A stretch of DNA of 64,000 bases from Bradyrhizobium cytisi (GTDB lineage Bacteria > Pseudomonadota > Alphaproteobacteria > Rhizobiales > Xanthobacteraceae). Shown here in pieces: positions 1 through 64,000 of this stretch (the first letter of the stretch is position 1; each line of letters opens with the position of its first letter). The notes beneath the pieces were generated by a model that did not search any database, had not been told where the DNA came from, and saw only the letters and a list, made by a program, of their open reading frames with translations. The position numbers and the translations under genes are program-made. The stretch spans positions 62,001 through 126,000 of the forward strand of contig NZ_VSSR01000047.1 of NCBI RefSeq assembly GCF_008123515.1, read 5' to 3'.

Positions 1-1266
1 ATCCGCGATCTCCGCATTGAGCTCTTCGCGCGTCGCCGCATCGTTGCGCCAGTAGACGCGTGCGACGTTGGCGCCGCTGACCCAGATTTCGCCGACGCGG
101 TCGGCCGGAAGCCGTCGGCGCTGCTCGGGGTCGACAATGGCGATCCGCTCGCCGACAAGCGCGCGGCCGCAACCGACGACGAGCTGCGAGTCGCCGGGAT
201 CCGCCGGCGCCTCGGCCGCATGGGCTTGAAGCGCGGCGCGGCTGACGCTGCGTGTGACGTGGCCGCCACCGCGCGTCCCGCCGGAGATCAGGAGCGTCGC
301 TTCTGCCATGCCATAGGCGGGATACATCACGCGGGGATCGAATCCGTGCGGCGCAAACGTTTCGATGAAGCCCGCGATGGTATCGGCGCGCACCGGCTCG
401 GCGCCGTTGAGCGCGACCCGGAGCGAGGACAGGTCCACGCCCTCCATCTGATCGGCGCGATAGCGGCTGACGCAGAGGTCAAAGCCGAAATTGGGCCCGC
501 AGGCGACCTCCGCACGATAATGCGAGATCGCGCGCAGCCAGCCGAGCGGCCGCTGCATGAACGCGTTCGGCGCCATCAGCACGCAGGTCGCGCCGACATA
601 GAGGGCCTGCAGCGCGTTCAGGATCAGCCCCATGTCGTGATAGAGCGGCACCCAGTTGACATAGGTCGATTGCCCGGTGTTGCCGAGCGCGATCCGGATC
701 ATCTCGAGATTGGCGAGCAGATTGGCATGGCTCACCATGACGCCCTTCGGCTCGGAGGTCGAACCGGAGGTGTATTGCAGGAAGGCGATGTCGTCGGGCG
801 CTGGCTCCGGCAGATCGATCGTCGAGCCGGCCGCTTCAGTGAGGTCGACTTCGATCCACCGGATATCCTCCTGCGCAAAGCGCGCCTCCAGGTCACCGCG
901 CATTGCGAATGCGGTGGTCGTCAGCGCGAGCGCCGGCGTGCAATTGGCGAGAATCGCTGCGCTGGAATCGCGGGCGCTGTTTCGCCGGGGCATCATCATC
1001 GGCACGGCGATGATCCCCGCCATCAGGCAGCCGAAGAACGCCACCATGAATTCGATGCCTGGCGGAAACACCAGGATCGCGCGGTCGCCGGGCCGTGCGG
1101 ACGCGCTCAGGCGCGCGGCGAGGGCGGTTGCGGTCTCATGGAGTTGACGGAAGGTGAGGACTGCTTCCTCCGTCGCGCGATCGGAGACGAAGACATAGGC
1201 GCGATCGTCAGCCTGCCCCGCCGCGCGCCGCGCCAGCAGCGCGACGAGTGAGCGGAGATTGTCCAT
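1..1266 (-). CDS. Fatty acyl-AMP ligase (FAAL), 3' part outside window
   Basis: This is an adenylate-forming enzyme that would activate a fatty acid as acyl-AMP and hand it to an acyl carrier protein. The first 422 codons are present and the gene runs off the left edge. Seen: the phosphate-binding motif YTSGSTSEPKGV near residue 165, YHDMGLI near residue 207 and YGMAEATL near residue 318. The last two are typical of long-chain FAALs rather than acyl-CoA synthetases. The start ATG lies only 26 bases after the stop of the upstream acyl carrier protein gene, so the pair is probably one operon and that carrier the likely acceptor. The ribosome site before ATG is weak. The final product cannot be inferred, because the downstream genes lie outside the window. 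Confidence 0.9.
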   Translation of the reverse strand, partial: MDNLRSLVALLARRAAGQADDRAYVFVSDRATEEAVLTFRQLHETATALAARLSASARPGDRAILVFPPGIEFMVAFFGCLMAGIIAVPMMMPRRNSARDSSAAILANCTPALALTTTAFAMRGDLEARFAQEDIRWIEVDLTEAAGSTIDLPEPAPDDIAFLQYTSGSTSEPKGVMVSHANLLANLEMIRIALGNTGQSTYVNWVPLYHDMGLILNALQALYVGATCVLMAPNAFMQRPLGWLRAISHYRAEVACGPNFGFDLCVSRYRADQMEGVDLSSLRVALNGAEPVRADTIAGFIETFAPHGFDPRVMYPAYGMAEATLLISGGTRGGGHVTRSVSRAALQAHAAEAPADPGDSQLVVGCGRALVGERIAIVDPEQRRRLPADRVGEIWVSGANVARVYWRNDAATREELNAEIAD

Positions 1267-1292
1267 CTGGATTGCGCCGGCTTCAGCCGCCC

Positions 1293-1547
1293 TCAGGCGG
1301 CGGAGCGGAGCGCGCGCTTGTCGGCGAGAAATCGCGACAGCGCCTCAACTGTAGGGTGGTCGTAGAAGTCATCCGTCGACAGTTCGAGGTCGAGCTTCTC
1401 CTCGAGCTCCATCATGAGATAGACGAGCATCGCCGAATCGAGGCCGAGGCGGCTGAATTTCGTGCCGGTGTCGACACGGTCCTTCGAAATTCGCAGGATG
1501 TTGGCTAGCGCCGTAACGCAGAAATCCGAAATCTGCTCGCGTGTCAT
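1293..1547 (-). CDS. Acyl carrier protein
   Basis: A phosphopantetheine-binding carrier protein of 84 residues. The attachment motif GLDSA is present, with Ser38 as the serine that would carry the prosthetic arm. The surrounding helices (LVYLMMELEEKL, then the DDFYDHPTVEALSRFL segment) fit the ACP fold. I chose the ATG at 1547 because it follows a clear GGGAA ribosome site; the frame extends 18 codons further upstream without similar support. It is the first gene of a likely two-gene or longer operon with the acyl-AMP ligase downstream. It is a dedicated carrier and not the housekeeping AcpP, which normally sits between fabG and fabF. Confidence 0.88.
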   Translation of the reverse strand: MTREQISDFCVTALANILRISKDRVDTGTKFSRLGLDSAMLVYLMMELEEKLDLELSTDDFYDHPTVEALSRFLADKRALRSAA

Positions 1548-1767
1548 GTCATTTCCCAGAAACAGTCGGAACGACAATACGGGCGACCTCAAGGTTGTCA
1601 ATTTGGCCCAAACGCCGCGGCGTTGAAGGTTGGGGACTGTTGCTTTCCTGCGTCGCCCGGCTGCTCATTTCGTGCACAGGTTGGCGCGATTTCCCCCGGT
1701 CGACAGCGGCAACGGCCGCCCTTATCCTCCCAAAATTGCAGTTTGACGCGCGTGACGGGATTTTTGC

Positions 1768-2096
1768 ATGAACCGTGCCCGCTTGTTCGCCGACCTTTTC
1801 CTCGCGGCCCTGACCGTATCGCAGCCGGCCGCCGCCCCAGCGCGACAACGATTTTGATTCGCTGCCGGCGCAGATGAACGCAGCGACGCAAGGTGGGAGT
1901 AGCAGGCGGTCGGCGAGCTAGGCGACGTGCATGCGGCAGGCTACGCCAATTTCCTCGGCATGGCCGGCCGCCATCAAACCTTCCACACGCCGGCAGACGA
2001 TCTTACCGCGACCGGCCCGATATCCTCGAGCCGGTCGCCCGCGCCTTCGTCGATGCAGTGCGAAAGATCATCGAAACGCGGCGACGCCGCGTTCAG
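1768..2096 (+). pseudogene. Decayed remnant of a secreted M28-family peptidase
   Basis: Pieces of one coding sequence are spread over two frames. An ATG at 1768 opens a signal-peptide-like stretch (MNRARLFADLFLAALT). A DFDSLPAQMNAAT segment near 1850 is in another frame. From 1924 follow DVHAAGYANFLGM and HQTFHTPADDL, and after a one-base shift near 2018, DILEPVARAFVDAV. The HTPADD-LEPVARAF pattern resembles the C-terminal end of M28 aminopeptidases. In-frame stops (TGA near 1855, TAG at 1900) and the shift rule out an intact gene, and most of the catalytic domain is missing. The family assignment is from memory and moderately sure. Positions 1548-1767 before it hold nothing recognisable beyond a presumed promoter of the ACP gene. 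Confidence 0.45.
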
Positions 2097-2102
2097 ATAA
2101 CC

Positions 2103-2894
2103 TCAGTTTTGGTAATAATAATTGCGCGGCTGATAATACTGCCGGGGCTGTTGCTGCTGCTGATAGTAGTAGCCCTGCTGGCCATAGCCCTGGTCGTACG
2201 TCGGCTGCGGTTGCGGCAGCTGCTGGTAGACCTGCGTGCCATAGGGGCGGGTGACCGGGCGCGGCGCCGGATAGCGCGCGCCGGTGTCGCTTCCGTCGGC
2301 GGGATAGATGTAGTTGTCGTCCTGCGGCATGTAGCGGCGGGCCGGCTGCATCGGCGGCGTCAAATTCACGGGATCGCCCGAGGTCGCGTACTGCTCCTCA
2401 GCTGGCTGCTGGGCGCGGGCCACCGCATTGTTGGCGCGACCGCGCGGGTTGCGGGCCAGCGCCACCTGCGCCGAGCCGGTCAGCGTCACCGTGGTGTTGA
2501 GCACGCCCTGCTCCTGCACCAGCGCGTAGAGCGTCGAAGCGTTCTGGCGCGACAGCCGCACGCAGCCATGTGAGGCGGGCGTACCCAATCGTCCGACCGA
2601 GTCGGTGCCGTGGATGGCATGTCCGATCTTGGTGAAGAAGATCGAGTGCGGCATCGGCGCGTCGTCGAATTCCTTGGAGTAGTGATCCTCTTCCATGCGG
2701 AACGCGCGGAAGGCGCCGCCCGGCGTCTCGCGCGAGGGGATGCCGGTCGACACCGGCCAGTGGTAGCGCGTGACGCCGTCGACCACGACGGTCATCTGCT
2801 GATTGTCCTTGTCGATCGTAATGTCGACCTTGGCCTGCGCGGTGCCCGCGCTCAAAAGCATCAGGGACGTGAACGCAATGAAAAAGGAACGCAT
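2103..2894 (-). CDS. L,D-transpeptidase (YkuD family), secreted
   Basis: A periplasmic peptidoglycan cross-linking enzyme, or one attaching proteins to peptidoglycan, of 263 residues. A signal peptide (about residues 1-21, ending AQA) precedes a YkuD domain at about 22-140. The catalytic signature is complete: His95 in HAIHGTD, then SHGCVRLS with His109 and Cys111. The C-terminal third is low complexity, rich in Gln, Tyr and Pro, and ends in QQQQQPRQYYQPRNYYYQN. This tail is probably disordered and may contact cell wall or outer membrane. The gene stands alone; a palindromic repeat lies just upstream. Alphaproteobacteria often carry many such paralogues, so its exact substrate is unknown. Confidence 0.93.
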   Translation of the reverse strand: MRSFFIAFTSLMLLSAGTAQAKVDITIDKDNQQMTVVVDGVTRYHWPVSTGIPSRETPGGAFRAFRMEEDHYSKEFDDAPMPHSIFFTKIGHAIHGTDSVGRLGTPASHGCVRLSRQNASTLYALVQEQGVLNTTVTLTGSAQVALARNPRGRANNAVARAQQPAEEQYATSGDPVNLTPPMQPARRYMPQDDNYIYPADGSDTGARYPAPRPVTRPYGTQVYQQLPQPQPTYDQGYGQQGYYYQQQQQPRQYYQPRNYYYQN

Positions 2895-3258
2895 TTGAAT
2901 TCTGGCCTCCGGCCTGTTCGCGCTAGAGCATGATCCGGAAAAGTGTGTAGCGGTTTTCCGAAAAGATCATGCTCAAACAATAACGCCGCGGCTCTCCGTC
3001 CCCCGGCGTGCACTATGGCTGCAATCCGGCTTTCGTTCCAGCGGCCTGCCGCACCCATCGTTAACGTGATGCCGGGCGTAAGCAAGGCCGCTTTGTGCCG
3101 CGCCGGCTCTGGCGATGCTGACATTTTCGCGAGCGGAAGCTGCGTTCACAGCGCCGACAATTCGTCACAAAGGCGCAACCATTTGGCCGCTTCGGGCGTT
3201 GAACACGGCCTGCCAATTGGCGGCTGTCGCCGCCGCCACTTACCCTTGGGGATTCAAG
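2895..3258. other. Intergenic region between divergent genes
   Basis: This stretch holds the palindromic repeat at 2926-2974. The rest (about 2975-3258) contains no convincing reading frame, RNA or operator. It must carry the promoters of the L,D-transpeptidase and of the small secreted protein at 3259. Confidence 0.5.
2926..2974. repeat. Short palindromic intergenic repeat
   Basis: Two arms, GAGCATGATCCGGAAAA at 2926-2942 and TTTTCCGAAAAGATCATGCTC at 2954-2974, pair with a small internal mismatch around an 11-base loop. From memory, sequences of this type occur many times in Bradyrhizobium and Rhodopseudomonas genomes between genes. It lies 32 bases upstream of the L,D-transpeptidase start, so it could form a hairpin in that gene's leader. 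Confidence 0.75.
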
Positions 3259-3582
3259 ATGAACAAAGCTCGTATTGCCGCTGCGCAGTTGCCGGCGGGT
3301 CTGCCCGTCCGCCTGCTCTTCGCGGCCGCCGCCGTCCTTCTTGCCCTGGCTTGCGTGCCGCAAGCCAGCCACGCCCAGGGCATTGTGCGTGGCGCTCAGG
3401 AAGGTTCTTACGAGGGTAACCGCATCGCTGGTCCCGTGGGCGGCGCTGTCGGCGGTGTCGTTGGCGCCGGTGTCGGTGGTGCTGTTGGTGCTGTCGATGG
3501 TATTTTGGGTATCCCCTATCACGGCCACCGCCACTGTCGCGGCTATTATGATGGGTACCATCATTTCCGCTGCTACAGGTAA
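3259..3582 (+). CDS. Small secreted glycine-rich protein
   Basis: A 107-residue protein of unknown function. The N-terminus looks like a signal peptide with a long hydrophobic stretch (LLFAAAAVLLALACV) and a possible cleavage after SHAQ. Next comes a glycine-zipper-like segment of alternating Gly, Val and Ala (GPVGGAVGGVVGAGVGGAVGAV), then a short His/Tyr-rich tail (YHGHRHCRGYYDGYHHFRCYR). The ATG at 3259 follows a GGGGA ribosome site at 3248-3252; a longer reading frame exists upstream without one. Glycine-zipper stretches often insert in or lie on membranes, but no role can be assigned. It converges with the ABC exporter operon, with a hairpin between. Confidence 0.7.
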   Translation: MNKARIAAAQLPAGLPVRLLFAAAAVLLALACVPQASHAQGIVRGAQEGSYEGNRIAGPVGGAVGGVVGAGVGGAVGAVDGILGIPYHGHRHCRGYYDGYHHFRCYR

Positions 3583-3586
3583 CACG

Positions 3587-3625
3587 CCGTCATTCCGGGT
3601 GCGCGGAGCGCGCTCGGAATGACGG
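3587..3625. terminator. Hairpin between convergent genes, probable bidirectional terminator
   Basis: Arms CCGTCATTCCG (3587-3597) and CGGAATGACGG (3615-3625) pair exactly, with further GCGC/GCGC pairing inside. It fills the space between the stop at 3582 and the stop of the convergent gene at 3626. There is no clear T-run. The outer arms match those of the longer repeat inside uvrD (21947-22044), so it is probably a mobile palindromic repeat doing duty as a terminator. Confidence 0.6.
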
Positions 3626-4383
3626 TCAGTTCTTTAGCCGATAGCCGGTCCGGAAAATCCACCAGATCACGGCGAGACAAATCACCAGGAACGCCGTCGT
3701 CATGCCGATGCTGACGGCGACGCTGACATCGGCGATCTCGTAGAAGCTCCAGCGGAAGCCCGAGATCAGATAGACGACCGGGTTGAGCAGTGCGACGGTG
3801 CGCCAGGTGGGCGGCAGCATGTCGATGGAATAGAAGCTGCCGCCGAGGAAGGTCAGCGGCGTCACCACCAGCATCGGGATCATCTGGAGCTTTTCGAACC
3901 CGTCGGCCCAGATGCCGATGACGAAGCCGAACAGGCTGAACGTCACCGCCGTCAGCACCAGGAAGGTCAGCATCCAGACCGGATGATGGATGTGCAGCGG
4001 CACGAACAGCCCGGCGGTGGCGAGAATGATCAGGCCGAGGATGATCGACTTGGTCGCAGCCGCACCGACATAACCAAGCACGATCTCGAAGTAAGAAATC
4101 GGCGCCGACAGGATCTCGTAGATCGTGCCGGTGAATTTCGGGAAGTAAATGCCGAACGAGGCGTTGGCGATGCTTTGCGTCAGCACCGAGAGCATGATGA
4201 GGCCCGGCACGATGAAGGTGCCGTAGCTCACGCCCTCGACCTGGCTGATGCGCGAGCCGATCGCAGCACCAAACACCACGAAATAGAGCGAGGTCGAAAC
4301 CACGGGCGAAACGATGCTCTGCAGCAGCGTGCGCCAGGTGCGCGCCATTTCGAACAGATAGATGGCGCGGACGGCGCGGTAAT

Positions 4384-4387
<4 letters not shown>
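3626..4387 (-). CDS. ABC-2 type transporter permease
   Basis: The membrane subunit (253 residues) of an ABC exporter, acting in the inner membrane with the ATPase encoded just upstream. Six hydrophobic segments are visible, with the typical ABC-2 pattern: a loop with [14 protein letters not shown], then [34 protein letters not shown] before the last helix. The start ATG at 4387 overlaps the ATPase stop as ATGA, which indicates translational coupling. A longer open frame continues upstream but lies over the ATPase gene. The family includes YadH-type and NodJ/DrrB-like exporters of drugs, polysaccharide or lipids; the substrate cannot be read from sequence. Confidence 0.93.
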
Positions 4388-5307
<920 letters not shown>

Positions 5308-5586
5308 GATGGCCGGTGGGGTGGGGAGGGAGGCGCCGGAACCCGCACCCTGTCGGGCGGGGAGCAGCGGAGCCCTGAAATAGGAATGCCGTTGCCCCGT
5401 CGCAATTGGCCGGAGAAAATTGGTCTCAAAACAGGCGCTTCGGTGGCAGGTTTCAGGCAAGTGTTGCGCGATGGTCACGGATTGCGGCTAAGATCGCCGT
5501 TCACGCGGCTCTTTGTTGCGTCTGCGAGCGGCCCGTGGCTACGATTCCGGCCAATCGCGAAGCGTATGTCCCCAGGGAAAAGATCG

Positions 5587-6303
5587 ATGAGACCGAACGG
5601 CTGTCACACCGCCGGCGCCAGCCAGTTGTCCACCCTCCGTATGTGGGCGATCTGCCTGCTCCTGCTGTCAGCTGTTGCCATGAGCCCGACCACCGCCAAG
5701 GCGGCGCCGAGCCAGGCTGCCGCGACGACGCATGTCTATTTGCTCCGCGGCGTGCTCAACATCTTCTCGCTCGGGCTCGACACGATCGGCGCCCGCCTCC
5801 AGGCGCAGGGCATCCCGGTGACCGTCGCGAACTTCGTGTCCTGGTCCTCGCTCGCCGATGAGGCGGCTGCGAACTACAAGGCGGGCCGGCTCAAGACCAT
5901 CGTGCTGGTCGGGCATTCATCGGGCGCGACCGCGCTGCCCGACATGATCGCCAAGCTCAACCAGCTCGGCGTGCCCGTAAAGCTCGCGATCGGGCTCGAC
6001 TCCGTGTTCAAGACCAAGCTGACGACCGGTGCCGAGCGCTACATCAACATCTATATCGGCGACGGTCCGGGTGAGCCGGTGCGGGCCGCGTCCGGTCTCC
6101 GTGGCAAGCTCGACAATGTCGACGTGCGCGGCAGCGGCGTCGGTCACATCACCATCGACAAGAACGAGGCAATCCAGCGCCGCGTGATCGCCGAGATCGA
6201 TGCCGCGATCGCCCGCTCGCGCGGTCCGGCTGGACCGGTCGCCGAACCCGGCGCTCCGCGGGCTGCGCACTCGGCCGCGGCTGTGGCGCCGGCGAGGAAC
6301 TGA
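5587..6303 (+). CDS. Secreted alpha/beta-hydrolase (lipase/esterase-like)
   Basis: A 238-residue predicted exported protein with an alpha/beta-hydrolase core. Seen: a hydrophobic signal segment at about 20-33 ending in AKA, a first strand THVYLLRG, and the nucleophile elbow VLVGHSSGA with Ser111. The start at 5587 follows AGGGAAAAG; ATGs at 5566 and 5641 are alternatives, and the last gives a tighter signal peptide. A paralogue lies at 8880-9818 with the same order of blocks (YLFRG, GHSMGG, ERFINIFLSD, GHINI-type His region) but with an added LysM domain. Here the His block is SGVGHITIDKNEAIQRR, a plausible catalytic histidine. Substrate unknown; an envelope lipid or ester is inferred only. 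Confidence 0.75.
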   Translation: MRPNGCHTAGASQLSTLRMWAICLLLLSAVAMSPTTAKAAPSQAAATTHVYLLRGVLNIFSLGLDTIGARLQAQGIPVTVANFVSWSSLADEAAANYKAGRLKTIVLVGHSSGATALPDMIAKLNQLGVPVKLAIGLDSVFKTKLTTGAERYINIYIGDGPGEPVRAASGLRGKLDNVDVRGSGVGHITIDKNEAIQRRVIAEIDAAIARSRGPAGPVAEPGAPRAAHSAAAVAPARN

Positions 6304-6414
6304 AGCTTTCGCCCGTAGCGGCTGACCTCATCATGCCGCCGTCGAAATCCATGTCGGCGGCGGCATTGTCTTGTCCATGCGGTGAAGGCACGCCGCCGCA
6401 GCGGACTGCTCTCG

Positions 6415-7266
6415 CTACGCCAGGAAGGCGCGAATGGCATCCGCGATCTCGCTTGCATGCGTCTCCAGCGCGAAATGACCGGTGTCGAGGAATTTGACGA
6501 CCGCGTTGGGATTGTCGCGCTTGAACGCTTCGGCGCCGGGCGGAATGAAGAAGGGATCGTTCTTGCCCCAGACCGCGAGGAAGGGCGGCTTGTGCTTGCG
6601 GAAATACTCCTGGAAGGCGGGATAGAGCGCGACATTGCTTTTGTAGTCGCCGAACAGGTCGAGCTGCACGTCATCGGAGCCCGACCGCGCCAGATAGAAA
6701 TTGTCGAGGTTCTGGCCGTCCGGTGACACCAGGCTCGGATCGGGTACGCCATGCGTGTACTGCCAGCGCGTCGTCTCCGGTGTGAGGAAGGCGCGCAGCG
6801 CGTCGCGATTGGCGGGCGATGGATCCTGCCAATAGGCCTTGATCGGAGTCCAGCCTTCGCTCAACCCATCCTCATAGGCGTTGCCGTTTTGCGAGATGAT
6901 GGCCGTGACCCGCTCGGGACGGCTGAGTGCCAATCGGAAGCCGGTCGGCGCGCCATAGTCGAAGACATAGATTCCAAAGCGGTCGAAGCCGATCACCTCG
7001 GTGAAGCGCTCGATCACGCGCGCGATGTTGTCGAAGGTGTAGCTGAACGCTTCGCGCGACGGCATGTCGGACTGGCCGAAGCCGGGAAGATCGGGCGCGA
7101 CCAGGTGAAACTTGTCGGCCAGCAGCGGGATCAGGTCACGGAACATGTGGCCGGCGCTCGGGAAGCCGTGCAGCAGTAGGAGCTTCGGTGCGCGGATAGG
7201 CCCGGCTTCGCGATAGAACACCTTGAAGCCGTCGATGTCGGCCGTGCGATATCTGGTGGAGGTCAT
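6415..7266 (-). CDS. Alpha/beta-hydrolase with Asp nucleophile (haloalkane dehalogenase/epoxide hydrolase type)
   Basis: A cytoplasmic hydrolase of about 283 residues. The oxyanion motif LLHGFPS, the strand DLPGFGQSD and the nucleophile elbow VFDYGAPTG (Asp103) place it with haloalkane dehalogenases and epoxide hydrolases, which use Asp instead of Ser. The late motif LDTGHFALETH supplies the catalytic His, and VWGKNDPFF the acid region. The ATG at 7266 has GGAG six bases upstream; ATG 7281 is an alternative adding five residues. Neighbours on the same strand include another alpha/beta-hydrolase. True substrate unknown: halogenated alkanes, epoxides or esters are all possible for this fold. 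Confidence 0.88.
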   Translation of the reverse strand: MTSTRYRTADIDGFKVFYREAGPIRAPKLLLLHGFPSAGHMFRDLIPLLADKFHLVAPDLPGFGQSDMPSREAFSYTFDNIARVIERFTEVIGFDRFGIYVFDYGAPTGFRLALSRPERVTAIISQNGNAYEDGLSEGWTPIKAYWQDPSPANRDALRAFLTPETTRWQYTHGVPDPSLVSPDGQNLDNFYLARSGSDDVQLDLFGDYKSNVALYPAFQEYFRKHKPPFLAVWGKNDPFFIPPGAEAFKRDNPNAVVKFLDTGHFALETHASEIADAIRAFLA

Positions 7267-7339
7267 GGCAGTCTCCGTCATTGGGGTTGCCTTAAGAAAG
7301 TTGGAACGGCGCCGGCGCGACGCCGGTGGCGCAGGCGCC

Positions 7340-8035
7340 TTAGTTGCCGCTCACGGTGCGGACCGCGTCGCGAATGATGTCGGTGACGGCCGCCGGTGCC
7401 GTGACGCTCGGTGTGTGATCGACGGGGAAGGCGCGGATGTTCGCCTTCATACGCTCCGCCATGTAGCGCTGCGTCTCTGGCACGATCATGCGATCCTGCT
7501 CGGCGATCAGGAACCAGCTCGGGATATCCTTCCAGAGCGGGCGGCCGGCCGGGACCGTGATGCAGTTCAGAGAGATCGGCCGCTGCACGGCCGCGAGCAC
7601 GGCACGATCTTCCGCCGGGGCGTTCTGCGCGAACGCCGCTGCGAAGGCGTCCTCGGGCAGCCAGATCAGGCCATTGTCGTCGGGAGCAAGCTTCGGCGCC
7701 TGCGGATGCGGCGGAAGGCGATAGAACACGTCCGCAACCTTCTCGCTCTCGTCGGGGGCAAGGGCCGCGACATAGACCAGCGCCTTCACGCGGGCAGGAC
7801 GTGCGAGTGCGATCACCGCGCCGGCATAGGCGTGGCCGGCTAGCACGATCGGCCCCTCGGTTCGATCCAAGCTGCGGTTCAGGGCCGCGATATCGTCAGC
7901 CAAAGAGGTCAGCGGCAGCGGCGCCGCCTGCGCCTTGATCCCCTCGGCCCCGAGCGCGGTGATGACGCGCGCCCAGCTCGATCCGTCCGCCCACGCGCCA
8001 TGGGCAAGGACCACCGTGACATTGCCTCGGGCCAT
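7340..8035 (-). CDS. Alpha/beta-hydrolase-like protein lacking the nucleophile serine
   Basis: A 231-residue protein of the alpha/beta-hydrolase family related to short plant-esterase-like enzymes. The fold is well kept: VVLAHGAWADGSSW near residue 8, PLPLTSLADD near 40, and a late histidine in FPVDHTPSV. At the elbow, where GHSYGG is normal, the sequence reads GHAYAG, so the nucleophile Ser is Ala69. It may be non-catalytic, a binding protein, or use another mechanism. ATG 8035 is preferred over 8041 because GGAG sits eight bases before it. The gene is divergent from the CGNR regulator at 8157, and inverted repeats lie between them, which suggests that regulator controls it. Confidence 0.85.
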   Translation of the reverse strand: MARGNVTVVLAHGAWADGSSWARVITALGAEGIKAQAAPLPLTSLADDIAALNRSLDRTEGPIVLAGHAYAGAVIALARPARVKALVYVAALAPDESEKVADVFYRLPPHPQAPKLAPDDNGLIWLPEDAFAAAFAQNAPAEDRAVLAAVQRPISLNCITVPAGRPLWKDIPSWFLIAEQDRMIVPETQRYMAERMKANIRAFPVDHTPSVTAPAAVTDIIRDAVRTVSGN

Positions 8036-8050
8036 CTTCATCTCTCCATC

Positions 8051-8080
8051 GTAACCTGTTCAAGTCTATTTGTAGGTTAC
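8051..8080. promoter_or_regulatory. Operator-like inverted repeat 1
   Basis: GTAACCTGT (8051-8059) and GTAGGTTAC (8072-8080) form an inverted repeat around 12 bases, with one mismatch from the perfect complement ACAGGTTAC. It lies just upstream of the nucleophile-less hydrolase gene and resembles the second repeat at 8092-8122. Probable binding site of the divergent CGNR regulator (inference). Confidence 0.55.
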
Positions 8081-8091
8081 GTTCCTTGATA

Positions 8092-8122
8092 GTAACTTGT
8101 CAACGGCCATTTTACAGGTTAT
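8092..8122. promoter_or_regulatory. Operator-like inverted repeat 2
   Basis: GTAACTTGT (8092-8100) and ACAGGTTAT (8114-8122) repeat the half-site of the element at 8051-8080 with a 13-base spacer. Two similar sites in a short divergent intergenic region suggest cooperative binding by one regulator. Confidence 0.55.
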
Positions 8123-8156
8123 GTTAATGTATTCCGTCCGGCTGGGGGAGCCGCAC

Positions 8157-8780
8157 ATGCCAAACAGACCGCCTGCCATGTTTATTGCCGACGCGCTCGG
8201 TCTCGATTTCCTCAATTCGATTGCGACCCCGGTCGATACGCCCGTCGATTGGATCGACGATGGCGCCGGGCTGATTGACTGGCTAGGCCAGGCCAAGCTC
8301 GTTCCATCTGACGAGCTCGATGCGATGAGAGCGCGCGCCTTGCCGGGCGAGCTGGACAAGGTCGCCGATCAGGCGCGCGCCTTGCGCGAATGGTTCAGAG
8401 GCTTTGTTCGCAAGCATGCAGGCCGGCCGCTCACGGCGAAGGCGCTGCAAGAGCTTGGTCCGTTGAATAGTCTTTTGGAACGCGATGAAGCGTTCCGGCA
8501 GATCGTGTCACGTCACGGTGAGAGCAGTGACGGCCTCGCGCTGCAAAAGATACGGCGCTGGCGGTCGCCCGAGTCCCTGTTGCTGCCGGTCGGCGAGGCG
8601 ATGGCGAAGTTCGTCTGCGAGGAGGACTTTTCCGGCGTGAAGGCGTGCGAGGGCCATAACTGCACGATGCTGTTCGCCGACCACACCCGCAGGCGCGCGC
8701 GACGGTGGTGCATCATGGCGGTCTGCGGCAACCGCGCCAAGCAGGCCGCGCATCGCAACCGACTCAAGAGCAGGCAGTGA
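8157..8780 (+). CDS. CGNR zinc finger domain protein (ABATE-like), putative regulator
   Basis: A 207-residue protein. The N-terminal part (about 9-140) fits the ABATE domain, beginning with the usual LGLDFLNS motif. The C-terminal zinc finger has Cys164, Cys169, Cys185 and Cys190 in the pattern C-x4-C-x15-C-x4-CGNRAK, which gives the family its name. Such proteins are thought to be DNA-binding regulators, often next to the enzymes they control. ATG 8157 follows a strong GGGGGAG site; the frame opens 60 bases earlier, inside the operator region. Divergent to the hydrolase at 7340-8035, with two operator-like repeats between. The ligand is unknown. Confidence 0.85.
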   Translation: MPNRPPAMFIADALGLDFLNSIATPVDTPVDWIDDGAGLIDWLGQAKLVPSDELDAMRARALPGELDKVADQARALREWFRGFVRKHAGRPLTAKALQELGPLNSLLERDEAFRQIVSRHGESSDGLALQKIRRWRSPESLLLPVGEAMAKFVCEEDFSGVKACEGHNCTMLFADHTRRRARRWCIMAVCGNRAKQAAHRNRLKSRQ

Positions 8781-8879
8781 TGACGGCGGCCTCGGTTCCG
8801 TGCCCCAAAAACCACCCAATCGGTGGTCACTAAGCCCCCGGGGAGGCGTCTGCCTCCTGTGGTGGGACTGCGGGACTTG

Positions 8880-9818
8880 ATGATTGATCCAAGGCGACTT
8901 GTGGTGCTGGCAGCGGTTGCGCTGCTCGCCTTGAACCCCGGCATGGCCGCGGCCTCGCCCGCCAAGCCGAAGCCGGCTGCGGTCCCGGCCGTCGCGCCAC
9001 TTCCGCCGGCCGAGCCGTTGCCACCGCCGAAGATCTATCTGTTTCGCGGCGCGATGGGGCCGATCTTCTCGACCGGCATGGACCGGCTTGCCGAGAAGCT
9101 GACCAAGGCCGGCTTCTCGGCCGACGTCTACGAATTCACCATCTGCCGATGGATCGGCGATCGTGCGATTGCGAGCTACAAGGAAGCGCCGGCGCCGATC
9201 GTGCTGATCGGCCATTCCATGGGCGGGCTGTGCTCGGTGATCATCTCCGAGATGGCGGCCAAGGAGAACATCCCGATCAGCCTCGTCATCACCATCGACC
9301 CCGCCCATGCAACCGATGACGTGCCGCTCAATGTCGAGCGCTTCATCAACATCTTCCTCTCCGACAGCGTGCTCGGCGGCGGCAATGTGGTCGCGGTGCC
9401 GGGATTCCGCGGCCATTATGCGAGCTACGACCTCAAGGAGAACTCGCGGGTCTCGCACATCAACATCGAGAAGTCCGACGACATCCACCGCCAGATCGTC
9501 GACATGGTGACGCAGTTGCCGCGCATCCCGCCGCAGATCCAGGTCGATGCTGTGCCGCTGCGCTATCTGGTGCCGGGGGATACGCTGGTCGAGTTGTGGG
9601 ATAGCGGCGTGCGGCTGCCGGTCCGCCGCGGCGACACCATGGCAAGCATTGCTGCCGCCAATCGCGTGCCGCTGTGGACGCTCGCGCAGAGCAACTCGCT
9701 GCCGGAGAATGCGACGCTCACCCCCGGCCAGTCGATCATCGTCCCGCGCCATTTGACGCCGCCGGACGCCGCGGCCGCGATGGCGGCGCCGGCGCCTCCG
9801 CCGGCTGGGCGAAAGTAG
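8880..9818 (+). CDS. Secreted alpha/beta-hydrolase with C-terminal LysM domain
   Basis: A 312-residue exported protein. A signal peptide (about 1-25) and a Pro/Ala-rich linker lead to an alpha/beta-hydrolase core at about 50-215. The nucleophile elbow is LIGHSMGG with Ser113, and a possible acid lies at TIDPAH. A LysM-like module follows at about 247-290 (VRRGDTMASIAAANRV through LTPGQSIIVP), which would hold the enzyme to peptidoglycan. It is a paralogue of the gene at 5587 without LysM. I took the ATG at 8880 with GGGA before it; an earlier GTG frame lacks a signal peptide. It may act on cell-envelope esters; the exact substrate is unknown. Confidence 0.78.
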   Translation: MIDPRRLVVLAAVALLALNPGMAAASPAKPKPAAVPAVAPLPPAEPLPPPKIYLFRGAMGPIFSTGMDRLAEKLTKAGFSADVYEFTICRWIGDRAIASYKEAPAPIVLIGHSMGGLCSVIISEMAAKENIPISLVITIDPAHATDDVPLNVERFINIFLSDSVLGGGNVVAVPGFRGHYASYDLKENSRVSHINIEKSDDIHRQIVDMVTQLPRIPPQIQVDAVPLRYLVPGDTLVELWDSGVRLPVRRGDTMASIAAANRVPLWTLAQSNSLPENATLTPGQSIIVPRHLTPPDAAAAMAAPAPPPAGRK

Positions 9819-9867
9819 TGCTTCGTCACCTCATCACCTTGCCTTGCTTGCGAGGGGAGGGAGAAGA

Positions 9868-10941
9868 TCACACGTTCGAGCCGTGGATCGCGTCGATCAC
9901 GGCATCCGTCACGTCCTTCGTGCTCGCCTTGCCGCCGACATCAGGTGTCAGCACGCCAGCGGCGCAGACCTGCTCGACGGCCTTCATCAGCCGTGCGGCT
10001 GCGTCCTTCTCGCCGAGATGCTCGAGCATCTGCGCGCCGGTCCAGAACGTCGCGACCGGGTTGGCGATGCCTTTACCGGTGATGTCGAAGGCCGAGCCGT
10101 GGATCGGCTCGAACATCGAGGGAAAGCGGCGCTGCGGATCGATGTTGCCGGTCGGCGCCACGCCGAGGCTGCCCGCCAGCGCGCCGGCGAGATCTGAGAG
10201 GATGTCGGCGTGGAGGTTGGTCGCCACGATGGTGTCGAGGCTCTTCGGATGCAGCGTCATGCGCACAGTCATGGCGTCGACCAGCATCTTGTCCCAGGTG
10301 ACGTCGGGGAATTCATTGGCGACTTCGGCTGCGATCTCGTCCCACATCACCATGCCGTGGCGCTGCGCGTTCGACTTGGTCACCACGGTCAGGAATTTGC
10401 GCGGACGCGATTGCGCGAGCTGGAATGCGTAACGCATGATGCGGGTGACGCCGACGCGGGTGAACACCGCGACTTCGGTGCCGACCTCTTCCGGCAGGCC
10501 CTTGTGAGCGCGGCCGCCCATGCCGGCATATTCGCCCTCCGAATTCTCGCGCACGATCACCCAGTCGAGATCGCCGATGCCGACATTGCGCAGCGGCGAG
10601 GCGACGCCGGGCAAAATCTTGGTCGGCCGCACATTGGCGTATTGGTCAAAGCCCTGGCAGATCGGCAAGCGCAGGCCCCACAGCGTGATGTGATCAGGCA
10701 CGTCGGGCGCGCCGACCGCGCCGAAATAGATGGCGTCGAACTTCTTCAGTTCAGTGAGGCCATCGGCTGGCATCATCACGCCGTGCTTCTTGTAATAGTC
10801 CGAGCCCCAGTCGAAGGTCTTGATGGTAAAGGCGAGGTCGCCGCTGCGCTTGGCCAGCGCCTCCAGCACGCGGATTCCGGCCGAGATGACCTCGGGACCG
10901 ATGCCGTCGGCGGGAATGGCTGCGATCGAATGGGTGCGCAT
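9868..10941 (-). CDS. Tartrate dehydrogenase / D-malate dehydrogenase family
   Basis: A 357-residue cytoplasmic enzyme of the isocitrate/isopropylmalate dehydrogenase superfamily, of the tartrate dehydrogenase (TtuC) / D-malate dehydrogenase (DmlA) branch. It would oxidise and decarboxylate L-tartrate or D-malate with NAD and a divalent metal. Seen: IPADGIGPEV at the N-terminus, VRENSEGEYAGMGG substrate loop, catalytic Lys in TKSNAQRHG, and metal-binding aspartates in DAMTVRMTLHP and NLHADILSDLAGAL. FEPIHGSAFDITGKGIANP is the NAD-binding stretch. The start lies 21 bases downstream of an ACS-family MFS permease stop, so uptake and oxidation genes form an operon. TtuC and DmlA overlap in substrate, so tartrate is the likely but unproved one. 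Confidence 0.9.
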   Translation of the reverse strand: MRTHSIAAIPADGIGPEVISAGIRVLEALAKRSGDLAFTIKTFDWGSDYYKKHGVMMPADGLTELKKFDAIYFGAVGAPDVPDHITLWGLRLPICQGFDQYANVRPTKILPGVASPLRNVGIGDLDWVIVRENSEGEYAGMGGRAHKGLPEEVGTEVAVFTRVGVTRIMRYAFQLAQSRPRKFLTVVTKSNAQRHGMVMWDEIAAEVANEFPDVTWDKMLVDAMTVRMTLHPKSLDTIVATNLHADILSDLAGALAGSLGVAPTGNIDPQRRFPSMFEPIHGSAFDITGKGIANPVATFWTGAQMLEHLGEKDAAARLMKAVEQVCAAGVLTPDVGGKASTKDVTDAVIDAIHGSNV

Positions 10942-10962
10942 GAGAAAGCTCCGTTGGAGAGA

Positions 10963-12261
10963 TCAGTGGGATTGCGGGACGGGTTCGACGGGCGCGGTCT
11001 GCGCGCGCGACAATAGCAGGGTCAGCACCGCCGAGAGAACGAGCAGGCCGGCGACGAAATAGAGCCCGCCGACAAAACTCCCGGTCTGGTCCTTGATCCA
11101 GCCGATCATGGCAGGACCGACGAAACCGCCGAGATTGCCGATCGAATTGATGGTGGCGATGCCGGCCGCAGCCGCGGGACCGGACAGGAACAGCGTTGGC
11201 ATGCTCCAGAGCGGCGGCTTGGCCGAGGAGATACCGATATTGACCAGCGCCAGTGCCACCAGCACCGCGACGACTCCGGCCGCAAGACCGGCATAGACGA
11301 GGCCCACGGCGGCGATCAGGCAGGCCCACACGACGTGCCAGGTGCGCTCGCCGGTGCGATCCGAATGCCGCGCCCACAGCACCATTGCGACGACGGCAGC
11401 CGTGGCCGGCAACGCATTGAGGAAGCCGACCTGAAGCGTGGACAGGCCGAACTGCTTGATGATCTGCGGCGCCCAGACGCCGAGCGTGTAGAGGCCGGCC
11501 GAAGTGCCGAAATAGATCAGCGACAGCGCCAGCACGCGCGGATCGGCGAGCCCGCGCCAGATGCTATGGCTCGCGGTCGCGGCCTTGCTGGTGGTCTCCT
11601 CATTCATGGTCTCGACCAGCCATCGCCGCTCGTCGTCGGCGAGCCACTTCGCCTTCTCGGGCCGGTCGGTGAGGAACGCAAGCACGACGAAGCCGAGCAG
11701 CACGGCCGGCAGCGCCTCCAGCACGAACAGCCACTGCCAGCCCTTGAAGCCGAATAGTCCGTCCATCTCCAGCAGCGCGCCGGAGACCGGTGAGCCCAGC
11801 ACGGTCGAGAGTGGTGCTGCCGCCATGAACAATGCGGTCACCGCGGCGCGCTGGCGAGCCGGGAACCAGTAGGAGAGATAGAGGATGATGCCGGGAAAGA
11901 AGCCGGCTTCCGCGACGCCGAGCAGGAAGCGCAGGATGTAGAAGCTGGTCGCACCCTGCACGAACGCCATTGCCGCCGAGACCAGGCCCCAGGTGATCAT
12001 CACCCGCGCGATCCAGATCCGGGCGCCGACCTTGTGCAGGATGATGTTGGAGGGCACCTCGAACAGAAAGTAGCCCCAGAAGAAGATGCCGGCGCCAAAA
12101 CCGTAGACGGTCGGCGACTGGCCGATGTCCTTGTTCATCGTCAGCGAGGCGAAGCCGATATTGACGCGGTCGATGAAGGCCACGAAGTAGAGCAGCATGA
12201 TGAAGGGAACGATGCGCCAGGTGATCTTGCGCAGCACGCGCGTCTGAATCTCGCTCGCCAC
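10963..12261 (-). CDS. MFS transporter, anion:cation symporter (ACS) family, tartrate/organic acid type
   Basis: A 432-residue inner membrane permease with twelve predicted helices. The N-terminal signature RIVPFIMLLYFVAFIDRVNIGFA is the ACS family hallmark, shared with TtuB tartrate and related hexuronate or phthalate permeases. GVAEAGFFPGIILYLSYWFP is also typical. I selected GTG at 12261 because GAGGGAGG precedes it and the first helix follows soon after; the frame extends 30 codons upstream but without family-like sequence. It lies directly upstream of the tartrate/malate dehydrogenase, so it likely imports that enzyme's substrate. It is divergent from a LysR gene with a LysR-type box between. 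Confidence 0.92.
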   Translation of the reverse strand: MASEIQTRVLRKITWRIVPFIMLLYFVAFIDRVNIGFASLTMNKDIGQSPTVYGFGAGIFFWGYFLFEVPSNIILHKVGARIWIARVMITWGLVSAAMAFVQGATSFYILRFLLGVAEAGFFPGIILYLSYWFPARQRAAVTALFMAAAPLSTVLGSPVSGALLEMDGLFGFKGWQWLFVLEALPAVLLGFVVLAFLTDRPEKAKWLADDERRWLVETMNEETTSKAATASHSIWRGLADPRVLALSLIYFGTSAGLYTLGVWAPQIIKQFGLSTLQVGFLNALPATAAVVAMVLWARHSDRTGERTWHVVWACLIAAVGLVYAGLAAGVVAVLVALALVNIGISSAKPPLWSMPTLFLSGPAAAAGIATINSIGNLGGFVGPAMIGWIKDQTGSFVGGLYFVAGLLVLSAVLTLLLSRAQTAPVEPVPQSH

Positions 12262-12343
12262 TCTGGCCTCCCTCAAGTCCTGATTCTCGTTGTGTGGCAG
12301 CGAGCCTAGGCGTGGGCAGGAGTGGGACTCAATTGCCGCTGGT

Positions 12344-12364
12344 TTATACAAAAAAATGATATAA
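12344..12364. promoter_or_regulatory. LysR-type operator TTATA-N11-TATAA
   Basis: TTATA (12344-12348) and TATAA (12360-12364) form a perfect inverted pair with eleven bases between, which fits the T-N11-A consensus of LysR regulator sites. It sits between the divergent permease (start 12261) and LysR gene (start 12396), 32 bases before the latter, where autoregulation and activation of the permease operon would be expected. Confidence 0.65.
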
Positions 12365-12395
12365 TCCTCCTACGGTGAGACGAGGGGATCCGCGA

Positions 12396-13313
12396 ATGGA
12401 ATTGCATCAGCTCCGATGCTTCGTGGCGGCGGCCGAGCATCTGCATTTCGGCCGCGCCGCGCAGCATCTCCAGATGCTGCCGTCCGCGCTCGGGCGCCAG
12501 ATCAGGCTGCTGGAAGAGGATCTGGGGACGCGGCTGTTCGCGCGCACCACCCGCGCGGTCTCGCTCACCGAGGACGGCACGACGCTGCTGCGCGACGCCC
12601 GCGCCATCCTCGCCCGGGTCGAAGCCGTGGAGAGTAACCTGCGCAACCGCTCGCGCGCCGGCGCCGCGCGGCGGCTGCGGGTCGGCGCCATCGACAGCGC
12701 GGCGGCGGGGTTGCTGCCGCCGTTGCTGCGTGACTTCCGCGCCGGACATCCCGAGGTCGCGGTCCAGCTGCTGGAGGACAAGACCGTCCGGCTGTTGCCG
12801 AAAATCCTGACCGGCGCGCTCGATCTCGCCTTCGTTCGTCCGCCCGACCGGCCGGACAAGCGGCTGGAGTTCCGGCCTCTGCTTCAGGAGACCGCGATCG
12901 TGGCGTTTCCGCAGCGCCACGCGCTCGCTACGCGCAAGTCGATCACGCTGGCCGACATCGCCGACGAGCCGATGCTGGTCCCGGACCGTCGCTCGCGGCC
13001 GCACAGCCATGACCTCACGATAAAGCTGTTCGAGCAGGCCGGATTGATGCCGCGCATCGTGCAGGTGGCCGACGAGAAGCAGACCATCATCCATCTGGTG
13101 GCAACGAAGCTCGGGGTTGCGATCGTGCCGCGCTGGACCACGCGGATGGCGGTCTCCGGCGTACGCTTCGTACCGCTCCGTCCGAAGCAGAGCGGCCCTG
13201 TCGGCCGGCTGCCGCTGGCGGCGGCCTGGTTGCGCGGATCGCGCGATCCGGCCCGCGATGCGATACTGTCGGTGTTGGAGGCGCGCCTGCGCAGCTATGC
13301 GCGGGAAGCGTGA
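12396..13313 (+). CDS. LysR family transcriptional regulator
   Basis: A 305-residue regulator. The winged helix-turn-helix lies at about 1-60 (MELHQLRCFVAAAEHLHFGRAA, then ALGRQIRLLEEDLGTRLFAR). The C-terminal two-lobed periplasmic-binding fold at about 90-295 binds a small inducer. ATG 12396 follows GAGGGGA. It is divergent from the ACS permease/dehydrogenase pair and precedes aspartate dehydrogenase by 37 bases, so it may control both sides. The dicarboxylic acid context suggests a tartrate-, malate- or aspartate-like inducer, which is inference. Confidence 0.93.
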   Translation: MELHQLRCFVAAAEHLHFGRAAQHLQMLPSALGRQIRLLEEDLGTRLFARTTRAVSLTEDGTTLLRDARAILARVEAVESNLRNRSRAGAARRLRVGAIDSAAAGLLPPLLRDFRAGHPEVAVQLLEDKTVRLLPKILTGALDLAFVRPPDRPDKRLEFRPLLQETAIVAFPQRHALATRKSITLADIADEPMLVPDRRSRPHSHDLTIKLFEQAGLMPRIVQVADEKQTIIHLVATKLGVAIVPRWTTRMAVSGVRFVPLRPKQSGPVGRLPLAAAWLRGSRDPARDAILSVLEARLRSYAREA

Positions 13314-13350
13314 GCGGCTATGACAGTGGCCTGGACAAACGGTGGATGCG

Positions 13351-14175
13351 ATGACTGATCAGAAGGCTCAGAACGAATTGCGGGTTGCCATCGCAGGCCT
13401 GGGCTCGATCGGCAGCAAGATTGCAGCTGCGCTTGATCAGGGCATTGAGGGGCTGACGCTCTCTGCCGTGGCGGTACGCGATCCCGCGAAACACCAGAGC
13501 TTCCTGAGCAGCCTGCGCCGTCCGCCGCAGGTTTTGCCGATCGACCAGCTCGGCGACGCCGCCGACATCGTGGTCGAATGCGCGCCGAGCAGCCAGCTGC
13601 GCTCCATCGTCGAGCCGGCGGTGACGCGCGGCAGGTCCGCGGTCGTGGTCAGCGTTGGCGGATTGCTCGATAATTTTGATCTCGTCGATATCGCCCGCTC
13701 CAATGGCGGCCGCATCCTCGTCCCGACCGGTGCGCTGATCGGGCTCGATGCGGTCAACGCAGCTGCGGTCGGCACCGTTCATTCGGTGAAGATGGTTACG
13801 CGCAAGCCGATCGACGGGCTGAAGGGCGCACCGTTCATCGTTCAGAACAAGATCGATCTCGACAATCTGCGCGAGCCGCTAAAACTGTTCGAGGGCAGCG
13901 CGCGCGACGCGGCGAAGGGCTTCCCGGCGAACGTCAATGTCGCCGTTGCGCTGTCGCTGGCGGGTATCGGCCCCGATCGCACCCGGATGCAGGTTTGGGC
14001 CGACCCCACCGTGACGCGCAATGTTCACCGCATCGAGGTCGAAGCGGATTCGGCGCGGTTCTCGATGGGCATCGAGAACATCCCATCCGAAAATCCCAAG
14101 ACCGGGATGATCACCGCGCTGTCCGTGATCGCGCTGCTGCGCAAGCAGCGCGCCACGCTTTGCGTCGGGACGTAA
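13351..14175 (+). CDS. nadX: Aspartate dehydrogenase
   Basis: A 274-residue NAD(P)-dependent enzyme that converts L-aspartate to iminoaspartate/oxaloacetate, able to feed NAD synthesis or aspartate catabolism. A Rossmann motif VAIAGLGSIGSKIA lies near the N-terminus. The DUF108 C-terminal domain is clear: RILVPTGALIGLDAV, the FPANVNVAVALSLAGIG segment and the DRTRMQVWADP strand, the last two carrying conserved active-site residues of the family. ATG 13351 follows GGTGG; a GTG three codons earlier is possible. It follows the LysR gene closely and on the same strand. In this context of permease and dicarboxylate dehydrogenase, a catabolic role is as likely as quinolinate supply. Confidence 0.85.
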   Translation: MTDQKAQNELRVAIAGLGSIGSKIAAALDQGIEGLTLSAVAVRDPAKHQSFLSSLRRPPQVLPIDQLGDAADIVVECAPSSQLRSIVEPAVTRGRSAVVVSVGGLLDNFDLVDIARSNGGRILVPTGALIGLDAVNAAAVGTVHSVKMVTRKPIDGLKGAPFIVQNKIDLDNLREPLKLFEGSARDAAKGFPANVNVAVALSLAGIGPDRTRMQVWADPTVTRNVHRIEVEADSARFSMGIENIPSENPKTGMITALSVIALLRKQRATLCVGT

Positions 14176-14179
14176 CTCT

Positions 14180-15484
14180 CTAAGCGCCGGTGACGCGCCA
14201 GATCACGTTGCCGACGTCATCGGCCATCAGCAGCGACTTCTTGTCGGGGCCGATCGCGACGCCAACCGGGCGGCCGTAGGATTCCTTCTCGTCCGGGGAC
14301 AGGAAGCCTGACAGGATGTCGCGACCGGGGCCGGAGGGTTTGCCGTTCTCGAACGGGATGAACACCAGCTTGTAGCCGGACAGCGTGCTGCGATTCCACG
14401 AGCCGTGCTGGCCGATCACCATGCCATCGGGGAAGCCCGGCAGGGTGCCGGCAGGCATCCAGCACAGGCCGAGCGAAGCGGTGTGGCCACCGAGCGCGTA
14501 GTCCGGTTGAAGCGCCTTGGCGACCATCGCTGCATCCTGCGGCACGCGGTCGTCCACCGTCTTGCCCCAGTAGCAATAGGGCCAGCCGTAGAAGCCGCCG
14601 TCGCGCACCGAGGTCAGGTAGTCCGGCGGCGTCTCGTCGCCGAGCCCGTCGCGCTCGTTGACGACGGTCCAGAGCACGTTCGTGTTCGGCTCCCACGCGA
14701 GTCCAACCGGGTTGCGCAGTCCCGCACCAAAAATGCGATGCGTGCCGGCGGCGAGATCGAGCTCGTAGACCGCCGCGCGGCCTTCCTCGACCTCCATGCC
14801 CATCTCGGCGATGTTGCTGAGCGAGCCGACGCCGGCGTAGAGCTTCTTGCCGTCGGGGCTGGCGAGCAGGCTGCGCGTCCAGTGGCCGCTCGGCTTGAAG
14901 GTGGTGAGCCGCTTGCCCGGCGCGGTGATGCGATCGGCATTGGCGACGTAAGGAAAGGCCATCACGCCGTCGGTGTTGCCGACATAGAAGGTGTCGCCGA
15001 CCAGCGCCATGCCGAACGGCTGGCTGAGGTTCTCCATGAAGGCGCCGCGATATTCAGCGACGCCGTCGCCGTCCTTGTCGCGCAGGAGCGTGATGCGGTT
15101 GGCGGACTCGCCGAGCGCCGCGGCGCGCCGCATCGTCGCCTGCATCGCGTAGTGGAACACCGACCTCGGGGCGCCCGCGATCTGCGTCGCTTCCGCGATC
15201 AGCACGTCGCCATTGGGCAGCACCTCGATCCAGCGTGGATGGTCGAGCCCGGTCGCAAACGCATTGACCTTGAGCCCGGGTGCGACCGTCGGCTTCTGGC
15301 CCTCGCTCCAGCCGCGGGCGGTCGGCATCTTCAGCGTCGGCAGCGCGCCTTGCGGCTTCGCTTCGGGAATCGCCGGCGCTTGGCCCCAGGCCGGCGCGGG
15401 TGTGGTGCCCGACAGCTTTCGCCATTGCAGCGCGATGCCGCCCACGAACGCGACGAACTGCGCAAAGATGCTGGAAAATGTCAT
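14180..15484 (-). CDS. Sorbosone dehydrogenase family (PQQ-type beta-propeller) oxidoreductase
   Basis: A 434-residue protein, probably periplasmic and anchored by a hydrophobic N-terminus (SIFAQFVAFVGGIALQW). The beta-propeller belongs to the L-sorbosone/soluble glucose dehydrogenase family, which uses PQQ to oxidise sugars or aldehydes. Visible hallmarks are GLDHPRWIEVLPNGDVLIAE, RDKDGDGVAE (a calcium-site-like loop), GLRNPVGLAWEP, RDGGFYGWPYC and the final VAIGPDKKSLLMADDVGNVIWRV. ATG 15484 follows AGGGGA; the frame continues upstream without support. It is convergent with nadX, five bases apart. Whether PQQ is made by this organism cannot be seen here; substrate unknown. Confidence 0.85.
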   Translation of the reverse strand: MTFSSIFAQFVAFVGGIALQWRKLSGTTPAPAWGQAPAIPEAKPQGALPTLKMPTARGWSEGQKPTVAPGLKVNAFATGLDHPRWIEVLPNGDVLIAEATQIAGAPRSVFHYAMQATMRRAAALGESANRITLLRDKDGDGVAEYRGAFMENLSQPFGMALVGDTFYVGNTDGVMAFPYVANADRITAPGKRLTTFKPSGHWTRSLLASPDGKKLYAGVGSLSNIAEMGMEVEEGRAAVYELDLAAGTHRIFGAGLRNPVGLAWEPNTNVLWTVVNERDGLGDETPPDYLTSVRDGGFYGWPYCYWGKTVDDRVPQDAAMVAKALQPDYALGGHTASLGLCWMPAGTLPGFPDGMVIGQHGSWNRSTLSGYKLVFIPFENGKPSGPGRDILSGFLSPDEKESYGRPVGVAIGPDKKSLLMADDVGNVIWRVTGA

Positions 15485-15721
15485 GAAAATCCCCTGTCGA
15501 ACCCTGCGGCGCTGTCCAATGCGGATCGCCCAAAGCCCCGCGCGGGCCAGGACCTGATCTCTGCCTGATCGTCGAACTCTCCAGATCGACGATGAACTGT
15601 CGCCGTGCCGTTTTGCGCGCGCATCCAACTGGGTCGCGGTCAAAAGGTCAACCGCGGCGGAACTCCGCGGAGGTCTATTCCCGTGGAATGGCTGCTGATC
15701 GAATTTGCATGGGCGAGGGGA

Positions 15722-15931
15722 CTAGCGGCGGACCTGCAGCTCCAGCCGTCGCGGCGCGCGGAAACGATCGAGGTGACGGATGTTCGGCGCGAGCGCGGCC
15801 TCCTTGGAGAGGAGGTGATAGACGCGCGCGACCGTGCGCTGCTTCAGCTTCGGCCGTCCGGGCGGCAACGCCCGCGCCTTGCGGACGGCCGCAATCGCGT
15901 GCGCGCGAAAATAATCGTAGGTGTCCGACAT
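15722..15931 (-). CDS. Small conserved-looking hypothetical protein
   Basis: A 69-residue basic protein, not recognised. It begins MSDTYDYFRAHAIAAVRKAR, contains PPGRPKLKQRTVARVYHLLSKEA, and ends FRAPRRLELQVRR. The many Arg and Lys and the helical middle suggest a soluble nucleic-acid- or membrane-surface-associated protein, but no motif proves it. A longer open frame runs upstream over a repeat region and into the next gene, so the start at 15931 is chosen from protein composition. The ribosome site is weak. Confidence that it is a real gene is moderate. Confidence 0.5.
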   Translation of the reverse strand: MSDTYDYFRAHAIAAVRKARALPPGRPKLKQRTVARVYHLLSKEAALAPNIRHLDRFRAPRRLELQVRR

Positions 15932-16013
15932 GGCTCGATGCTCTGCGGTGCATGCGTCGAGGCGTAAACGGACGAATGAAGGGGCGGTTCCCGTCAGCGC
16001 GTCGAACTGTGCG

Positions 16014-16144
16014 CTGTGCCCCGGACGCAGCGTAGCGCGCCTTCCGCGGTGCGCTGCTGAGCCGGGGCCCATCTTACGACGGCCATCTGGGTCCCGGCTC
16101 TGCGTCGCAACGCCAAGAGCGTTGCAACGCGTCCGGGACACGAG
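16014..16144. repeat. Nested palindromic intergenic repeat
   Basis: An outer imperfect pair, TGTGCCCCGGACGC near 16015 and GCGTCCGGGACACG near 16130, encloses an inner pair, GAGCCGGGGCCCA near 16060 and TGGGTCCCGGCTC near 16087. From memory, this kind of sequence is a common Bradyrhizobium intergenic repeat. It lies downstream of the ICMT-like gene and upstream of the small gene at 15722-15931. Confidence 0.65.
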
Positions 16145-16152
16145 ACTAAACT

Positions 16153-16779
16153 TCAGCGCGGCGAGAGGAAGGGGATGATCATCGGGACGCGACGGCAATA
16201 GGCGCCGTAGGCATCTTCGCCGAGCTCCTTCGACAAAAACACCTCTTCCATCCGGCCCTTCTGCCACATGCCGAGTGAGATCAGGATTGCGCCGAGGATC
16301 GTCGTCACTGTACCGATCGCTATGCCGGTGACGAGCATGCCGAAGATCAGCCCGGTGTAGATCGGGTGCCGCACGATGCCGTACGGGCCGGTGTCGATGA
16401 CGCGGTGGTCTTCCTTGTGGGTGATGGTGTTGGACCAAAACTTTCCAAGATGCAGCCGCCCCCACCAGGCGAAGGCGATGCCGGCGACCGAGAGAACCGC
16501 GGCGATGGAGATGCCCGTGTTGCTGAGCACCCAGAGCGGCTTCCAGCCCATGACTTCCGCAATCCATGGCGTGTACAGGATGCCGCCGACCAGGATCGGC
16601 AGACGATAGCGCTGCGACTCCAGCGTCATGACCTGCTTCTTGGTGCGGCCCTGCCAGAACGAGGCGCCCACCCAGCTGGCGAGAAAGGCGAGCCAGATCA
16701 GGGCCAGGAGTTCGGTCGGCCAGGTCGTGGTCCAGCCGCCCCAGGCGACAGAGAGAAGCTTGCTGAAATCGAAGGACAT
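16153..16779 (-). CDS. Isoprenylcysteine carboxyl methyltransferase/PEMT-like integral membrane methyltransferase
   Basis: A 208-residue inner membrane protein with about five hydrophobic segments. The C-terminal half carries the ICMT/PEMT signature: GRLHLGKFWSNTI, DTGPYGIVRHPIYTG, and a final EEVFLSKELGEDAYGAYCRRVPMIIPFL that matches the family's EE...Y...VPR..P ending. Bacterial members methylate lipids or other hydrophobic acceptors with S-adenosylmethionine; they do not act on prenylated proteins. It is the last of three closely spaced genes (Mpo1-like, SDR, this), 30 bases after the SDR stop. The lipid substrate is unknown. Confidence 0.85.
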   Translation of the reverse strand: MSFDFSKLLSVAWGGWTTTWPTELLALIWLAFLASWVGASFWQGRTKKQVMTLESQRYRLPILVGGILYTPWIAEVMGWKPLWVLSNTGISIAAVLSVAGIAFAWWGRLHLGKFWSNTITHKEDHRVIDTGPYGIVRHPIYTGLIFGMLVTGIAIGTVTTILGAILISLGMWQKGRMEEVFLSKELGEDAYGAYCRRVPMIIPFLSPR

Positions 16780-16809
16780 GCGGAAAGGTTCTTTGGGTTG
16801 GGGAGCAGA

Positions 16810-17841
16810 TCAGCTCGCGCGCGACGACAGTGCGTGATGCTCGATGGCATTGGACGCGGCCTGGCCGCCGCGGGCGAGCAGATGGGTGATGGTTTCGCGC
16901 AGCACCGGCTCGATCGGGCGCGGCGCATAGCCGAGCTCGTTACGGGCCTTGCCAATTGAAAGGTCGCTCGCGGCAAGCGCAATGCGCACGCCCTCGGCGG
17001 TACCGTTGGGCGGACGGCGCGTGATGCGGTCGGAGATCGATTCCAGCATGATGGCGGAGAGCTCGGCGATCTTGCCGGGAACGACCACCGGATATTGCCG
17101 CCGTCCGCTCATCGCTGACATCATCCGCAGGATCTGGCCGAGCCTGACGCAATCGCCGCCGAGGATGTAGCGCTGGCCGGTGCGGCCGCGCTCCATCGTC
17201 AGCACCAGGCCCATGGCGACGTCGCGAACGTCGACGAGGTTGACCAGGAAGTCGAGATGCGGCTGCACCTTCTTCTGCAGGAAGTACCACAGCATTGCGG
17301 TGGGCGGCGTCAGATTGTGGTCGGCGGGACCGATCGGCATGGTCGGCGTGCCGATCACGAGCGGGAAGCCCCTGGATGCGGCCTTCGCCGCGTGGTGCTC
17401 GGCGAGCGACTTCGAGCGCGTGTAGGCGCCGGGCATCGCGTCGGCCGGCTGCAGCGCCTCCTCGGCGGCAACGCCGTCGAGGTTCGCATAAGGAAACAGG
17501 ATCGATTCCGTCGAGCAGTGCAGGAAGCGCGACACACCGCGCTTCATCGCAGCCGCAAGCACGACCTCGGTGCCGCGGAAATTGACGTCATGAAAATCCC
17601 GCTTGTTGGCGACCCACATGCCGGGCAGGCCGGCGAGGTGATAGACTTGGTCTATCCCGGAAAGCGCAGCATCGACCGCGGCGCCGTCCAGCACCGAGCC
17701 GTGCAGATATTCAACGTCCGCGTTCGCGGCGGCCGGCGGCCGCACATCGAGAACACGTACCCGCTGCCCACGGTCGCGGAGCGCTTCGACGAGATGCTGT
17801 CCGATGAAACCGCTGCCACCGGTAACCAGTACGAGAGTCAT
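16810..17841 (-). CDS. NAD(P)-dependent epimerase/dehydratase (extended SDR, 3-beta-HSD-like)
   Basis: A 343-residue extended short-chain dehydrogenase. The Rossmann motif VTGGSGFIGQHL (Gly8, Gly11, Gly14) and the catalytic YTRSK (Tyr-x3-Lys) are intact. The VYHLAGLPGMW and STESILFPYAN strands and the PIGPADHNLTPP loop resemble the 3-beta-hydroxysteroid dehydrogenase / dihydroflavonol reductase branch, which also holds HpnA of hopanoid clusters. The start at 17841 is set by the beta strand MTLVLVTGG; the ribosome site is weak. Middle gene of a three-gene operon with a Mpo1-like oxygenase and an ICMT-like methyltransferase, which points to oxidation and methylation of a lipid (inference). Confidence 0.87.
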   Translation of the reverse strand: MTLVLVTGGSGFIGQHLVEALRDRGQRVRVLDVRPPAAANADVEYLHGSVLDGAAVDAALSGIDQVYHLAGLPGMWVANKRDFHDVNFRGTEVVLAAAMKRGVSRFLHCSTESILFPYANLDGVAAEEALQPADAMPGAYTRSKSLAEHHAAKAASRGFPLVIGTPTMPIGPADHNLTPPTAMLWYFLQKKVQPHLDFLVNLVDVRDVAMGLVLTMERGRTGQRYILGGDCVRLGQILRMMSAMSGRRQYPVVVPGKIAELSAIMLESISDRITRRPPNGTAEGVRIALAASDLSIGKARNELGYAPRPIEPVLRETITHLLARGGQAASNAIEHHALSSRAS

Positions 17842-17873
17842 GAAGTAGGTTTTGCTGTTCCGCTTCGAGAAAG

Positions 17874-18392
17874 CTATCGGGTTGAAAGGGAGTTGCTCGG
17901 AAGAGGCGCGAGAATCGCGGCAAGGTCGCGACGAAAACCCAGTGCAATGTAAAATTTTGCCATCACGAACATCGGTCCAAGCAGAAAATGCGTGGGGTGG
18001 TCGACCATCGACGGCTGCCGCTCCTCGAACACCCTGTGGCCGACGATCTGCGATGCGACGCCGAGCACGATCAGCACCGCAAAAATCGACCACATCATGG
18101 CAAGCGAGACCTGATTGCCGATCGCGGTTGCGACCGAAAGCAGCACGATCATCGACACGAGGATGCCGAGCCCGACCCCGGCGTCCAGCATCAGCCAGTA
18201 GACCAGCACCGGCAGGGCCAAAATCACCGCCAGGCTGACCTCGAACCCGAACACGGAGAAATGGACCAGCGTCAGCGGCAGCGTCGCGCCGGTGAAGAGC
18301 AGGAGAATGCCGACCACATGCATCGCGCAATTCCAGGGATCGCGATGGTATTCGACATAATCGGCCAGTTGGCGTTGAAAATGGCCAGCCAT
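17874..18392 (-). CDS. Mpo1-like protein (DUF962), putative 2-hydroxy fatty acid dioxygenase
   Basis: A 172-residue integral membrane protein with four to five hydrophobic segments. It carries the family's histidine motifs, YHRDPWNCAMHVVG near the N-terminus and GHRVFEERQPSMVDHPTHF toward the C-terminus. In yeast Mpo1, an iron(II) dioxygenase that shortens 2-hydroxy fatty acids by one carbon, histidines in these regions bind the metal. Start ATG 18392 gives the usual N-terminus; upstream codons lack family character. It is first in a likely operon, 32 bases before the SDR gene. Bacterial members are little studied, so the reaction is by family analogy only. Confidence 0.85.
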   Translation of the reverse strand: MAGHFQRQLADYVEYHRDPWNCAMHVVGILLLFTGATLPLTLVHFSVFGFEVSLAVILALPVLVYWLMLDAGVGLGILVSMIVLLSVATAIGNQVSLAMMWSIFAVLIVLGVASQIVGHRVFEERQPSMVDHPTHFLLGPMFVMAKFYIALGFRRDLAAILAPLPSNSLSTR

Positions 18393-18564
18393 CTTGGTCT
18401 CATACGGCACGGGGGCGGGGAAGGGCGAAGACTGCCTATAGCACCTGATAGGGCAGTGCACAAACTGGCGCTATTGTCGCGCAGGACCGCGCTGTCGCGC
18501 TGTGAGACAGGTCACAAATCAGCCAAGACTTCAACGGGTTCCGCCAGGCGCGAAGGCCGCGCGC

Positions 18565-19236
18565 TCAATGCTTCCTGGCGGGCTTTTTCGCCGCAGGCGC
18601 AGGCCCCGCTGCCGGATGCGCAGGCGCCTCTTCGGGCACTTTGGCAAAGGTCAGGATTTGCAACTGGCCGTTGACCGCCGAGGTCGGCTTGGCGCGGTCG
18701 AGGAGCTGCTCCTCGCCGAGGCCGATCGGCTGCAGCCGCTTGGTCGAAATCTTGAACGTGTTGACCAGTACATCGCGGATCGCATCCGCCCGGCGCTGGC
18801 TCAGGATCGCGTTGGCTTCCCGCGTCTTCTGATTGGACTCGACATGGCCGGCGATCAGGAACGTGTAGGGCAGCAGCGAGGCGTGAACCATTGCGTCGGC
18901 GATCCGGCCGACGGTCTGGTAGGAGTCCGGCTGGATGATCGGCGTGTCGGCGTCGAACTGGATCTGGGCGTTGAAGGCGGGCAGCTTGGCCAGATCGGGC
19001 GCGATCAGCGGCCGGTTCACCGGACCCGGATCGTTCTTGATCCTGGCCTTGGCTCGCTCCATCACCTGCCGCTTCAGCGCGGGAAGGTCGAGCTCGGGGG
19101 CCTCCTCGAAATGATTGAGCTTGCCGACGATGTCGTCACGGGTCGGCGCCGTCTGTGCGCCTGCTGCGCCCGCGAGCAGAGCGAGGCCCAATGCGAAACC
19201 GAGTCCGGCGGTGATGTGCCCGGCTGCGCGCATCAT
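18565..19236 (-). CDS. OmpA family protein
   Basis: A 223-residue exported protein. The signal peptide covers about residues 1-27 (GLGFALGLALLAGAAGAQ). The OmpA-like peptidoglycan-binding domain at about 90-205 shows IQFDADTPIIQPDSYQTV, IAGHVES and the LSQRRADAIRDVLV helix. It departs from the consensus: the usual GHTDS is GHVES, and the final NRRVEI-type strand is NGQLQI, so binding of diaminopimelate may be altered. A Pro/Ala/Lys tail ends the protein. The start MM overlaps the stop of the upstream Cys-rich gene as ATGATGA, which implies translational coupling of the two exported proteins. Confidence 0.88.
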   Translation of the reverse strand: MMRAAGHITAGLGFALGLALLAGAAGAQTAPTRDDIVGKLNHFEEAPELDLPALKRQVMERAKARIKNDPGPVNRPLIAPDLAKLPAFNAQIQFDADTPIIQPDSYQTVGRIADAMVHASLLPYTFLIAGHVESNQKTREANAILSQRRADAIRDVLVNTFKISTKRLQPIGLGEEQLLDRAKPTSAVNGQLQILTFAKVPEEAPAHPAAGPAPAAKKPARKH

Positions 19237-19649
19237 CGGTACCCCGCGTCGTCGACGGCCTTCAGGCAGTTGTTGCTGATGCCCTTGGGCGTCGAGATCA
19301 GGCAGGGGACCGACTTGCTGGTCTCCTTGGTCGAGCCGCCGCAGACCTTGACGATCTCGCGCTGGCAGGCGTTCGCGACCGTGACACGGGCGGCGACGCG
19401 CTTCTGGATGGCGTCGAACGCGGTGAGGTAGTCGCTCTGGCACTGCTGGGAGAGCACGTCCCGGTTGCGGGACAGGCACTCCTTCAGCCGGGTGGAATCC
19501 GGATTGACGCCGCGGCAATTGGCGACGATTTCCGCACCGCAGCTTTTTGCCAGCAGGCCGATCGAATCGCCAAAGCTCATGGTCTCCGCCGTCGCAAGCG
19601 ACGGCATCCCCAATGCAAGCACGATCAGTGTGATGGAGCCCCGGACCAT
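19233..19649 (-). CDS. Cysteine-rich repeat secreted protein
   Basis: A 138-residue exported protein with a signal peptide (MVRGSITLIVLALGMPSLATA). The mature part has eight cysteines in two GLG1-like repeats: AKSCGAEIVANCRGVNPDSTRLKECL, CQSDY, and later ANACQREIVKVCGG, VPCL and NNCL. This Cys pattern matches the cysteine-rich (Golgi apparatus protein 1 type) repeat family in alphaproteobacteria, whose role is unknown; disulfides would form in the periplasm. I prefer ATG 19649, though ATG 19679 is possible. It is translationally coupled to the OmpA-like gene, so the two may work together in the envelope. Confidence 0.8.
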   Translation of the reverse strand: MVRGSITLIVLALGMPSLATAETMSFGDSIGLLAKSCGAEIVANCRGVNPDSTRLKECLSRNRDVLSQQCQSDYLTAFDAIQKRVAARVTVANACQREIVKVCGGSTKETSKSVPCLISTPKGISNNCLKAVDDAGYR

Positions 19650-19737
19650 GGTTGCATCTGATACGGGGAAGTTCGCCATGGTCAAGGGGCGTTCGCCCGG
19701 GAATTGTCGAGAGTCCGGCCAATGCGGCGAACAGTCC

Positions 19738-20028
19738 TCACTCGGCAGCGTGAGCGCGGCTAGGCAACTCTATCAGGGCGACCATGTAGTTCCTGAGGTC
19801 CTCGGCAACCTCTGGATCGGCCTTAAGTTCGGTCAACGTCCTCGGCGAGGGAAGCTGGCGGCCGTCCCCGATCAGCTCCTGCGCGTAGAGCTCAAGCGCT
19901 TCCGGTGCATTCTCCAAGGCTTCGTCGATGTCGTCGCCGCCAGAAATGCAGCCGGGTAGGTCTGGAAACCACACGCCGACGGCGTGGTCCGGGCCTGCGT
20001 CCTCAATGATGGCAATGTAGTGAGCCAT
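19738..20028 (-). CDS. hicB: HicB family antitoxin
   Basis: A 96-residue antitoxin of a HicAB type II toxin-antitoxin module. The HicB partial RNase-H-like fold is recognisable: YIAIIEDAGPDHAVGVWFPDLPGCISGGDDIDEAL followed by a helix rich in Glu and Ala. No clear C-terminal ribbon-helix-helix is present, so promoter binding may be weak or indirect. ATG 20028 follows GAGGTCGAT. The toxin gene lies directly upstream with a damaged 3' end, and HicB normally binds and neutralises HicA and may block its mRNA cleavage. Confidence 0.9.
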   Translation of the reverse strand: MAHYIAIIEDAGPDHAVGVWFPDLPGCISGGDDIDEALENAPEALELYAQELIGDGRQLPSPRTLTELKADPEVAEDLRNYMVALIELPSRAHAAE

Positions 20029-20225
20029 ATCGACCTCAATCGGGCTTCCAGCCCGCCATAAATGGCACGGACCAAGCCCTTTCCCAAGTCCTTCTCGGGA
20101 TGCGGAACGACGATCGTTTCGCCCGAAGCGGGACTTTTGAACACGTGATGCGACCTGGTCACACGCACGAGTTTCCAGCCCTCTCGCTCCAGACGACGAA
20201 TAATGTCGCGGCTTGCGGTCAGCAT
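19872..20225 (-). CDS. hicA: HicA family toxin with frameshifted 3' end
   Basis: HicA toxins are small double-stranded-RNA-binding-like mRNA interferases of about 60 residues. Here the N-terminal part is normal: SRDIIRRLEREGWKLVRV, catalytic His in TRSHHVFK, VVPHPEKDLGKGLVRAIY. After IY (near 20058) the frame runs on for about 60 codons over hicB. In the next frame the DNA reads AGWKPD and TGA at 20036-20038, the usual HicA ending, 7 bases before hicB. So two or five bases seem to have been lost. The toxin would carry a long foreign tail, or be inactive. Start 20225 has GGGGAGAAA upstream. Confidence 0.75.
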   Translation of the reverse strand: MLTASRDIIRRLEREGWKLVRVTRSHHVFKSPASGETIVVPHPEKDLGKGLVRAIYGGLEARLRSIWLTTLPSLRTQARTTPSACGFQTYPAAFLAATTSTKPWRMHRKRLSSTRRS

Positions 20226-20304
20226 GACTTTCTCCCCAAGGAATCATCTGACCGGAACACTAAAACGTAGCCGCCGGGGTTAAATGCGGGCGACGCGGGT
20301 GTAC

Positions 20305-22881
20305 TCACGCCCGCTGCACAAAGCTGTCCACGACCTTCTTCTCGCCGGCCTTGTCGAAGGCGATGGTGAGCTTGTTGCCGTCGATCCTGGTGACGCGGCC
20401 GTAGCCGAACTTCTGGTGGAAGACACGGTCGGAGAGCGAAAACTCGGATGTCGTGCCGGTCGATTTGGCGACCAGCTCGCCCTCGATCGTCAGCGGCCCG
20501 CGGCGGCGCGAGGAGAAGCTGCCGAAATCAGGGCCGGATGATGAAGAGGACGAGAAATTCGAGGCCTCTTCCTCGAAGCCGCCGCGTCCGCCGCCGCCAT
20601 TGCGGCTGCCGCCTTTGTTGCGGTTGGCCTGGGCGCGCTGCCAGCCCGGCGTCGAATAGGTCGAGCCGAACGCCTCCATGTCGTCGAAGCGCGAGGCGCC
20701 GTAGCCGCCGGTGCCGCCCCAGGCTGAACCGCCCTTGGACTCCGTGATCTCGACATTGGCCGCCGGCAATTCGTCGAGGAAGCGCGACGGGATCGTGGTC
20801 GACCAGGTGCCATGGATCCGGCGGTTGGTCGCAAAATAGATTTTCGCGCGCCGCCTCGCGCGGGTGAGGCCGACATGGCCGAGCCGGCGCTCTTCCTCAA
20901 GGCCGGCGCGGCCCTGTTCGTCGAGCGTGCGCTGGCTCGGGAACAGGCCTTCCTCCCAGCCGGGCAGGAACACGTTGTCGAATTCGAGACCCTTGGCCGA
21001 ATGCAGCGTCATCAGCGACACCGCGTCCTCATCGGCGCCGCTGTCGCGGTCCATCACCAGTGAGATGTGCTCCAAAAACCCTTGCAGGTTCTCGAACTCC
21101 TCCATCGAGCGCACCAGCTCTTTGAGGTTCTCCAGCCGGCCTGCGGCGTCCGCCGAACGGTCCTTCTGCCACATCTCGGTGTAGCCACTCTCGTCGAGCA
21201 CGATCTGGGCGAGATCCGTGTGGGCGGTGACCTCGCGCTGGGCGCGCCAGCGGTCGAACTGGGCGACGACGTCGCGCAGACTGCCGCGCGCCTTCGGCTT
21301 CAGCTCGTCGGTCTCGACCACGGCCCGCGCCGCCTCGAACAGCGGAATGCGGCGCTTGCGGGCGTGGTCGTGCAGCATCTGCACGGTGGCATCGCCAAGC
21401 CCGCGCTTGGGCACGTTGACGATGCGCTCGAAGGCGAGATCGTCGGCCGGCGAGTTGATGACGCGCAAATAAGCCAGCGCATCGCGGATTTCGGCGCGCT
21501 CGTAGAAGCGTGGGCCGCCGATGACGCGATAGGGCAGGCCGAGCGTGACAAAACGGTCTTCGAATTCGCGCATCTGGTAGGACGCGCGCACGAGAATGGC
21601 GATCTCGTTGAGCTTCTCGCCCTGGCGCTGAATCTGCTCGATCTCCTCGCCGATACCGCGGGCTTCCTCTTCCGAGTCCCACGAGCCGGTCACCGTGACC
21701 TTCTCGCCGTCCTGGTCCTCGGTGCGCAGCGTCTTGCCGAGCCGGCCTTCGTTATGCGCGATCAGGTGCGAGGCGGCCGCGAGGATGTGGCCGGTCGAGC
21801 GGTAGTTGCGCTCGAGACGGATGACTTTTGCGCCGGGAAAATCGTGGTCGAAGCGCAGGATGTTGTCGACCTCGGCGCCGCGCCAGCCATAGATCGACTG
21901 ATCGTCGTCGCCGACGCAGCAGATGTTTTTTGTGGGGCCCACCGCCGTCATTCCGGGATGCGCCGAAGGCGCAGACCCGGAATCTCGAGCTGAGGACTCA
22001 TCTCCGGATTCCGGGTTCGGCTCTTCGAGCCGCCCCGGAATGACAGTCGGCGAGGCTGGCTTCGCCGGCGCCTGCGACAGCAGCCGCAGCCACAGATACT
22101 GCGCGACGTTGGTGTCCTGATATTCGTCCACCAGGATGTATTTGAAGCGCTGCTGGTACTGCCGGAGAATATCCGGGTGCTCGCGGAAGATGCGGATGTC
22201 TTCGAGCAGCAGGTCGCCGAAATCGGCGGCGTTCAGGATCTTCAGCCGCTCCTGGTAGCTCGCATAGAGCTTGCCGCCCTTGCCATTGGCGAAGACGGCG
22301 GCCTCGCCTGCCGGCACCTGTGACGGCGTCAGGCCGCGGTTCTTCCAGCCGTCGATCAGCCCGGCCAGCATGCGCGCCGGCCAGCGCTTGTCGTCGATAT
22401 TGTCGGCCTGCAGGAGCTGCTTCAGCAGCCGCACCTGGTCGTCGGTGTCGAGCACGGTGAAGTTCGACTTGAGCTGTGCCAGCTCTGCATGGGTCCGCAG
22501 GATGCGGCCGCCGATGGAGTGGAAGGTGCCGAGCCACGGCATGCCTTCGACGGCCTGCCCGAGCATCTGGCCGAGCCGGTGCTTCATCTCGCGCGCGGCC
22601 TTGTTGGTGAAGGTCACTGACAGGATCTCGGAGGGGCGGGCGCGGCCCTGGCTCAGGATGTGGGCGATGCGGGTGGTCAGCACGCGCGTCTTGCCGGTGC
22701 CGGCGCCGGCCAGCACCAGAACCGGGCCATCCAGTGTCTCCACGGCGTCGCGCTGCTCGGGATTGAGCCCGGTCAGGTATTTCGGACCCACGGAGGCGCG
22801 CGCACGCGCGGCGATGCCGCCGGCTGCGGGCTGATGGTCGGGGACGCCTGTGATCTTGCTCGGCTCGGTCATGCGAATCAT
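20305..22881 (-). CDS. uvrD: UvrD/PcrA-type DNA helicase with in-frame repeat insertion
   Basis: An 858-residue superfamily 1A helicase for nucleotide excision and mismatch repair. Motifs: Walker A GAGTGKT at 59-65, TFTNKAAREM (Ia), VDEYQDT at 251-257, GDDDQSIYGWRG at 324-335, then RVIGGPRFYERAEI, TLHSAKGLEFDNV and ARRRAKIYFATNRR. ATG 22881 has GGGG just upstream. Residues 279-313, between motif II and III, read SPTVIPGRLEEPNPESGDES and on; this stretch is encoded by a 98-base palindromic repeat (21947-22044) held in frame. The C-terminal part is Gly/Ser/Arg rich before a final Tudor-like segment (FHQKFGYGRVTRIDGNKLTIAF). Confidence 0.95.
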   Translation of the reverse strand: MIRMTEPSKITGVPDHQPAAGGIAARARASVGPKYLTGLNPEQRDAVETLDGPVLVLAGAGTGKTRVLTTRIAHILSQGRARPSEILSVTFTNKAAREMKHRLGQMLGQAVEGMPWLGTFHSIGGRILRTHAELAQLKSNFTVLDTDDQVRLLKQLLQADNIDDKRWPARMLAGLIDGWKNRGLTPSQVPAGEAAVFANGKGGKLYASYQERLKILNAADFGDLLLEDIRIFREHPDILRQYQQRFKYILVDEYQDTNVAQYLWLRLLSQAPAKPASPTVIPGRLEEPNPESGDESSARDSGSAPSAHPGMTAVGPTKNICCVGDDDQSIYGWRGAEVDNILRFDHDFPGAKVIRLERNYRSTGHILAAASHLIAHNEGRLGKTLRTEDQDGEKVTVTGSWDSEEEARGIGEEIEQIQRQGEKLNEIAILVRASYQMREFEDRFVTLGLPYRVIGGPRFYERAEIRDALAYLRVINSPADDLAFERIVNVPKRGLGDATVQMLHDHARKRRIPLFEAARAVVETDELKPKARGSLRDVVAQFDRWRAQREVTAHTDLAQIVLDESGYTEMWQKDRSADAAGRLENLKELVRSMEEFENLQGFLEHISLVMDRDSGADEDAVSLMTLHSAKGLEFDNVFLPGWEEGLFPSQRTLDEQGRAGLEEERRLGHVGLTRARRRAKIYFATNRRIHGTWSTTIPSRFLDELPAANVEITESKGGSAWGGTGGYGASRFDDMEAFGSTYSTPGWQRAQANRNKGGSRNGGGGRGGFEEEASNFSSSSSSGPDFGSFSSRRRGPLTIEGELVAKSTGTTSEFSLSDRVFHQKFGYGRVTRIDGNKLTIAFDKAGEKKVVDSFVQRA
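21947..22044. repeat. Palindromic repeat inside the uvrD coding sequence
   Basis: Outer arms GTCATTCCGGG (21947-21957) and CCCGGAATGAC (22034-22044), an inner pair ACCCGGAATC and GATTCCGGGT, and two short hairpins (GCGCC/GGCGC and GGCT/AGCC) make a cloverleaf-like structure. Outer arms match those of the intergenic hairpin at 3587-3625. It lies wholly in frame within uvrD. Confidence 0.8.
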
Positions 22882-23119
22882 TGGCCCCACGATGGCACCG
22901 CGGGGTCGCGGAAGGGAGCCTTCATAACAGGGATTGCTGCCTATATGGGGCGGCCGGAACGGGTTTTCCACGTGCGCGGCAGGCCAATTTGTTCCTGACG
23001 CCGGCGCGAATTTCGCTCCTGCACGAGCCGGAACCATCGTTTCCGCGTCGAGATTGTCTCGTCAGGTGGCGCGGCCAGCCGCGCCGAACGCAGACAGACA
23101 TCAAGACGAGGGTTTGACC

Positions 23120-23293
23120 ATGCTTGGCTGGGTTGTGACGTTTCTGATTATCGCACTGATCGCCGGGATCCTGGGCTTCGGCGGCATCGCCGGCGCTTCG
23201 GTCGAGATCGCCAAGGTCATCTTCTTCATCGCGGTCATTCTGTTCCTGGTTTCGGCCGTGTTCGGCGTTGCCCGCCGCCGCACCAGGATATAG
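23120..23293 (+). CDS. DUF1328 (YtjA-type) small membrane protein
   Basis: A 57-residue protein with two transmembrane helices, [25 protein letters not shown] and [18 protein letters not shown], and a short basic tail RRRTRI. The length and the GFGGIAG turn are diagnostic of the DUF1328 family, widespread in proteobacteria and often stress-linked, of unknown function. ATG 23120 has GAGGG before it. The frame continues upstream but would not encode the family N-terminus. It stands alone, divergent from uvrD and convergent with the thioesterase gene. Confidence 0.88.
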
Positions 23294-23298
23294 CGCGC

Positions 23299-23805
23299 CT
23301 ACCGCTTCGAGGGCATCGCCACGTTCCGGCCGATGCCCTCGGGCCGCGGCACGGCACTGTGGGCCTTGGCGATTTCCGCGATGCGTTGCTGGATGTCGGG
23401 CGGAAACGACGCCACGCGCCGCGCATTCATGTCCATGTGCAGCGACATGTTCTCTGATGTCGCCGACAGCCAGCCTTCGGTGGCGTGCCGCATCTCCTCG
23501 AAGGTGTGCAGCCGCTTGTCATCGGCTTCGAGCAGCCACACGAAGATCTGCACGGGATCGCCGAGGTGAATTTCGCGCAAGTACCGCACATGGCATTCGG
23601 CGGTGAAGGTCGAGCCGTGGCGCTCCTTCTTGTAGGCGGGCCCTATCCCGAGCTCGAGCCAGAGTTCGTCGATCGCCCGGTCGAACATCACGTTGTAATA
23701 GGCCATGTTGAGATGACCGTTATAGTCGATCCATTGCGGCTCGATCTGCATGATCGAGCTGCGGAACGGCTTAGGCGTAGGGGCGGTGGCGGCACTCTCC
23801 GGCAT
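23299..23805 (-). CDS. Hot-dog fold acyl-CoA thioesterase (4-hydroxybenzoyl-CoA type)
   Basis: A 168-residue cytoplasmic thioesterase. The hot-dog catalytic motif is PQWIDYNGHLNMAYY, with Asp27, Gly30, His31 and Asn33 in the D-x2-GH-x-N arrangement of the 4HBT family. The later ECHVRYLREIHLGDP and ADDKRLHTFEEM strands also fit. Related rhizobial proteins include acyl-CoA and betaine/carnitine-related thioesterases; the substrate cannot be set by sequence. It stands divergent from the FAD-linked oxidase at 23893, with 87 bases between. Confidence 0.88.
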   Translation of the reverse strand: MPESAATAPTPKPFRSSIMQIEPQWIDYNGHLNMAYYNVMFDRAIDELWLELGIGPAYKKERHGSTFTAECHVRYLREIHLGDPVQIFVWLLEADDKRLHTFEEMRHATEGWLSATSENMSLHMDMNARRVASFPPDIQQRIAEIAKAHSAVPRPEGIGRNVAMPSKR

Positions 23806-23892
23806 GTCTCATTCCCTGGCTATGCGTCCGGTCGCTTGACTTGACCGGTGAGATGTCCTTTGCCACGGTTTCCTGTGTCGGGAGGAGTGTCC

Positions 23893-25317
23893 GTGGGTAC
23901 GACCATCACCAATAATCCGCCGCGGCCGGCGCCGAAAGCCCTCGCAAGCGCGCTGGAGCAGCTTGCCGCACGCTTCGGCAACCGCCTCATCACCTCGCAG
24001 GCCGTCCGCGAGCAGCACGGCCATACCACCACATGGATCGTCAACCAGCCGCCGGACGGCGTGGTGATGGCGCAGGAGACCGCCGACATCCAGGACGTGG
24101 TGCGGATCTGCGCCAGCAACGGCGTGCCCGTGATTGCCTTCGGCACCGGCACCTCGCTCGAGGGCCAGGTCAACGCGCCCGCCGGCGGCATCTCGATCGA
24201 TTTGCGCGACATGAACAAGGTGCTCGCGGTGCATGCCGAGGATCTCGACTGCGTGATCCAGCCCGGCGTCACCCGCAAGGCGCTCAACGAGCATCTGCGC
24301 GACCAGGGCCTGTTCTTCCCGATCGATCCCGGCGCGGACGCCTCGCTCGGCGGCATGGCCTCGACGCGCGCCTCCGGCACCAATGCGGTGCGCTACGGCA
24401 CCATGCGCGACAGCGTGCTGGCGCTGAAGGTCGTGCGCGGCGACGGCGAGATCATCACCACAGGCACGCGCGCCAAGAAATCATCCGCCGGCTACGACCT
24501 GACGCATCTGTTCGTCGGCGCCGAAGGCACCCTCGGCATCATCTCCGAACTGACCATTCGGCTGCGCGGAATTCCCGAGACGATCGCGGCGGCCGCAGTG
24601 TCGTTCGAGACCGTGCATGGGGCGTGTCAGGCCGTGATCATGGCGATCCAGACCGGAATTCCCGTGGCGCGCATCGAGCTGCTCAACGCCGCGCAGGTGA
24701 AGGCCTGCAATGCGTATTCGAAGCTGACGCTGCCGGAGACGCCGCTGCTGCTGATGGAATTTCACGGCAGCGAGATCGAGGTCGATGCGCAGTCGAAGGC
24801 GTTCGGCGAGATCGCCAGGGATTGCGGCGGCGGCGATTTCTCCTGGACCACCAAGCCGGAGGATCGCACAAAACTGTGGCAGGCGCGGCACGATGCCTAT
24901 TGGTCCGTCAAGGCGCTGCGGCCCGGCGACAGCATCGGCGTGGTCGCAACCGACGTCTGCGTGCCGATCTCGCGGCTTGCTGATTGCGTCAGCGAGACCG
25001 AGGAAGATCTCGAGCGGCTCAACCTGTTGTCGCCGATCGTCGGCCATGTCGGCGACGGTAATTTCCACTGCTCGCTGGTGTGTGACACCAACGACGCGGC
25101 CGAGATGGCGCGCGGCGAGGAGTTCATGCATCGCCTGGTCGAGCGTGCGCAGGCGATGGACGGAACCTGCACCGGCGAGCACGGCATCGGCCAGGGCAAG
25201 CAAAAATACCTCAAGGCCGAGCTGGGCCCAGAGGCGCTGGATGCGATGCGTGCGCTGAAAAAGGCACTCGATCCGCAAAACATCTTCAACCCCGGCAAGA
25301 TCGTGCCGGAGGCGTAG
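23893..25317 (+). CDS. FAD-linked oxidase (D-lactate dehydrogenase / glycolate oxidase GlcD type)
   Basis: A 474-residue flavoprotein that would oxidise a D-2-hydroxy acid such as D-lactate, D-2-hydroxyglutarate or glycolate, passing electrons to a cytochrome or quinone. The FAD-binding domain spans about 40-220 (PVIAFGTGTSLEGQVN, GVTRKALNEHL, DPGADASLGGMASTRASGTNAVRYG, GLGIISELT-like GTLGIISELT). The cap domain follows, ending in VGHVGDGNFHCSL with metal-binding histidines, then TGEHGIGQGKQKYL and DPQNIFNPGKI. GTG 23893 has GGAGGAG five bases upstream. Without neighbouring glcE or glcF, a D-lactate or related role is most likely. Confidence 0.9.
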   Translation: MGTTITNNPPRPAPKALASALEQLAARFGNRLITSQAVREQHGHTTTWIVNQPPDGVVMAQETADIQDVVRICASNGVPVIAFGTGTSLEGQVNAPAGGISIDLRDMNKVLAVHAEDLDCVIQPGVTRKALNEHLRDQGLFFPIDPGADASLGGMASTRASGTNAVRYGTMRDSVLALKVVRGDGEIITTGTRAKKSSAGYDLTHLFVGAEGTLGIISELTIRLRGIPETIAAAAVSFETVHGACQAVIMAIQTGIPVARIELLNAAQVKACNAYSKLTLPETPLLLMEFHGSEIEVDAQSKAFGEIARDCGGGDFSWTTKPEDRTKLWQARHDAYWSVKALRPGDSIGVVATDVCVPISRLADCVSETEEDLERLNLLSPIVGHVGDGNFHCSLVCDTNDAAEMARGEEFMHRLVERAQAMDGTCTGEHGIGQGKQKYLKAELGPEALDAMRALKKALDPQNIFNPGKIVPEA

Positions 25318-25420
25318 CGCACGGCGCTGCATCGCGGTCGCGGAACTTTCGCCCACCACGCCGGTTCCAATTCCCGTCAACTTCCGATGCCTTAATGGCG
25401 CGGCTCTGCGGGAGGATGCG

Positions 25421-26734
25421 ATGTTGCGACCGGTCATTGGAATTGCCGTGATGGCGCTTGCCTGCATGCTGGCAGGCGCGGCTCTGGGAAAGGGCGGCGG
25501 CGGACATGGCGGTGGGCACGGAGGCGGTCATGGTGGTGGCCATGGCGGTGGCCATCATGGTGGCGGCCATTTTGGCGGTCATGGCTTCGGACACGGGCAT
25601 GGCGGCAGCGGGCATCATGGCGGGGTGCGGTTCGCAACCGGAGCTCGACATGGTGGTCCGAACTTCGGTCGGATCCGCAATGCGGGCGTCCGTCCTGCGC
25701 ATTTCCGCAATGCCTTCAACGCGCACTCCAGCGCGTTCCGCAACGGCCGACTGATCAGCAATCCGGCGGCGCGGGCCCAGATCGCAGCCGCGGCCGCACT
25801 TGCCGGCTGGCATGGCGCAAGCAGCGGATGGTGGCAACATGCGGGGGGCGGCTATGGCTGGGTCGGACCGTTGTTCTGGCCGTTCGCCTATAACGATCTC
25901 TACGACTACACGATCTGGGGCGACGGTCTCGGCTTCTGGGGCTACGGCTACCCGGACATCTATGCCGGCATCTTCGGGCCCTATGGCTATGACGGCCTGT
26001 CGGCCTATCTGCCGCAGCGTCCGCAGGGACGACGGCAAGCGCGAGGCGTTGCGCTCGATCAGCTTTGCGGCAGCGACCGCCGCGAAATCGTCGGCCTGCC
26101 GATCGACCAGATCGCAGCCGCGGTGCAGCCGACGGAGACGCAAGGTGCAAGCCTCGACGAGCTCGGCAATGCCTCGATCCAGGCGGCGGGGATGATCCGG
26201 GCGTCCTGTCCGGCGCAGGTTGCGGCGACGGCGCCCGGTCGGCTGGCGGCGATGCAACAGCGTATCGAGGCGATGGCGAAAGCCGTCGATCTCGTTCAGC
26301 CCGCACTGGATAAATTCTATGGCTCGCTCACGGACGAGCAGAAGGCGCGCTTCAATGCGCTGGCCGAAGATCAGCGTCGCGCCACGGCTTCCGGCAATAC
26401 CAATGGATCGCTGGTCCAGAATTGCGGGGCGTCTGCTGCGCTCGATTGGCCCGGCGCCGACATCGAGGCGAGGCTCCATCCCAACGACACCCAGCGCGCT
26501 GCGCTACAGGTGCTGCAGGATACCAGCGGCAAGGTCAGCGCATCGCTCAAGGCGGCCTGCCAGCCCAACGATGTGATGACGCCGCCGGCGCGCATGGCCG
26601 CGGTCCGCAAGCGGCTCGACGTAATGGTCGATGGCGTCAAGTCGGTTCGCGCGGCGCTGGAGGATTTTTACGCCACGCTGAACGACGAGCAGAAAGCGCA
26701 ATTCGAGGCGATCGGGCCACGTCGGACGTCCTGA
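25421..26734 (+). CDS. Secreted His/Gly-rich LTXXQ-type (Spy/CpxP-like) protein
   Basis: A 437-residue exported protein. After a signal peptide (MLRPVIGIAVMALACMLAGAALG) comes a Gly/His repeat region at about 24-72 with units of GGGH, likely to bind metal such as Ni, Zn or Cu. A Tyr/Trp/Gly-rich linker (WGDGLGFWGYGYPDIYAGI) follows. The C-terminal half holds two LTXXQ-like repeats: FYGSLTDEQKARFNAL and FYATLNDEQKAQFEAIG, each in a helical block with a conserved Cys. This is typical of periplasmic Spy-type chaperones in rhizobia. ATG has GGAGG upstream. The actual client or metal is unknown. Confidence 0.85.
   Translation: MLRPVIGIAVMALACMLAGAALGKGGGGHGGGHGGGHGGGHGGGHHGGGHFGGHGFGHGHGGSGHHGGVRFATGARHGGPNFGRIRNAGVRPAHFRNAFNAHSSAFRNGRLISNPAARAQIAAAAALAGWHGASSGWWQHAGGGYGWVGPLFWPFAYNDLYDYTIWGDGLGFWGYGYPDIYAGIFGPYGYDGLSAYLPQRPQGRRQARGVALDQLCGSDRREIVGLPIDQIAAAVQPTETQGASLDELGNASIQAAGMIRASCPAQVAATAPGRLAAMQQRIEAMAKAVDLVQPALDKFYGSLTDEQKARFNALAEDQRRATASGNTNGSLVQNCGASAALDWPGADIEARLHPNDTQRAALQVLQDTSGKVSASLKAACQPNDVMTPPARMAAVRKRLDVMVDGVKSVRAALEDFYATLNDEQKAQFEAIGPRRTS
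25493..25630 (+). repeat. GGGCAC/GGTCAT-type short repeats coding Gly-His
   Basis: A run of 12-base-like units (GGC GGT GGG CAC and variants) encodes the Gly/His-rich part of the LTXXQ protein. Such runs expand and contract by slippage, so length probably varies between strains. Confidence 0.7.
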
Positions 26735-26755
26735 ATGCGCCGCAAGCCAAGGAGT

Positions 26756-26860
26756 ATGACGGAAAAAACCGCCTCGCCGATCTCGCTGCGGTTCTCTATG
26801 CTGGGTGGACTGAAGCACGACAACACGGTGGCGGGAAGACCACGGGTGGCGGGGTCATGA
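26756..26860 (+). CDS. Possible short leader ORF
   Basis: A 34-codon frame (MTEKTASPISLRFSMLGG...) begins right after AAGGAG and ends TCATGA, overlapping the start of the next gene. The overlap suggests coupling, but the ribosome site is only one base from the ATG. No similarity is recognised. It may be chance. Confidence 0.25.
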   Translation: MTEKTASPISLRFSMLGGLKHDNTVAGRPRVAGS

Positions 26861-27228
26861 AGTGGTTCGCGAAGCAGAAGCGGGGGGACGTCTGGGACGA
26901 GGTGATCCAGGGCCCGCTCGGCGACATCGAAGGCGCCGCGCGCATCCGCACCATTTGTGACGCTGCGACTGCGAGCGCAGCGACGGTCGGAGGTTCGGCG
27001 CGCAACGACAGGCGCGAGAGCGAACGCTATGAACGTGCGGCGCGCGCCGCGATGGAAATCGCGATGAAGATCTCCGACGATCTGATGCGCGACGACGCGG
27101 TCCGCCGCATCGTCGATCTCTGCATGAAGGCCAATGACGTCAAGACCGGGCAGATTTTGTCGCGCGCGATCCAGGCCAGCTGGATTCGCGAGGCGGTGCA
27201 GCGGGACTATCCCGTGCTGTTGCAGTGA
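26857..27228 (+). CDS. Hypothetical cytoplasmic helical protein
   Basis: A 123-residue protein, not recognised. It starts MKWFAKQKRGDVWDEVIQGPLGDIEG and is rich in Arg, Ala and Glu, with predicted helices over most of the length (RRESERYERAARAAMEIAMKISDDLMRDDAVRRIVDLCMKAND). No signal or membrane segment is present. ATG 26857 follows GGCGGGG; the frame opens much farther upstream but would overlap the LTXXQ gene. It may be co-transcribed with that gene, 122 bases away. No function proposed. Confidence 0.6.
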   Translation: MKWFAKQKRGDVWDEVIQGPLGDIEGAARIRTICDAATASAATVGGSARNDRRESERYERAARAAMEIAMKISDDLMRDDAVRRIVDLCMKANDVKTGQILSRAIQASWIREAVQRDYPVLLQ

Positions 27229-27234
27229 ACGCTG

Positions 27235-28902
27235 CTATTTCGCCAGCTTGCGGACGGCCTCATCCACGCTGTGGAAGACGTGCTCCTTCGGCAGTACATC
27301 GAACAGTTTGAAGCGCTCGAACGCATCCTGCGCGCGCACCGATTCCAGCCGCGCCAGCGCGACCGTGACGCCCTGTTCATTGCACGTCTTGAAGACGTCG
27401 AGCAGGATCTGCGCGGCGGTGAAGTCGATCTCGACCATGCCGCTTGCCTCCAGTACCAGCAATTGGGGTGTCGCCGTGCCCAGGACTTTCGTCACGTCGC
27501 TGCGGAAGCCCGGTGCGTTGAGGAAGGACAGCGGTGCCTGAAGCCCGATCACGGCGACACCGGCGATGCGCTCGCCGGTGATGTGCGGATGTGCCGGCCA
27601 CCAGATCGTGGTGCCCGGCACGCGCTCGAACTCGATGAGCCTTGCGCGCGTCGTGCTCCAGATGCCGTGCAGCAACGACAGCACGATGCCGAGGAACGCG
27701 CCCTGCTGGATCGGCAGCACGATGATCAGCGCGGCGGTGGCGACGATCAGCAGGAATTCGCTGAAGGACTGGCGATAGATCGTGAGGATCTGCTTGATGC
27801 GGATGATGCGCAGCGCGACGAACAGCAGGATGCCGCCAAGGGCTGCATCCGGGACGTGCTGCAGCAGCCCCGTTCCGAACGCGAGCAACAACAATACGAT
27901 CACTGCAGCCGCAAGGCCCGCAAGCTGCGATTGTCCGCCGGTCTCGGCGACGATGCCCGTGCGCGGCGGGCTCGCATTGACCGGAAATGCGCCGAACAGG
28001 CCTGACAGGACGCTGCCGGCGCCGGCGCCGAGGAAGTCACGATCGACATCGGCGGGCTTATCGGGATCGGACGGAAACGACCGAGTCGTTGCCGCGGTCT
28101 GCACCATCACGACGACCGTGATGACGAAAGCGAGTGGCACGAGGCGCACCCAGAGCTCCGGTGCAAGCTCGGGCAGGGTCGGCCGCGGCAGCGTGCCCGG
28201 CACACTGCCGACGACGTTGACGCCCTTGCTCTCGAGGCCGAGTGCGATCGTGGCCAGGGTCGCGGCGGCGAGCCCGACCAGCGCGCCGGGAATCTTTGCG
28301 CTGATTTTTTCGGAGATAATGACCACGGCCAGCACGCCGAAACCGATGCAGAGCGTCACGGGATTGGTGCGGCCGAGCTCGGTTGCGAGCACGCCGATGC
28401 GATCGAGCGTCGGCCCGCTCGGCGATTCCAGTCCCAGCACGCCAGGCAATTGCGACACGATGATGTGGACGGAGATGCCGGCGAGGAAGCCGACCATCAC
28501 CGGCATCGACAGCAGGTTGGCGATGCCGCCGAGCCGAAACGCGCCGCCGGCCAGCATCATTGCGCCGACCATCAGCGCCAGCGCGATCGCGAGCCCCTGA
28601 TATTCGGGTGAGCCGGCAGCGGCGAGCGCTGCAAGCCCGCCGGCGAAGATCGGCGTGATCGTGGAATCGGCGCCGCAGGACAGGAATCGGTTGCCGCCGA
28701 GGAGTGCAAAGCCGAGCGAGCCCGCCATGAAGGCGAAGAAGCCGATCTGCGGCGCGAAGCCGCCGAGCCGCGCGGTCGCCATCTGCTCGGGGATCGCGAT
28801 CGCCGCCAACGTCAGCCCCGCCATGAGATCGCCGGGCAGGGAATAGGAGGCGAGCGAGCGGAAGAGCGGCCATGCATGCTTGGCGTGAGTGTCTTGCGGC
28901 AT
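27235..28902 (-). CDS. SulP family anion transporter with STAS domain
   Basis: A 555-residue inner membrane transporter of the SulP/SLC26 family, moving sulfate, bicarbonate or other anions. About 12-14 hydrophobic segments are visible. The family start LASYSLPGDLMAGLTLAAIAIPEQMATARLGG is intact, as are NRFLSCGADSTITPIFAG and the GSVLSGLFGAFPVNASPPRT signature. A cytoplasmic STAS domain covers about 430-550 (FLNAPGFRSDVTKVL, VLEASGMVEIDFTAAQIL), which usually regulates transport. No carbonic anhydrase or sulfate gene sits beside it, so the anion is unknown. Upstream lies a perfect 31-base inverted repeat. Confidence 0.93.
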   Translation of the reverse strand: MPQDTHAKHAWPLFRSLASYSLPGDLMAGLTLAAIAIPEQMATARLGGFAPQIGFFAFMAGSLGFALLGGNRFLSCGADSTITPIFAGGLAALAAAGSPEYQGLAIALALMVGAMMLAGGAFRLGGIANLLSMPVMVGFLAGISVHIIVSQLPGVLGLESPSGPTLDRIGVLATELGRTNPVTLCIGFGVLAVVIISEKISAKIPGALVGLAAATLATIALGLESKGVNVVGSVPGTLPRPTLPELAPELWVRLVPLAFVITVVVMVQTAATTRSFPSDPDKPADVDRDFLGAGAGSVLSGLFGAFPVNASPPRTGIVAETGGQSQLAGLAAAVIVLLLLAFGTGLLQHVPDAALGGILLFVALRIIRIKQILTIYRQSFSEFLLIVATAALIIVLPIQQGAFLGIVLSLLHGIWSTTRARLIEFERVPGTTIWWPAHPHITGERIAGVAVIGLQAPLSFLNAPGFRSDVTKVLGTATPQLLVLEASGMVEIDFTAAQILLDVFKTCNEQGVTVALARLESVRAQDAFERFKLFDVLPKEHVFHSVDEAVRKLAK

Positions 28903-28992
28903 CGATGTGGAATCCCCGGAAGCGTGCGTCGGTCGATCAGACTACAGCATTTCCGGATTGGGAGTCGGTAGACGTAAATTCTCTACATCCGT

Positions 28993-29072
28993 CGTCATTG
29001 CGAGCGCAGCGAAGCAATCCAGAATCCTACCGCGGAAAGGCTCTGGATTGCTTCGCTGCGCTCGCAATGACG
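28993..29072. repeat. Perfect 31-base inverted repeat
   Basis: Left arm 28993-29023 begins CGTCATTGCGAGCGCAGCG; right arm 29042-29072 is its exact reverse complement; the loop is 18 bases. It matches a palindromic family known from memory in Bradyrhizobium and Rhodopseudomonas. It lies between the SulP gene start and the end of the caspase gene, so it could also terminate transcription. Confidence 0.85.
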
Positions 29073-29107
29073 GAGGAGAGATGTGTCCTCCGTATCTCGC
29101 GGGAGCC

Positions 29108-30586
29108 TCAGTACCTGCCGCGGTTGTAGTCGCCGCCGCGTCCCATGCCTCCGCCATGGCCGCCCATGCCCATGCCGAGACCAATTCCGAGACCGATCCC
29201 GACGCCGACGGCTTCAGGCGATGGCCCCGGCGGGGCGCGCTCGACGACCTCGTCAGGCGGCGGCCGGCGCGGTTTCGGCGGCGTGTCGACGACCTTGCGC
29301 TTCGGCGGCGTGTCGTCGACGCGCTTCTTGATGACAGGCGCGACAATCGGATTGATCGGCGTCGCCGGGGTCGACGGCGCTGTGCACGGACAGGTCGGCG
29401 CCAGCGCGACGGCAATCGGAGCAGGGACCGCAGCGGCTGCGACGGGCAAACTGTAATTGCGGTTCTGCACGCGGAGCAGCAGCCGGCGCGCGGTCGCGGC
29501 GAGATCGCTGTTGTCCCAATTTGCCAGATAGGCCTCGAAAGAGGCGCGGGTGTTGATCGCTACCGCACGGTCCCACGCCAGCATCTGGCGCCGCCGCTCC
29601 AGCACGGTGCGCAGACGCGGCGTGTAGGAAGCCTGCGCGTAAAGCTCGACATACGCCTGATAGGCTTCCACTGTGTCGTCGGCAATCACGAGGTCATAAG
29701 CGACCTTGGCATCCTTGCCTTGCAAATCCTTGCGCCAGTCCGCGACACTGCGCGTGGCGCTGGCGAGCGCCATCGCGTTTGCGCCCGGAGCAGCGGGCTG
29801 GCCGCTGCTGTCACCGAAGAATTTGAAGTCGGTCGTCAGCGACGAGCTTTCCCAAGGGATCTGCCGCCCGTCGGTCGATTGTGCCACTGCGATGCGAATG
29901 CGCTTGAATACCTCTTCGATCGGGATGTTCGGTTGCTTGGCAACCGTTAAAGCCGCGGTCGTGTAGGGGCTGTCGGCGCCGGAGCCGTCCTCGGCTTCCG
30001 CACCGGGCGATGTCGAATAGGAAATGAAGGAACCGGGCGCGCCGGCCTTGGTGTCGACGATCGCAAGCCCGTGGCCGGCGCCGCTGAGCGCGGGGAACGG
30101 ATTGTTGCGGCAGGCATCGAGCATGAAGATGCGCGCGCGCGTCGGCAGCGCGCCGAGCGTGTTGAGGAGATCGTTCAGCCGCACGCCCTGGAGCGGAATG
30201 TCGGCCCCGCGCTTGGGATCGAGATCGACCGGCACCAGATAATTCTCGCCGTCGATCTGCAAGCCGTGGCCGGCATAGAACACCAGCGCGACGGTATCGG
30301 CGCCGCTGGCGCTGACCTTGCCGGCGAAATCGGAGATCGTCTGGCGCATCTCGTTCTGTGACAGGTTTGGCGCCGTGGTGACGTTGAAGCCGGCATTGCC
30401 GAGCAGCTCCGCCATGCCCTTGGCGTCGTTGGCGGCGTTGGGTAGCTCCGGCACCGTGCGATAGGCGGACTGGCCGATCACCAGCGCAAGCCGCGCTTCG
30501 GCCGCGGCATCTATCGGTGTCATCAATTGCGAAAGCGCAAGGAGGCTGGAGGCAACAATCAAATTACAAAGAAGTGGACGGCGCAT
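29108..30586 (-). CDS. Secreted caspase family (C14) protein
   Basis: A 492-residue exported protein. After a signal peptide (about 1-29) comes a caspase-like domain at about 31-255 with the catalytic pair intact: His107 in VFYAGHGLQ and Cys159 in MLDACRNNPF. Type I bacterial metacaspase relatives cleave after Arg or Lys. The central part (about 260-380) is helical with SADWRKDLQ-like repeats, probably TPR/SEL1-like. The C-terminus is Pro-rich (KRRVDDTPPKRKVVDTPPKPRRPPP) and ends in Gly/Met-rich repeats. Such proteins occur often in rhizobia with unknown targets. It stands alone, flanked by a repeat and a LysR gene. Confidence 0.9.
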   Translation of the reverse strand: MRRPLLCNLIVASSLLALSQLMTPIDAAAEARLALVIGQSAYRTVPELPNAANDAKGMAELLGNAGFNVTTAPNLSQNEMRQTISDFAGKVSASGADTVALVFYAGHGLQIDGENYLVPVDLDPKRGADIPLQGVRLNDLLNTLGALPTRARIFMLDACRNNPFPALSGAGHGLAIVDTKAGAPGSFISYSTSPGAEAEDGSGADSPYTTAALTVAKQPNIPIEEVFKRIRIAVAQSTDGRQIPWESSSLTTDFKFFGDSSGQPAAPGANAMALASATRSVADWRKDLQGKDAKVAYDLVIADDTVEAYQAYVELYAQASYTPRLRTVLERRRQMLAWDRAVAINTRASFEAYLANWDNSDLAATARRLLLRVQNRNYSLPVAAAAVPAPIAVALAPTCPCTAPSTPATPINPIVAPVIKKRVDDTPPKRKVVDTPPKPRRPPPDEVVERAPPGPSPEAVGVGIGLGIGLGMGMGGHGGGMGRGGDYNRGRY

Positions 30587-30714
30587 GGTGTCACCTCCAT
30601 TGGAAATGGCGCGAGGATGTCATCTTTTCTAATTGCGCGCCATGACCCTGTCTGTGCACTGGATCACGTAGGCGCTGCGGCAAAATTGGGCAGCGCGACT
30701 GCCGGGGTGCGCCG

Positions 30715-31635
30715 TCAGAATAGCCCACGGTCCCAGGGCGTAACGGGCGCAAAGCGTGCGGCGAGGAAATCGATGAAGGCGCGCACCTTCGCCGGCGGCC
30801 GGCGATCGGGCAGGTAGACGGCATGCACCGCGGAGGACTGCATCTCCGGCTGATCGAGCGGAAGCGCGACCAGCGTGCCGGCGCGTAAATCGTCAGCGAT
30901 GATGAAGGTCGGCTGCCGGGCGAGGCCGAGGCCGGCCAGCGTCGCGGCGCGCAGCGCATCGCCATTGTTGGCGCGCAAGGTGCCGCTGATCTGGATGCGG
31001 ATCTCGCCATCGACGCCGAACGGCCATTCCGCGGCGCTGCCCTGCTGCGTGAGCGTGTAGCCGAGACAATTATGCGCGGCGAGGTCGGCGACGGTGCGCG
31101 GCGTGCCGTGCTTTGCCAGATAGGACGGGGCGGCACAGACCACCAGGCGGTTTGGCGCGAGCTTTCGCGCCACCATGCTGGAGTCGCGCAAGCGTCCGAT
31201 GCGGATCGCGAGGTCCCAGCCTTCCTCGGCGAGGTCGACGAGGCGATCGTTGAGGCCCAGCTCGATGGTGACCTCGGGGTAGCGTTCCGAGAAGCCTGCC
31301 ATGAGGGGCGCGACCTGCCGCGTGCCGAACACGACGGGCACGTTGACCCGCAACAATCCGCGCGGCTCGGCGCGCTCCCGCGCGACGGCGGCATCGGCCG
31401 TCTCCATGTCGGCAAGGATCCGCTCGGAGGATTCCAGATAGAGGCGGCCGGCTTCGGTGATCGACAGCCGCCGCGTGGTGCGGTGGAACAGCTTGATGCC
31501 GAGCCGCGCCTCCAGCGAGGCCACGTGCTTGGTGACCATGGTTTGCGACAGGCCCATCGCCCGGGCCGCACCGGACAGGCTGCCGTTCGCCGCCACCTTG
31601 GCGAAGACTTCCAGGCTGGTCAGCCGGTCGAGCAT
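30715..31635 (-). CDS. LysR family transcriptional regulator (CrgA-like)
   Basis: A 306-residue regulator. Winged helix-turn-helix at about 1-60 (MLDRLTSLEVFAKVAANGSLSGAARAMGLSQTMVTKHVASLEARLG), and a C-terminal effector domain at about 90-295 with LRVNVPVVFGTRQVAPLMAGFSERYPEV. This pattern is of the CrgA/DmlR branch. Divergent from a DoxX gene, which it likely controls. The start at 31635 is standard for the family, whose N-terminus begins at the MLDRL helix. Confidence 0.93.
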   Translation of the reverse strand: MLDRLTSLEVFAKVAANGSLSGAARAMGLSQTMVTKHVASLEARLGIKLFHRTTRRLSITEAGRLYLESSERILADMETADAAVARERAEPRGLLRVNVPVVFGTRQVAPLMAGFSERYPEVTIELGLNDRLVDLAEEGWDLAIRIGRLRDSSMVARKLAPNRLVVCAAPSYLAKHGTPRTVADLAAHNCLGYTLTQQGSAAEWPFGVDGEIRIQISGTLRANNGDALRAATLAGLGLARQPTFIIADDLRAGTLVALPLDQPEMQSSAVHAVYLPDRRPPAKVRAFIDFLAARFAPVTPWDRGLF

Positions 31636-31731
31636 CTATCTCACTCCATTAGTGTGAAGTATATTTTCAGAATAGGCGATTATCATCCTAATAAGAATAG
31701 ATCATAGGTGCGGCCAACAATGGAGACCACC
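31636..31731. promoter_or_regulatory. Divergent LysR/DoxX promoter region
   Basis: An AT-rich stretch between divergent genes contains two GAATAG direct copies (31670 and 31694 areas) and ATTA-N6-TAAT. These are candidate LysR-binding features; the exact operator is not certain. Confidence 0.35.
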
Positions 31732-32175
31732 ATGATCGATTCCCGTACCGCTCCCTACGCCGCGCTGGTGCTGCGCGTGACGCTGGGCGCGCTGTTCCTG
31801 GCCCATGCCAGCCTGAAATTGTTCGTTTTCACCCCGGCCGGTACGGCAAAATTCTTTGGCAGCCTCGGTTTCCCGCCGGAGCTCGCTTATCTCATCATGA
31901 CGGTTGAAGTGCTGAGCGGCATCGCGCTCATCCTCGGTGTCTGGACTCGCTATGCGGCGCTGGCCGGGATTCCGATCCTGCTCGGAGCCATCTTCACGGT
32001 ACACGGCGCCGCCGGCTTCTTCTTCACCAATCCGAAGGGCGGCTGGGAATTCCCCGCCTTCTGGGCGATCGCGCTGGCCGCGCAGGCGCTGCTCGGCGAT
32101 GGTGCTTTCGCGCTGCGGCCTTCACGCGATGTCGAGGCGGCGAATGGACAATTGAGCGTCGCGTCGTCGCGCTGA
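31732..32175 (+). CDS. DoxX family membrane protein
   Basis: A 147-residue inner membrane protein with four helices, of the DoxX family linked to quinone- or thiol-related redox processes. Family features seen: YAALVLRVTLGALFLAHASLKL, FTPAGTAKFFGSLGFPP, AYLIMTVEVLSGIALILGVWTRYAAL and GGWEFPAFWAIALAAQALLGDGAFAL. ATG 31732 follows GGAGACCACC; ATG 31720 is possible. Divergent from the LysR gene, a common pairing for LysR-controlled DoxX genes in rhizobia. A strong intrinsic terminator follows. Confidence 0.9.
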   Translation: MIDSRTAPYAALVLRVTLGALFLAHASLKLFVFTPAGTAKFFGSLGFPPELAYLIMTVEVLSGIALILGVWTRYAALAGIPILLGAIFTVHGAAGFFFTNPKGGWEFPAFWAIALAAQALLGDGAFALRPSRDVEAANGQLSVASSR

Positions 32176-32200
32176 CGTCGTCGCATCATTGCAACGCGAG

Positions 32201-32231
32201 AGCTGCGGGATCACGGTCCCGCAGCTTTTTG
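32201..32231 (+). terminator. Intrinsic terminator of doxX
   Basis: AGCTGCGGGA (32201-32210) and TCCCGCAGCT (32217-32226) form a perfect 10-base stem with a six-base loop, followed by TTTTT. Confidence 0.85.
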
Positions 32232-32535
32232 TTACCTGCCAACGTGTGTGCAGCAGGCCAAAGCTCATCAATCTGCGTTCGGCATTGATCCATACCTGAA
32301 TTGGATCGATCTGCGTAGTCTTGCATCGCCCGCCGTTCGGTCGCGATACGGCATGATCGAGAACATCGGCAAATATAGGCATTCCGCGGCAGTCTCTGCC
32401 GGCGCGCCTTGCTCCCTCGCGCTTGCATCCCCCGGTCGCAACCCTTGCCTGCCCTGTCGCTTTGGCCATACAGTCCGCGCAACAGGCCGTGGCTACGACC
32501 GCGGCCGCGAACAAAAAATATCGGGGAGAGACACC
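32232..32535. other. Intergenic region upstream of TRAP operon
   Basis: No gene or clear operator is seen, apart from the promoter that must drive the TRAP operon. A GGATCGATC-type palindromic patch around 32302 is not convincing as an operator. Confidence 0.4.
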
Positions 32536-33567
32536 ATGACTATCGTGCCCGTCAGCCGCCGCACGTTCATCAAGTCGTCGACGGCAGTGACCGCCGGCCT
32601 CGTGCTCTCTCCCGCCATCATCGGCCGCGCCGAAGCCGCGACCCTGAAGCTGAAATGCTCCTCCTCGCTGCCGAACGATCCGAAATTCGCCAACGGACGC
32701 GTCTACTACGACAACCTCGTCAAGAATTTGAAGGGCAACGGGCTCGGCGAGCAGGTCGAGGTCGCCTTCTTCCCGGACAACCAGCTCGGTCAGGAGATCG
32801 ACGTCATCAATTCGGTGAAGCTCGGCGTCATCGACCTCATGGTGTCGGGCTCGTCGATCTCGGCTAATCTGGTGCCGCTGGTCGGCACCTACGACCTCGG
32901 CTTTCTGTTCTCGAGCTTCCCGCAGCAGACCAAGGCGTTCGACGCCGGTTCCGCCAAGCCGATTGAGGACGCGCTGCTCAAGGGCAGCAACATCCGCATC
33001 ATCGCCTGGGCCTATAATTTCGGCTCGCGCAGCGTCTTTGCGAAGAAGCCGGTGAAGACTCCGGAGGATCTCGCCGGTCTCAAGATCAGGACGCTGCCGA
33101 ATCCCGTCATCACGGAATGCCTGCGGCTGATGGGGGCAGCGGCGACGCCGCTGGCGTTCGGCGAAATCTACACGGCGTTGCAGGCCGGCGTGCTCGATGG
33201 CCTGGAGCATGATCCGCCGACGATCCTCGCCAGCAAGTTCTTCGAAACGGCGAAGTTCTATGCGCTGACGCAGCACAACTTCTCGCCGCTCGCGGTCTAC
33301 TTCAGCGACATGACCTTCAACCGCATGGATCCGAAGCTGCGCGAGGGGTTTCTCGACGCCGCGAAGAAGGCCGCGGTCGACACGCGGGCCCATGGGCTTG
33401 CGGTCGAGAAGGAAGCGCTGACGGCTCTGACCGAGAAGGGCGTGACCGTGGCCGAATGCGACCGCGAGGCGTTCAAGAAGCGCGTGGCGCCGCAGATTGA
33501 GAACTTCATCAAGGCGCGCCCGGAGTCCAAGGCCGTCATCGACATCATTCGTTCGACCCAAGCCTGA
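32536..33567 (+). CDS. TRAP transporter substrate-binding protein (DctP family)
   Basis: A 343-residue periplasmic solute-binding protein for a TRAP transporter of C4-dicarboxylates or related acids. The N-terminus has a twin-arginine-like signal, SRRTFIKSSTAVTAGLVLSPAIIG, cleaved near AEA. Family landmarks are LPNDPKFANGRVYYDNLVKN, VEVAFFPDNQLGQEIDVINSVKLG, AWAYNFGSRSVFAKKPVKTPEDLAGLKIRTLPNP (with the ligand-binding Arg in the KIRTLPNP strand) and EIYTALQAGVLDGLEHD. ATG 32536 follows GGGGAGA. It is the first gene of an operon with a fused permease, a 2-hydroxyacid dehydrogenase and an MFS transporter. Confidence 0.93.
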   Translation: MTIVPVSRRTFIKSSTAVTAGLVLSPAIIGRAEAATLKLKCSSSLPNDPKFANGRVYYDNLVKNLKGNGLGEQVEVAFFPDNQLGQEIDVINSVKLGVIDLMVSGSSISANLVPLVGTYDLGFLFSSFPQQTKAFDAGSAKPIEDALLKGSNIRIIAWAYNFGSRSVFAKKPVKTPEDLAGLKIRTLPNPVITECLRLMGAAATPLAFGEIYTALQAGVLDGLEHDPPTILASKFFETAKFYALTQHNFSPLAVYFSDMTFNRMDPKLREGFLDAAKKAAVDTRAHGLAVEKEALTALTEKGVTVAECDREAFKKRVAPQIENFIKARPESKAVIDIIRSTQA

Positions 33568-33568
33568 G

Positions 33569-35428
33569 ATGGTGGTGACAGAAGCCGTGCCGCTCGCGGG
33601 CGGTCGCCACGGAAGCATCGCCCTTCTGCTTCGCCTGAGCGACGCGATCGCGGCCATCCTTCTGGCCGCCGATCTCGCGGTCGTCTGCGGATCCGTGCTG
33701 CTGCGTTTCTGCTTCAACGCGCCGGTCGAATGGTCGGACGACGTCGCGCGCGGATTGATGGTCGGATCGGCCTTCTTCGGCGCAGCAAGTGCGCTGGCGC
33801 GCGGCGAGAATGTCGGCGTGTCCTTCTTCCGCGATCTGCTGGCGCTGCGGCTACGCACCTTGGTCGACGCCGCCAGCGCCGTGCTCGTCGTGCTGATCTC
33901 CGGCTACGTCGCCTACAACGCCATCAAGCTGGGCTCGCTGACGGCGGGACAGACCACCGGCTCCGGCCTGCCGCTGGAGCTGACCTTCTATCCGATGGGC
34001 GTCGGCGCGTTGTTCATGACGGTGTTCGCGATCGACCATCTCTGCGCACGGCCGCTGCCTGAGATCATGAGAGGCCTTGTTGCCGTCGCCGTCGTGACCG
34101 TCCTCTATCTCGCCTGGGATTATCTGTCACCGTCCTCGGTGCCGTCGGCGGGCGTGCTGATGCTGATCGGCTTCTTTGCCACGCTGTTCGGCGGCCTGCC
34201 GATTGGTTTTGCGCTGGCGCTGGCCGCGCTGATCTTCATCTGGGTCGAGGGCGCGCTGCCCGGTGTCATTTTCGCCCAGCAGATGGCGCGCGGCATCGAC
34301 AATTTCGTGCTGCTCGCGATCCCGTTCTTCATCCTCGTTGGCTACCTCATGGAAGCCAACGGCATGTCGGTGCGTCTGATCGAGCTGTTGCAGCGCGGGG
34401 TCGGCCGCATGCGCGGCGGCTTGAACGTGGTGATGGTGGCCTCGATGGTGCTGTTCTCCGGCATCTCGGGCTCGAAGATGGCCGACGTCGCGGCCGTAGG
34501 CTCCGTGCTGATCCCGGCGGCGCGCCGCTCGAAGCAGAATCCGGGCAGCGCGGTGGCCCTGCTCGCGGCGTCCGCGGTGATGGCGGAGACGATCCCGCCC
34601 TGCATCAACCTGATCATTCTGGGTTTTGTCGCGAACCTGTCGATCGGCGGCCTGTTCATGGCGGGGCTGTTGCCGGCAGCGCTGATGGCGGCGGTGCTGA
34701 TCGCCTTCTCCATCATCTTCGGCAAGACGCCAGCGGACGCCGCGGAGGTCGAGCCACAAGTGCCGGTGTCAGGATTGTGGAGCGGCGCGATCGCCTCGTT
34801 CGGCCTGATCTTCATGATCTTCTTCGGCTTCAAGAGCGGCTTTGCCACCGCGACCGAGATCTCGGCCTTCGCGGTCGCCTACGCGCTCGTCGTTGGCAGC
34901 GTCGTGTTCCGCGAGCTCAGCTTCAGATCGGCGACGCATAGTTTCGTTCAGGCGGCGACGCGAGCCGGGCTGGTGCTGTTCATCGTCGCCGCCGCGCAAT
35001 CGCTGGCGTTTACGCTGACCTTGCAGCAGGTGCCGCATGCGGTCGGCGACTTCATGCTGGGACTGTCCAAAACGAGCGGCACCTGGCTGTTCATCCTGCT
35101 CGCGATCGCCGTGCTGATCGTGATGGGCTCGGTGCTGGAAGGCGCGGCTGCGCTCATCATCTTCGGCCCGCTGCTTCTTCCCGTGGCGGTGCAGCTCGGG
35201 ATCGATCCGCTGCATTTCGGCGTCGTGCTGGTGATCGCGATGGGCGTCGGCCTGTTTGCGCCGCCGCTCGGGCTTGGGCTCTACGGCGCCTGCCTGATCG
35301 GCAACGTGCCGATCGAGCAGACGGTGAAGCCGATCCTGGGCTATCTCGGCCTGCTGTTTCTCTGCCTGCTCGTCATCGCCTTCGTGCCATGGCTCTCGAC
35401 CGCGTTGCCGCGCGCGTTCGGCTACTGA
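33569..35428 (+). CDS. Fused TRAP transporter permease (DctQ-DctM)
   Basis: A 619-residue inner membrane protein. The first ~180 residues form the small DctQ part with four helices (LLLRLSDAIAAILLAADLAVVCGSVLLRF, PVEWSDDVARGLMVGSAFF). The rest is the large DctM part with about twelve helices (LPIGFALALAALIFIW, FILVGYLMEANGMS, FSGISGSKMADVAAVGSVL, AETIPPCINLIILG, PPLGLGLYGACLIGNVPIEQTVKPI). Start at 33569 overlaps none but nearly abuts the binding protein stop, so the operon is tight. Together with DctP it imports a carboxylate using the Na+ or H+ gradient. Confidence 0.93.
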   Translation: MVVTEAVPLAGGRHGSIALLLRLSDAIAAILLAADLAVVCGSVLLRFCFNAPVEWSDDVARGLMVGSAFFGAASALARGENVGVSFFRDLLALRLRTLVDAASAVLVVLISGYVAYNAIKLGSLTAGQTTGSGLPLELTFYPMGVGALFMTVFAIDHLCARPLPEIMRGLVAVAVVTVLYLAWDYLSPSSVPSAGVLMLIGFFATLFGGLPIGFALALAALIFIWVEGALPGVIFAQQMARGIDNFVLLAIPFFILVGYLMEANGMSVRLIELLQRGVGRMRGGLNVVMVASMVLFSGISGSKMADVAAVGSVLIPAARRSKQNPGSAVALLAASAVMAETIPPCINLIILGFVANLSIGGLFMAGLLPAALMAAVLIAFSIIFGKTPADAAEVEPQVPVSGLWSGAIASFGLIFMIFFGFKSGFATATEISAFAVAYALVVGSVVFRELSFRSATHSFVQAATRAGLVLFIVAAAQSLAFTLTLQQVPHAVGDFMLGLSKTSGTWLFILLAIAVLIVMGSVLEGAAALIIFGPLLLPVAVQLGIDPLHFGVVLVIAMGVGLFAPPLGLGLYGACLIGNVPIEQTVKPILGYLGLLFLCLLVIAFVPWLSTALPRAFGY

Positions 35429-35440
35429 GGGAGTGTCGCC

Positions 35441-36427
35441 GTGAAAGTCCTGCTGGCCCACACGCCGGAGATGCGCCGCAATTATTACGGCGATCGCAGC
35501 CTGAGCGGCCTGCGGGCGATTGCGGACGTGATCCTGCACGAAGGCGACCGGGCGCTCGATGCGGCAAGCCTCGTGAACGCGGCAAAGGACGCCGACATCA
35601 TCGTCGCTGATCGCATGACGGAAGGGCGCGGCGAGATATTTGCGCAACTGCCGCGCCTGCGTGCCTTCGTCCGCTGCGCCGTCGATATCCGCAACGTCGA
35701 TGTCGATGCCGCCTCGCAAGCCGGCGTGCTGGTGACGCGCGCCGGTCCCGGCTTCGTGCAGGCGGTTGCAGAGCTCGCGGTCGGCTTCATGGTCGATCTC
35801 TCCCGCGGCGTGTCGCGGGCCACCGCCGACTACCATGCCGGCCGCAAACCCGAGGCGCGGATGGGCCGTCAGCTCGCCGGCAGCACAATCGGCATCATCG
35901 GCTATGGCAGCATCGGTCGTTACCTCGCCGAGATCGCCAAGGTGATGCGCATGGAGGTGCTGGTCTCAGATCCCTTCGCTGATGTCAGCGACGGCGCGAT
36001 CAAGCAACTCGGCCTCGACGAGCTCCTGGCGGCTTCCGACTACGTCGTCTGCCTCGCAATCGCCAACGAGCAGACCGAGAAGATGATCGGGGAGGCGGCA
36101 CTGGCGCGCATGCAGAAGCACGCCGTCTTCATCAATCTCTCGCGCGGCAATCTCGTCGACGAGGCCGCGCTCGCGAAGGCGCTGCTGGAGAACCGCATCG
36201 CTGGTGCTGCGATGGATGTCGGCCGCGCGCCCGACCAGATGCCGACGCCGGAACTGGCGAAGCTGCCGAACGTCATCGCCACGCCGCATGTCGGCGGTCT
36301 GACGCCGCAGGCGATCGAATATCAGTCGCTGGAAACCGTGCGGCAGGTCGACGCCATCGTCAAGGGCGAGGCCCCGCAGGGCGCCGTCAACGCCGACCGC
36401 TGGACGCGGCGTCCAGGGATGAAATAA
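35441..36427 (+). CDS. D-isomer specific 2-hydroxyacid dehydrogenase
   Basis: A 328-residue NAD(P)-dependent enzyme of the D-2-hydroxyacid dehydrogenase (SerA/glyoxylate reductase) family. The Rossmann motif GIIGYGSIGRYLAEI lies at about residue 148. The catalytic residues are present: Arg in INLSRGNLVDE region, the Glu of the usual NVIATPHVGGLT block, and the His in TPHVGG. GTG 35441 follows GAGGGAG. It lies 12 bases after the TRAP permease stop and 6 before an MFS gene. It probably oxidises or reduces the acid imported by the TRAP system; the exact acid is unknown. Confidence 0.9.
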   Translation: MKVLLAHTPEMRRNYYGDRSLSGLRAIADVILHEGDRALDAASLVNAAKDADIIVADRMTEGRGEIFAQLPRLRAFVRCAVDIRNVDVDAASQAGVLVTRAGPGFVQAVAELAVGFMVDLSRGVSRATADYHAGRKPEARMGRQLAGSTIGIIGYGSIGRYLAEIAKVMRMEVLVSDPFADVSDGAIKQLGLDELLAASDYVVCLAIANEQTEKMIGEAALARMQKHAVFINLSRGNLVDEAALAKALLENRIAGAAMDVGRAPDQMPTPELAKLPNVIATPHVGGLTPQAIEYQSLETVRQVDAIVKGEAPQGAVNADRWTRRPGMK

Positions 36428-36433
36428 ACAAAA

Positions 36434-37726
36434 ATGCGGCTTCCGTTGTTCTACGGCTGGATCGTGGTTGCGGTGACGTTCGTCACCATGGCCATCGGTG
36501 TCAACGCGCGCACCTCCTTCTCGCTGTTCTTTCCGCCGATCATTTCCGAATTCGGCTGGGAACGCGGCGTCACCGCGGGCGCTTTCTCCTTCGGGTTCGT
36601 CGCATCCGGCGTGGCCAGTCCGTTGATCGGACGGCTGATGGACCGCGCGGGACCGCGCGCCGTGATGGAGCTTGGCGTGTTGCTGATGGCCGGGGGGCTG
36701 CTGCTCGCGCCTCTCACCAGCCAGCCCTGGCATCTCTATCTGACGATCGGGGTCATGGTCGGCGCCGGCTCGGTGTGTCTCGGCTATTCCGGCCAATCGC
36801 TGTTCCTGCCGAACTGGTTCATCCGCAAGCGCGGCTTTGCCATCGGCATCGCCTTTGCCGGCGTCGGCATCGGTTCGATGACGCTGCTGCCATGGGTGCA
36901 GCACATGATCGAGCAGACCGGCTGGCGCACCGCCTGCACCGCGATGGGCCTGACGATCCTGATCGTGCTGGCGCCGATCAATCTGCTGCTGCACAAGCGC
37001 CCCGAAGACATCGGCCTGCAGCCGGACGGCGACGCGGCGCCGGCCGCAGGGACCGCAATGCCGGTCTCCAACATCGTCGACCCCGTCTGGGCCGCCACCG
37101 ACTGGACGCTGAGGCGGGCGGTTGCGACGGCACGCTTCTGGTGGCTCGCGCTCGGCTATTTCTGCGGCCTCTACATCTGGTACGCGGTGCAGGTGCACCA
37201 AACGAAATTCCTGCTCGACATCGGCTTCAGCCCGAGCGTTGCGGTATGGGCGCTCGGCGCCGTCAGCCTGCTTGGCATCCCCGGCCAGATTTTCCTTGGC
37301 CATATCTCCGACCGGATCGGGCGGGAATGGGTGTGGGCGATCAGCTGCGCCGGCTTTGCGATCTGCTTCGCGGCGCTGATGGCGCTGAAGTTCCAACCCT
37401 CGTTCTGGCTGGTCTGGTTGATGGTGTTCACGCAAGGCGCGCTTGGTTACGGCCTCACCTCGATCATGGGCGCGGTGGTGTTCGAGATTTTTCAGGGCCG
37501 GCACCAGGGCAGCATTTTCGGCATGATCATGCTCGCGGCATTGGCGGGTGGCGCGGCCGGCCCGTGGGTGACCGGCCTGCTCTACGATCGCGCCGGCGAC
37601 TACACGCTCGCCTTCGGCATCGCCATCGTCGTCAGCCTGCTGTCGGCGCTGTCGGTCTGGCAGGCCTCCCCGGGCAAGGTGCGGGCCGTGGCCGGGCGGC
37701 TGCATAAGCTCCAAGCTGCAAAGTAG
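36434..37726 (+). CDS. MFS transporter (monocarboxylate/oxalate-formate-like)
   Basis: A 430-residue inner membrane permease with twelve helices. The N-terminus LPLFYGWIVVAVTFVTMAIGVNARTSFSLFFPPIISEFGW matches the MCT/OFA-like branch of MFS, as do GYSGQSLFLPNWFIRKRGFAIGIAFAG and the central HKRPEDIGLQPDG linker. The last helices (FQGRHQGSIFGMIMLAALAGGAAGPW) fit too. It is the last gene of the TRAP operon and would export or import a carboxylate. ATG 36434 has a weak ribosome site, but coupling to the upstream stop 6 bases earlier makes it plausible. Confidence 0.92.
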   Translation: MRLPLFYGWIVVAVTFVTMAIGVNARTSFSLFFPPIISEFGWERGVTAGAFSFGFVASGVASPLIGRLMDRAGPRAVMELGVLLMAGGLLLAPLTSQPWHLYLTIGVMVGAGSVCLGYSGQSLFLPNWFIRKRGFAIGIAFAGVGIGSMTLLPWVQHMIEQTGWRTACTAMGLTILIVLAPINLLLHKRPEDIGLQPDGDAAPAAGTAMPVSNIVDPVWAATDWTLRRAVATARFWWLALGYFCGLYIWYAVQVHQTKFLLDIGFSPSVAVWALGAVSLLGIPGQIFLGHISDRIGREWVWAISCAGFAICFAALMALKFQPSFWLVWLMVFTQGALGYGLTSIMGAVVFEIFQGRHQGSIFGMIMLAALAGGAAGPWVTGLLYDRAGDYTLAFGIAIVVSLLSALSVWQASPGKVRAVAGRLHKLQAAK

Positions 37727-37865
37727 GTTCCGTACGCACCGCATTACCGGCGCCGCTTTCGCGGAATGTTAAGCATGTCGCGGCTTGGCGGAGCGCGAGC
37801 CGGTTGCAAAAACGCCTTGGACACCATCGGAGCATTAGCTTGGGGCCGATTGCGGCATTTTCCTG

Positions 37866-40469
37866 ATGCTGCCGAGCCCAACGATGTCCGCCTCCGATTG
37901 CCCAGTGACCGAAATGCCGGACGTGCTGCGCGCGGCGCTCGAATGCGCCGACGACGGCATCGTCATTGTCGATGGTGCGCATCGCGTCACGCACTTCAAC
38001 GCCGGTGCCGAGCGGATATGGAAGCTCGCACGCGCCGATGTCCTCGGCCGCGATGCCGAAATTCTCTCGCTGAGATGCCTTCAGGCCGATCCGATCGCGG
38101 ATTTTCGCGACGAGATCAGCCTGGTGCGGCGCGACGGCAGCCGGATCAAGGCGACGATCGCGCTGTCGTCGGCGACGATCGACGGCGCGACCCATCACAT
38201 CGTGTTCGCGCGCGACGTCACGGCCGATGCCGAGCGTCGCGTCAGGATCGGGCTGCTCAACGCGGTCTCCGACCAGACCAATCGCGCGGTGATCATCACC
38301 GACGTCGAGCAGAACATCCGCTACGTCAATTCGTCCTTCACGACGCTGTTCGGTTACACCAGCGAGGAAGCAGAGGGACGGCGCGCAGGCGAGCTCATCG
38401 CCGGCTGCCATACCAATCGCACCGGCATTGCAAAGCTGGTCAAGCGGCTCCTCGACGGAGGCCGGCGCGGCGAGGTCGAGACGCTGGTTTACACCAGGGA
38501 CGGTGAGGAGATCTGGGTCTGTGCCCGGGTCGACGCCTTCCGCGACAAGAAGGGCCGCGTCAAACACATCTTCGCGCTGCTCGAGGACATCACCGAGTCC
38601 CGGCAGCTGCGCTCGCTCCAGCAACTCATCACGAGCGCGCTGGCCGACGAGGTGCCGATCGCCGAGATCGCCGACCGGCTGTGCCGCCGCGTCGAAGAGA
38701 TTGCGCCCGATGTCGTCTGCTCGCTGCTCCATGTCGATTCCGCCGGACTGATCCATCCGCTCGGCGGCCCGAGCCTGCCCGAGGATTATTCCCGTGCGCT
38801 CGACGGCATCCCGATCGGCCCCAATGTCGGCTCCTGCGGCACCGCCGCCTTCTACGGCGAGCCGGTGCTGGCTGAAGATCTCGACACCGATCCGCGCTGG
38901 CAGCCCTACAAGGCCATGCCGCTCGAAATCGGCCTGCGTGCCTGCTGGTCGACGCCGGTCAAGGCCAAGGACGGCCGCGTCATCGCCACCTTCGCCTTCT
39001 ACTTCCGTGAGCCGCGGGCGCCGAGCAATTGGCACCGGCGCATCGTCGATGCCTGCGTCAACCTCGGCGCTTTCGCGATCGAGCGCAAGGAAGCGCGCGC
39101 CGAGATTGCGCGGCTCGCCTATCACGACATCCTCACCGGGCTGCCCAACCGCGCACAATTGCGGCACCTGATCACCACCGCGATCGATGCCTGTCCGACT
39201 GGCAGCCACGTCGCGCTCGCCTTCCTCGACGTCGATCATTTCAAGGACGTCAATGACACGCTCGGTCACGCCGCGGGCGACGAGCTGCTGATTCAGCTCG
39301 CGCAGCGTTTGCGCGAGCAGATCGGGCCCGAGGACATGCTGGGCCGGCTCGGCGGCGACGAATTCGTCATTCTGCTGCCGAACCGCAACGCCGAGAGCGC
39401 CGCGCGCGTCGCGGCCGACGTTACCCAAGCGCTGGCCGCGCCGTTGCGGCTCGGATCGAAGCTGATGCCGATGTCGGCCAGCATCGGCATCAGCCTCTAT
39501 CCCGACCATGCCACCGATATTGACACACTGATGCAGCAGGCCGACGCCGCCATGTACATGGCCAAGCAGGCGGGCCGATCGACCCATCGCATGTTCAGTG
39601 CTGAAATGAACGGATTGGCCGAACAGCGGCTGGCGATGATCGCAGCACTCCGCCGCGCCATCGCCGACAATGCGCTGAGCCTTAGTTATCAGCCGCAGAT
39701 CCGCAGTGGCGACGGCGCCATCCACGGCGTCGAGGCGCTGGCGCGCTGGCACGATGCGGAGCTCGGCGATGTCTCGCCGGCAAAATTCATTCCGCTCGCC
39801 GAAGAATGCGGCCTGATCGAGCAGATCGGGCTGTGGTCGGTGCGCGAGGCTTGCCGGCAGATGGCGAGCTGGCGCCGCGCCGGGCTCAACATTCCCTCCG
39901 TCTCGGTGAATCTGTCGCCGCTCAATTTCCGCAACGTCACCTTGGCCGCGCGGCTTGCCGACGTCCTCGCCGAACACCAGCTGCCGCCGGATGCCCTGAT
40001 GCTGGAGATTACCGAAGGCACCTTCATGCAGGACGGCGCTGCCGCGCTCGAGACGATGCACGCGATCCGCGCGCTCGGCATCGGCCTGTCCGTGGATGAT
40101 TTCGGCACCGGCTATTCGAGCCTCAGCCGGCTCGCGCAGCTGCCGATCCGCGAGCTGAAGATCGACCGCAGTTTCATGCGCGACATCGAGAAGGACGCCG
40201 GCGCACTCGCCATCGCCACCGCCGTGGTGCGCGTCGGCCAGGGCCTCGGCATGACCGTCGTCGCCGAAGGCGTCGAGACCGAAGGCCAGCGCAAGATGCT
40301 GGCCGAGCTCGGCTGCGACGTCGTGCAGGGCTTCCTCTATGCCCCCGCGCTCGCGCCGGGCGCCTTCGAGCGCTGGCTGATCGAGCATTGCGCCGCGCAG
40401 GCGAGGGCGATGCTCGGCCGGCTCGACGTCAAGCCGGCGGGAGTGCCCGCGGTGAAGCGGCTGGCTTAA
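37866..40469 (+). CDS. PAS-PAS-GAF-GGDEF-EAL bifunctional c-di-GMP protein
   Basis: An 867-residue cytoplasmic signalling protein. Two PAS domains at about 15-125 and 135-245 (SFTTLFGYTSEEAEGR, then YTRDGEEIWVCARVDAFRDKKGRVKHIFALLEDIT) and a GAF domain at about 255-415 (GPNVGSCGTAAFYGEPVLAEDL) precede a GGDEF domain with an intact RLGGDEFVILL and an EAL domain with intact GVEALARW, SVDDFGTGYSSL and VVAEGVETEGQ. The arrangement resembles E. coli DosP. It could make and degrade c-di-GMP; which activity dominates is unknown. No clear ligand for the PAS or GAF domains. Start 37866, or the ATG at 37884. Confidence 0.93.
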   Translation: MLPSPTMSASDCPVTEMPDVLRAALECADDGIVIVDGAHRVTHFNAGAERIWKLARADVLGRDAEILSLRCLQADPIADFRDEISLVRRDGSRIKATIALSSATIDGATHHIVFARDVTADAERRVRIGLLNAVSDQTNRAVIITDVEQNIRYVNSSFTTLFGYTSEEAEGRRAGELIAGCHTNRTGIAKLVKRLLDGGRRGEVETLVYTRDGEEIWVCARVDAFRDKKGRVKHIFALLEDITESRQLRSLQQLITSALADEVPIAEIADRLCRRVEEIAPDVVCSLLHVDSAGLIHPLGGPSLPEDYSRALDGIPIGPNVGSCGTAAFYGEPVLAEDLDTDPRWQPYKAMPLEIGLRACWSTPVKAKDGRVIATFAFYFREPRAPSNWHRRIVDACVNLGAFAIERKEARAEIARLAYHDILTGLPNRAQLRHLITTAIDACPTGSHVALAFLDVDHFKDVNDTLGHAAGDELLIQLAQRLREQIGPEDMLGRLGGDEFVILLPNRNAESAARVAADVTQALAAPLRLGSKLMPMSASIGISLYPDHATDIDTLMQQADAAMYMAKQAGRSTHRMFSAEMNGLAEQRLAMIAALRRAIADNALSLSYQPQIRSGDGAIHGVEALARWHDAELGDVSPAKFIPLAEECGLIEQIGLWSVREACRQMASWRRAGLNIPSVSVNLSPLNFRNVTLAARLADVLAEHQLPPDALMLEITEGTFMQDGAAALETMHAIRALGIGLSVDDFGTGYSSLSRLAQLPIRELKIDRSFMRDIEKDAGALAIATAVVRVGQGLGMTVVAEGVETEGQRKMLAELGCDVVQGFLYAPALAPGAFERWLIEHCAAQARAMLGRLDVKPAGVPAVKRLA

Positions 40470-40560
40470 TCGCCTTTCGCCGCTCCGGACCGAATGAAAA
40501 AAGTTGCCCGCGGGCTGCAGGCAGCAGGCCGTGAGGATTTTTCGGTGAATGTTCGTGAGA

Positions 40561-40583
40561 GAGCCCCGCCAGAGGCGGGGCTC
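40561..40583. terminator. GC-rich hairpin between convergent genes
   Basis: GAGCCCCGCC (40561-40570) and GGCGGGGCTC (40574-40583) form a perfect 10-base stem with a three-base loop, between the c-di-GMP gene and the convergent DUF1236 gene. There is no T-run, but a terminator role for either strand is likely. Confidence 0.65.
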
Positions 40584-40603
40584 CGAGCGCGTTGCCGGCC
40601 GGA

Positions 40604-42391
40604 TTATTTCTTGGCCGGCTGCTCTGACGTCGTCGAAGGCGGCGGGGCATTGTTCTGGTTGGTTTGTTCAGTTTGCGGGTTGGCGCCGGGCTGACTGGTG
40701 GACTGATTGTTGCTCTGGCTGTTGCTCTGGGCCGGGGCCTGGCCGGTGGTCTGGCCCGACGGGTGATTCGTATTAGCCTGGCCCGAGTTTGCCGGTTGGT
40801 TCTGCTGAGCCTGGCCGGTTGTGGACGGCTGGTTCTGCGGAGCCTGACCCGTGGTCTGGTTCTGCTGCGCCGGCGCGTTGCTCTCGCCGGTGGCTTGCCC
40901 GGTCGTGTTCTGCGGCGCCGACTGGTTATTTCCGCCCTGGCCAACGGTCGTCGACTGGCCCTGGGTAGCGCTGATCTGGTTGGATACGCCAAGCGCAGCG
41001 ACGGTGCGGGTATCGATCGAGCCGGTGGCCTGGAAACCTTCCTGTCTCTGGAACGTCATCAGCGCACGGCGTGTACCGGGTCCGAGGACGCCGTCCGCTT
41101 CGCCGGACAGCATGCCGCGTTCAATCAGGACACGCTGAACGATGCGGATCTCATCGGGGCTGAGATCCAGTGCGGCGAGGCCGCTGCTGCCACCGCTCGA
41201 GCCGCCGCGGTGGGCATAGTGTGTCCGCGGGCCGGCGGGAATAACGTCGACAATCCGGCGGCTGCGGTCGGTGACGACGATCTCGTCATCCACGACGAAG
41301 AAGCTGTCGTCGCGGTAGTCCGGATAGACGTCGATCAGCGCAGGATAATCCGAGACCGAAACCACGGAGATGTTCCGCGGCACGACCACGCCGGCATTGA
41401 CGCGGAAGTTGATCGCATTGTCGTTGACCCGCACGCGCTCGATATTGCGCGAGCTCAGCACCGACTGTTGCAGCTGCGTCTGCTGCTGCGCGCTCACCTG
41501 CACGCGGCCGGACATGCTCTGGGTGGCCCCGCCCGCTGTCTGCGCCTGGGCGTTGGCCTGTCCTTGCGTGTTGGCGCCGGTCGTTGTGCCCTGAGCGTTC
41601 TGGCTCTGGGCATTGCTGCCAGTGTTCGCGCCGGTGGTCGTCTTGCTCTGATCCTGCGCGTTCCTGTTCTGGGCGCCGCTCCTGGTGTTCGCGCCGGTCG
41701 TGGTGGTGGTCTGGCCCTGCGCATTCTTGCCTTGGGCATTCTTGCCCTGGGCATTCTTGTCTAGTGCGTTCTTGCCTTGCGCATTCTTGTTTTGCGCACT
41801 CTTATCCTGGGCATTGTCCCGGGCATTGGCGCCCGTGGTCGTGCTCTTGCTCTGCTCTGCGCCTTGCGACTGACGTGTGTGGTCGCGGTCGCTGCGGCTC
41901 TGTCCGACGGTCTGGTCCTTCTGTCCGCTCTTGTCGCTCTCGGACTTGGACTGATACGCGCGGTTGCGATCGCTGTGCGACTGACCGACCGTCTGCTCCT
42001 TGCCTTGCTTCTGGTGCTCGGATTGCGACTGACGCGAATTGTCGCGGTCGCGGCCCATGGTCTGCTTGTCGCCCTTGTCGGAGGCCCGGCTGCTCTCTTG
42101 CGCCGCAGAGGGCCCCTCGGCCCGGCCGCCGGCGCGGCCCTGCGTCATTCCTTGGTTGTGCGAGCCTTCGCTGTGCAAGGCGCCACCTGCACCGTGCGAC
42201 GTCGCGCCGCTGGGGCGTTCCGCAGCACCACCAGCACCACCGCTGGCGCTGCCGCCGGCTCCTCCGCCTGCGCTCATTCCGCCGCCGGCTCCTTCACGCA
42301 TGCCTTGCGCCGATCCTTGCACCGACGCCAGGCTGACGCCGGCCAGCAGCACCGCTGTAGTCAGCAGAAACTTGTTCTTTCCAATGGTCAT
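40604..42391 (-). CDS. Low-complexity secreted protein with DUF1236 and peptidoglycan-binding domain
   Basis: A 595-residue exported protein. After a signal peptide (about 1-27) come Gly/Ser-rich and then Gln/Asn/Ser/Lys-rich low-complexity stretches (residues 30-300), including NAQGKNAQ-type 5-residue repeats. A DUF1236 domain covers about 305-385 (RNIERVRVNDNAINFRVNAGVVVPRNI, DDSFFVVDDEIVVTDRSRRIVDVIP). A PG_binding_1 domain lies at about 405-465 (RIVQRVLIERGMLSGEADGVLGPGTRRAL). The tail is again Gln/Thr/Asn/Pro-rich with TTGQAPQNQ-type repeats. Probably binds peptidoglycan and is otherwise unstructured. Role unknown. Confidence 0.85.
   Translation of the reverse strand: MTIGKNKFLLTTAVLLAGVSLASVQGSAQGMREGAGGGMSAGGGAGGSASGGAGGAAERPSGATSHGAGGALHSEGSHNQGMTQGRAGGRAEGPSAAQESSRASDKGDKQTMGRDRDNSRQSQSEHQKQGKEQTVGQSHSDRNRAYQSKSESDKSGQKDQTVGQSRSDRDHTRQSQGAEQSKSTTTGANARDNAQDKSAQNKNAQGKNALDKNAQGKNAQGKNAQGQTTTTTGANTRSGAQNRNAQDQSKTTTGANTGSNAQSQNAQGTTTGANTQGQANAQAQTAGGATQSMSGRVQVSAQQQTQLQQSVLSSRNIERVRVNDNAINFRVNAGVVVPRNISVVSVSDYPALIDVYPDYRDDSFFVVDDEIVVTDRSRRIVDVIPAGPRTHYAHRGGSSGGSSGLAALDLSPDEIRIVQRVLIERGMLSGEADGVLGPGTRRALMTFQRQEGFQATGSIDTRTVAALGVSNQISATQGQSTTVGQGGNNQSAPQNTTGQATGESNAPAQQNQTTGQAPQNQPSTTGQAQQNQPANSGQANTNHPSGQTTGQAPAQSNSQSNNQSTSQPGANPQTEQTNQNNAPPPSTTSEQPAKK
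41712..41817 (-). repeat. 15-base tandem repeats coding NAQGK
   Basis: About seven imperfect copies of GCATTCTTGCCYTGG (plus strand) encode the NAQGK/NALDK/NAQNK units of the DUF1236 protein. The frame is held, so copy number can change without a frameshift. Confidence 0.7.
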
Positions 42392-42565
42392 CTCAATCTC
42401 CCTTCAGTCTCCCTGGGTTTGCTCCTTGGGTTTGCCTGGTTGCTGTTGCGCGGCTTCGTCGCGCCGCGACCGCTCGTGCTCTCTCCGTCGAAGCCGGAGG
42501 CATCGACCTGGTGTATGATATCGGGGGCTCAGCGGCCGGCGCCGGCCCCATCTTGCCGCTTCACA

Positions 42566-42967
42566 TCACCAACGATGGTAATAGAAGTGCCGTCGCGGGA
42601 ACGGTGCGCCGTAATAGGCGAAGGCCGGACGCACGACGCGGCGATAGCGGTAGCCGTAATAGGCCGGGGCATAACCAGTGCTGTAGTAGGTCGTGGTGTA
42701 GCCGCCCCAGGAATACGGCTCGTAGCCGCCGTAGTACGCCGGTGCGTAATCGCCGTCGTAATAGCGGGGGTATCCGTAGTAGCCGTAATCCGGACCATCC
42801 GCGTAAGCGGAAGAGGCCAGGCCGCCGAATATCGCGCCTGCAATCAATCCGCCTGCCAGCGCTGGACCGAAGCCGCCATGCCAGCGGGCTTCCGCGGGCG
42901 TTGGCGCTGCCACGGCGCTCAGGCCGAGCGTGCCGACGGTTGCCAGAACCACCGCGGTCTTCTTCAT
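42566..42967 (-). CDS. Small secreted Tyr/Gly-rich protein
   Basis: A 133-residue exported protein of unknown function. The signal peptide is MKKTAVVLATVGTLGLSAVAAPTPAEA. Next is a hydrophobic glycine-rich stretch (GGFGPALAGGLIAGAIFGGLASSAYA) and then repeated Tyr/Gly/Pro segments (YYGYPRYYDGDYAPAYYGGYEP) ending in an Arg/Tyr/His tail. ATG 42967 follows GGGAGGAAAG. This type is frequent in rhizobial genomes. The 42968-43250 space downstream of the next gene holds no gene. Confidence 0.78.
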   Translation of the reverse strand: MKKTAVVLATVGTLGLSAVAAPTPAEARWHGGFGPALAGGLIAGAIFGGLASSAYADGPDYGYYGYPRYYDGDYAPAYYGGYEPYSWGGYTTTYYSTGYAPAYYGYRYRRVVRPAFAYYGAPFPRRHFYYHRW

Positions 42968-43250
42968 GTGCTTTCCTCCCGGTTGGTGTTGTAATGTCGT
43001 GCCAACATCAACGACGGGCAAAAGTTGCAAGCGCAGGTTCGGGAGAGACAAAGAGTCATGAAGATAAATGCGCGTTCATTTCGATGGTTGCGCGTCTCCC
43101 CATGGCGGCTTTGCAGGTGATCGCGATGGCTGACGAGATAGGCGCGTTCCAATGTTCCGCATTCGCGGATCGCGTCACGCTTGTTCCCCTGACTGCGACG
43201 GTTTAGCGCAGGCGAAAGGTCGCTGGCGTGTCCCCTCGAATCGGCAGGAC

Positions 43251-44924
43251 TCAGCGATTGGCCGGTTCGGTCGTCGTATCCTGCTCGCGCTCGCCCTTCA
43301 GGACCTGTCCGTTCTGCCTGAGCGTCAATGCCACGATCTTGCCGCCGCTATCACGGGCAAAATCGATCTCCGCGCCGACCGATTCGGCGACGAAGATATC
43401 CGGCTCGACCGGCGCGAGCTTGAGTGGCCGCTGGTTGGTTCCCTGCACAGAGAGCTGTGCATCGGCGACGAAGATGCGCAGCCCGAATTTCGGCGTCAGC
43501 GGATAGAGTCCGACATAGTCCGGGAGTTGCGCGTCGGTTGGCATCCACTTGCTCGCCGTCGCCGGAAGCGGATCAATGCGTTTGGCCTCGACTGCGCCTC
43601 CGCCCTGAAACCAGGTGAATCCATAGGTTCCGTCCGCTTTGCGCTTGGGCCGCAACACCGCGTCAAATTTGTGCGGATAGAAATCGCCGGCGCTGTCATA
43701 GCCCATCTCGAATTCGCTCTGACCGTCGGCCTGGATGGTCAGGCCGCTGTCCTTGTGCCGCAATTCGATGCCGAGGCCGCCCCGCAGGCGATACTTGCCC
43801 ACCAGCGCGTCGATCAGCTTGGCATCGGCTGTTGTCGCGGTGCGCGGTTCGCCGGCCGAGCGTGAGGGGTCCAGCAGATGCAATCCGAATTGTCCGAGGC
43901 CGCCGAGCGTGACCAGGGACGTATCGCTCAGCAGGACCACGGCGCGCTTCGCGTTACGATCGAATCCCACAAAGGACGAGTAGCCGCCGGTCGCACCTTC
44001 GTGGGTGGCTATGGTGTGTCGGTTCATGACGAGCAGATTCCAGTTCATGCCCATGCGGTGTCCGTCGACATACGCAACCTCTTGCTGTGTCAGCGTCAGC
44101 GCCGGCGTGATCGCGCTGTCGCGGGTGCCGAGCTCGCCTTCCATGTAGCGCAACATGTCCGCGAGCGTCGCGCGCACCCCTCCGACGCCGGCCATGTCGG
44201 GATGAAAATCCCAAGGCGGTGCGGTCTCGCCGTTGGGATAATGGCCTTGCGCCAGATGCACCTGCAGCGGGCGCGTGGCCACGTAGGTCTCGTTCATGCC
44301 GAGCGGACCGAGCAGGCGTTCGCGAAGCAGCGTCTCGTAATCCTTGCCCGCGCGTTTGGCGAGCGCATAGGACAGGACGATCATCGCGGGATTCGAATAT
44401 TCCCATTTCGAGCCCGGCTCGCGCGTCAGCTTGATCGCGGCCAGAGTGTCGACCAGGTCGCGCTCGGTTGCGCCGGCATAGGGATTGCTGGGGTCCGGCG
44501 GGTGATAGTCGGGGAGGTTCGCAGGAATGCCCGACGTGTGCGTCACGATTTCGCCGACGGTGATCTCGTGGCCGTTGAATGACGGCACGCTTGTGCCCGG
44601 AGGCAAAAGCTTCGCGATCGGATCGTCGAGCGCGATGTCATGCGTTGCGATCAGCTCGGCGAGCAGCGCCGCGGTCATGGTCTTGGTGACGGAGCCGATT
44701 TCGAAGGCCGTGTGTTCGTCAAAGGAGCGCGCGGATTTGGGACCGGCGCAGACGTAAGCTGTCGCGACGATCCCGTTGTCGATCACGCCGGCCGCAACAC
44801 AGGCGCCGGTACGATCGCCGCTGAAGCGCTGCGACAGCGCGGCCTTCAGATCGCTATCGCTGATGGCGAACGCGGGCGAGGTGCCGAGCACGACCGCCAA
44901 AACAAGCCAGAACCAGACCTTCAT
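43251..44924 (-). CDS. Serine beta-lactamase-like hydrolase with C-terminal domain
   Basis: A 557-residue exported protein. After a signal peptide (about 1-20) the class C beta-lactamase/penicillin-binding-protein fold at about 25-370 carries catalytic Ser78 and Lys81 (SVTK), and Tyr176-Ser177-Asn178 (YSN), while HEGATGG near residue 345 replaces the KTG-type triad. The remaining ~180 residues form a separate beta-rich domain seen in many such enzymes. The family covers D-alanyl-D-alanine endopeptidases, esterases and beta-lactamases; a true antibiotic resistance role is not implied. ATG 44924 gives the signal peptide. Divergent from the TetR gene is not the case: both are on the same strand, 126 bases apart. 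Confidence 0.85.
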   Translation of the reverse strand: MKVWFWLVLAVVLGTSPAFAISDSDLKAALSQRFSGDRTGACVAAGVIDNGIVATAYVCAGPKSARSFDEHTAFEIGSVTKTMTAALLAELIATHDIALDDPIAKLLPPGTSVPSFNGHEITVGEIVTHTSGIPANLPDYHPPDPSNPYAGATERDLVDTLAAIKLTREPGSKWEYSNPAMIVLSYALAKRAGKDYETLLRERLLGPLGMNETYVATRPLQVHLAQGHYPNGETAPPWDFHPDMAGVGGVRATLADMLRYMEGELGTRDSAITPALTLTQQEVAYVDGHRMGMNWNLLVMNRHTIATHEGATGGYSSFVGFDRNAKRAVVLLSDTSLVTLGGLGQFGLHLLDPSRSAGEPRTATTADAKLIDALVGKYRLRGGLGIELRHKDSGLTIQADGQSEFEMGYDSAGDFYPHKFDAVLRPKRKADGTYGFTWFQGGGAVEAKRIDPLPATASKWMPTDAQLPDYVGLYPLTPKFGLRIFVADAQLSVQGTNQRPLKLAPVEPDIFVAESVGAEIDFARDSGGKIVALTLRQNGQVLKGEREQDTTTEPANR

Positions 44925-45050
44925 GGTGTCTCGCGACCTCGACTTGCAGGCATGCCGCCATCGCTTAATGCTACTGATCGTAACGCTACAGTCGTGCGTT
45001 TTCAGCGTCAAGCTGTCCGCAACGCATAATACGGCCTCTCCTTTTATTAT

Positions 45051-45671
45051 TTATGAGCTGCTGTCCGACGCCAGTCCCGTCCTGCGTCGCAAATCCGTGA
45101 TCGCGCGCAAGAAGCTGTCGGCCGGCGTCGTCTCCGGATCGATCAGCCGGTGCAGGCGGAAGCCGTCCTCCAGCGCCAGCACGACGGAAGCCATCCAGGG
45201 CGGGTTCAGCGTGTCGCCCTTCGCATTGTCTTTCAACGTCGCCTCGACGATGTCGGCGATCAGCTTGCGCCGCGCGCGCAGGCGCTTGGCGAGCTCGGGC
45301 CGGCGCTTCTCGGCGCGCGCGACGAACAGGATCATCTCCATGTGCAGCAGCGGCGAGCGGCCGAGGGGATCCTGTCGGGTGCGGTCCATTGCCTTCAGCG
45401 CTGCAATGAAGTCGTCGAGATTGTTGTGTTGCGCAAGGATCTCCATGTTGCGCCGGATCGATTGCTCGACGTGGTCCTCGAGCATGGCGATGATCAATTC
45501 GTCCTTGCTTTTGAAGTTCGAATAGAATGCGCCGCGGGTGAAGCCGGCTTCCACCGCGATCGCCTCGATGCTGGCGCCGCCGATGCCGTCTTGCTCGAAC
45601 ACCCGCGCGGCCGCCTCGAACAGCTTGTCGCGCGTGTCGTCCCTGGTCGGCCTGGTTCTCACCCTTGACAT
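45051..45671 (-). CDS. TetR/AcrR family transcriptional regulator
   Basis: A 206-residue regulator. The N-terminal helix-turn-helix domain at about 10-60 is clear (LFEAAARVFEQDGIGGASIEAIAVEAGFTRGAFYSNFKSKDELI). The C-terminal ligand domain has the usual helices. Divergent from a cytochrome P450 gene, with a perfect palindrome between them at 45695-45720, only 23 bases before this gene. It most likely represses itself and the P450 until a ligand, perhaps the P450 substrate or an inducer like it, releases it. Confidence 0.92.
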   Translation of the reverse strand: MSRVRTRPTRDDTRDKLFEAAARVFEQDGIGGASIEAIAVEAGFTRGAFYSNFKSKDELIIAMLEDHVEQSIRRNMEILAQHNNLDDFIAALKAMDRTRQDPLGRSPLLHMEMILFVARAEKRRPELAKRLRARRKLIADIVEATLKDNAKGDTLNPPWMASVVLALEDGFRLHRLIDPETTPADSFLRAITDLRRRTGLASDSSS

Positions 45672-45694
45672 CGGGCCAGTTTAGGGCAGAATGC

Positions 45695-45720
45695 AACTCG
45701 ATACAACAATGTATCGAGTT
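45695..45720. promoter_or_regulatory. Perfect palindromic operator, TetR type
   Basis: AACTCGATACA (45695-45705) and TGTATCGAGTT (45710-45720) are exact reverse complements around a four-base spacer. It lies between the divergent TetR and P450 genes, and its size fits a TetR dimer site (or two dimers). Confidence 0.75.
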
Positions 45721-45801
45721 GAAAATTAACAGGGATGGTTACGCCGGGCGTGGGGCAGCCTCGCGTATTCGTGTCATGCGGCAACCGATGTGAGGTCCAC
45801 C

Positions 45802-47034
45802 ATGAACGAGCAAGTGCAAGACGTCGCGAGCGATCCGCTGTTCAATCCGTTGGCGCCGGACTTCATCCGCAATCCCTATCCGTATTACGACCGGCTGCGC
45901 ACGATCGATCCGATCCACGAGACGCCGTTCGGCCAGTTCGTCGCCAGCCGTCACGCCGACGTCAGCCTCGTCATGCGCGACAAGCGTTTCGGCAAGGATT
46001 TCGTCGAGCGCACGACGCGCCGCTACGGCCCCGAGATCATGAACGAGCCGGTGTTCCGCAGCATGAGCTGCTGGATGCTGCAGGCCGATCCGCCCGACCA
46101 CACCCGCCTGCGCGGCCTCGTCGTGAAGGCGTTCACCGCCCGCCGCGTCGAGGACATGCGGCCTCGCATTCAGGAGATCGTCGACCGGACCATCGACGCC
46201 GTGATCGACCGCGGCCACATGGACCTGATCGAGGATTTCGCCTTCCGCCTGCCCGTGACCATCATCTGCGATATGCTCGGCATTCCCGAGGATCATCGCG
46301 AGGTCTTCTACAAGAGCTCACGCGACGGCGGACGGCTGCTCGATCCGGTGCCGATGACGCCCGAGGAGATCGCGAAGGGCAACGCCGCCAACATGATGGC
46401 GCAAATGTACTTCCAGCAGCTGTTCGAGTTGCGCCGCCGCAGTCCCGCCGACGATCTTACCACCCAACTGGTGCAGGCCGAGGAAGACGGCAACAAGCTC
46501 ACCAACGAGGAACTGACGGCCAACATCATCCTGCTGTTCGGCGCCGGCCACGAGACCACCGTCAATCTGATCGGCAACGGCCTGCTGGCGCTCCATCGCA
46601 ATCCGGACCAGCTCGCGCTCTTGAAGGCGCGGCCGGACCTGATCACCAACGCGATCGAGGAATTCTTGCGCTACGATTCGTCGGTGCAGATGACCGGGCG
46701 CGTCGCGCTGGAGGAGATCGACGATCTCGGCGGCAAGCGGATCCCGAAGGGGGAGAGCGTGCTCTGCCTGCTCGGCTCGGCTAATCACGATCCGGCGGTC
46801 TATCTCGATCGGCCTGATAGGCTCGACATCACCCGGCCGAACGTCCGGCCGCTGTCGTTCGGCGGTGGCATCCATTTCTGCCTGGGGGCCCAATTGGCGC
46901 GCATCGAGGCCGAGATTGCCATTGCGACGCTGCTGCGGCGGCTGCCCGATCTGCGCATCGACGACGTCGAGAACCCGGCATGGCGGCCGACCTTCGTGCT
47001 GCGGGGCCTGAAGCAGCTGCCGGCGAGCTGGTGA
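45802..47034 (+). CDS. Cytochrome P450
   Basis: A 410-residue soluble bacterial P450 monooxygenase. The haem-binding loop FGGGIHFCLGAQLAR has Cys360 as the haem ligand; the I-helix motif AGHETT is at 248-253, and the ExxR is Glu287-Arg290 (EFLR). These are complete, so it should be active with a ferredoxin and reductase encoded elsewhere. It likely hydroxylates a lipid, terpene or aromatic substrate, not inferable here. ATG 45802 follows TGAGGTCC; the frame opens 12 bases earlier. Regulation by the divergent TetR through the palindrome at 45695 is likely. Confidence 0.94.
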   Translation: MNEQVQDVASDPLFNPLAPDFIRNPYPYYDRLRTIDPIHETPFGQFVASRHADVSLVMRDKRFGKDFVERTTRRYGPEIMNEPVFRSMSCWMLQADPPDHTRLRGLVVKAFTARRVEDMRPRIQEIVDRTIDAVIDRGHMDLIEDFAFRLPVTIICDMLGIPEDHREVFYKSSRDGGRLLDPVPMTPEEIAKGNAANMMAQMYFQQLFELRRRSPADDLTTQLVQAEEDGNKLTNEELTANIILLFGAGHETTVNLIGNGLLALHRNPDQLALLKARPDLITNAIEEFLRYDSSVQMTGRVALEEIDDLGGKRIPKGESVLCLLGSANHDPAVYLDRPDRLDITRPNVRPLSFGGGIHFCLGAQLARIEAEIAIATLLRRLPDLRIDDVENPAWRPTFVLRGLKQLPASW

Positions 47035-47089
47035 GCCGGGGCGCGCATTAACCTCCGCGCGCAACAGTCGCTGTGACTTCGCCACACTT

Positions 47090-47104
47090 CCCCTTATATA
47101 GGGG
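47090..47104 (+). promoter_or_regulatory. CCCCT-TATAT-AGGGG near-palindrome
   Basis: CCCCTTATATAGGGG lies about 75 bases before the AsmA start. Possibly a promoter or operator element; alternatively chance. Confidence 0.25.
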
Positions 47105-47178
47105 CAGTTCCGGTGCGCCTGAAGCTTGGTTGTAGGCTTGGGTTTGACCCGGGTGCCGGCTTGGCCGAGGGGAGACCC

Positions 47179-50100
47179 GTGCAGACGACGCTGCTCGGAT
47201 TGGCGATTGCCTTTATCTTAGCGCTGCTGGCCGCGCTGATCGGGCCGTATTTCGTCGACTGGAACCAGTTCAGGCCCCAGTTTGAGGCGAAGGCGAGCCA
47301 GATCATCGGCGTGCCGGTGCGCGTGGCGGGCGAGCTCGATGCGCGGCTCTTGCCGGCGCCGACGCTGCGGCTGCGCTCGGTCAGCTTCGGCGGCAACAAC
47401 GATCTCGGCCGGCTGCGTGCGGACAAGCTCGACGTCGAGTTCAGCCTGAGCTCGCTGATGCGCGGCGAATGGCGCGCCACCGAGCTTTCGATCGGCGGCA
47501 TGGCGGTGGATCTCGGCCTCGACGCCAAGGGCAAGGTCGAGTTGCCGTCTATCGCAAGCGGCACCTTCAATCTCGCTTCGCTCGCCATCGAGCGGCTGAA
47601 CCTCACCGGCCGCATCGCGCTTCATGACGCTGCCAGCCGCTCGACGCTCGAGCTCAACGACATCGCTTTCTCCGGCGACGTGCGCTCGCTCGCGGGCTCC
47701 GTGCGTGGCGACGGCAATTTCACCGCCGCAGGCGTGCGCTACCCGTTCCGCGTCTCCTCCGGCCCGAGCCCCGACGGCAGCGCCACCCGTCTTCACCTCA
47801 ACATCGATCCCGGCGAGCGTGCCATCCTGGCCGATCTCGAAGGCGTGCTTGCCTTCGACAACCGCCAGCCGAAATTCGACGGGGTGCTGACGCTGGCTGT
47901 GCCGCCGACGAAGAAGCCGGGCGAGGCGGGACCGACACCTTGGAAGCTCGCCGCGAAACTCAAGGCCGATCCGGCTGGCGCCAGGTTCGACCAGGTCGAT
48001 GCGAGCTTTGGCCCCGAGGACACCGCGCTGAAGCTCGGCGGCGTCGGCGATCTCAGGTTTGGCGCCTCGCCGCTGCTGCGCGCGGTGCTGTCGGCGCGGC
48101 AGGTCGATGCTGACAAGCTCGCCGGCCGGAACGACGCCGAGCCGCTGCGCATCCTGCCGAGCTTGCGCGCCGCTCTCGCCGCGATCCCGCAGGCGCCGAT
48201 CCCGGCGCAGATCGAGTTCAACTCCGACCAGATCATGCTGGGCGGCCGTCCGCTCCAGAACATCACGGCCGAGCTGCAGACCGACGGCCGGTCCTGGACC
48301 TTCCAGCGGCTCGAGCTGCGCGCACCCGGCATGACGCAGTTGTCGCTCAACGGCGCCGCGCCCGGTGCCGACAGTTTTAGCGGCCACCTCAGCGTCGAGT
48401 CCTCCGATCCCGATACGCTGGTGGCCTGGCTCCAGGGCCGCAGCGAGGTCAACCGCCGCAGCACGCGGCCGCTGCGCCTTGCCGGCGACGTGACGATCGC
48501 CGCCAATCGTCTCGCCATCGACAAACTGAAAGCCGACATCGAAGGCGGCGCGGTCGAGGGCCGCATTGCCTTCGCGCAGACGGGCGCCAGCAAAGGCTCG
48601 CGGATCGATGCCGATCTCAAGGCCGACCGTCTCGATCTCGATGCCGCCGCGAGTTTTGTCCGCGCGTTCGCCGGGCCGCAGGGCGAATGGCCGGAGGAGG
48701 CTAAGCTTTCGCTTGATGTGGGGCGCGCGATCTCGGCCGGCCAGGAGTTGCGGCCGTTCGCGGCCAGGCTTGGCTACGGTCCGGCCTCGCTATCACTGGA
48801 GCAGTTGCGCTTCGGCCAGGCCAGCGGCGTGACCACGGAGGCGAGCGGCAGTTTCGATCGCACCAGGGCCACCGGCAAGCTCGCGCTGAAATCATCCGCC
48901 AATTCGCTGAGCGATCTCACCGCGCTGCTGGAGCCGATCGCGCCTGCGCTGCGTGCACGCTTCGACGCGATCGCACCGCTGCCGGGCGCAACCCGCCTGA
49001 AGCTCGACCTCAGCCTCGACAAGAACGCCGAACATGCCGATCGCAGCGAGGCCCGCGCCGTGCTCGACCTCGATGCGCCGCAGCTCAAGGCCACCGCGAC
49101 GCTCGCCGCGCAGCCGCCGGTGGCGGCGGTCAACGGCATCGACATCGAAAAATTGCGCAACAGCGACTTCACGCTGGAGTCGAAACTGTCATCGCCGCAG
49201 GCCGCTTCGCTGACGGCGCTGCTCGGTCTCGATCGCTTGGTCGCGGCAGGCGAGGGCGCCTCGCAGATCGAAGCCAGACTGAGCGGCGCGTGGCGCCGGC
49301 CGTTGCAACTGAACGCCAAAATCAGCGGCGGCGGGCTGGATGCGGATGCGCAAGGCAGCGTCGAATTGTCGGCGCCGGAGCCGAAGGCCAGCGTCAATCT
49401 GCGCGTGCGCAACGCCAATCTGGCGCCGCTGTTCGGGGCCAGCCCGGCCGACAAATCGGCCCGGAACGTGAGCCTGTCCTCCCGCGTCGGGTTATCGGGC
49501 AATCGCCTGACATTCGACGATCTCGACGGCACCGCTTCCGGCTCGCATCTGCGCGGCCATCTCGTCATGACGCTCGATCAGGAGAAGAACGTTGACGGCG
49601 AGGTCGGGCTCGATACGCTCGATCTGGCGCCTGCGCTCGCGCTTGCCGTCGGCGCGGCCGGACGTGACGCGGGCGAGCCGCTGAGTGCAGGTCTCGTCAG
49701 CGGCTGGCGCGGCCGCATCGCGTTCCAGGCCTTGCGTGGTAGCCTGCCTGGTGGAATCGAGATGCGTCCGTTCAGCGGCACGATTCGGAGCGACGGTCAG
49801 TCGCTCGCGCTCGATGCACTCAAGGGCGGCGTCGGCGGTGGCGAGATGACGGCAAGTCTCGATGCGCGCAATGGCGCCAACGGGCTGGCGCTGAACGCAC
49901 GTCTCGATCTCACCAATGTCGACGCGGCCTCGCTGCGCTACCGCGATCTCGCTCTGCCCAAGGGGCGCGCCTCGGTGCAGATGACGCTGACGAGCCAGGG
50001 CCGCAGCGTCTCGGCGCTGACCGGCGCGCTCGCCGGCAGCGGCACGGTGACGCTGGACGCGGCCGAGATCAGCGGGCTCAATCCGCGCGCCTTCGAGCTC

Positions 50101-50823
50101 GCCATCCGCGCCAGCGATGGCGGGCAGGTCTCCGACGACAACCGATTGCGTCAGCTCGTCGAGCCCGCATTGTCGGCCGCTCCCATCGCTGTCGCCTCGG
50201 CGCAGATCGCGTTCACGATCCGCGACGGCCGCCTGCGCGTCGGCGCAACGCCGCTGGAGGCGAAGAACGCGCGCGCCATCGTCTCCGGCGGTTACGACAT
50301 CCCCGCCGACCAGGCCGACATCCGCGCCAGCCTGACACCGATCATGACCGGTCTCTCCGGCGCGCCGCCGGAGATCCAGCTGTTTGCGGCAGGCCCGCCC
50401 GACAAGCTCAATCGCACCGTCGATCTCACGCCGCTATCGTCGTGGCTTGCGGTGCGCACGATCGATCGCGAGACGCGAAGGCTCGATGCCATCGAGCGCG
50501 GCGAGCCGCCGCCGGCGACCGCCGCGCTGCCGGCGCTGGTCTCGCCCGAGCCCGCGCCCGAGCCGGCGCTGACCGACGTGCCGATGCCCGGCCGCGATCC
50601 GCGCCGCCTGCCGCCGAAGGCAAAGGTTGAACCGAGGGTCGAGCCCAAGGTGGCACCGACGCCGAAGACGCCGCTTGCCGCGCCTGCCGTGCCGAGCCCG
50701 CCGCTGGCAAGCCAGCAGGTCGCGCCCTTGCCGCCGCCCATCGACGTGCGGCCCGCCCCGGGCCCGCCGCCCGCAAAACCCCGGCCGAAGCCGCCGCTGG
50801 TCCTGACGCCGTCGAATCCGTAG
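47179..50823 (+). CDS. AsmA family protein
   Basis: A 1214-residue inner membrane-anchored protein of the AsmA family. The N-terminal hydrophobic anchor (TTLLGLAIAFILALLAALIGPYFVDWNQFRPQFEAKASQIIG) and the beta-rich body with repeated LNLTGRIAL, RLDLDAAAS and LRVRNANLAPLFG-like strands fit the TamB/AsmA repeating beta-groove proteins, which move phospholipids or help outer membrane assembly. The C-terminal AsmA domain near 960-1100 has FELAIRASDGGQVSDDNRLRQLV. The end is a long Pro/Ala-rich disordered tail (about residues 1120-1214). GTG 47179 follows GAGGGGAG. A hairpin with a T-run lies downstream. A single-gene unit. Confidence 0.9.
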   Translation: MQTTLLGLAIAFILALLAALIGPYFVDWNQFRPQFEAKASQIIGVPVRVAGELDARLLPAPTLRLRSVSFGGNNDLGRLRADKLDVEFSLSSLMRGEWRATELSIGGMAVDLGLDAKGKVELPSIASGTFNLASLAIERLNLTGRIALHDAASRSTLELNDIAFSGDVRSLAGSVRGDGNFTAAGVRYPFRVSSGPSPDGSATRLHLNIDPGERAILADLEGVLAFDNRQPKFDGVLTLAVPPTKKPGEAGPTPWKLAAKLKADPAGARFDQVDASFGPEDTALKLGGVGDLRFGASPLLRAVLSARQVDADKLAGRNDAEPLRILPSLRAALAAIPQAPIPAQIEFNSDQIMLGGRPLQNITAELQTDGRSWTFQRLELRAPGMTQLSLNGAAPGADSFSGHLSVESSDPDTLVAWLQGRSEVNRRSTRPLRLAGDVTIAANRLAIDKLKADIEGGAVEGRIAFAQTGASKGSRIDADLKADRLDLDAAASFVRAFAGPQGEWPEEAKLSLDVGRAISAGQELRPFAARLGYGPASLSLEQLRFGQASGVTTEASGSFDRTRATGKLALKSSANSLSDLTALLEPIAPALRARFDAIAPLPGATRLKLDLSLDKNAEHADRSEARAVLDLDAPQLKATATLAAQPPVAAVNGIDIEKLRNSDFTLESKLSSPQAASLTALLGLDRLVAAGEGASQIEARLSGAWRRPLQLNAKISGGGLDADAQGSVELSAPEPKASVNLRVRNANLAPLFGASPADKSARNVSLSSRVGLSGNRLTFDDLDGTASGSHLRGHLVMTLDQEKNVDGEVGLDTLDLAPALALAVGAAGRDAGEPLSAGLVSGWRGRIAFQALRGSLPGGIEMRPFSGTIRSDGQSLALDALKGGVGGGEMTASLDARNGANGLALNARLDLTNVDAASLRYRDLALPKGRASVQMTLTSQGRSVSALTGALAGSGTVTLDAAEISGLNPRAFELAIRASDGGQVSDDNRLRQLVEPALSAAPIAVASAQIAFTIRDGRLRVGATPLEAKNARAIVSGGYDIPADQADIRASLTPIMTGLSGAPPEIQLFAAGPPDKLNRTVDLTPLSSWLAVRTIDRETRRLDAIERGEPPPATAALPALVSPEPAPEPALTDVPMPGRDPRRLPPKAKVEPRVEPKVAPTPKTPLAAPAVPSPPLASQQVAPLPPPIDVRPAPGPPPAKPRPKPPLVLTPSNP

Positions 50824-50880
50824 GGGCGAGGCAGCTTGCGCGCGAGTAAACGCATTCGCTCGCATTTGAAGGAATTTTGC

Positions 50881-50905
50881 CCGGCAAAACTGATCTGCCG
50901 GTTTT
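50881..50905 (+). terminator. Probable terminator after the AsmA gene
   Basis: CCGGCA (50881-50886) and TGCCGG (50896-50901) pair around nine bases, followed by TTTT. It lies 58 bases downstream of the AsmA stop. The stem is short, so confidence is moderate. Confidence 0.5.
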
Positions 50906-50983
50906 ACTGGATTCTCGCGTTTGATCCCTAGTGTTGGTTCCCAGAGGAATTCGGAGTCCCGCCCGCACAAGTAGGACGGCTCG

Positions 50984-51022
50984 CCAAGAACTTAGATTCC
51001 AAGAACTTAGATTCCAAGAACT
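50984..51022 (+). repeat. 15-base tandem repeat in the DUF2336 gene leader
   Basis: CCAAGAACTTAGATT occurs twice in full (50984-50998 and 50999-51013), followed by a nine-base partial copy CCAAGAACT (51014-51022), just before the start of the gene at 51035. It lies immediately upstream of its ribosome site. Confidence 0.85.
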
Positions 51023-51034
51023 GGGGTTATCGAG

Positions 51035-52159
51035 ATGAACGGGGCACCATCGCTTCTACAGGATCTGGACGACGCGATCGCGCGCGGCACCGATGAAAGC
51101 CGGGCGAAGGCGTTGTGGCACGCGACCGATCTTTTGATCACCGGTCGCTACGTCGACGACGAGATCAGCATGTTCGGCGAGGTCATCGGCCGGCTTGCCG
51201 ACGAGATCGAGGTCGCCGCGCGGGCGCAGCTCTCCGAACTGATGGCGGGCTGCGATCATGCGCCGCTCAACGTCATCGAGAAGCTCGCCCTGGACGACGA
51301 GATCGAGGTCGCGGGTCCCGTGCTGCGCGACTCGACCCGGATCGACGAGAAGGTGTTGGTCGAGAGCGCCATGACCAAGGGCCAGGCGCATCTGCTCGCG
51401 ATCGCCCAGCGCAATGCGATCGGCGAGGCCGTGACCGATGTGCTCGTCAAGCGTGGTAACCAGGAGGTTGTCACCTCGGTCGCCAGGAACGAGGGCGCGC
51501 GCTTCTCCGGCTCCGGCCTGCTGCACATGGTCCGGCGCGCCGAGGGAGATTCAATTCTTGCCGAGCAGCTCGGCCTGCGCAAGGACGTGCCGCGCCACAT
51601 CTTCCAGCAGCTCATCTCCAAGGCGTCGGAGGACGTCCGCCGCCGGCTCGAGACCGAGCGCCCCGAGATGATGTCGCAGATCCAGAGCTCGGTCACCGGG
51701 GTCACCGGCGATTTGCAGTCCAAGTTCGGCCCGTCCTCTCGCAGCTATTTCGTCGCCAAGCGCGTGGTGACGACGCAGTACCGGCAGGGCAATCTCAACC
51801 AGGTCTCGATCTCGAACTATGCGCGCCAGCACCGTTTCGACGAGGTGCAGATCGGCCTCTCGCTGCTGTCGTCGCTGCCGGTCGACGTGATCGAGCGCGC
51901 GTTGATGGACCGCAACCGCGAGATGATCCTGGTGCTGTGCAAGGCGCTCGACTTCTCCTGGGAGACGACGATGTCGCTGTTGTTCCTCGGCGCCAAGGAT
52001 CATCTGATCACGGCGCGCGAGCTCCACGACAATGAGCGCGATTTCGGCCGGCTCAAGATCGAAACGTCACGCAGCATTCTGAAATTCTACCAGTCGCGCA
52101 AGAACAGCGCCGGCACCGATCCCGCGACGGGTCGTCAGCCCGAGCTCCAGGTTCACTGA
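51035..52159 (+). CDS. DUF2336 domain-containing protein
   Basis: A 374-residue cytoplasmic protein of the DUF2336 family, common in Alphaproteobacteria and unknown in function. It has an alpha-helical, repeat-like structure: DLLITGRYVDDEISMFGEVIGRLADEIEV, VESAMTKGQAHLLAIAQRN, RFSGSGLLHMVRRAEGD, and a C-terminal VIERALMDRNREMILVLCKALDFSWETTMSLLFLGAKD block typical of this family. No signal or membrane segment. The ribosome site overlaps the end of the 15-base tandem repeat (CTGGGGTTATCGAG). It is followed by a small gene, likely in the same operon. Confidence 0.85.
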   Translation: MNGAPSLLQDLDDAIARGTDESRAKALWHATDLLITGRYVDDEISMFGEVIGRLADEIEVAARAQLSELMAGCDHAPLNVIEKLALDDEIEVAGPVLRDSTRIDEKVLVESAMTKGQAHLLAIAQRNAIGEAVTDVLVKRGNQEVVTSVARNEGARFSGSGLLHMVRRAEGDSILAEQLGLRKDVPRHIFQQLISKASEDVRRRLETERPEMMSQIQSSVTGVTGDLQSKFGPSSRSYFVAKRVVTTQYRQGNLNQVSISNYARQHRFDEVQIGLSLLSSLPVDVIERALMDRNREMILVLCKALDFSWETTMSLLFLGAKDHLITARELHDNERDFGRLKIETSRSILKFYQSRKNSAGTDPATGRQPELQVH

Positions 52160-52184
52160 ACGGGACATCGAGGGAGTATTTGCA

Positions 52185-52430
52185 ATGTTGCCTCAATTCG
52201 GCACCGCAGTTCGCAAGACCAAGAGCCTCACCAAGAACCTCGCCGCCGAGACCGGCGGATCGGCTCCGGAGAGGGCCACGGTCGACGCCGCATGGCTCGT
52301 GCTGGAAGCCGCCAACGATCTCGGCGACCACGCCGCGATCGAAGCCAGCCGCCGCGTCATCGACGCCGAGCTGAACGGCAAGGTCGCCGCCAGCGCGGAT
52401 ACCGATCTCGTGCTGGGTTATTTCCGGTAA
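52185..52430 (+). CDS. Small hypothetical protein, downstream of DUF2336
   Basis: An 81-residue protein, not recognised. It begins MLPQFGTAVRKTKSLTKNLAAE and has a helical middle (DAAWLVLEAANDLGDHAAIEASRRVIDAELNG). Composition and the tight spacing (25 bases after the DUF2336 stop, with GAGGGAG near the ATG) support a real gene in the same operon. Function unknown. Confidence 0.65.
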   Translation: MLPQFGTAVRKTKSLTKNLAAETGGSAPERATVDAAWLVLEAANDLGDHAAIEASRRVIDAELNGKVAASADTDLVLGYFR

Positions 52431-52789
52431 CGACGCGGAAACCGCAGTATCGCGCTTCCCGGCAGCGCGTCCTGATGCCCCATCTCTACCTTTGCGCTTA
52501 TATCTGACATGATGTAGCCTGTACTTGCGGGCGCCGGAAGTGCGGCCGCAGGCAATGGGGTTCGGAGCGGTCGCTATGGGGCGGCGTGTCTTCCTTGCTG
52601 GTGGTACGGCACGAGCGCATGCGCTCGCTGCGCATTGTCATTTGCTCGAAAATATCTGGAACACGAAATTATCTGGAAGGCCTCTGGTGCTGCGCGTAGC
52701 GCCATCGGTGGCGCACGATTGCTGATTGCGATTTAGCGACGGCATTCATGCCGTCATGATTGAGCGCTTCACAATAATTGGAGCCAATG
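52431..52789. other. Intergenic region, 359 bases
   Basis: No gene is convincing. It contains two TATCTGGAA copies (near 52653 and 52670) and the perfect palindrome at 52738-52755. A 66-codon open frame near 52525 has no ribosome site and no recognisable character. Confidence 0.4.
52738..52755. promoter_or_regulatory. 18-base palindrome upstream of di-haem cytochrome gene
   Basis: GACGGCAT and ATGCCGTC flank TC in a perfect palindrome 35 bases before the start of the cytochrome gene. It may be an operator, or a short hairpin in the leader. Confidence 0.4.
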
Positions 52790-54469
52790 ATGAAATTTGA
52801 TGTGCGCGTACCGTTGATTGCCGTCGCCACCCTTCTTGCCGCTTTCATCGCCGCATCAGCTGAAGACAGGCCCGCGCCGGCTGGTCCCGTCCATCTGCAA
52901 CAGGGCTGGAGCGACGAGACCGCCGATCGCTGGCATTTCATCTCGCAGGGAACGGCGCTGATCCCCTATGAATGGTTCGTCGCGCTGGAGCAGCCGGGGC
53001 GGCCTTCCGGCCAAACCGCGCTGATCAAGGCGCCCGACAATTTGCAGCGTCTGGGTTTCCTCCCCGAACCCGTCAGCCCGACCAACAATCCGGACGGTCT
53101 CGCGATTGGTCTTTACAGCACCCCGGTCGACCTTCCCGACGGCAGGCACGCGTGCTGGAAAGGCAACTGGCTTGGCCTCGGCTGTGCCGGCTGTCATACC
53201 GGGCAAGTCAGCTACCGCGGCCAGCAGATCCGCATCGAGGGCGGTCCTTCCCACATCGATATCGACGCGTTCGTCGGACAGCTGGTCGGATCCATTACCG
53301 CGGTCCTGCAGAATCAGGACGGGGCCGGACAGCGCTTCATGGCGCGGGTGAAGGCGCCCCCTGCCGATGTGCAGAGCGGATTGCAATGCTTCGGCGGCGT
53401 CTTGCAGGCGGCCGCGAAGTTCAACCAGGACGTCGGTGGAAACTCCGGCGATACGGCGGGCGGGGCGGCCAGGCTGGACGCGCACGGCGCCGGCTTGAAC
53501 CAGCTTCTCGCCGGACCCTTCAGGCTGATGACCGACCCGTCGGACACCGGCGAGACCAGGAATTATGCGCACCTGACCGCGCCGGTGCGATATCCGGCGC
53601 TGTGGGACACGCCGCGCTTCAACTGGGTGCTGTACAACGCCTCGATCCGTCAGCCGCTGACGCGCAACATCGTCGAGGCGCTCGGTGTGCTCGCGCCGAT
53701 CAAGCATGACGCGACGATGCTCACGCCCGACGTGATGCATGGGGTCCAGATGGAGAATGTCGTCTGGGGGCAGCGGAAGCTGATGGATCTGCGCTCGCCG
53801 CGCTGGCCGGAAGCCATTCTCGGTGGACTTGACCAGAAGCGGGCGCTGCGCGGCCAGCTCGTCTATGTCAGCGCGTGCGCGAATTGCCACGATGCCGCCC
53901 CTGTCGAAGCGGCTTCCGGGGCCTGCAGCGAGATCCAGGTCCCGCTGGTCGATCTCCGCAAGATCGGCACCGATCCCGAGCAGGCGACGACGTTCAACAG
54001 CCGCAAGATCGCGCTGTCGAAGATCGGTGGTCCGGACGCGATGTCCAACTACAAGGCCGCCGAGGTTCTCACCGGAAACATCGCCGCGCAATGGATCGGT
54101 CGGTCCAAGGATAACGCGGCCAGCGCCGCCGAGATCAATTGCGGCCGTCCAAACCAGTACAGGGCGCCGCTCGCATACCGGGCAAGGCCGCTCAACGGCA
54201 TCTGGGCGATGGCGCCCTATCTGCACAACGGCTCGGTGCCGTCGTTGAACGACCTTTTGCTACCGCCAGGGCAGCGGCCGAAGACCTTCTATGTCGGCAA
54301 TTGGGAGTTCAATCCGGACATCGTGGGATACGACATGAAGGCCGAGATGCCGGGCGCGTTCCTGTTCGATACGACCGTACGCGGTAACTCGAATGCCGGG
54401 CATATCTACGGAACTGATCTGACCGAGGATGATCGCAAGGCGCTGATCGAATATCTCAAGACGCTCTGA
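52790..54469 (+). CDS. Exported di-haem c-type cytochrome (DHCP-like)
   Basis: A 559-residue exported protein. A signal peptide (MKFDVRVPLIAVATLLAAFIAASA) is followed by two c-type haem sites, CAGCH at 132-136 and CANCH at 363-367. The length and pattern fit the di-heme-cytochrome c peroxidase-like family; the late AAQWIG and PYLHNGSVPSLNDLLLPPGQRPKTFYVG block is typical, and it could hold a distal ligand loop. Its electron donor and substrate are unknown. I prefer ATG 52790 with GGAG six bases upstream over ATG 52787. It stands alone between the DUF2336 pair and a methyltransferase. Confidence 0.88.
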   Translation: MKFDVRVPLIAVATLLAAFIAASAEDRPAPAGPVHLQQGWSDETADRWHFISQGTALIPYEWFVALEQPGRPSGQTALIKAPDNLQRLGFLPEPVSPTNNPDGLAIGLYSTPVDLPDGRHACWKGNWLGLGCAGCHTGQVSYRGQQIRIEGGPSHIDIDAFVGQLVGSITAVLQNQDGAGQRFMARVKAPPADVQSGLQCFGGVLQAAAKFNQDVGGNSGDTAGGAARLDAHGAGLNQLLAGPFRLMTDPSDTGETRNYAHLTAPVRYPALWDTPRFNWVLYNASIRQPLTRNIVEALGVLAPIKHDATMLTPDVMHGVQMENVVWGQRKLMDLRSPRWPEAILGGLDQKRALRGQLVYVSACANCHDAAPVEAASGACSEIQVPLVDLRKIGTDPEQATTFNSRKIALSKIGGPDAMSNYKAAEVLTGNIAAQWIGRSKDNAASAAEINCGRPNQYRAPLAYRARPLNGIWAMAPYLHNGSVPSLNDLLLPPGQRPKTFYVGNWEFNPDIVGYDMKAEMPGAFLFDTTVRGNSNAGHIYGTDLTEDDRKALIEYLKTL

Positions 54470-54478
54470 GCGGCCGCT

Positions 54479-55360
54479 TTAGTCCTTGCGGCAGGTGAAG
54501 CAATAATAAGGACAAGTGCCGTCGGCGAAGGACGCATGCAGCTGCGTGCCCGGAATGCCGGCGAACTCGTGCGACACGCCGAGCAGCACCCGCGGCACGA
54601 TCTCGTCCGCCAGCGCCGTTCGCCGCGCGCCGTCGAGCTCCAGCGCGCGCGCCACATTGGCGGTGATGTCGTCCTCCCGAACGAGGCGCAAGCGCGACCT
54701 GACCAGGGACTCGCGCGGATACACGTCCTTCGACCGGTCTTCGAAGCATGCCATCAGAAAAGCACCGCCCGGCCTGAGCACGCGGTGGACCTCCTCCAGA
54801 AAGCGTCCCATGTCGCCATAATGCTGCGCACTCTCGACGTTGACCACGACGTCGAAACTCTCGTCCGCGAACGGCAGGCTGAGCGCATTGCCGACGCGGA
54901 ATGCGAGATTGTCCTGGCCGGCATAGCGCGCCTTGCTGAAGCGGATCGCCGGCTTGCAGATGTCGAGCCCGGTGTAGCTCTTCGGATGGAGGTACCGCGC
55001 GATGTAGGACGCGCCGCCGCCGCGGCCGCTTCCGACCTCCAGCACATCCTTGCCCGCAATCGCAGACCCCGACGCCACGTGATGATAGAGCTGGATCGCA
55101 TAGCGATCGGACTCGTCGGCGGCTTGCAGCGCGACCTGCTCGCCGTTCAGCGGGGCATAGCCGTAGTTGAGGAATCGGATCGCGGCGTCCCTGTCGAGGT
55201 TGCTCAGCAGCGAGTACCAGGCGTTGGTGAAAAGCTGGCGCGCCGCGCGCGAATAAAACAGTTTTACGACGGCCGAATGGATCGGGTTTGCCGCTGTCGG
55301 ATACGGATCCTGCTTCACGGATGAATACTCTCGCGCGAAAATGGGGAACGCTTCCACCAT
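54479..55360 (-). CDS. Class I SAM-dependent methyltransferase
   Basis: A 293-residue methyltransferase. The SAM-binding motif DVLEVGSGRGGGAS is at 106-119, followed by GLDICKPAI, VGNALSLPFADESFDVVVNVES and HRVLRPGGAFLMA. The N-terminal LLSNLDRDAAIRFLNYGYAP and C-terminal SHEFAGIPGTQLHASFADGTCPYYCFTCRKD resemble methyltransferases that modify polyketide-type or phthiocerol-like lipids, but a substrate cannot be assigned. The gene is divergent from the cyclase gene at 55480 with 119 bases between, which could share control. Confidence 0.85.
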   Translation of the reverse strand: MVEAFPIFAREYSSVKQDPYPTAANPIHSAVVKLFYSRAARQLFTNAWYSLLSNLDRDAAIRFLNYGYAPLNGEQVALQAADESDRYAIQLYHHVASGSAIAGKDVLEVGSGRGGGASYIARYLHPKSYTGLDICKPAIRFSKARYAGQDNLAFRVGNALSLPFADESFDVVVNVESAQHYGDMGRFLEEVHRVLRPGGAFLMACFEDRSKDVYPRESLVRSRLRLVREDDITANVARALELDGARRTALADEIVPRVLLGVSHEFAGIPGTQLHASFADGTCPYYCFTCRKD

Positions 55361-55479
55361 AAAGCATGAGCCAAGGCCCTCAATGCGTCAACAATGGCGA
55401 CGCTTGCCTGCCACGATTGACTTCATTCCGAGGGGGGATATACTTTAGGTTTAGTACAATTGATGCTGGACTCCGCGCG

Positions 55480-58400
55480 ATGACTGGGCAGGTTGCTGCC
55501 TGGTTGGAGAAGGTCGGCCTCCCTCAATACCTGAAGTCCTTTTCCGACCACGGCATTGATTTCGACATCCTTTCCGAGATTACGGATCGCGATCTCGCTA
55601 CCATGGGCGTCGTGCTGGGGCACCGGCGCAGGCTGTTGCGTTCGATTGTCGAGCTCGACGTTCCGAAGGCGCGTCTGCTCGCACCGAAGATCGACGCCGG
55701 CGCGGAGCGCCGGCAACTCACGATCATGTTCTGCGACCTCGTCGGCTCGACTGCATTGTCGCAGCAGTTCGATCCCGAGGAGATGCGCGAGATCCTGCAA
55801 GCCTATCGCGAGGCCGCGACCGCGATCATCGCGCGCTATGACGGCATCGTCTCGCGATTGGTGGGCGACGGCATCCTGTCCTATTTCGGCTATCCGTCGG
55901 CCCATGAGGACGACGCCGAGCGCGCGGTCCGCGCCGGGCTCGAGATCACCGCGGCAGTCCGGTCCATCGACGTGCAGCCGGGCTTGCGGCTGGAGGTCAG
56001 GATCGGCATCGCCACCGGGCTGGTCGTCGTCGGTGATCTCTTCGCAAAAGGCGCCTCGAGCCGGCTCGAGGTGATCGGCGAGACACCCAACCTCGCGGCG
56101 CGGATGCAGGCCTTCGCCGAACCGGGCACCGTCATCATCGCGTCCTCGACGCGCCGGCTGCTCGGCAATCTGTTCGAGCTGCGCGCGCTCGGCACGCGCA
56201 CGATCAAGGGATTCAGCGAGGCGACCGAAGTCTGGGCGGTGGACCGTCCATCGCCGCTCGGGAGCCGCTTCGAAGCCTACCGCTCCGCAGGCCTCGCTGG
56301 GTTCGTCGGCCGCGAGCACGAGCTCGACCGGCTGGCCGAGTGCAAGCAGCGGGCCTGGCGCGGCCAGGGCCAGGTCGTGCTGATCTCCGGCGAGCCCGGC
56401 ATCGGCAAGTCGCGGCTCGCGGCGCATTTCCTCAATGAGCGGATCGCGGCGGAGCCGCACATCCGGTTGCGCTATCAGTGCTCGCCGCATCATCGCGCCA
56501 GCGCGCTCTATCCTGTCATCGCGCAGCTGCAGCGGGCCGCGAAGCTCGGCGCCGGCGACAGCAATGCACAGCGGCTGCGCAAGCTGGAAGCGCTGCTCGG
56601 GCGCACTGATCTGAAGACGCCGACGTTGGTGCCGCTGTTTGCGGACATGCTCTCGATTGCCACCGACGGACGCTATCCGCCGCTCGACTGGGCGCCACAG
56701 CAGCTGCGGCGCAACACGCTTGCCGCGTTGATCCAGCGCTTGCAGCGCCTGTGCGCCGAGGCTCCGGTGGTCTGCATCGTCGAGGATCTGCATTGGGCCG
56801 ATGCGACCTCGCTCGAGCTGCTCGGGCTCGCGGTCAGGCTTGCCGACCAGCTTCGCCTGCTGCTCGTGCTGACGTTCCGCGACGAATTCGCGCTGCCATG
56901 GATGGGCCCGGCGAATCTGACGACGCTGGAGCTCGGACGCCTCAAGGAGACCGACGTCCAGCGCATGATCGCCGAGGTGATCGGAAGCCGCGCGGTCCCC
57001 TCCGAGCTGGTCACGCAGATCGCGACCCGGACCGACGGCATCCCGTTGTTCGTCGAGGAGCTGACGCGCACGGTGCTGGAGATGGGCGTTCTCGAAAAGG
57101 GGGCGGGGGGCCGCTACAGGATGGCCGGCAGCCTGCCGCGCCTGTCGATCCCCGCGACGCTCCAGGATTCGCTGATGGCGCGGCTCGACCGCCTCGGGCC
57201 CGCAAAGGAGGTCGCGCAGGTCAGCGCTGTCATCGGCCGCGAATTCTCCGACGTGCTGCTGCGTGCGATCTCGGACAAGGACGATGCGGAGCTCGATGCC
57301 CGGCTCGCCCAGCTCGAAGCCGCCGAGTTGATTTTCCGCAGCGGGGTCGCCCCCGAAGCCGTCTATACGTTCAAGCATGCGCTGGTGCAGGACACTGCCT
57401 ATGAGAGCCTGCTCAGGAGCAGCCGGCGGCGATTGCACGAGCGGATCGCAGCCGTGCTCCAGGAGAAATTCCCAGACGCCGCCGCAGCAGCGCCCGAAAT
57501 CGCCGCGCATCATCTCACGCAGGCCGGTCTCGTCGAGGACGCCGTCGAGTGGTGGGGCAAGGCCGGCGATCGCGCGCTGCGCAGCTCGGCCTATCCCGAG
57601 GCGATCGCGCATCTGACCAAGGCTATCGGTCTTGCCGAAGGCTTGAGCGAAAGTCCGGCGGGGCAGAGCCGGCGGCTGCAATTGCAGATCGCCTATGGCA
57701 ACGCGCTGATCGCGACGCGCGGCTATGGCGCGCCGGAGACGTCGGTCGCGTTCGCACGCGCCCGGGAGCTCGCGTCCAGCCTCAAGGGCGCGCCCGAGCG
57801 CTTCGCCGCCACGTACGGCCTGTGGGTCGGAAGCCTCGTTCGCAGCGAGCTCGGATCGATGCAGGAGCTCGCGCAGGCATTCCTGCACGATACCGCTGAC
57901 CGCCCCGATGCGCCGGAGGCGGGAGTCGCGCATCGCGTCTGCGGCATGACGCGCTGGTTCGAGGGCAATTTCGTCGATGCCAGGCAGCATCTCGAGCAGT
58001 CGCTCGCGATTGACCGCGACGAGCACGATCGCAATCTCGCCTTCCTGTACGGCCACGATTGCGGGATCGCTGCGGCGATCTACCTCGCGCTGGTGCTGTG
58101 GCCGCTCGGCGAAGTCGATCGCGCCGAGCAACTGGCGCAGCAGGCGATCCGCCGCGCGGCCGATAGCGGCCATGTCGCGACGATGGTCTACACGCATTTC
58201 CACAAGATCGTGCTCGAGGCGGTGCGCGGCAACCCTGAAGGCGCCAGGCCGCATGTCGATGCCGTGATCGAGCTCAGCCGCGAGCACGGACTTCTGCTCT
58301 ACACGCGAGCCGGTAAATTCTGGAACGGCTGGATCCGTTGCCGTCTCGGCGAGCGTGCGGCCGGGCTCCGGGAGATGGAGGACTCCATCGCGCTGCCGCT

Positions 58401-58863
58401 GGTCGGAAAAATGGCGACCGGGCTCTACGTGCCCTTGACCTGGACGCTGCTCGCGGAGGCCAAGGCCGGCGAAGGACAGTTCGACGAGGCGCTCGCGATT
58501 CTCGACGAACAGCTCGTCGAGGTGGAGCGGACCGGACAGGAATGGTTCACCCCGGAAATCCAGCGCCGGCGCGGCGAGCTGCTGCTGCGCAAGGATCCCA
58601 TCGATATCGTCGCCGCGGAGGCGGCGTTCACGCGGGCCATCGAGGCCGCGCGGGCGCAGCAGACCGCGACGTACGAGCTGCGCGCAGCCCTTTCGCTTGC
58701 CAGGCTGTATCAGGCGAGCGGAACGGATGCGCAGGCGCGGAGCGTCCTCGGTCCGGTGATCGGGATGTTCGCCAACGCACAGGAGTTGCCGGAGATTTTC
58801 GAAGCACGGGCGGCCATGGAGCGTTCCAGCAAGACCAGCCCATGCGCAAACCCATGCGACTGA
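55480..58863 (+). CDS. SAM - class III nucleotide cyclase - AAA ATPase - TPR protein
   Basis: A 1127-residue signalling protein. A SAM domain (about 1-60, VGLPQYLKSFSDHGIDFDILSEITDRDLATMGV) precedes a class III cyclase domain (about 78-250). Metal aspartates Asp86 (MFCDLVGSTAL) and Asp130 (VGDGILSYF) and the NLAAR motif are present, so it can probably make cAMP or cGMP. An AAA-type ATPase follows (Walker A GEPGIGKS at 304-311; Walker B VCIVEDLHWAD near 425), then a LuxR/MalT-like winged-helix linker and tetratricopeptide-like repeats to the end. Start 55480, weak ribosome site. Overlaps the next gene by 22 bases. Confidence 0.9.
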   Translation: MTGQVAAWLEKVGLPQYLKSFSDHGIDFDILSEITDRDLATMGVVLGHRRRLLRSIVELDVPKARLLAPKIDAGAERRQLTIMFCDLVGSTALSQQFDPEEMREILQAYREAATAIIARYDGIVSRLVGDGILSYFGYPSAHEDDAERAVRAGLEITAAVRSIDVQPGLRLEVRIGIATGLVVVGDLFAKGASSRLEVIGETPNLAARMQAFAEPGTVIIASSTRRLLGNLFELRALGTRTIKGFSEATEVWAVDRPSPLGSRFEAYRSAGLAGFVGREHELDRLAECKQRAWRGQGQVVLISGEPGIGKSRLAAHFLNERIAAEPHIRLRYQCSPHHRASALYPVIAQLQRAAKLGAGDSNAQRLRKLEALLGRTDLKTPTLVPLFADMLSIATDGRYPPLDWAPQQLRRNTLAALIQRLQRLCAEAPVVCIVEDLHWADATSLELLGLAVRLADQLRLLLVLTFRDEFALPWMGPANLTTLELGRLKETDVQRMIAEVIGSRAVPSELVTQIATRTDGIPLFVEELTRTVLEMGVLEKGAGGRYRMAGSLPRLSIPATLQDSLMARLDRLGPAKEVAQVSAVIGREFSDVLLRAISDKDDAELDARLAQLEAAELIFRSGVAPEAVYTFKHALVQDTAYESLLRSSRRRLHERIAAVLQEKFPDAAAAAPEIAAHHLTQAGLVEDAVEWWGKAGDRALRSSAYPEAIAHLTKAIGLAEGLSESPAGQSRRLQLQIAYGNALIATRGYGAPETSVAFARARELASSLKGAPERFAATYGLWVGSLVRSELGSMQELAQAFLHDTADRPDAPEAGVAHRVCGMTRWFEGNFVDARQHLEQSLAIDRDEHDRNLAFLYGHDCGIAAAIYLALVLWPLGEVDRAEQLAQQAIRRAADSGHVATMVYTHFHKIVLEAVRGNPEGARPHVDAVIELSREHGLLLYTRAGKFWNGWIRCRLGERAAGLREMEDSIALPLVGKMATGLYVPLTWTLLAEAKAGEGQFDEALAILDEQLVEVERTGQEWFTPEIQRRRGELLLRKDPIDIVAAEAAFTRAIEAARAQQTATYELRAALSLARLYQASGTDAQARSVLGPVIGMFANAQELPEIFEARAAMERSSKTSPCANPCD

Positions 58864-59390
58864 AAAAGTTCTTGTACTTTGCCGATTTCGTATTCTATCC
58901 GCTGGCAAGTGCCGCGCTGGTCGCGGTCGCTTTGCTCTTGAAGGAGCCGCTGCGCTGGGACGAAGCGGCGATCGGTTTCGCAAGCGGGCTGTTGCTCTGG
59001 AGCCTCGCCGAATACGTCATTCACCGGTTCGCCCTGCATGGTCCGGCCTATCTGGCCGCGTTGCACGACATGCACCATTCCGATCCGCGCGCGTTGGTCG
59101 GCTCGCCGCTGTGGCTGAGCCTGGGATCGATCTGTTGCGGATCGCTGCTGCCGATATGGCTGCTGGTCGGGTTTGGCAGCGCCTGCACCGTCACGGCGGG
59201 GCTGATGCTGGGCTACATCTATTTCGGTGCGCTTCACCACATCATCCATCATCACCCCGTGAAGCGCGGCGGCTATCTCTGGCGCCTGAAGCGCCGCCAT
59301 ACGCGCCATCACTATGGCAAGCGGCCGTGCAATTTCGGCGTGGTCACCAGCATGTGGGATCGCGTCTTCGGAACGTTTTGTTCTGAATAG
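58842..59390 (+). CDS. Fatty acid hydroxylase / sterol desaturase family protein
   Basis: A 182-residue integral membrane di-iron enzyme with about four hydrophobic segments. Its histidine boxes are intact: EYVIHRFALHG, LHDMHHSD, GALHHIIHHHPV and RRHTRHHYGKRPCNFGV. Enzymes of this type hydroxylate fatty acids or sterols; small bacterial members act on lipid acyl chains. It overlaps the 3' end of the cyclase gene, so translation is likely coupled. Start 58842 is chosen, with ATG 58854 an alternative. The overlap links a lipid enzyme with a cyclic-nucleotide protein, though the reason is unknown. Confidence 0.87.
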   Translation: MRKPMRLKKFLYFADFVFYPLASAALVAVALLLKEPLRWDEAAIGFASGLLLWSLAEYVIHRFALHGPAYLAALHDMHHSDPRALVGSPLWLSLGSICCGSLLPIWLLVGFGSACTVTAGLMLGYIYFGALHHIIHHHPVKRGGYLWRLKRRHTRHHYGKRPCNFGVVTSMWDRVFGTFCSE

Positions 59391-59424
59391 CCGGCTCGAT
59401 CCTGATTGAATTGCGACGGACGGA

Positions 59425-59787
59425 TCAGCCGCAATTCCAGATCGCGCCGATCGGCGTCCGGGTCCAGCACGGACCGAAGCTGCCGCCATTGTAGCGGGAG
59501 CCGCCGAAGCCGGGCCGGCCGAAATAGTGCCATTCGCCGTCAATGTAGCGGTAATAGCTCGGCACGGGATCGATATACCAGGGGCGCTGGTTCTCGCGCG
59601 CGTAGCGACGAAAGCCGTTCTTCTGCATGAAGATCGGCTGGCTGTTGCTGAGCGGCTGGCGATAGCCCGGCAGGAAACCGTAGCCATGCCAGCTTTGCTT
59701 GGGCTTTTTGGGCGCCGACGCCGCGGGCGCAACGACCGGCAGCAGCGACAGGATGGCAGCAACAAATAGACATAAGAGGCGCGACAT
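59425..59787 (-). CDS. Small secreted hypothetical protein
   Basis: A 120-residue exported protein, not recognised. The signal peptide is MSRLLCLFVAAILSLLPVVAPAASA. The mature region has KPKQSWHGYGFLPGYRQPL, a Trp/Tyr-rich VPSYYRYIDGEWHYFGRPGFGGS, and an end with two cysteines (CWTRTPIGAIWNCG), which may form a disulfide. This looks like a rhizobial small secreted family. ATG 59787 is chosen by the signal peptide; an upstream ATG at 59823 exists. Confidence 0.65.
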   Translation of the reverse strand: MSRLLCLFVAAILSLLPVVAPAASAPKKPKQSWHGYGFLPGYRQPLSNSQPIFMQKNGFRRYARENQRPWYIDPVPSYYRYIDGEWHYFGRPGFGGSRYNGGSFGPCWTRTPIGAIWNCG

Positions 59788-59941
59788 GAGCCGACCATAG
59801 ACAGTCGATTGCGGGAACGCCATTCAAATTCGAGTGGGACTGTTCCTGTCATTCGCGCCAGGATTTATAGAGAACTACCGTGCGCGCAGCCGGACCTTTG
59901 CCGGGCTGCGTTCAAATCTGAGGCCGACGAAAAGGTGCTGT

Positions 59942-60310
59942 ATGGCTGAACGTCCAGACGCTCACGCAAGCGCGCCACTAGCAGGCTTTGCCGGTGTCAC
60001 GCGCAAAATTCTCGAACGCCTTCCATTGCCTGGCAATCAGGAGCTCATGGTCGTCGAGGTCACCTATCCGCCCGGCGGCGTCGCTCCGCTTCACCGCCAT
60101 CCCGTTGCAGGCGCGACCTACATCGTCGAAGGCGTTGCCGAGTCCGCTTATGGCAGCGACGCGCCCCGGCAGTATCGCGCGGGGGAGACGCTGCAGGACC
60201 GCGCGGATCTTCCACATACGCACTTTCGCAATTGCGACCCGGACCGTCCGCTCCGCTTTCTGACGATCTATGTGCTTGAACCCGGGCGGCCCTACACGCT
60301 GGAGCCGTGA
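59942..60310 (+). CDS. Cupin domain protein
   Basis: A 122-residue small cupin. Cupin motif 1 is present as GGVAPLHRHPVAGATYIVEG, with His51, His53 and Glu63 as metal ligands; motif 2 is PHTHFRNCDPDRPLRFLTIYV with His92 and His94. The enzyme or binding role is unknown; many such proteins are metal-dependent dioxygenases or isomerases. ATG 59942 follows AAAAGG. It stands alone between small secreted proteins. Confidence 0.85.
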   Translation: MAERPDAHASAPLAGFAGVTRKILERLPLPGNQELMVVEVTYPPGGVAPLHRHPVAGATYIVEGVAESAYGSDAPRQYRAGETLQDRADLPHTHFRNCDPDRPLRFLTIYVLEPGRPYTLEP

Positions 60311-60358
60311 AGCGTCGCGCCGTTCTCGGCGGAACTGACAGCTGTTCCGCATCAGATA

Positions 60359-60384
60359 CAAAAAGGCCTCGCCGAAGCGAGGCC
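60359..60384 (-). terminator. Intrinsic terminator of the small gene at 60408
   Basis: On the minus strand, GGCCTCGC and GCGAGGCC form an 8-base stem with a four-base loop (60365-60384), followed by TTTTT. It lies 24 bases after the stop of the minus-strand gene. Confidence 0.8.
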
Positions 60385-60407
60385 TCCTCGTTGCACCGTG
60401 GCATGAC

Positions 60408-60641
60408 TTAATCGTCATCCCAGTGATGGCGACGGATCACGAAGCCGCGGTCGTAGTCGCGATCGTGGTGGTACCAGCCATGATGCCAGCCGCGGTCATG
60501 CTCGTAGAAGCGTGCGCGCGGGCCATAATAATCGTCGCGGTCGCCGCCGACATAGACGCCGACGCCACCCGCATTGGCGATGGTGGGGGCACCGATTGCA
60601 AGCGTTGCGATTGCCGCGATAGCGTAAGTCAGCTTCCTCAT
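60408..60641 (-). CDS. Small secreted His/Asp-rich protein
   Basis: A 77-residue exported protein. The signal peptide is MRKLTYAIAAIATLAIGAPTIANA. The mature region (GGVGVYVGGDRDDYYGPRARFYEHDRGWHHGWYHHDRDYDRGF and on) is rich in His, Asp, Tyr and Arg and may bind metal. ATG 60641 follows AAGGAGGAGG. A longer frame upstream lacks support. Function unknown. Confidence 0.75.
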   Translation of the reverse strand: MRKLTYAIAAIATLAIGAPTIANAGGVGVYVGGDRDDYYGPRARFYEHDRGWHHGWYHHDRDYDRGFVIRRHHWDDD

Positions 60642-60836
60642 CTGTTCCTCCTCCTTCTGCATCGTCGAAAGGTCAACTTCTGCCGCCATCGCCTGTTGCT
60701 GGAACTGGCAAGAAACTTTCTTGAATGGCTGTTCAGGTTTCATGCGGTCTGCCGCGAGAATGCCAAACCCACGTGCTGGATTGCGCGCGAATTGGAACAT
60801 GCGCCGCTTCGGATAACCGGCCAGCAAAAGGCAAAC

Positions 60837-61232
60837 ATGTCGGGACAGCCTTCGATCCTGATCGTCGAGGACGAATATCTGCTTCAGGGCGTGCTCGAAA
60901 TGGCGCTGGCGCAGGCTGGCTTTACGTCCGACATCCTCGCCTCCGGCGAGGAGGCGATCACGGTGTTCATAGCGCGCGGAAAAAATCACAAGGCGCTCGT
61001 GACCGATGTCTATCTGGGCGGCAAGCTGAACGGCTGGGATCTGGCCCGGCGCATGCGAGAGAAGGATCCAAACCTTCCGGTCGTGTACATCACGAGCGGC
61101 GCTGACGCTGCATTGTGGAAGTCACAGGGCGTGCCCAACAGCGTGCTGCTCGAAAAGCCGTTTCAGCCCGAGCGGCTCGTGGCGGCCCTCATGACGCTGC
61201 GAGCTGCCGGCGATTCGAGTATCACCGCCTGA
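60837..61232 (+). CDS. Single-domain response regulator
   Basis: A 131-residue receiver-only protein. The phosphoacceptor is Asp57 (LVTDVYLGG), with the acidic pair Glu11-Asp12 and Lys107 (LLEKPFQ), all in the usual places. No output domain follows, so it likely acts by protein contacts, as single-domain regulators in rhizobia do, for example with histidine kinases of the HWE type. ATG 60837 follows AAAGG. No kinase is adjacent, so its partner is unknown. Confidence 0.9.
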   Translation: MSGQPSILIVEDEYLLQGVLEMALAQAGFTSDILASGEEAITVFIARGKNHKALVTDVYLGGKLNGWDLARRMREKDPNLPVVYITSGADAALWKSQGVPNSVLLEKPFQPERLVAALMTLRAAGDSSITA

Positions 61233-61548
61233 TACGGTAGATCGCGACATCCTCGCCATATCGATGAAGATTGATGATGGCATCGTGCGCCTGTTTTGCC
61301 CGACGGGTCAAGCGCCGCGTAATCCGTAGCGCGCATCGAGTGCATAGGATGGATAGAGCTCTTGCGAAACCCATCGTTGCCTCCGAGCTGAAGCGTGATG
61401 GGTTTCGCTTTCGCTCTACCCATCCTACCGGCTACGTCTATTTCTTCGGACGCATCAACGGCTTCGCAAAAGCCACCGGATAACATCCCGGCGCCCCCAA
61501 TCTACTGTGCATGGGGTTGTTTTCGCCATTTCAGTTTCGAGTGGGACG
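61233..61548. other. Intergenic region with palindromic repeat
   Basis: No gene is seen; the repeat at 61345-61427 occupies the middle. It lies between the response regulator and the convergent feoB, so the repeat may work as a terminator. Confidence 0.5.
61345..61427. repeat. Palindromic intergenic repeat
   Basis: Arms at 61345-61375 (TAGGATGGATAGAGC...) and 61397-61427 (...GCTCTACCCATCCTA) pair with a few mismatches across about 31 bases, around a 21-base loop. A known style of repeat in Bradyrhizobium. It is downstream of feoB. Confidence 0.75.
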
Positions 61549-63420
61549 CTAGCCGGCCCCTAACGCGACCGCGACGTTGTAGGTCAGGAGGCTCGCCGCA
61601 TAAGCCAGCACCAGCATGTAGGCGAAGGTCGCCGCCATCCAGCCCCAGCTTCCGGTCTCGCGCCGGATCACGGCGAGCGTCGAGGCGCATTGCGGGGCGA
61701 AGATGTACCAGGCGAGCATCGACAGCGCGGTCGCGAGCGACCATTTCGTTGCCAGCACCTGGCCGATCTGCTCGGCCGCTTCCTTGCCGCCTTCGATCGC
61801 ATAGACGGTGCCGAGTGCCGCGACCGCGACCTCGCGCGCCGCCATGCCCGGGATCAGCGCCACCGCGATCTGCCAGTTGAAGCCGACCGGGGCGAGCAGC
61901 GGCGCGAGCGCCTTGCCGATGATGGCGGCCAGGCTGAAATCGATCGCGGGCTCGGTCGCGCCCGCGGGCGGCTGCGGGAACGAGGCCAGAAACCAGATCA
62001 GCACCATCATCGAGAAGATCGTGGTGCCGGCGCGCTGCAGGAACATCTTTGCGCGGGTGAAGATGCCGATCGCGATCGATTTCAATCTCGGCATCTTGTA
62101 GTCCGGCAGCTCGAGCATGAACGGCGCCGGCGCGTAGTCGCGCAGCATGAAGAACTTGATCACGAACGAGACGATCAGCGCGCTGGCGATGCCGGCCGTA
62201 TAGAGCCCGAACATCACGAGGCCCTGCAGGTTGATGAAGCCCCATACGTCCTTGGCCGGAATGAAGGCCGAGATGATCAGTGTGTAGACCGGGATGCGCG
62301 CCGAGCAGGTCATCAGCGGCGCGATCAGGATCGTGGTCAGCCGGTCGCGCTTGTTGTCGATGACGCGCGTCGCCATGATGCCGGGGATGGCGCAGGCAAA
62401 GCTCGATAGCAGCGGAATGAAAGCGCGGCCGTGCAGGCCGGCGCCGCCCATGATGCGGTCCATCAGGAACGCCGCGCGCGCCATGTAGCCGAAATCTTCC
62501 AGCAGCAGGATGAACAGGAAGATGATGATGATCTGCGGCAGGAACACGATGACGCTGCCGACGCCGGAGATCACGCCGTTCTGCAGGAAGCTTTGCACCA
62601 GGCCCTCGGGCAGGGTGGCGTGGACGATGTCGCCGAGCGCGTCGAAGCCCGATTGCAACAGCTCCATCAGCGGCTGCGCCCAGGCGAACACTGCCTGGAA
62701 CATCACGAACAGGATGAGCGCGAGCACGATGAGGCCGCCGACCGGATGTAGCACGATCGCGTCGATCCGCGCGGTCCAGGTGTCGGGGCTAGCAGGCAGG
62801 CTGACGCAGTCCGAGATGATGCGATCGGCCTCGCGCTGGGTGGCGCGCAACTCGGCGACGCTGAGTGCGCGCCAGCTGTTCTCGGCAGGTTCGGCCGCGA
62901 GCTTCGCCGAGATCTCGTCGGTCAGCGCCAACAGGTCGGCCGTGCCGCCCTTGCGCACCGCGATCGAGGTGACCACGGGCACGCCGAGCTCCTTGGCAAG
63001 CCGCTCGACGTCGACCGAGATGCCGCGGCGGCTCGCGATGTCGAACATGTTGAGCACGAGGATCATCGGCCGCCCGGTGCGCTTCAGCTCGAGCAGCAGG
63101 CGGATGGTCAGGCGCAGATTGGTCGAGTCCGCCACGCACAGCACGAGGTCGGGCAAGGTCTCGCCGGAGGCCTTGCCGAGCACGAAATCGCGGGTGATCT
63201 CCTCGTCCGGGCTGCGGCCGCGCAGCGAATAGGTGCCGGGCAGGTCGACGACGGAGACCTGGCGGCCCTGCGGGGTGACGAAAAAACCTTCCTTGCGCTC
63301 GACGGTGACGCCCGGATAGTTCGCCACCTTCTGCCGGCTGCCGGTCAGGGCATTGAACAGCGAGGTCTTGCCGCTGTTTGGCGTGCCGACCAGGGCGAGA
63401 TGCAGAAGGGGTAATTCCAT
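61549..63420 (-). CDS. feoB: Ferrous iron transporter B (FeoB)
   Basis: A 623-residue inner membrane GTPase-permease for Fe2+ uptake. The N-terminal G domain (about 1-165) has GTPNSGKT at 12-19, VVDLPGTYSL and LNMFD. The remaining part has about nine to ten helices, including gate motifs (CAIPGIMATRVI, TCSARIPVYTLIISAFIP), with Cys in the GATE-like segments. A C-terminal small FeoC-like part is absent. It follows feoA by 24 bases, in the usual operon order. It imports iron under low oxygen or acidic conditions, and is probably controlled by iron. Confidence 0.96.
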   Translation of the reverse strand: MELPLLHLALVGTPNSGKTSLFNALTGSRQKVANYPGVTVERKEGFFVTPQGRQVSVVDLPGTYSLRGRSPDEEITRDFVLGKASGETLPDLVLCVADSTNLRLTIRLLLELKRTGRPMILVLNMFDIASRRGISVDVERLAKELGVPVVTSIAVRKGGTADLLALTDEISAKLAAEPAENSWRALSVAELRATQREADRIISDCVSLPASPDTWTARIDAIVLHPVGGLIVLALILFVMFQAVFAWAQPLMELLQSGFDALGDIVHATLPEGLVQSFLQNGVISGVGSVIVFLPQIIIIFLFILLLEDFGYMARAAFLMDRIMGGAGLHGRAFIPLLSSFACAIPGIMATRVIDNKRDRLTTILIAPLMTCSARIPVYTLIISAFIPAKDVWGFINLQGLVMFGLYTAGIASALIVSFVIKFFMLRDYAPAPFMLELPDYKMPRLKSIAIGIFTRAKMFLQRAGTTIFSMMVLIWFLASFPQPPAGATEPAIDFSLAAIIGKALAPLLAPVGFNWQIAVALIPGMAAREVAVAALGTVYAIEGGKEAAEQIGQVLATKWSLATALSMLAWYIFAPQCASTLAVIRRETGSWGWMAATFAYMLVLAYAASLLTYNVAVALGAG

Positions 63421-63444
63421 GGGATCGGATGTCCGGTCGCGATC

Positions 63445-63720
63445 TCAGGCGACGATGATGGCCATGGCTTCGCGGCGGCGCACCGCGATGGTGATGTTGT
63501 CTACACGAACGGCGATCGGGTCGCGTCCGACCAGCCCCTCGTGCAGGACCTCCACCCTGGCCCCCTCGACGAAGCCGAGCTCGATCAGCCGGCTCTCGAG
63601 CTCGATGTCTGAGAGAGCCGAGCCGGCGTCCTTGGCGGAGAGGTGCTGGATGACGCCGGTATAGCCGCGCTTGGCCAGGCCCAGCGGCATCTCGCGGCGC
63701 GTATCATGGGTGTCGGTCAT
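63445..63720 (-). CDS. feoA: Ferrous iron transport protein A (FeoA)
   Basis: A 91-residue cytoplasmic SH3-like protein that helps FeoB. Family pattern: PLGLAKRGYTGVIQHL, then SRLIELGFVEGARVEVLHEGLVGRDPIAVRVDNITIAVRRREAMAIIV. ATG 63720 has AGGG close upstream; a TTG five codons earlier is less likely. It is first in the feoAB operon, with feoB 24 bases downstream. An imperfect palindrome (63774-63802) lies upstream and could be the control site. Confidence 0.93.
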   Translation of the reverse strand: MTDTHDTRREMPLGLAKRGYTGVIQHLSAKDAGSALSDIELESRLIELGFVEGARVEVLHEGLVGRDPIAVRVDNITIAVRRREAMAIIVA

Positions 63721-63773
63721 GCCCTGTATTTTCAACGCAGGGCATTGAGGTCAAGCGCGCACGCTCGTCGAAA

Positions 63774-63802
63774 CTGCACCTTAGAGGGATTTTAAAGTGC
63801 AG
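63774..63802. promoter_or_regulatory. Imperfect palindrome upstream of feoA
   Basis: CTGCAC (63774-63779) and GTGCAG (63797-63802) pair exactly, and the flanking TTA/TAA bases pair partly. It sits 54 bases before feoA and could be an iron-responsive operator, but it does not match the ICE consensus of Irr. Confidence 0.35.
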
Positions 63803-63833
63803 ATCACGAAGCCGTGGGCGGAGCGCCCCGGCG

Positions 63834-64000
63834 CTACTGCGCCGCGACCTTTTCCGGCTGGATGGCGGCCATGGCGCGGCTCTTGAAGTAGTCGAGCACG
63901 AACAGGCGGATCGCCGAGGACAGATTGCCCTGCTGGCGGGCGCCGTCGATTTCGCCGACGAGCTCGGACAGCGTCATGTTGCGCAGGCCCGAGATCTCCT
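63834..64000 (-). CDS. Ribbon-helix-helix domain protein, C-terminal part
   Basis: The last ~55 codons of a gene that begins past the right edge. The sequence ISGLRNMTLSELVGEIDGAR followed by GNLSSAIRLFVLDYFKSR matches the C-terminal end of the alphaproteobacterial ribbon-helix-helix (RHH_4) family, small proteins of unknown role that may bind DNA. The stop TAG is at 63834-63836. It faces away from the feoAB promoter region, being upstream on the same strand. Confidence 0.7.
   Translation of the reverse strand, partial: EISGLRNMTLSELVGEIDGARQQGNLSSAIRLFVLDYFKSRAMAAIQPEKVAAQ

Follow-up and report, generated by a model that had tools for sequence, protein, structure and literature searches.

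What does a tightly packed run of three genes in Bradyrhizobium cytisi do, when its members look like parts of a lipid pathway? The window analysed here is a stretch of 64,000 nucleotides (NCBI RefSeq assembly GCF_008123515.1, contig NZ_VSSR01000047.1, positions 62,001 to 126,000). The initial annotation, made from the sequence alone, described a three-gene operon encoding an Mpo1-like dioxygenase, a short-chain dehydrogenase (SDR) resembling 3-beta-HSD and HpnA enzymes, and an ICMT-like methyltransferase of lipids or similar substrates, and proposed that the three could form an undescribed lipid-modifying pathway, with Mpo1 acting on 2-hydroxy fatty acids. That observation is correct: the three genes lie on the minus strand with gaps of 32 and 30 bp. 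What it missed are two further genes of the unit, on the plus strand of the window. The features discussed below are as follows.

18435..18464, minus strand: conserved promoter-like element (TTTGT, spacer, TATAG) upstream of the operon.
17874..18392, minus strand: Mpo1-like (DUF962) membrane protein, 172 aa, first gene of the operon.
16810..17841, minus strand: extended SDR, 343 aa, of a clade separate from true HpnA.
16153..16779, minus strand: ICMT/PEMT-like membrane methyltransferase, 208 aa.
About 8880..9818, plus strand: HYD1, an alpha/beta serine hydrolase (GHSMGG) with a signal-like N-terminus and a C-terminal LysM domain; the start codon is uncertain (ORF from 8823).
About 5587..6303, plus strand: HYD2, a smaller alpha/beta-type serine hydrolase (GHSSGA) with a signal-like N-terminus and no Pfam match; the start codon is uncertain.

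Profile searches place the trio in its families. The Mpo1-like protein matches PF06127 at 57.8 bits (cut-off 24). The residues H16, H25, H119 and E123 (the histidines presumed to bind Fe(II)) are each found in 91% of 32 aligned sequences and are all present in the window protein. The SDR matches Epimerase at 108.3 bits and 3Beta_HSD at 88.9 bits, and its Gly-rich NAD motif, D32 and Y140xxxK144 are invariant in 8 aligned sequences. The third protein matches PF04140 at 43.3 bits (cut-off 24) and PF04191 at 34.5 bits (cut-off 25), and RHPxYxG and EE are invariant in 10 aligned sequences.

Next, we ask whether the trio is conserved. A scan of named genomes for the SDR gave 137 relatives, and in all of the best 80 the three genes are collinear on one strand, with gaps of 27-33 and 26-36 bp; the titles of these 80 loci name Bradyrhizobium or Bradyrhizobiaceae, except for one, Frankia sp. 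RB7. In 98 genomes of the genus, the Mpo1-like, SDR and ICMT-like genes are each found in 75, the same 75, and are neighbours in each, with match-to-match gaps of 31-63 and 43-113 bp (in one genome, G409, the ICMT-like match is split into two pieces). The scattering of the three genes in related genomes, which had been named beforehand as evidence against a common pathway, was not seen within the genus; outside it, one genome has the first two genes without the third (see below).

The promoter-like element is found upstream of the Mpo1-like gene in 81 of 81 loci (the window plus the 80 named loci) and only once in the whole window on both strands, although a generic sigma-70 scan found no promoter in 15950-18700. 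A second set of loci, here called type II, has about 60% identity and lies at other chromosomal places. These carry a different element: TTTGAC is seen by eye in 15 of 15 aligned loci, one of them a lone Mpo1-like copy, and the pattern TTTAA[CG]TA[CG] after it matched in 11 of 15. We considered whether the type II loci are a second, paralogous operon, but they are the same module at other places, and none of the 98 genomes had two complete trios. Extra Mpo1-like copies or fragments (genomes G001, G017, G028, G358, G369, G371, G376 and G378) and a second SDR (G001) may be remnants; the lone copy at locus L022 has lost H16.

The type II loci also show that the unit is larger than the trio. In six wide type II loci the ICMT-like gene is met head-on by HYD1; HYD2 follows in five, and in the sixth (L040) the contig begins before HYD2 could be seen. 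The outer genes differ between these loci, except that L039, L040 and L046 share theirs in part, and no gene beyond the five recurs in all six. In the window, about 6.3 kb separates HYD1 from the ICMT-like gene. Both hydrolases have a hydrophobic N-terminal stretch like a signal peptide, from which export is inferred, and a Ser-Asp-His set that we read from the alignments. A strong HYD1 match (over 400 bits) occurs in exactly the 75 genomes with the trio, with an in-frame stop in 3 of them (G001, G030 and G371), whereas six of the other 23 have only a weak relative of 104-112 bits. HYD1 lies within 400 bp of the ICMT-like gene in 24 of the 75 genomes, 1.9-30 kb away in 47 and on another contig in 4.

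To see how the module is distributed, we placed 56 of the 97 genomes with a UvrD match on a UvrD tree, including 22 of the 23 module-free genomes. These 22 form 8 clades (7 changes by parsimony, against 17.7 on average, and at least 13, in 500 shuffles of the labels). Because this is one gene and one locus, and branch supports were not weighed, the number of events is approximate; loss or transfer as a block is the simplest reading. Distance correlation of gene trees from 15 genomes gave only weak evidence (partial correlations of 0.23-0.73 after UvrD). It could be argued that the genes merely travel together and act in separate processes, since conservation alone does not prove a pathway, most genomes have one locus, and one genome outside the genus has only two of the genes together. 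However, the all-or-none occurrence of the four probed genes over 8 separate absent clades, the retention of HYD1 in 47 genomes despite 1.9-30 kb of intervening DNA and the same gene order in another genus speak against this, and we regard it as very unlikely. We are highly confident that the five genes form one functional module.

We also looked outside the genus. In 299 genomes drawn from the phylum, the listed coordinates showed no non-genus genome with Mpo1-like and SDR matches side by side, although only the best candidates of each genome were scored. HYD1 was found in 2 of 385 genomes of the class, both of this genus. A search of 341 genomes of the family found 11 non-genus genomes with close SDRs (E up to 1e-75). 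Locus L253 (genome G418) has all five genes compactly and in order; L264 (G590, a 3.4-kb contig) has a cut SDR followed by ICMT-like, HYD1 and HYD2 genes; L252 (G523) has Mpo1-like and SDR genes, the contig beginning where the next gene would be; and L255 (G712) has Mpo1-like and SDR genes, but the next gene is unrelated, so the third gene is missing there. In L252, L253 and L255 the first two genes overlap by 4 bp as called. The other seven genomes have an SDR near a carbamoyl-phosphate-synthase-like gene (adjacent in five, one ORF away in two) and none of the other module genes in the stretch examined. These are draft genomes, with G418 in 680 contigs.

Which lipid might the module act on? 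The SDR offers a clue. Its best NCBIfam family is HpnA (TIGR03466), the hopanoid-associated SDR, whose own function is not established (PMC12583986), but at 261.5 bits it falls below the cut-off of 367.65, and so it is not HpnA; nor does it reach the cut-off of the sterol demethylase SdmB (NF052578; 135 bits, cut-off 600). In an HpnA search of 37 genomes, 16 of 23 genus genomes have a trio-type SDR at 250-267 bits as their best hit, and none of the 23 reaches the cut-off. In a FastTree of 30 SDRs, the trio clade (support 0.98, weak inside) lies in a group with the other out-of-genus SDRs, neighbouring but separate from true HpnA. Of the 12 out-of-genus SDRs in that group, 4 lie near hopanoid genes: L256 and L261 are adjacent to HpnG, L257 is one large ORF away from it, and L254, in the same genome as L253, lies beside a true HpnA with HpnK, HpnJ, HpnI and HpnL next to that, all above their cut-offs. 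A more distant relative in L091 lies among HpnH, HpnE and HpnB (above cut-off), HpnG (172.2 bits, cut-off 187.1) and part of HpnN, whereas two other distant ones, L089 and L090, do not lie near such genes. This link has limits: the other 8 of the 12 showed no HpnB, E, G, H, I, J, K or L match in the stretch examined, and in Bradyrhizobium itself none of these eight matched in the window, 15 wide genus loci or 80 named loci (E up to 1e-15), so the window SDR does not lie in a hopanoid gene cluster as judged by these eight genes.

The hopanoid neighbours lead to a specific proposal, namely that the module makes the sterol-like hopanoid acid covalently bound to Bradyrhizobium lipid A and attaches it there. 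Hopanoid-lipid A (HoLA, the subject of Komaniecka 2014) is known as a structure. On lipid A of strain ORS278 a hopanoid unit of 512.4 Da is reported, 526.4 when methylated, and the enzyme that attaches the hopanoid is counted among those still to be found (PMC5613085). We computed 512.423 for the acyl of a C34 acid with two hydroxyls and 526.439 for its C35 homologue. The structure 34-carboxyl-bacteriohopane-32,33-diol fits the first, although no paper in the library searched contains ‘34-carboxyl’, PMC5613085 itself speaks of a C35-hopanoid, and its mass accuracy (about 55 ppm) cannot by itself exclude C35H60O2. Ordinary extended hopanoids have a C35 skeleton with hydroxyls at C32-C35, and so on this reading one carbon must go, which is Mpo1-type chemistry (as judged from the title of a cited work).

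In the proposed route, the NAD-type SDR would oxidise C35 of a C35 hopanoid to the lactone or acid, giving a 34-hydroxy-35-oic acid, which is a 2-hydroxy acid. An NAD-type SDR suits this oxidation, above all if the substrate is ribosylhopane, which is the product of HpnG and has C35 as its anomeric carbon; some relatives of the SDR lie beside the HpnG gene. The Mpo1-like membrane dioxygenase would then remove C35 by Fe(II)/O2 alpha-oxidation, leaving the C34 acid with 32,33-hydroxyls. The ICMT-like membrane enzyme would cap the carboxylate as a methyl ester or otherwise prepare it, and the hydrolases, predicted to be exported, would take part in preparing and transferring the acid; the role given to the methyltransferase is a guess. 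From a shc mutant, the authors of PMC5613085 infer that the hopanoid is added after the very-long-chain acid is on lipid A, which suits exported enzymes. Conservation, gene families, neighbours and masses come directly from our analysis, but every enzymatic step, including the alpha-oxidation activity and the attachment to lipid A, is inferred. Thus, although this is the explanation we favour, it remains tentative and somewhat less likely than not. Slightly more doubtful still is the full reading, that the set is the missing pathway that turns a C35 hopanoid into the C34 acid of HoLA and joins it to lipid A outside the inner membrane; it would use an Mpo1-type dioxygenase for one-carbon alpha-oxidation of a triterpenoid sugar acid, a chemistry that to our knowledge has not been described in bacteria.

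The proposal can be compared with the strains in which HoLA was found. HoLA is reported for the photosynthetic strains ORS278, ORS285 and BTAi1, and their lacking the module would count against the idea. We took one SDR-positive genome, G688, examined 60 stretches of 20 kb (one of them the module locus) and found bchX, bchY, bchZ, pufL and pufM in one (L288; 55-71% identity to proteins of a Roseobacter plasmid). G688 holds the compact five-gene module beside uvrD (L285), so at least one photosynthetic Bradyrhizobium, the only such genome checked, has it. The trio is also present in loci titled B. japonicum and B. yuanmingense, species that make HoLA, although this concerns the species and not those very strains. 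On the other hand, all Bradyrhizobium genomes are said to have shc (PMC12583986), yet 23 of 98 lack the module, so that the module does not simply follow the ability to make hopanoids.

Other substrates can be imagined. The lipid A of ORS278 also carries 30:0(2,29-2OH), a 2-hydroxy acid (PMC5613085), and 2-hydroxy fatty acids are the known substrate of Mpo1 (again from titles of cited work), so the Mpo1-like enzyme could shorten 2-hydroxy very-long-chain acids that the hydrolases trim or move. We consider this unlikely, because hopanoid genes are the neighbours found in 4 of 12 cases for the out-of-genus SDRs and because this reading leaves the SDR and methyltransferase without a role. Alternatively, the module may make a free or otherwise bound hopanoid acid or ester, for example an exported membrane lipid. 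The same hopanoid neighbours fit this, and the hydrolases need not be transacylases, but we know of no such free acid in Bradyrhizobium, whereas a bound one is reported, and hydrolases conserved with the operon fit attachment; this too seems unlikely.

Structure prediction adds little. The Mpo1-like model had modest confidence, and a fold search with it found no structural match (best E 2.6). The HYD1 model is of low confidence (mean pLDDT 62.2) and indicates only an alpha/beta hydrolase (best match 2qjw, E 7.6e-6), resembling thioesterases, lipases and cutinases. As plants are rich in 2-hydroxy acyl sphingolipids, the set could be catabolic, with exported hydrolases releasing 2-hydroxy acids from plant or soil lipids for shortening by the Mpo1-like and SDR enzymes. 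However, no gene beyond the five recurred in all six wide loci, so no transporter or CoA ligase goes with the set; a methyltransferase does not fit breakdown, and the LysM domain suggests, by inference, a fixed place in the envelope. This explanation is also unlikely.

How do the parts compare with their closest known counterparts? Like Mpo1 (YGL010w/DUF962), the 2-hydroxy fatty acid dioxygenase of yeast, the Mpo1-like protein scores above the family cut-off and keeps H16, H25, GH119 and E123, taken as the residues needed in yeast. It differs in the proposed substrate, a hopanoid acid, and in an extra H135, present in the genus forms compared and absent from 24 distant relatives (L053-L076). 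The ICMT-like protein belongs to the Pfam superfamily, but prenylcysteine methylation is rejected by its score against the isoprenylcysteine O-methyltransferase profile (NF040696; 57.2 bits, cut-off 160).

The interpretation in the initial annotation is thus partly supported. A conserved lipid-type operon and the resemblance of the SDR to HpnA and 3-beta-HSD enzymes are supported, but the unit has five genes instead of three, the SDR belongs to a clade of its own, and the Mpo1 substrate may be a 2-hydroxy acid on a hopanoid side chain rather than an ordinary fatty acid. In the open-access library searched, subscription papers being outside the search, we found no paper that, from titles, abstract starts and passages, describes this operon, assigns these genes or names an enzyme for making or attaching the HoLA hopanoid, and searches for Mpo1 or DUF962 gave mostly unrelated uses of the abbreviation. 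The literature consulted also included PMC6102379, PMC9624242 and PMC10864336, whereas PMC11005386, PMC7663294, PMC7795004, PMC11941057 and PMC8225791 gave nothing used here.

HoLA is thought to stiffen the Bradyrhizobium outer membrane, and hopanoid-free mutants are stress-sensitive and nodulate poorly (PMC5613085). With five named genes that can be deleted one by one, the question of how the hopanoid is attached becomes directly testable. The module would also give a first function to bacterial long-form Mpo1-like proteins and would predict which Bradyrhizobium species lack HoLA.

In the window, the genes around and between the members of the module include the following:

19738-20225, minus strand: overlapping ORFs matching HicA toxin (PF07927, 58.2 bits) and HicB-like antitoxin (PF15919, 67.6 bits), between the OmpA-like/Cys-rich genes and uvrD
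9868-15643: about 6 kb of unrelated genes (isocitrate/isopropylmalate-type dehydrogenase, MFS-type transporter, LysR-type regulator, aspartate dehydrogenase, sorbosone-type dehydrogenase)
6415-8780: two further alpha/beta-hydrolase genes and a regulator with ABATE and CGNR zinc-finger domains, between the hydrolase genes HYD2 and HYD1

The 9868-15643 stretch separates HYD1 from the trio of Mpo1-like, SDR and ICMT-like genes; in other genomes, this distance runs from under 50 bp to 30 kb. Among the type II loci, one module (locus L036) follows an ABC-type transporter, a CrtC/lipocalin-like protein and a MAPEG protein (4676-9356 of that locus), which were not shared by the other five wide type II loci.

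In seven non-genus genomes (loci L256, L258, L259, L260, L261, L262 and L263), an SDR of the neighbouring branches lies next to, or one ORF from, a carbamoyl-phosphate-synthase-like gene of the ATP-grasp type. The two of these genes that were scanned are PRK06849-like, with scores of 112 and 108 bits, although both are below the cut-off of 406 for that model. Near the SDR in L263 there are also two arrays of direct repeats (2160-2995 and 4342 onward), spaced 66 bp, CRISPR-like in spacing, with transposase-like ORFs between and beside them. Finally, a record titled Frankia sp. RB7 (locus L105) carries the trio, with 97% SDR identity to the window, and is more likely to be Bradyrhizobium DNA than Frankia.
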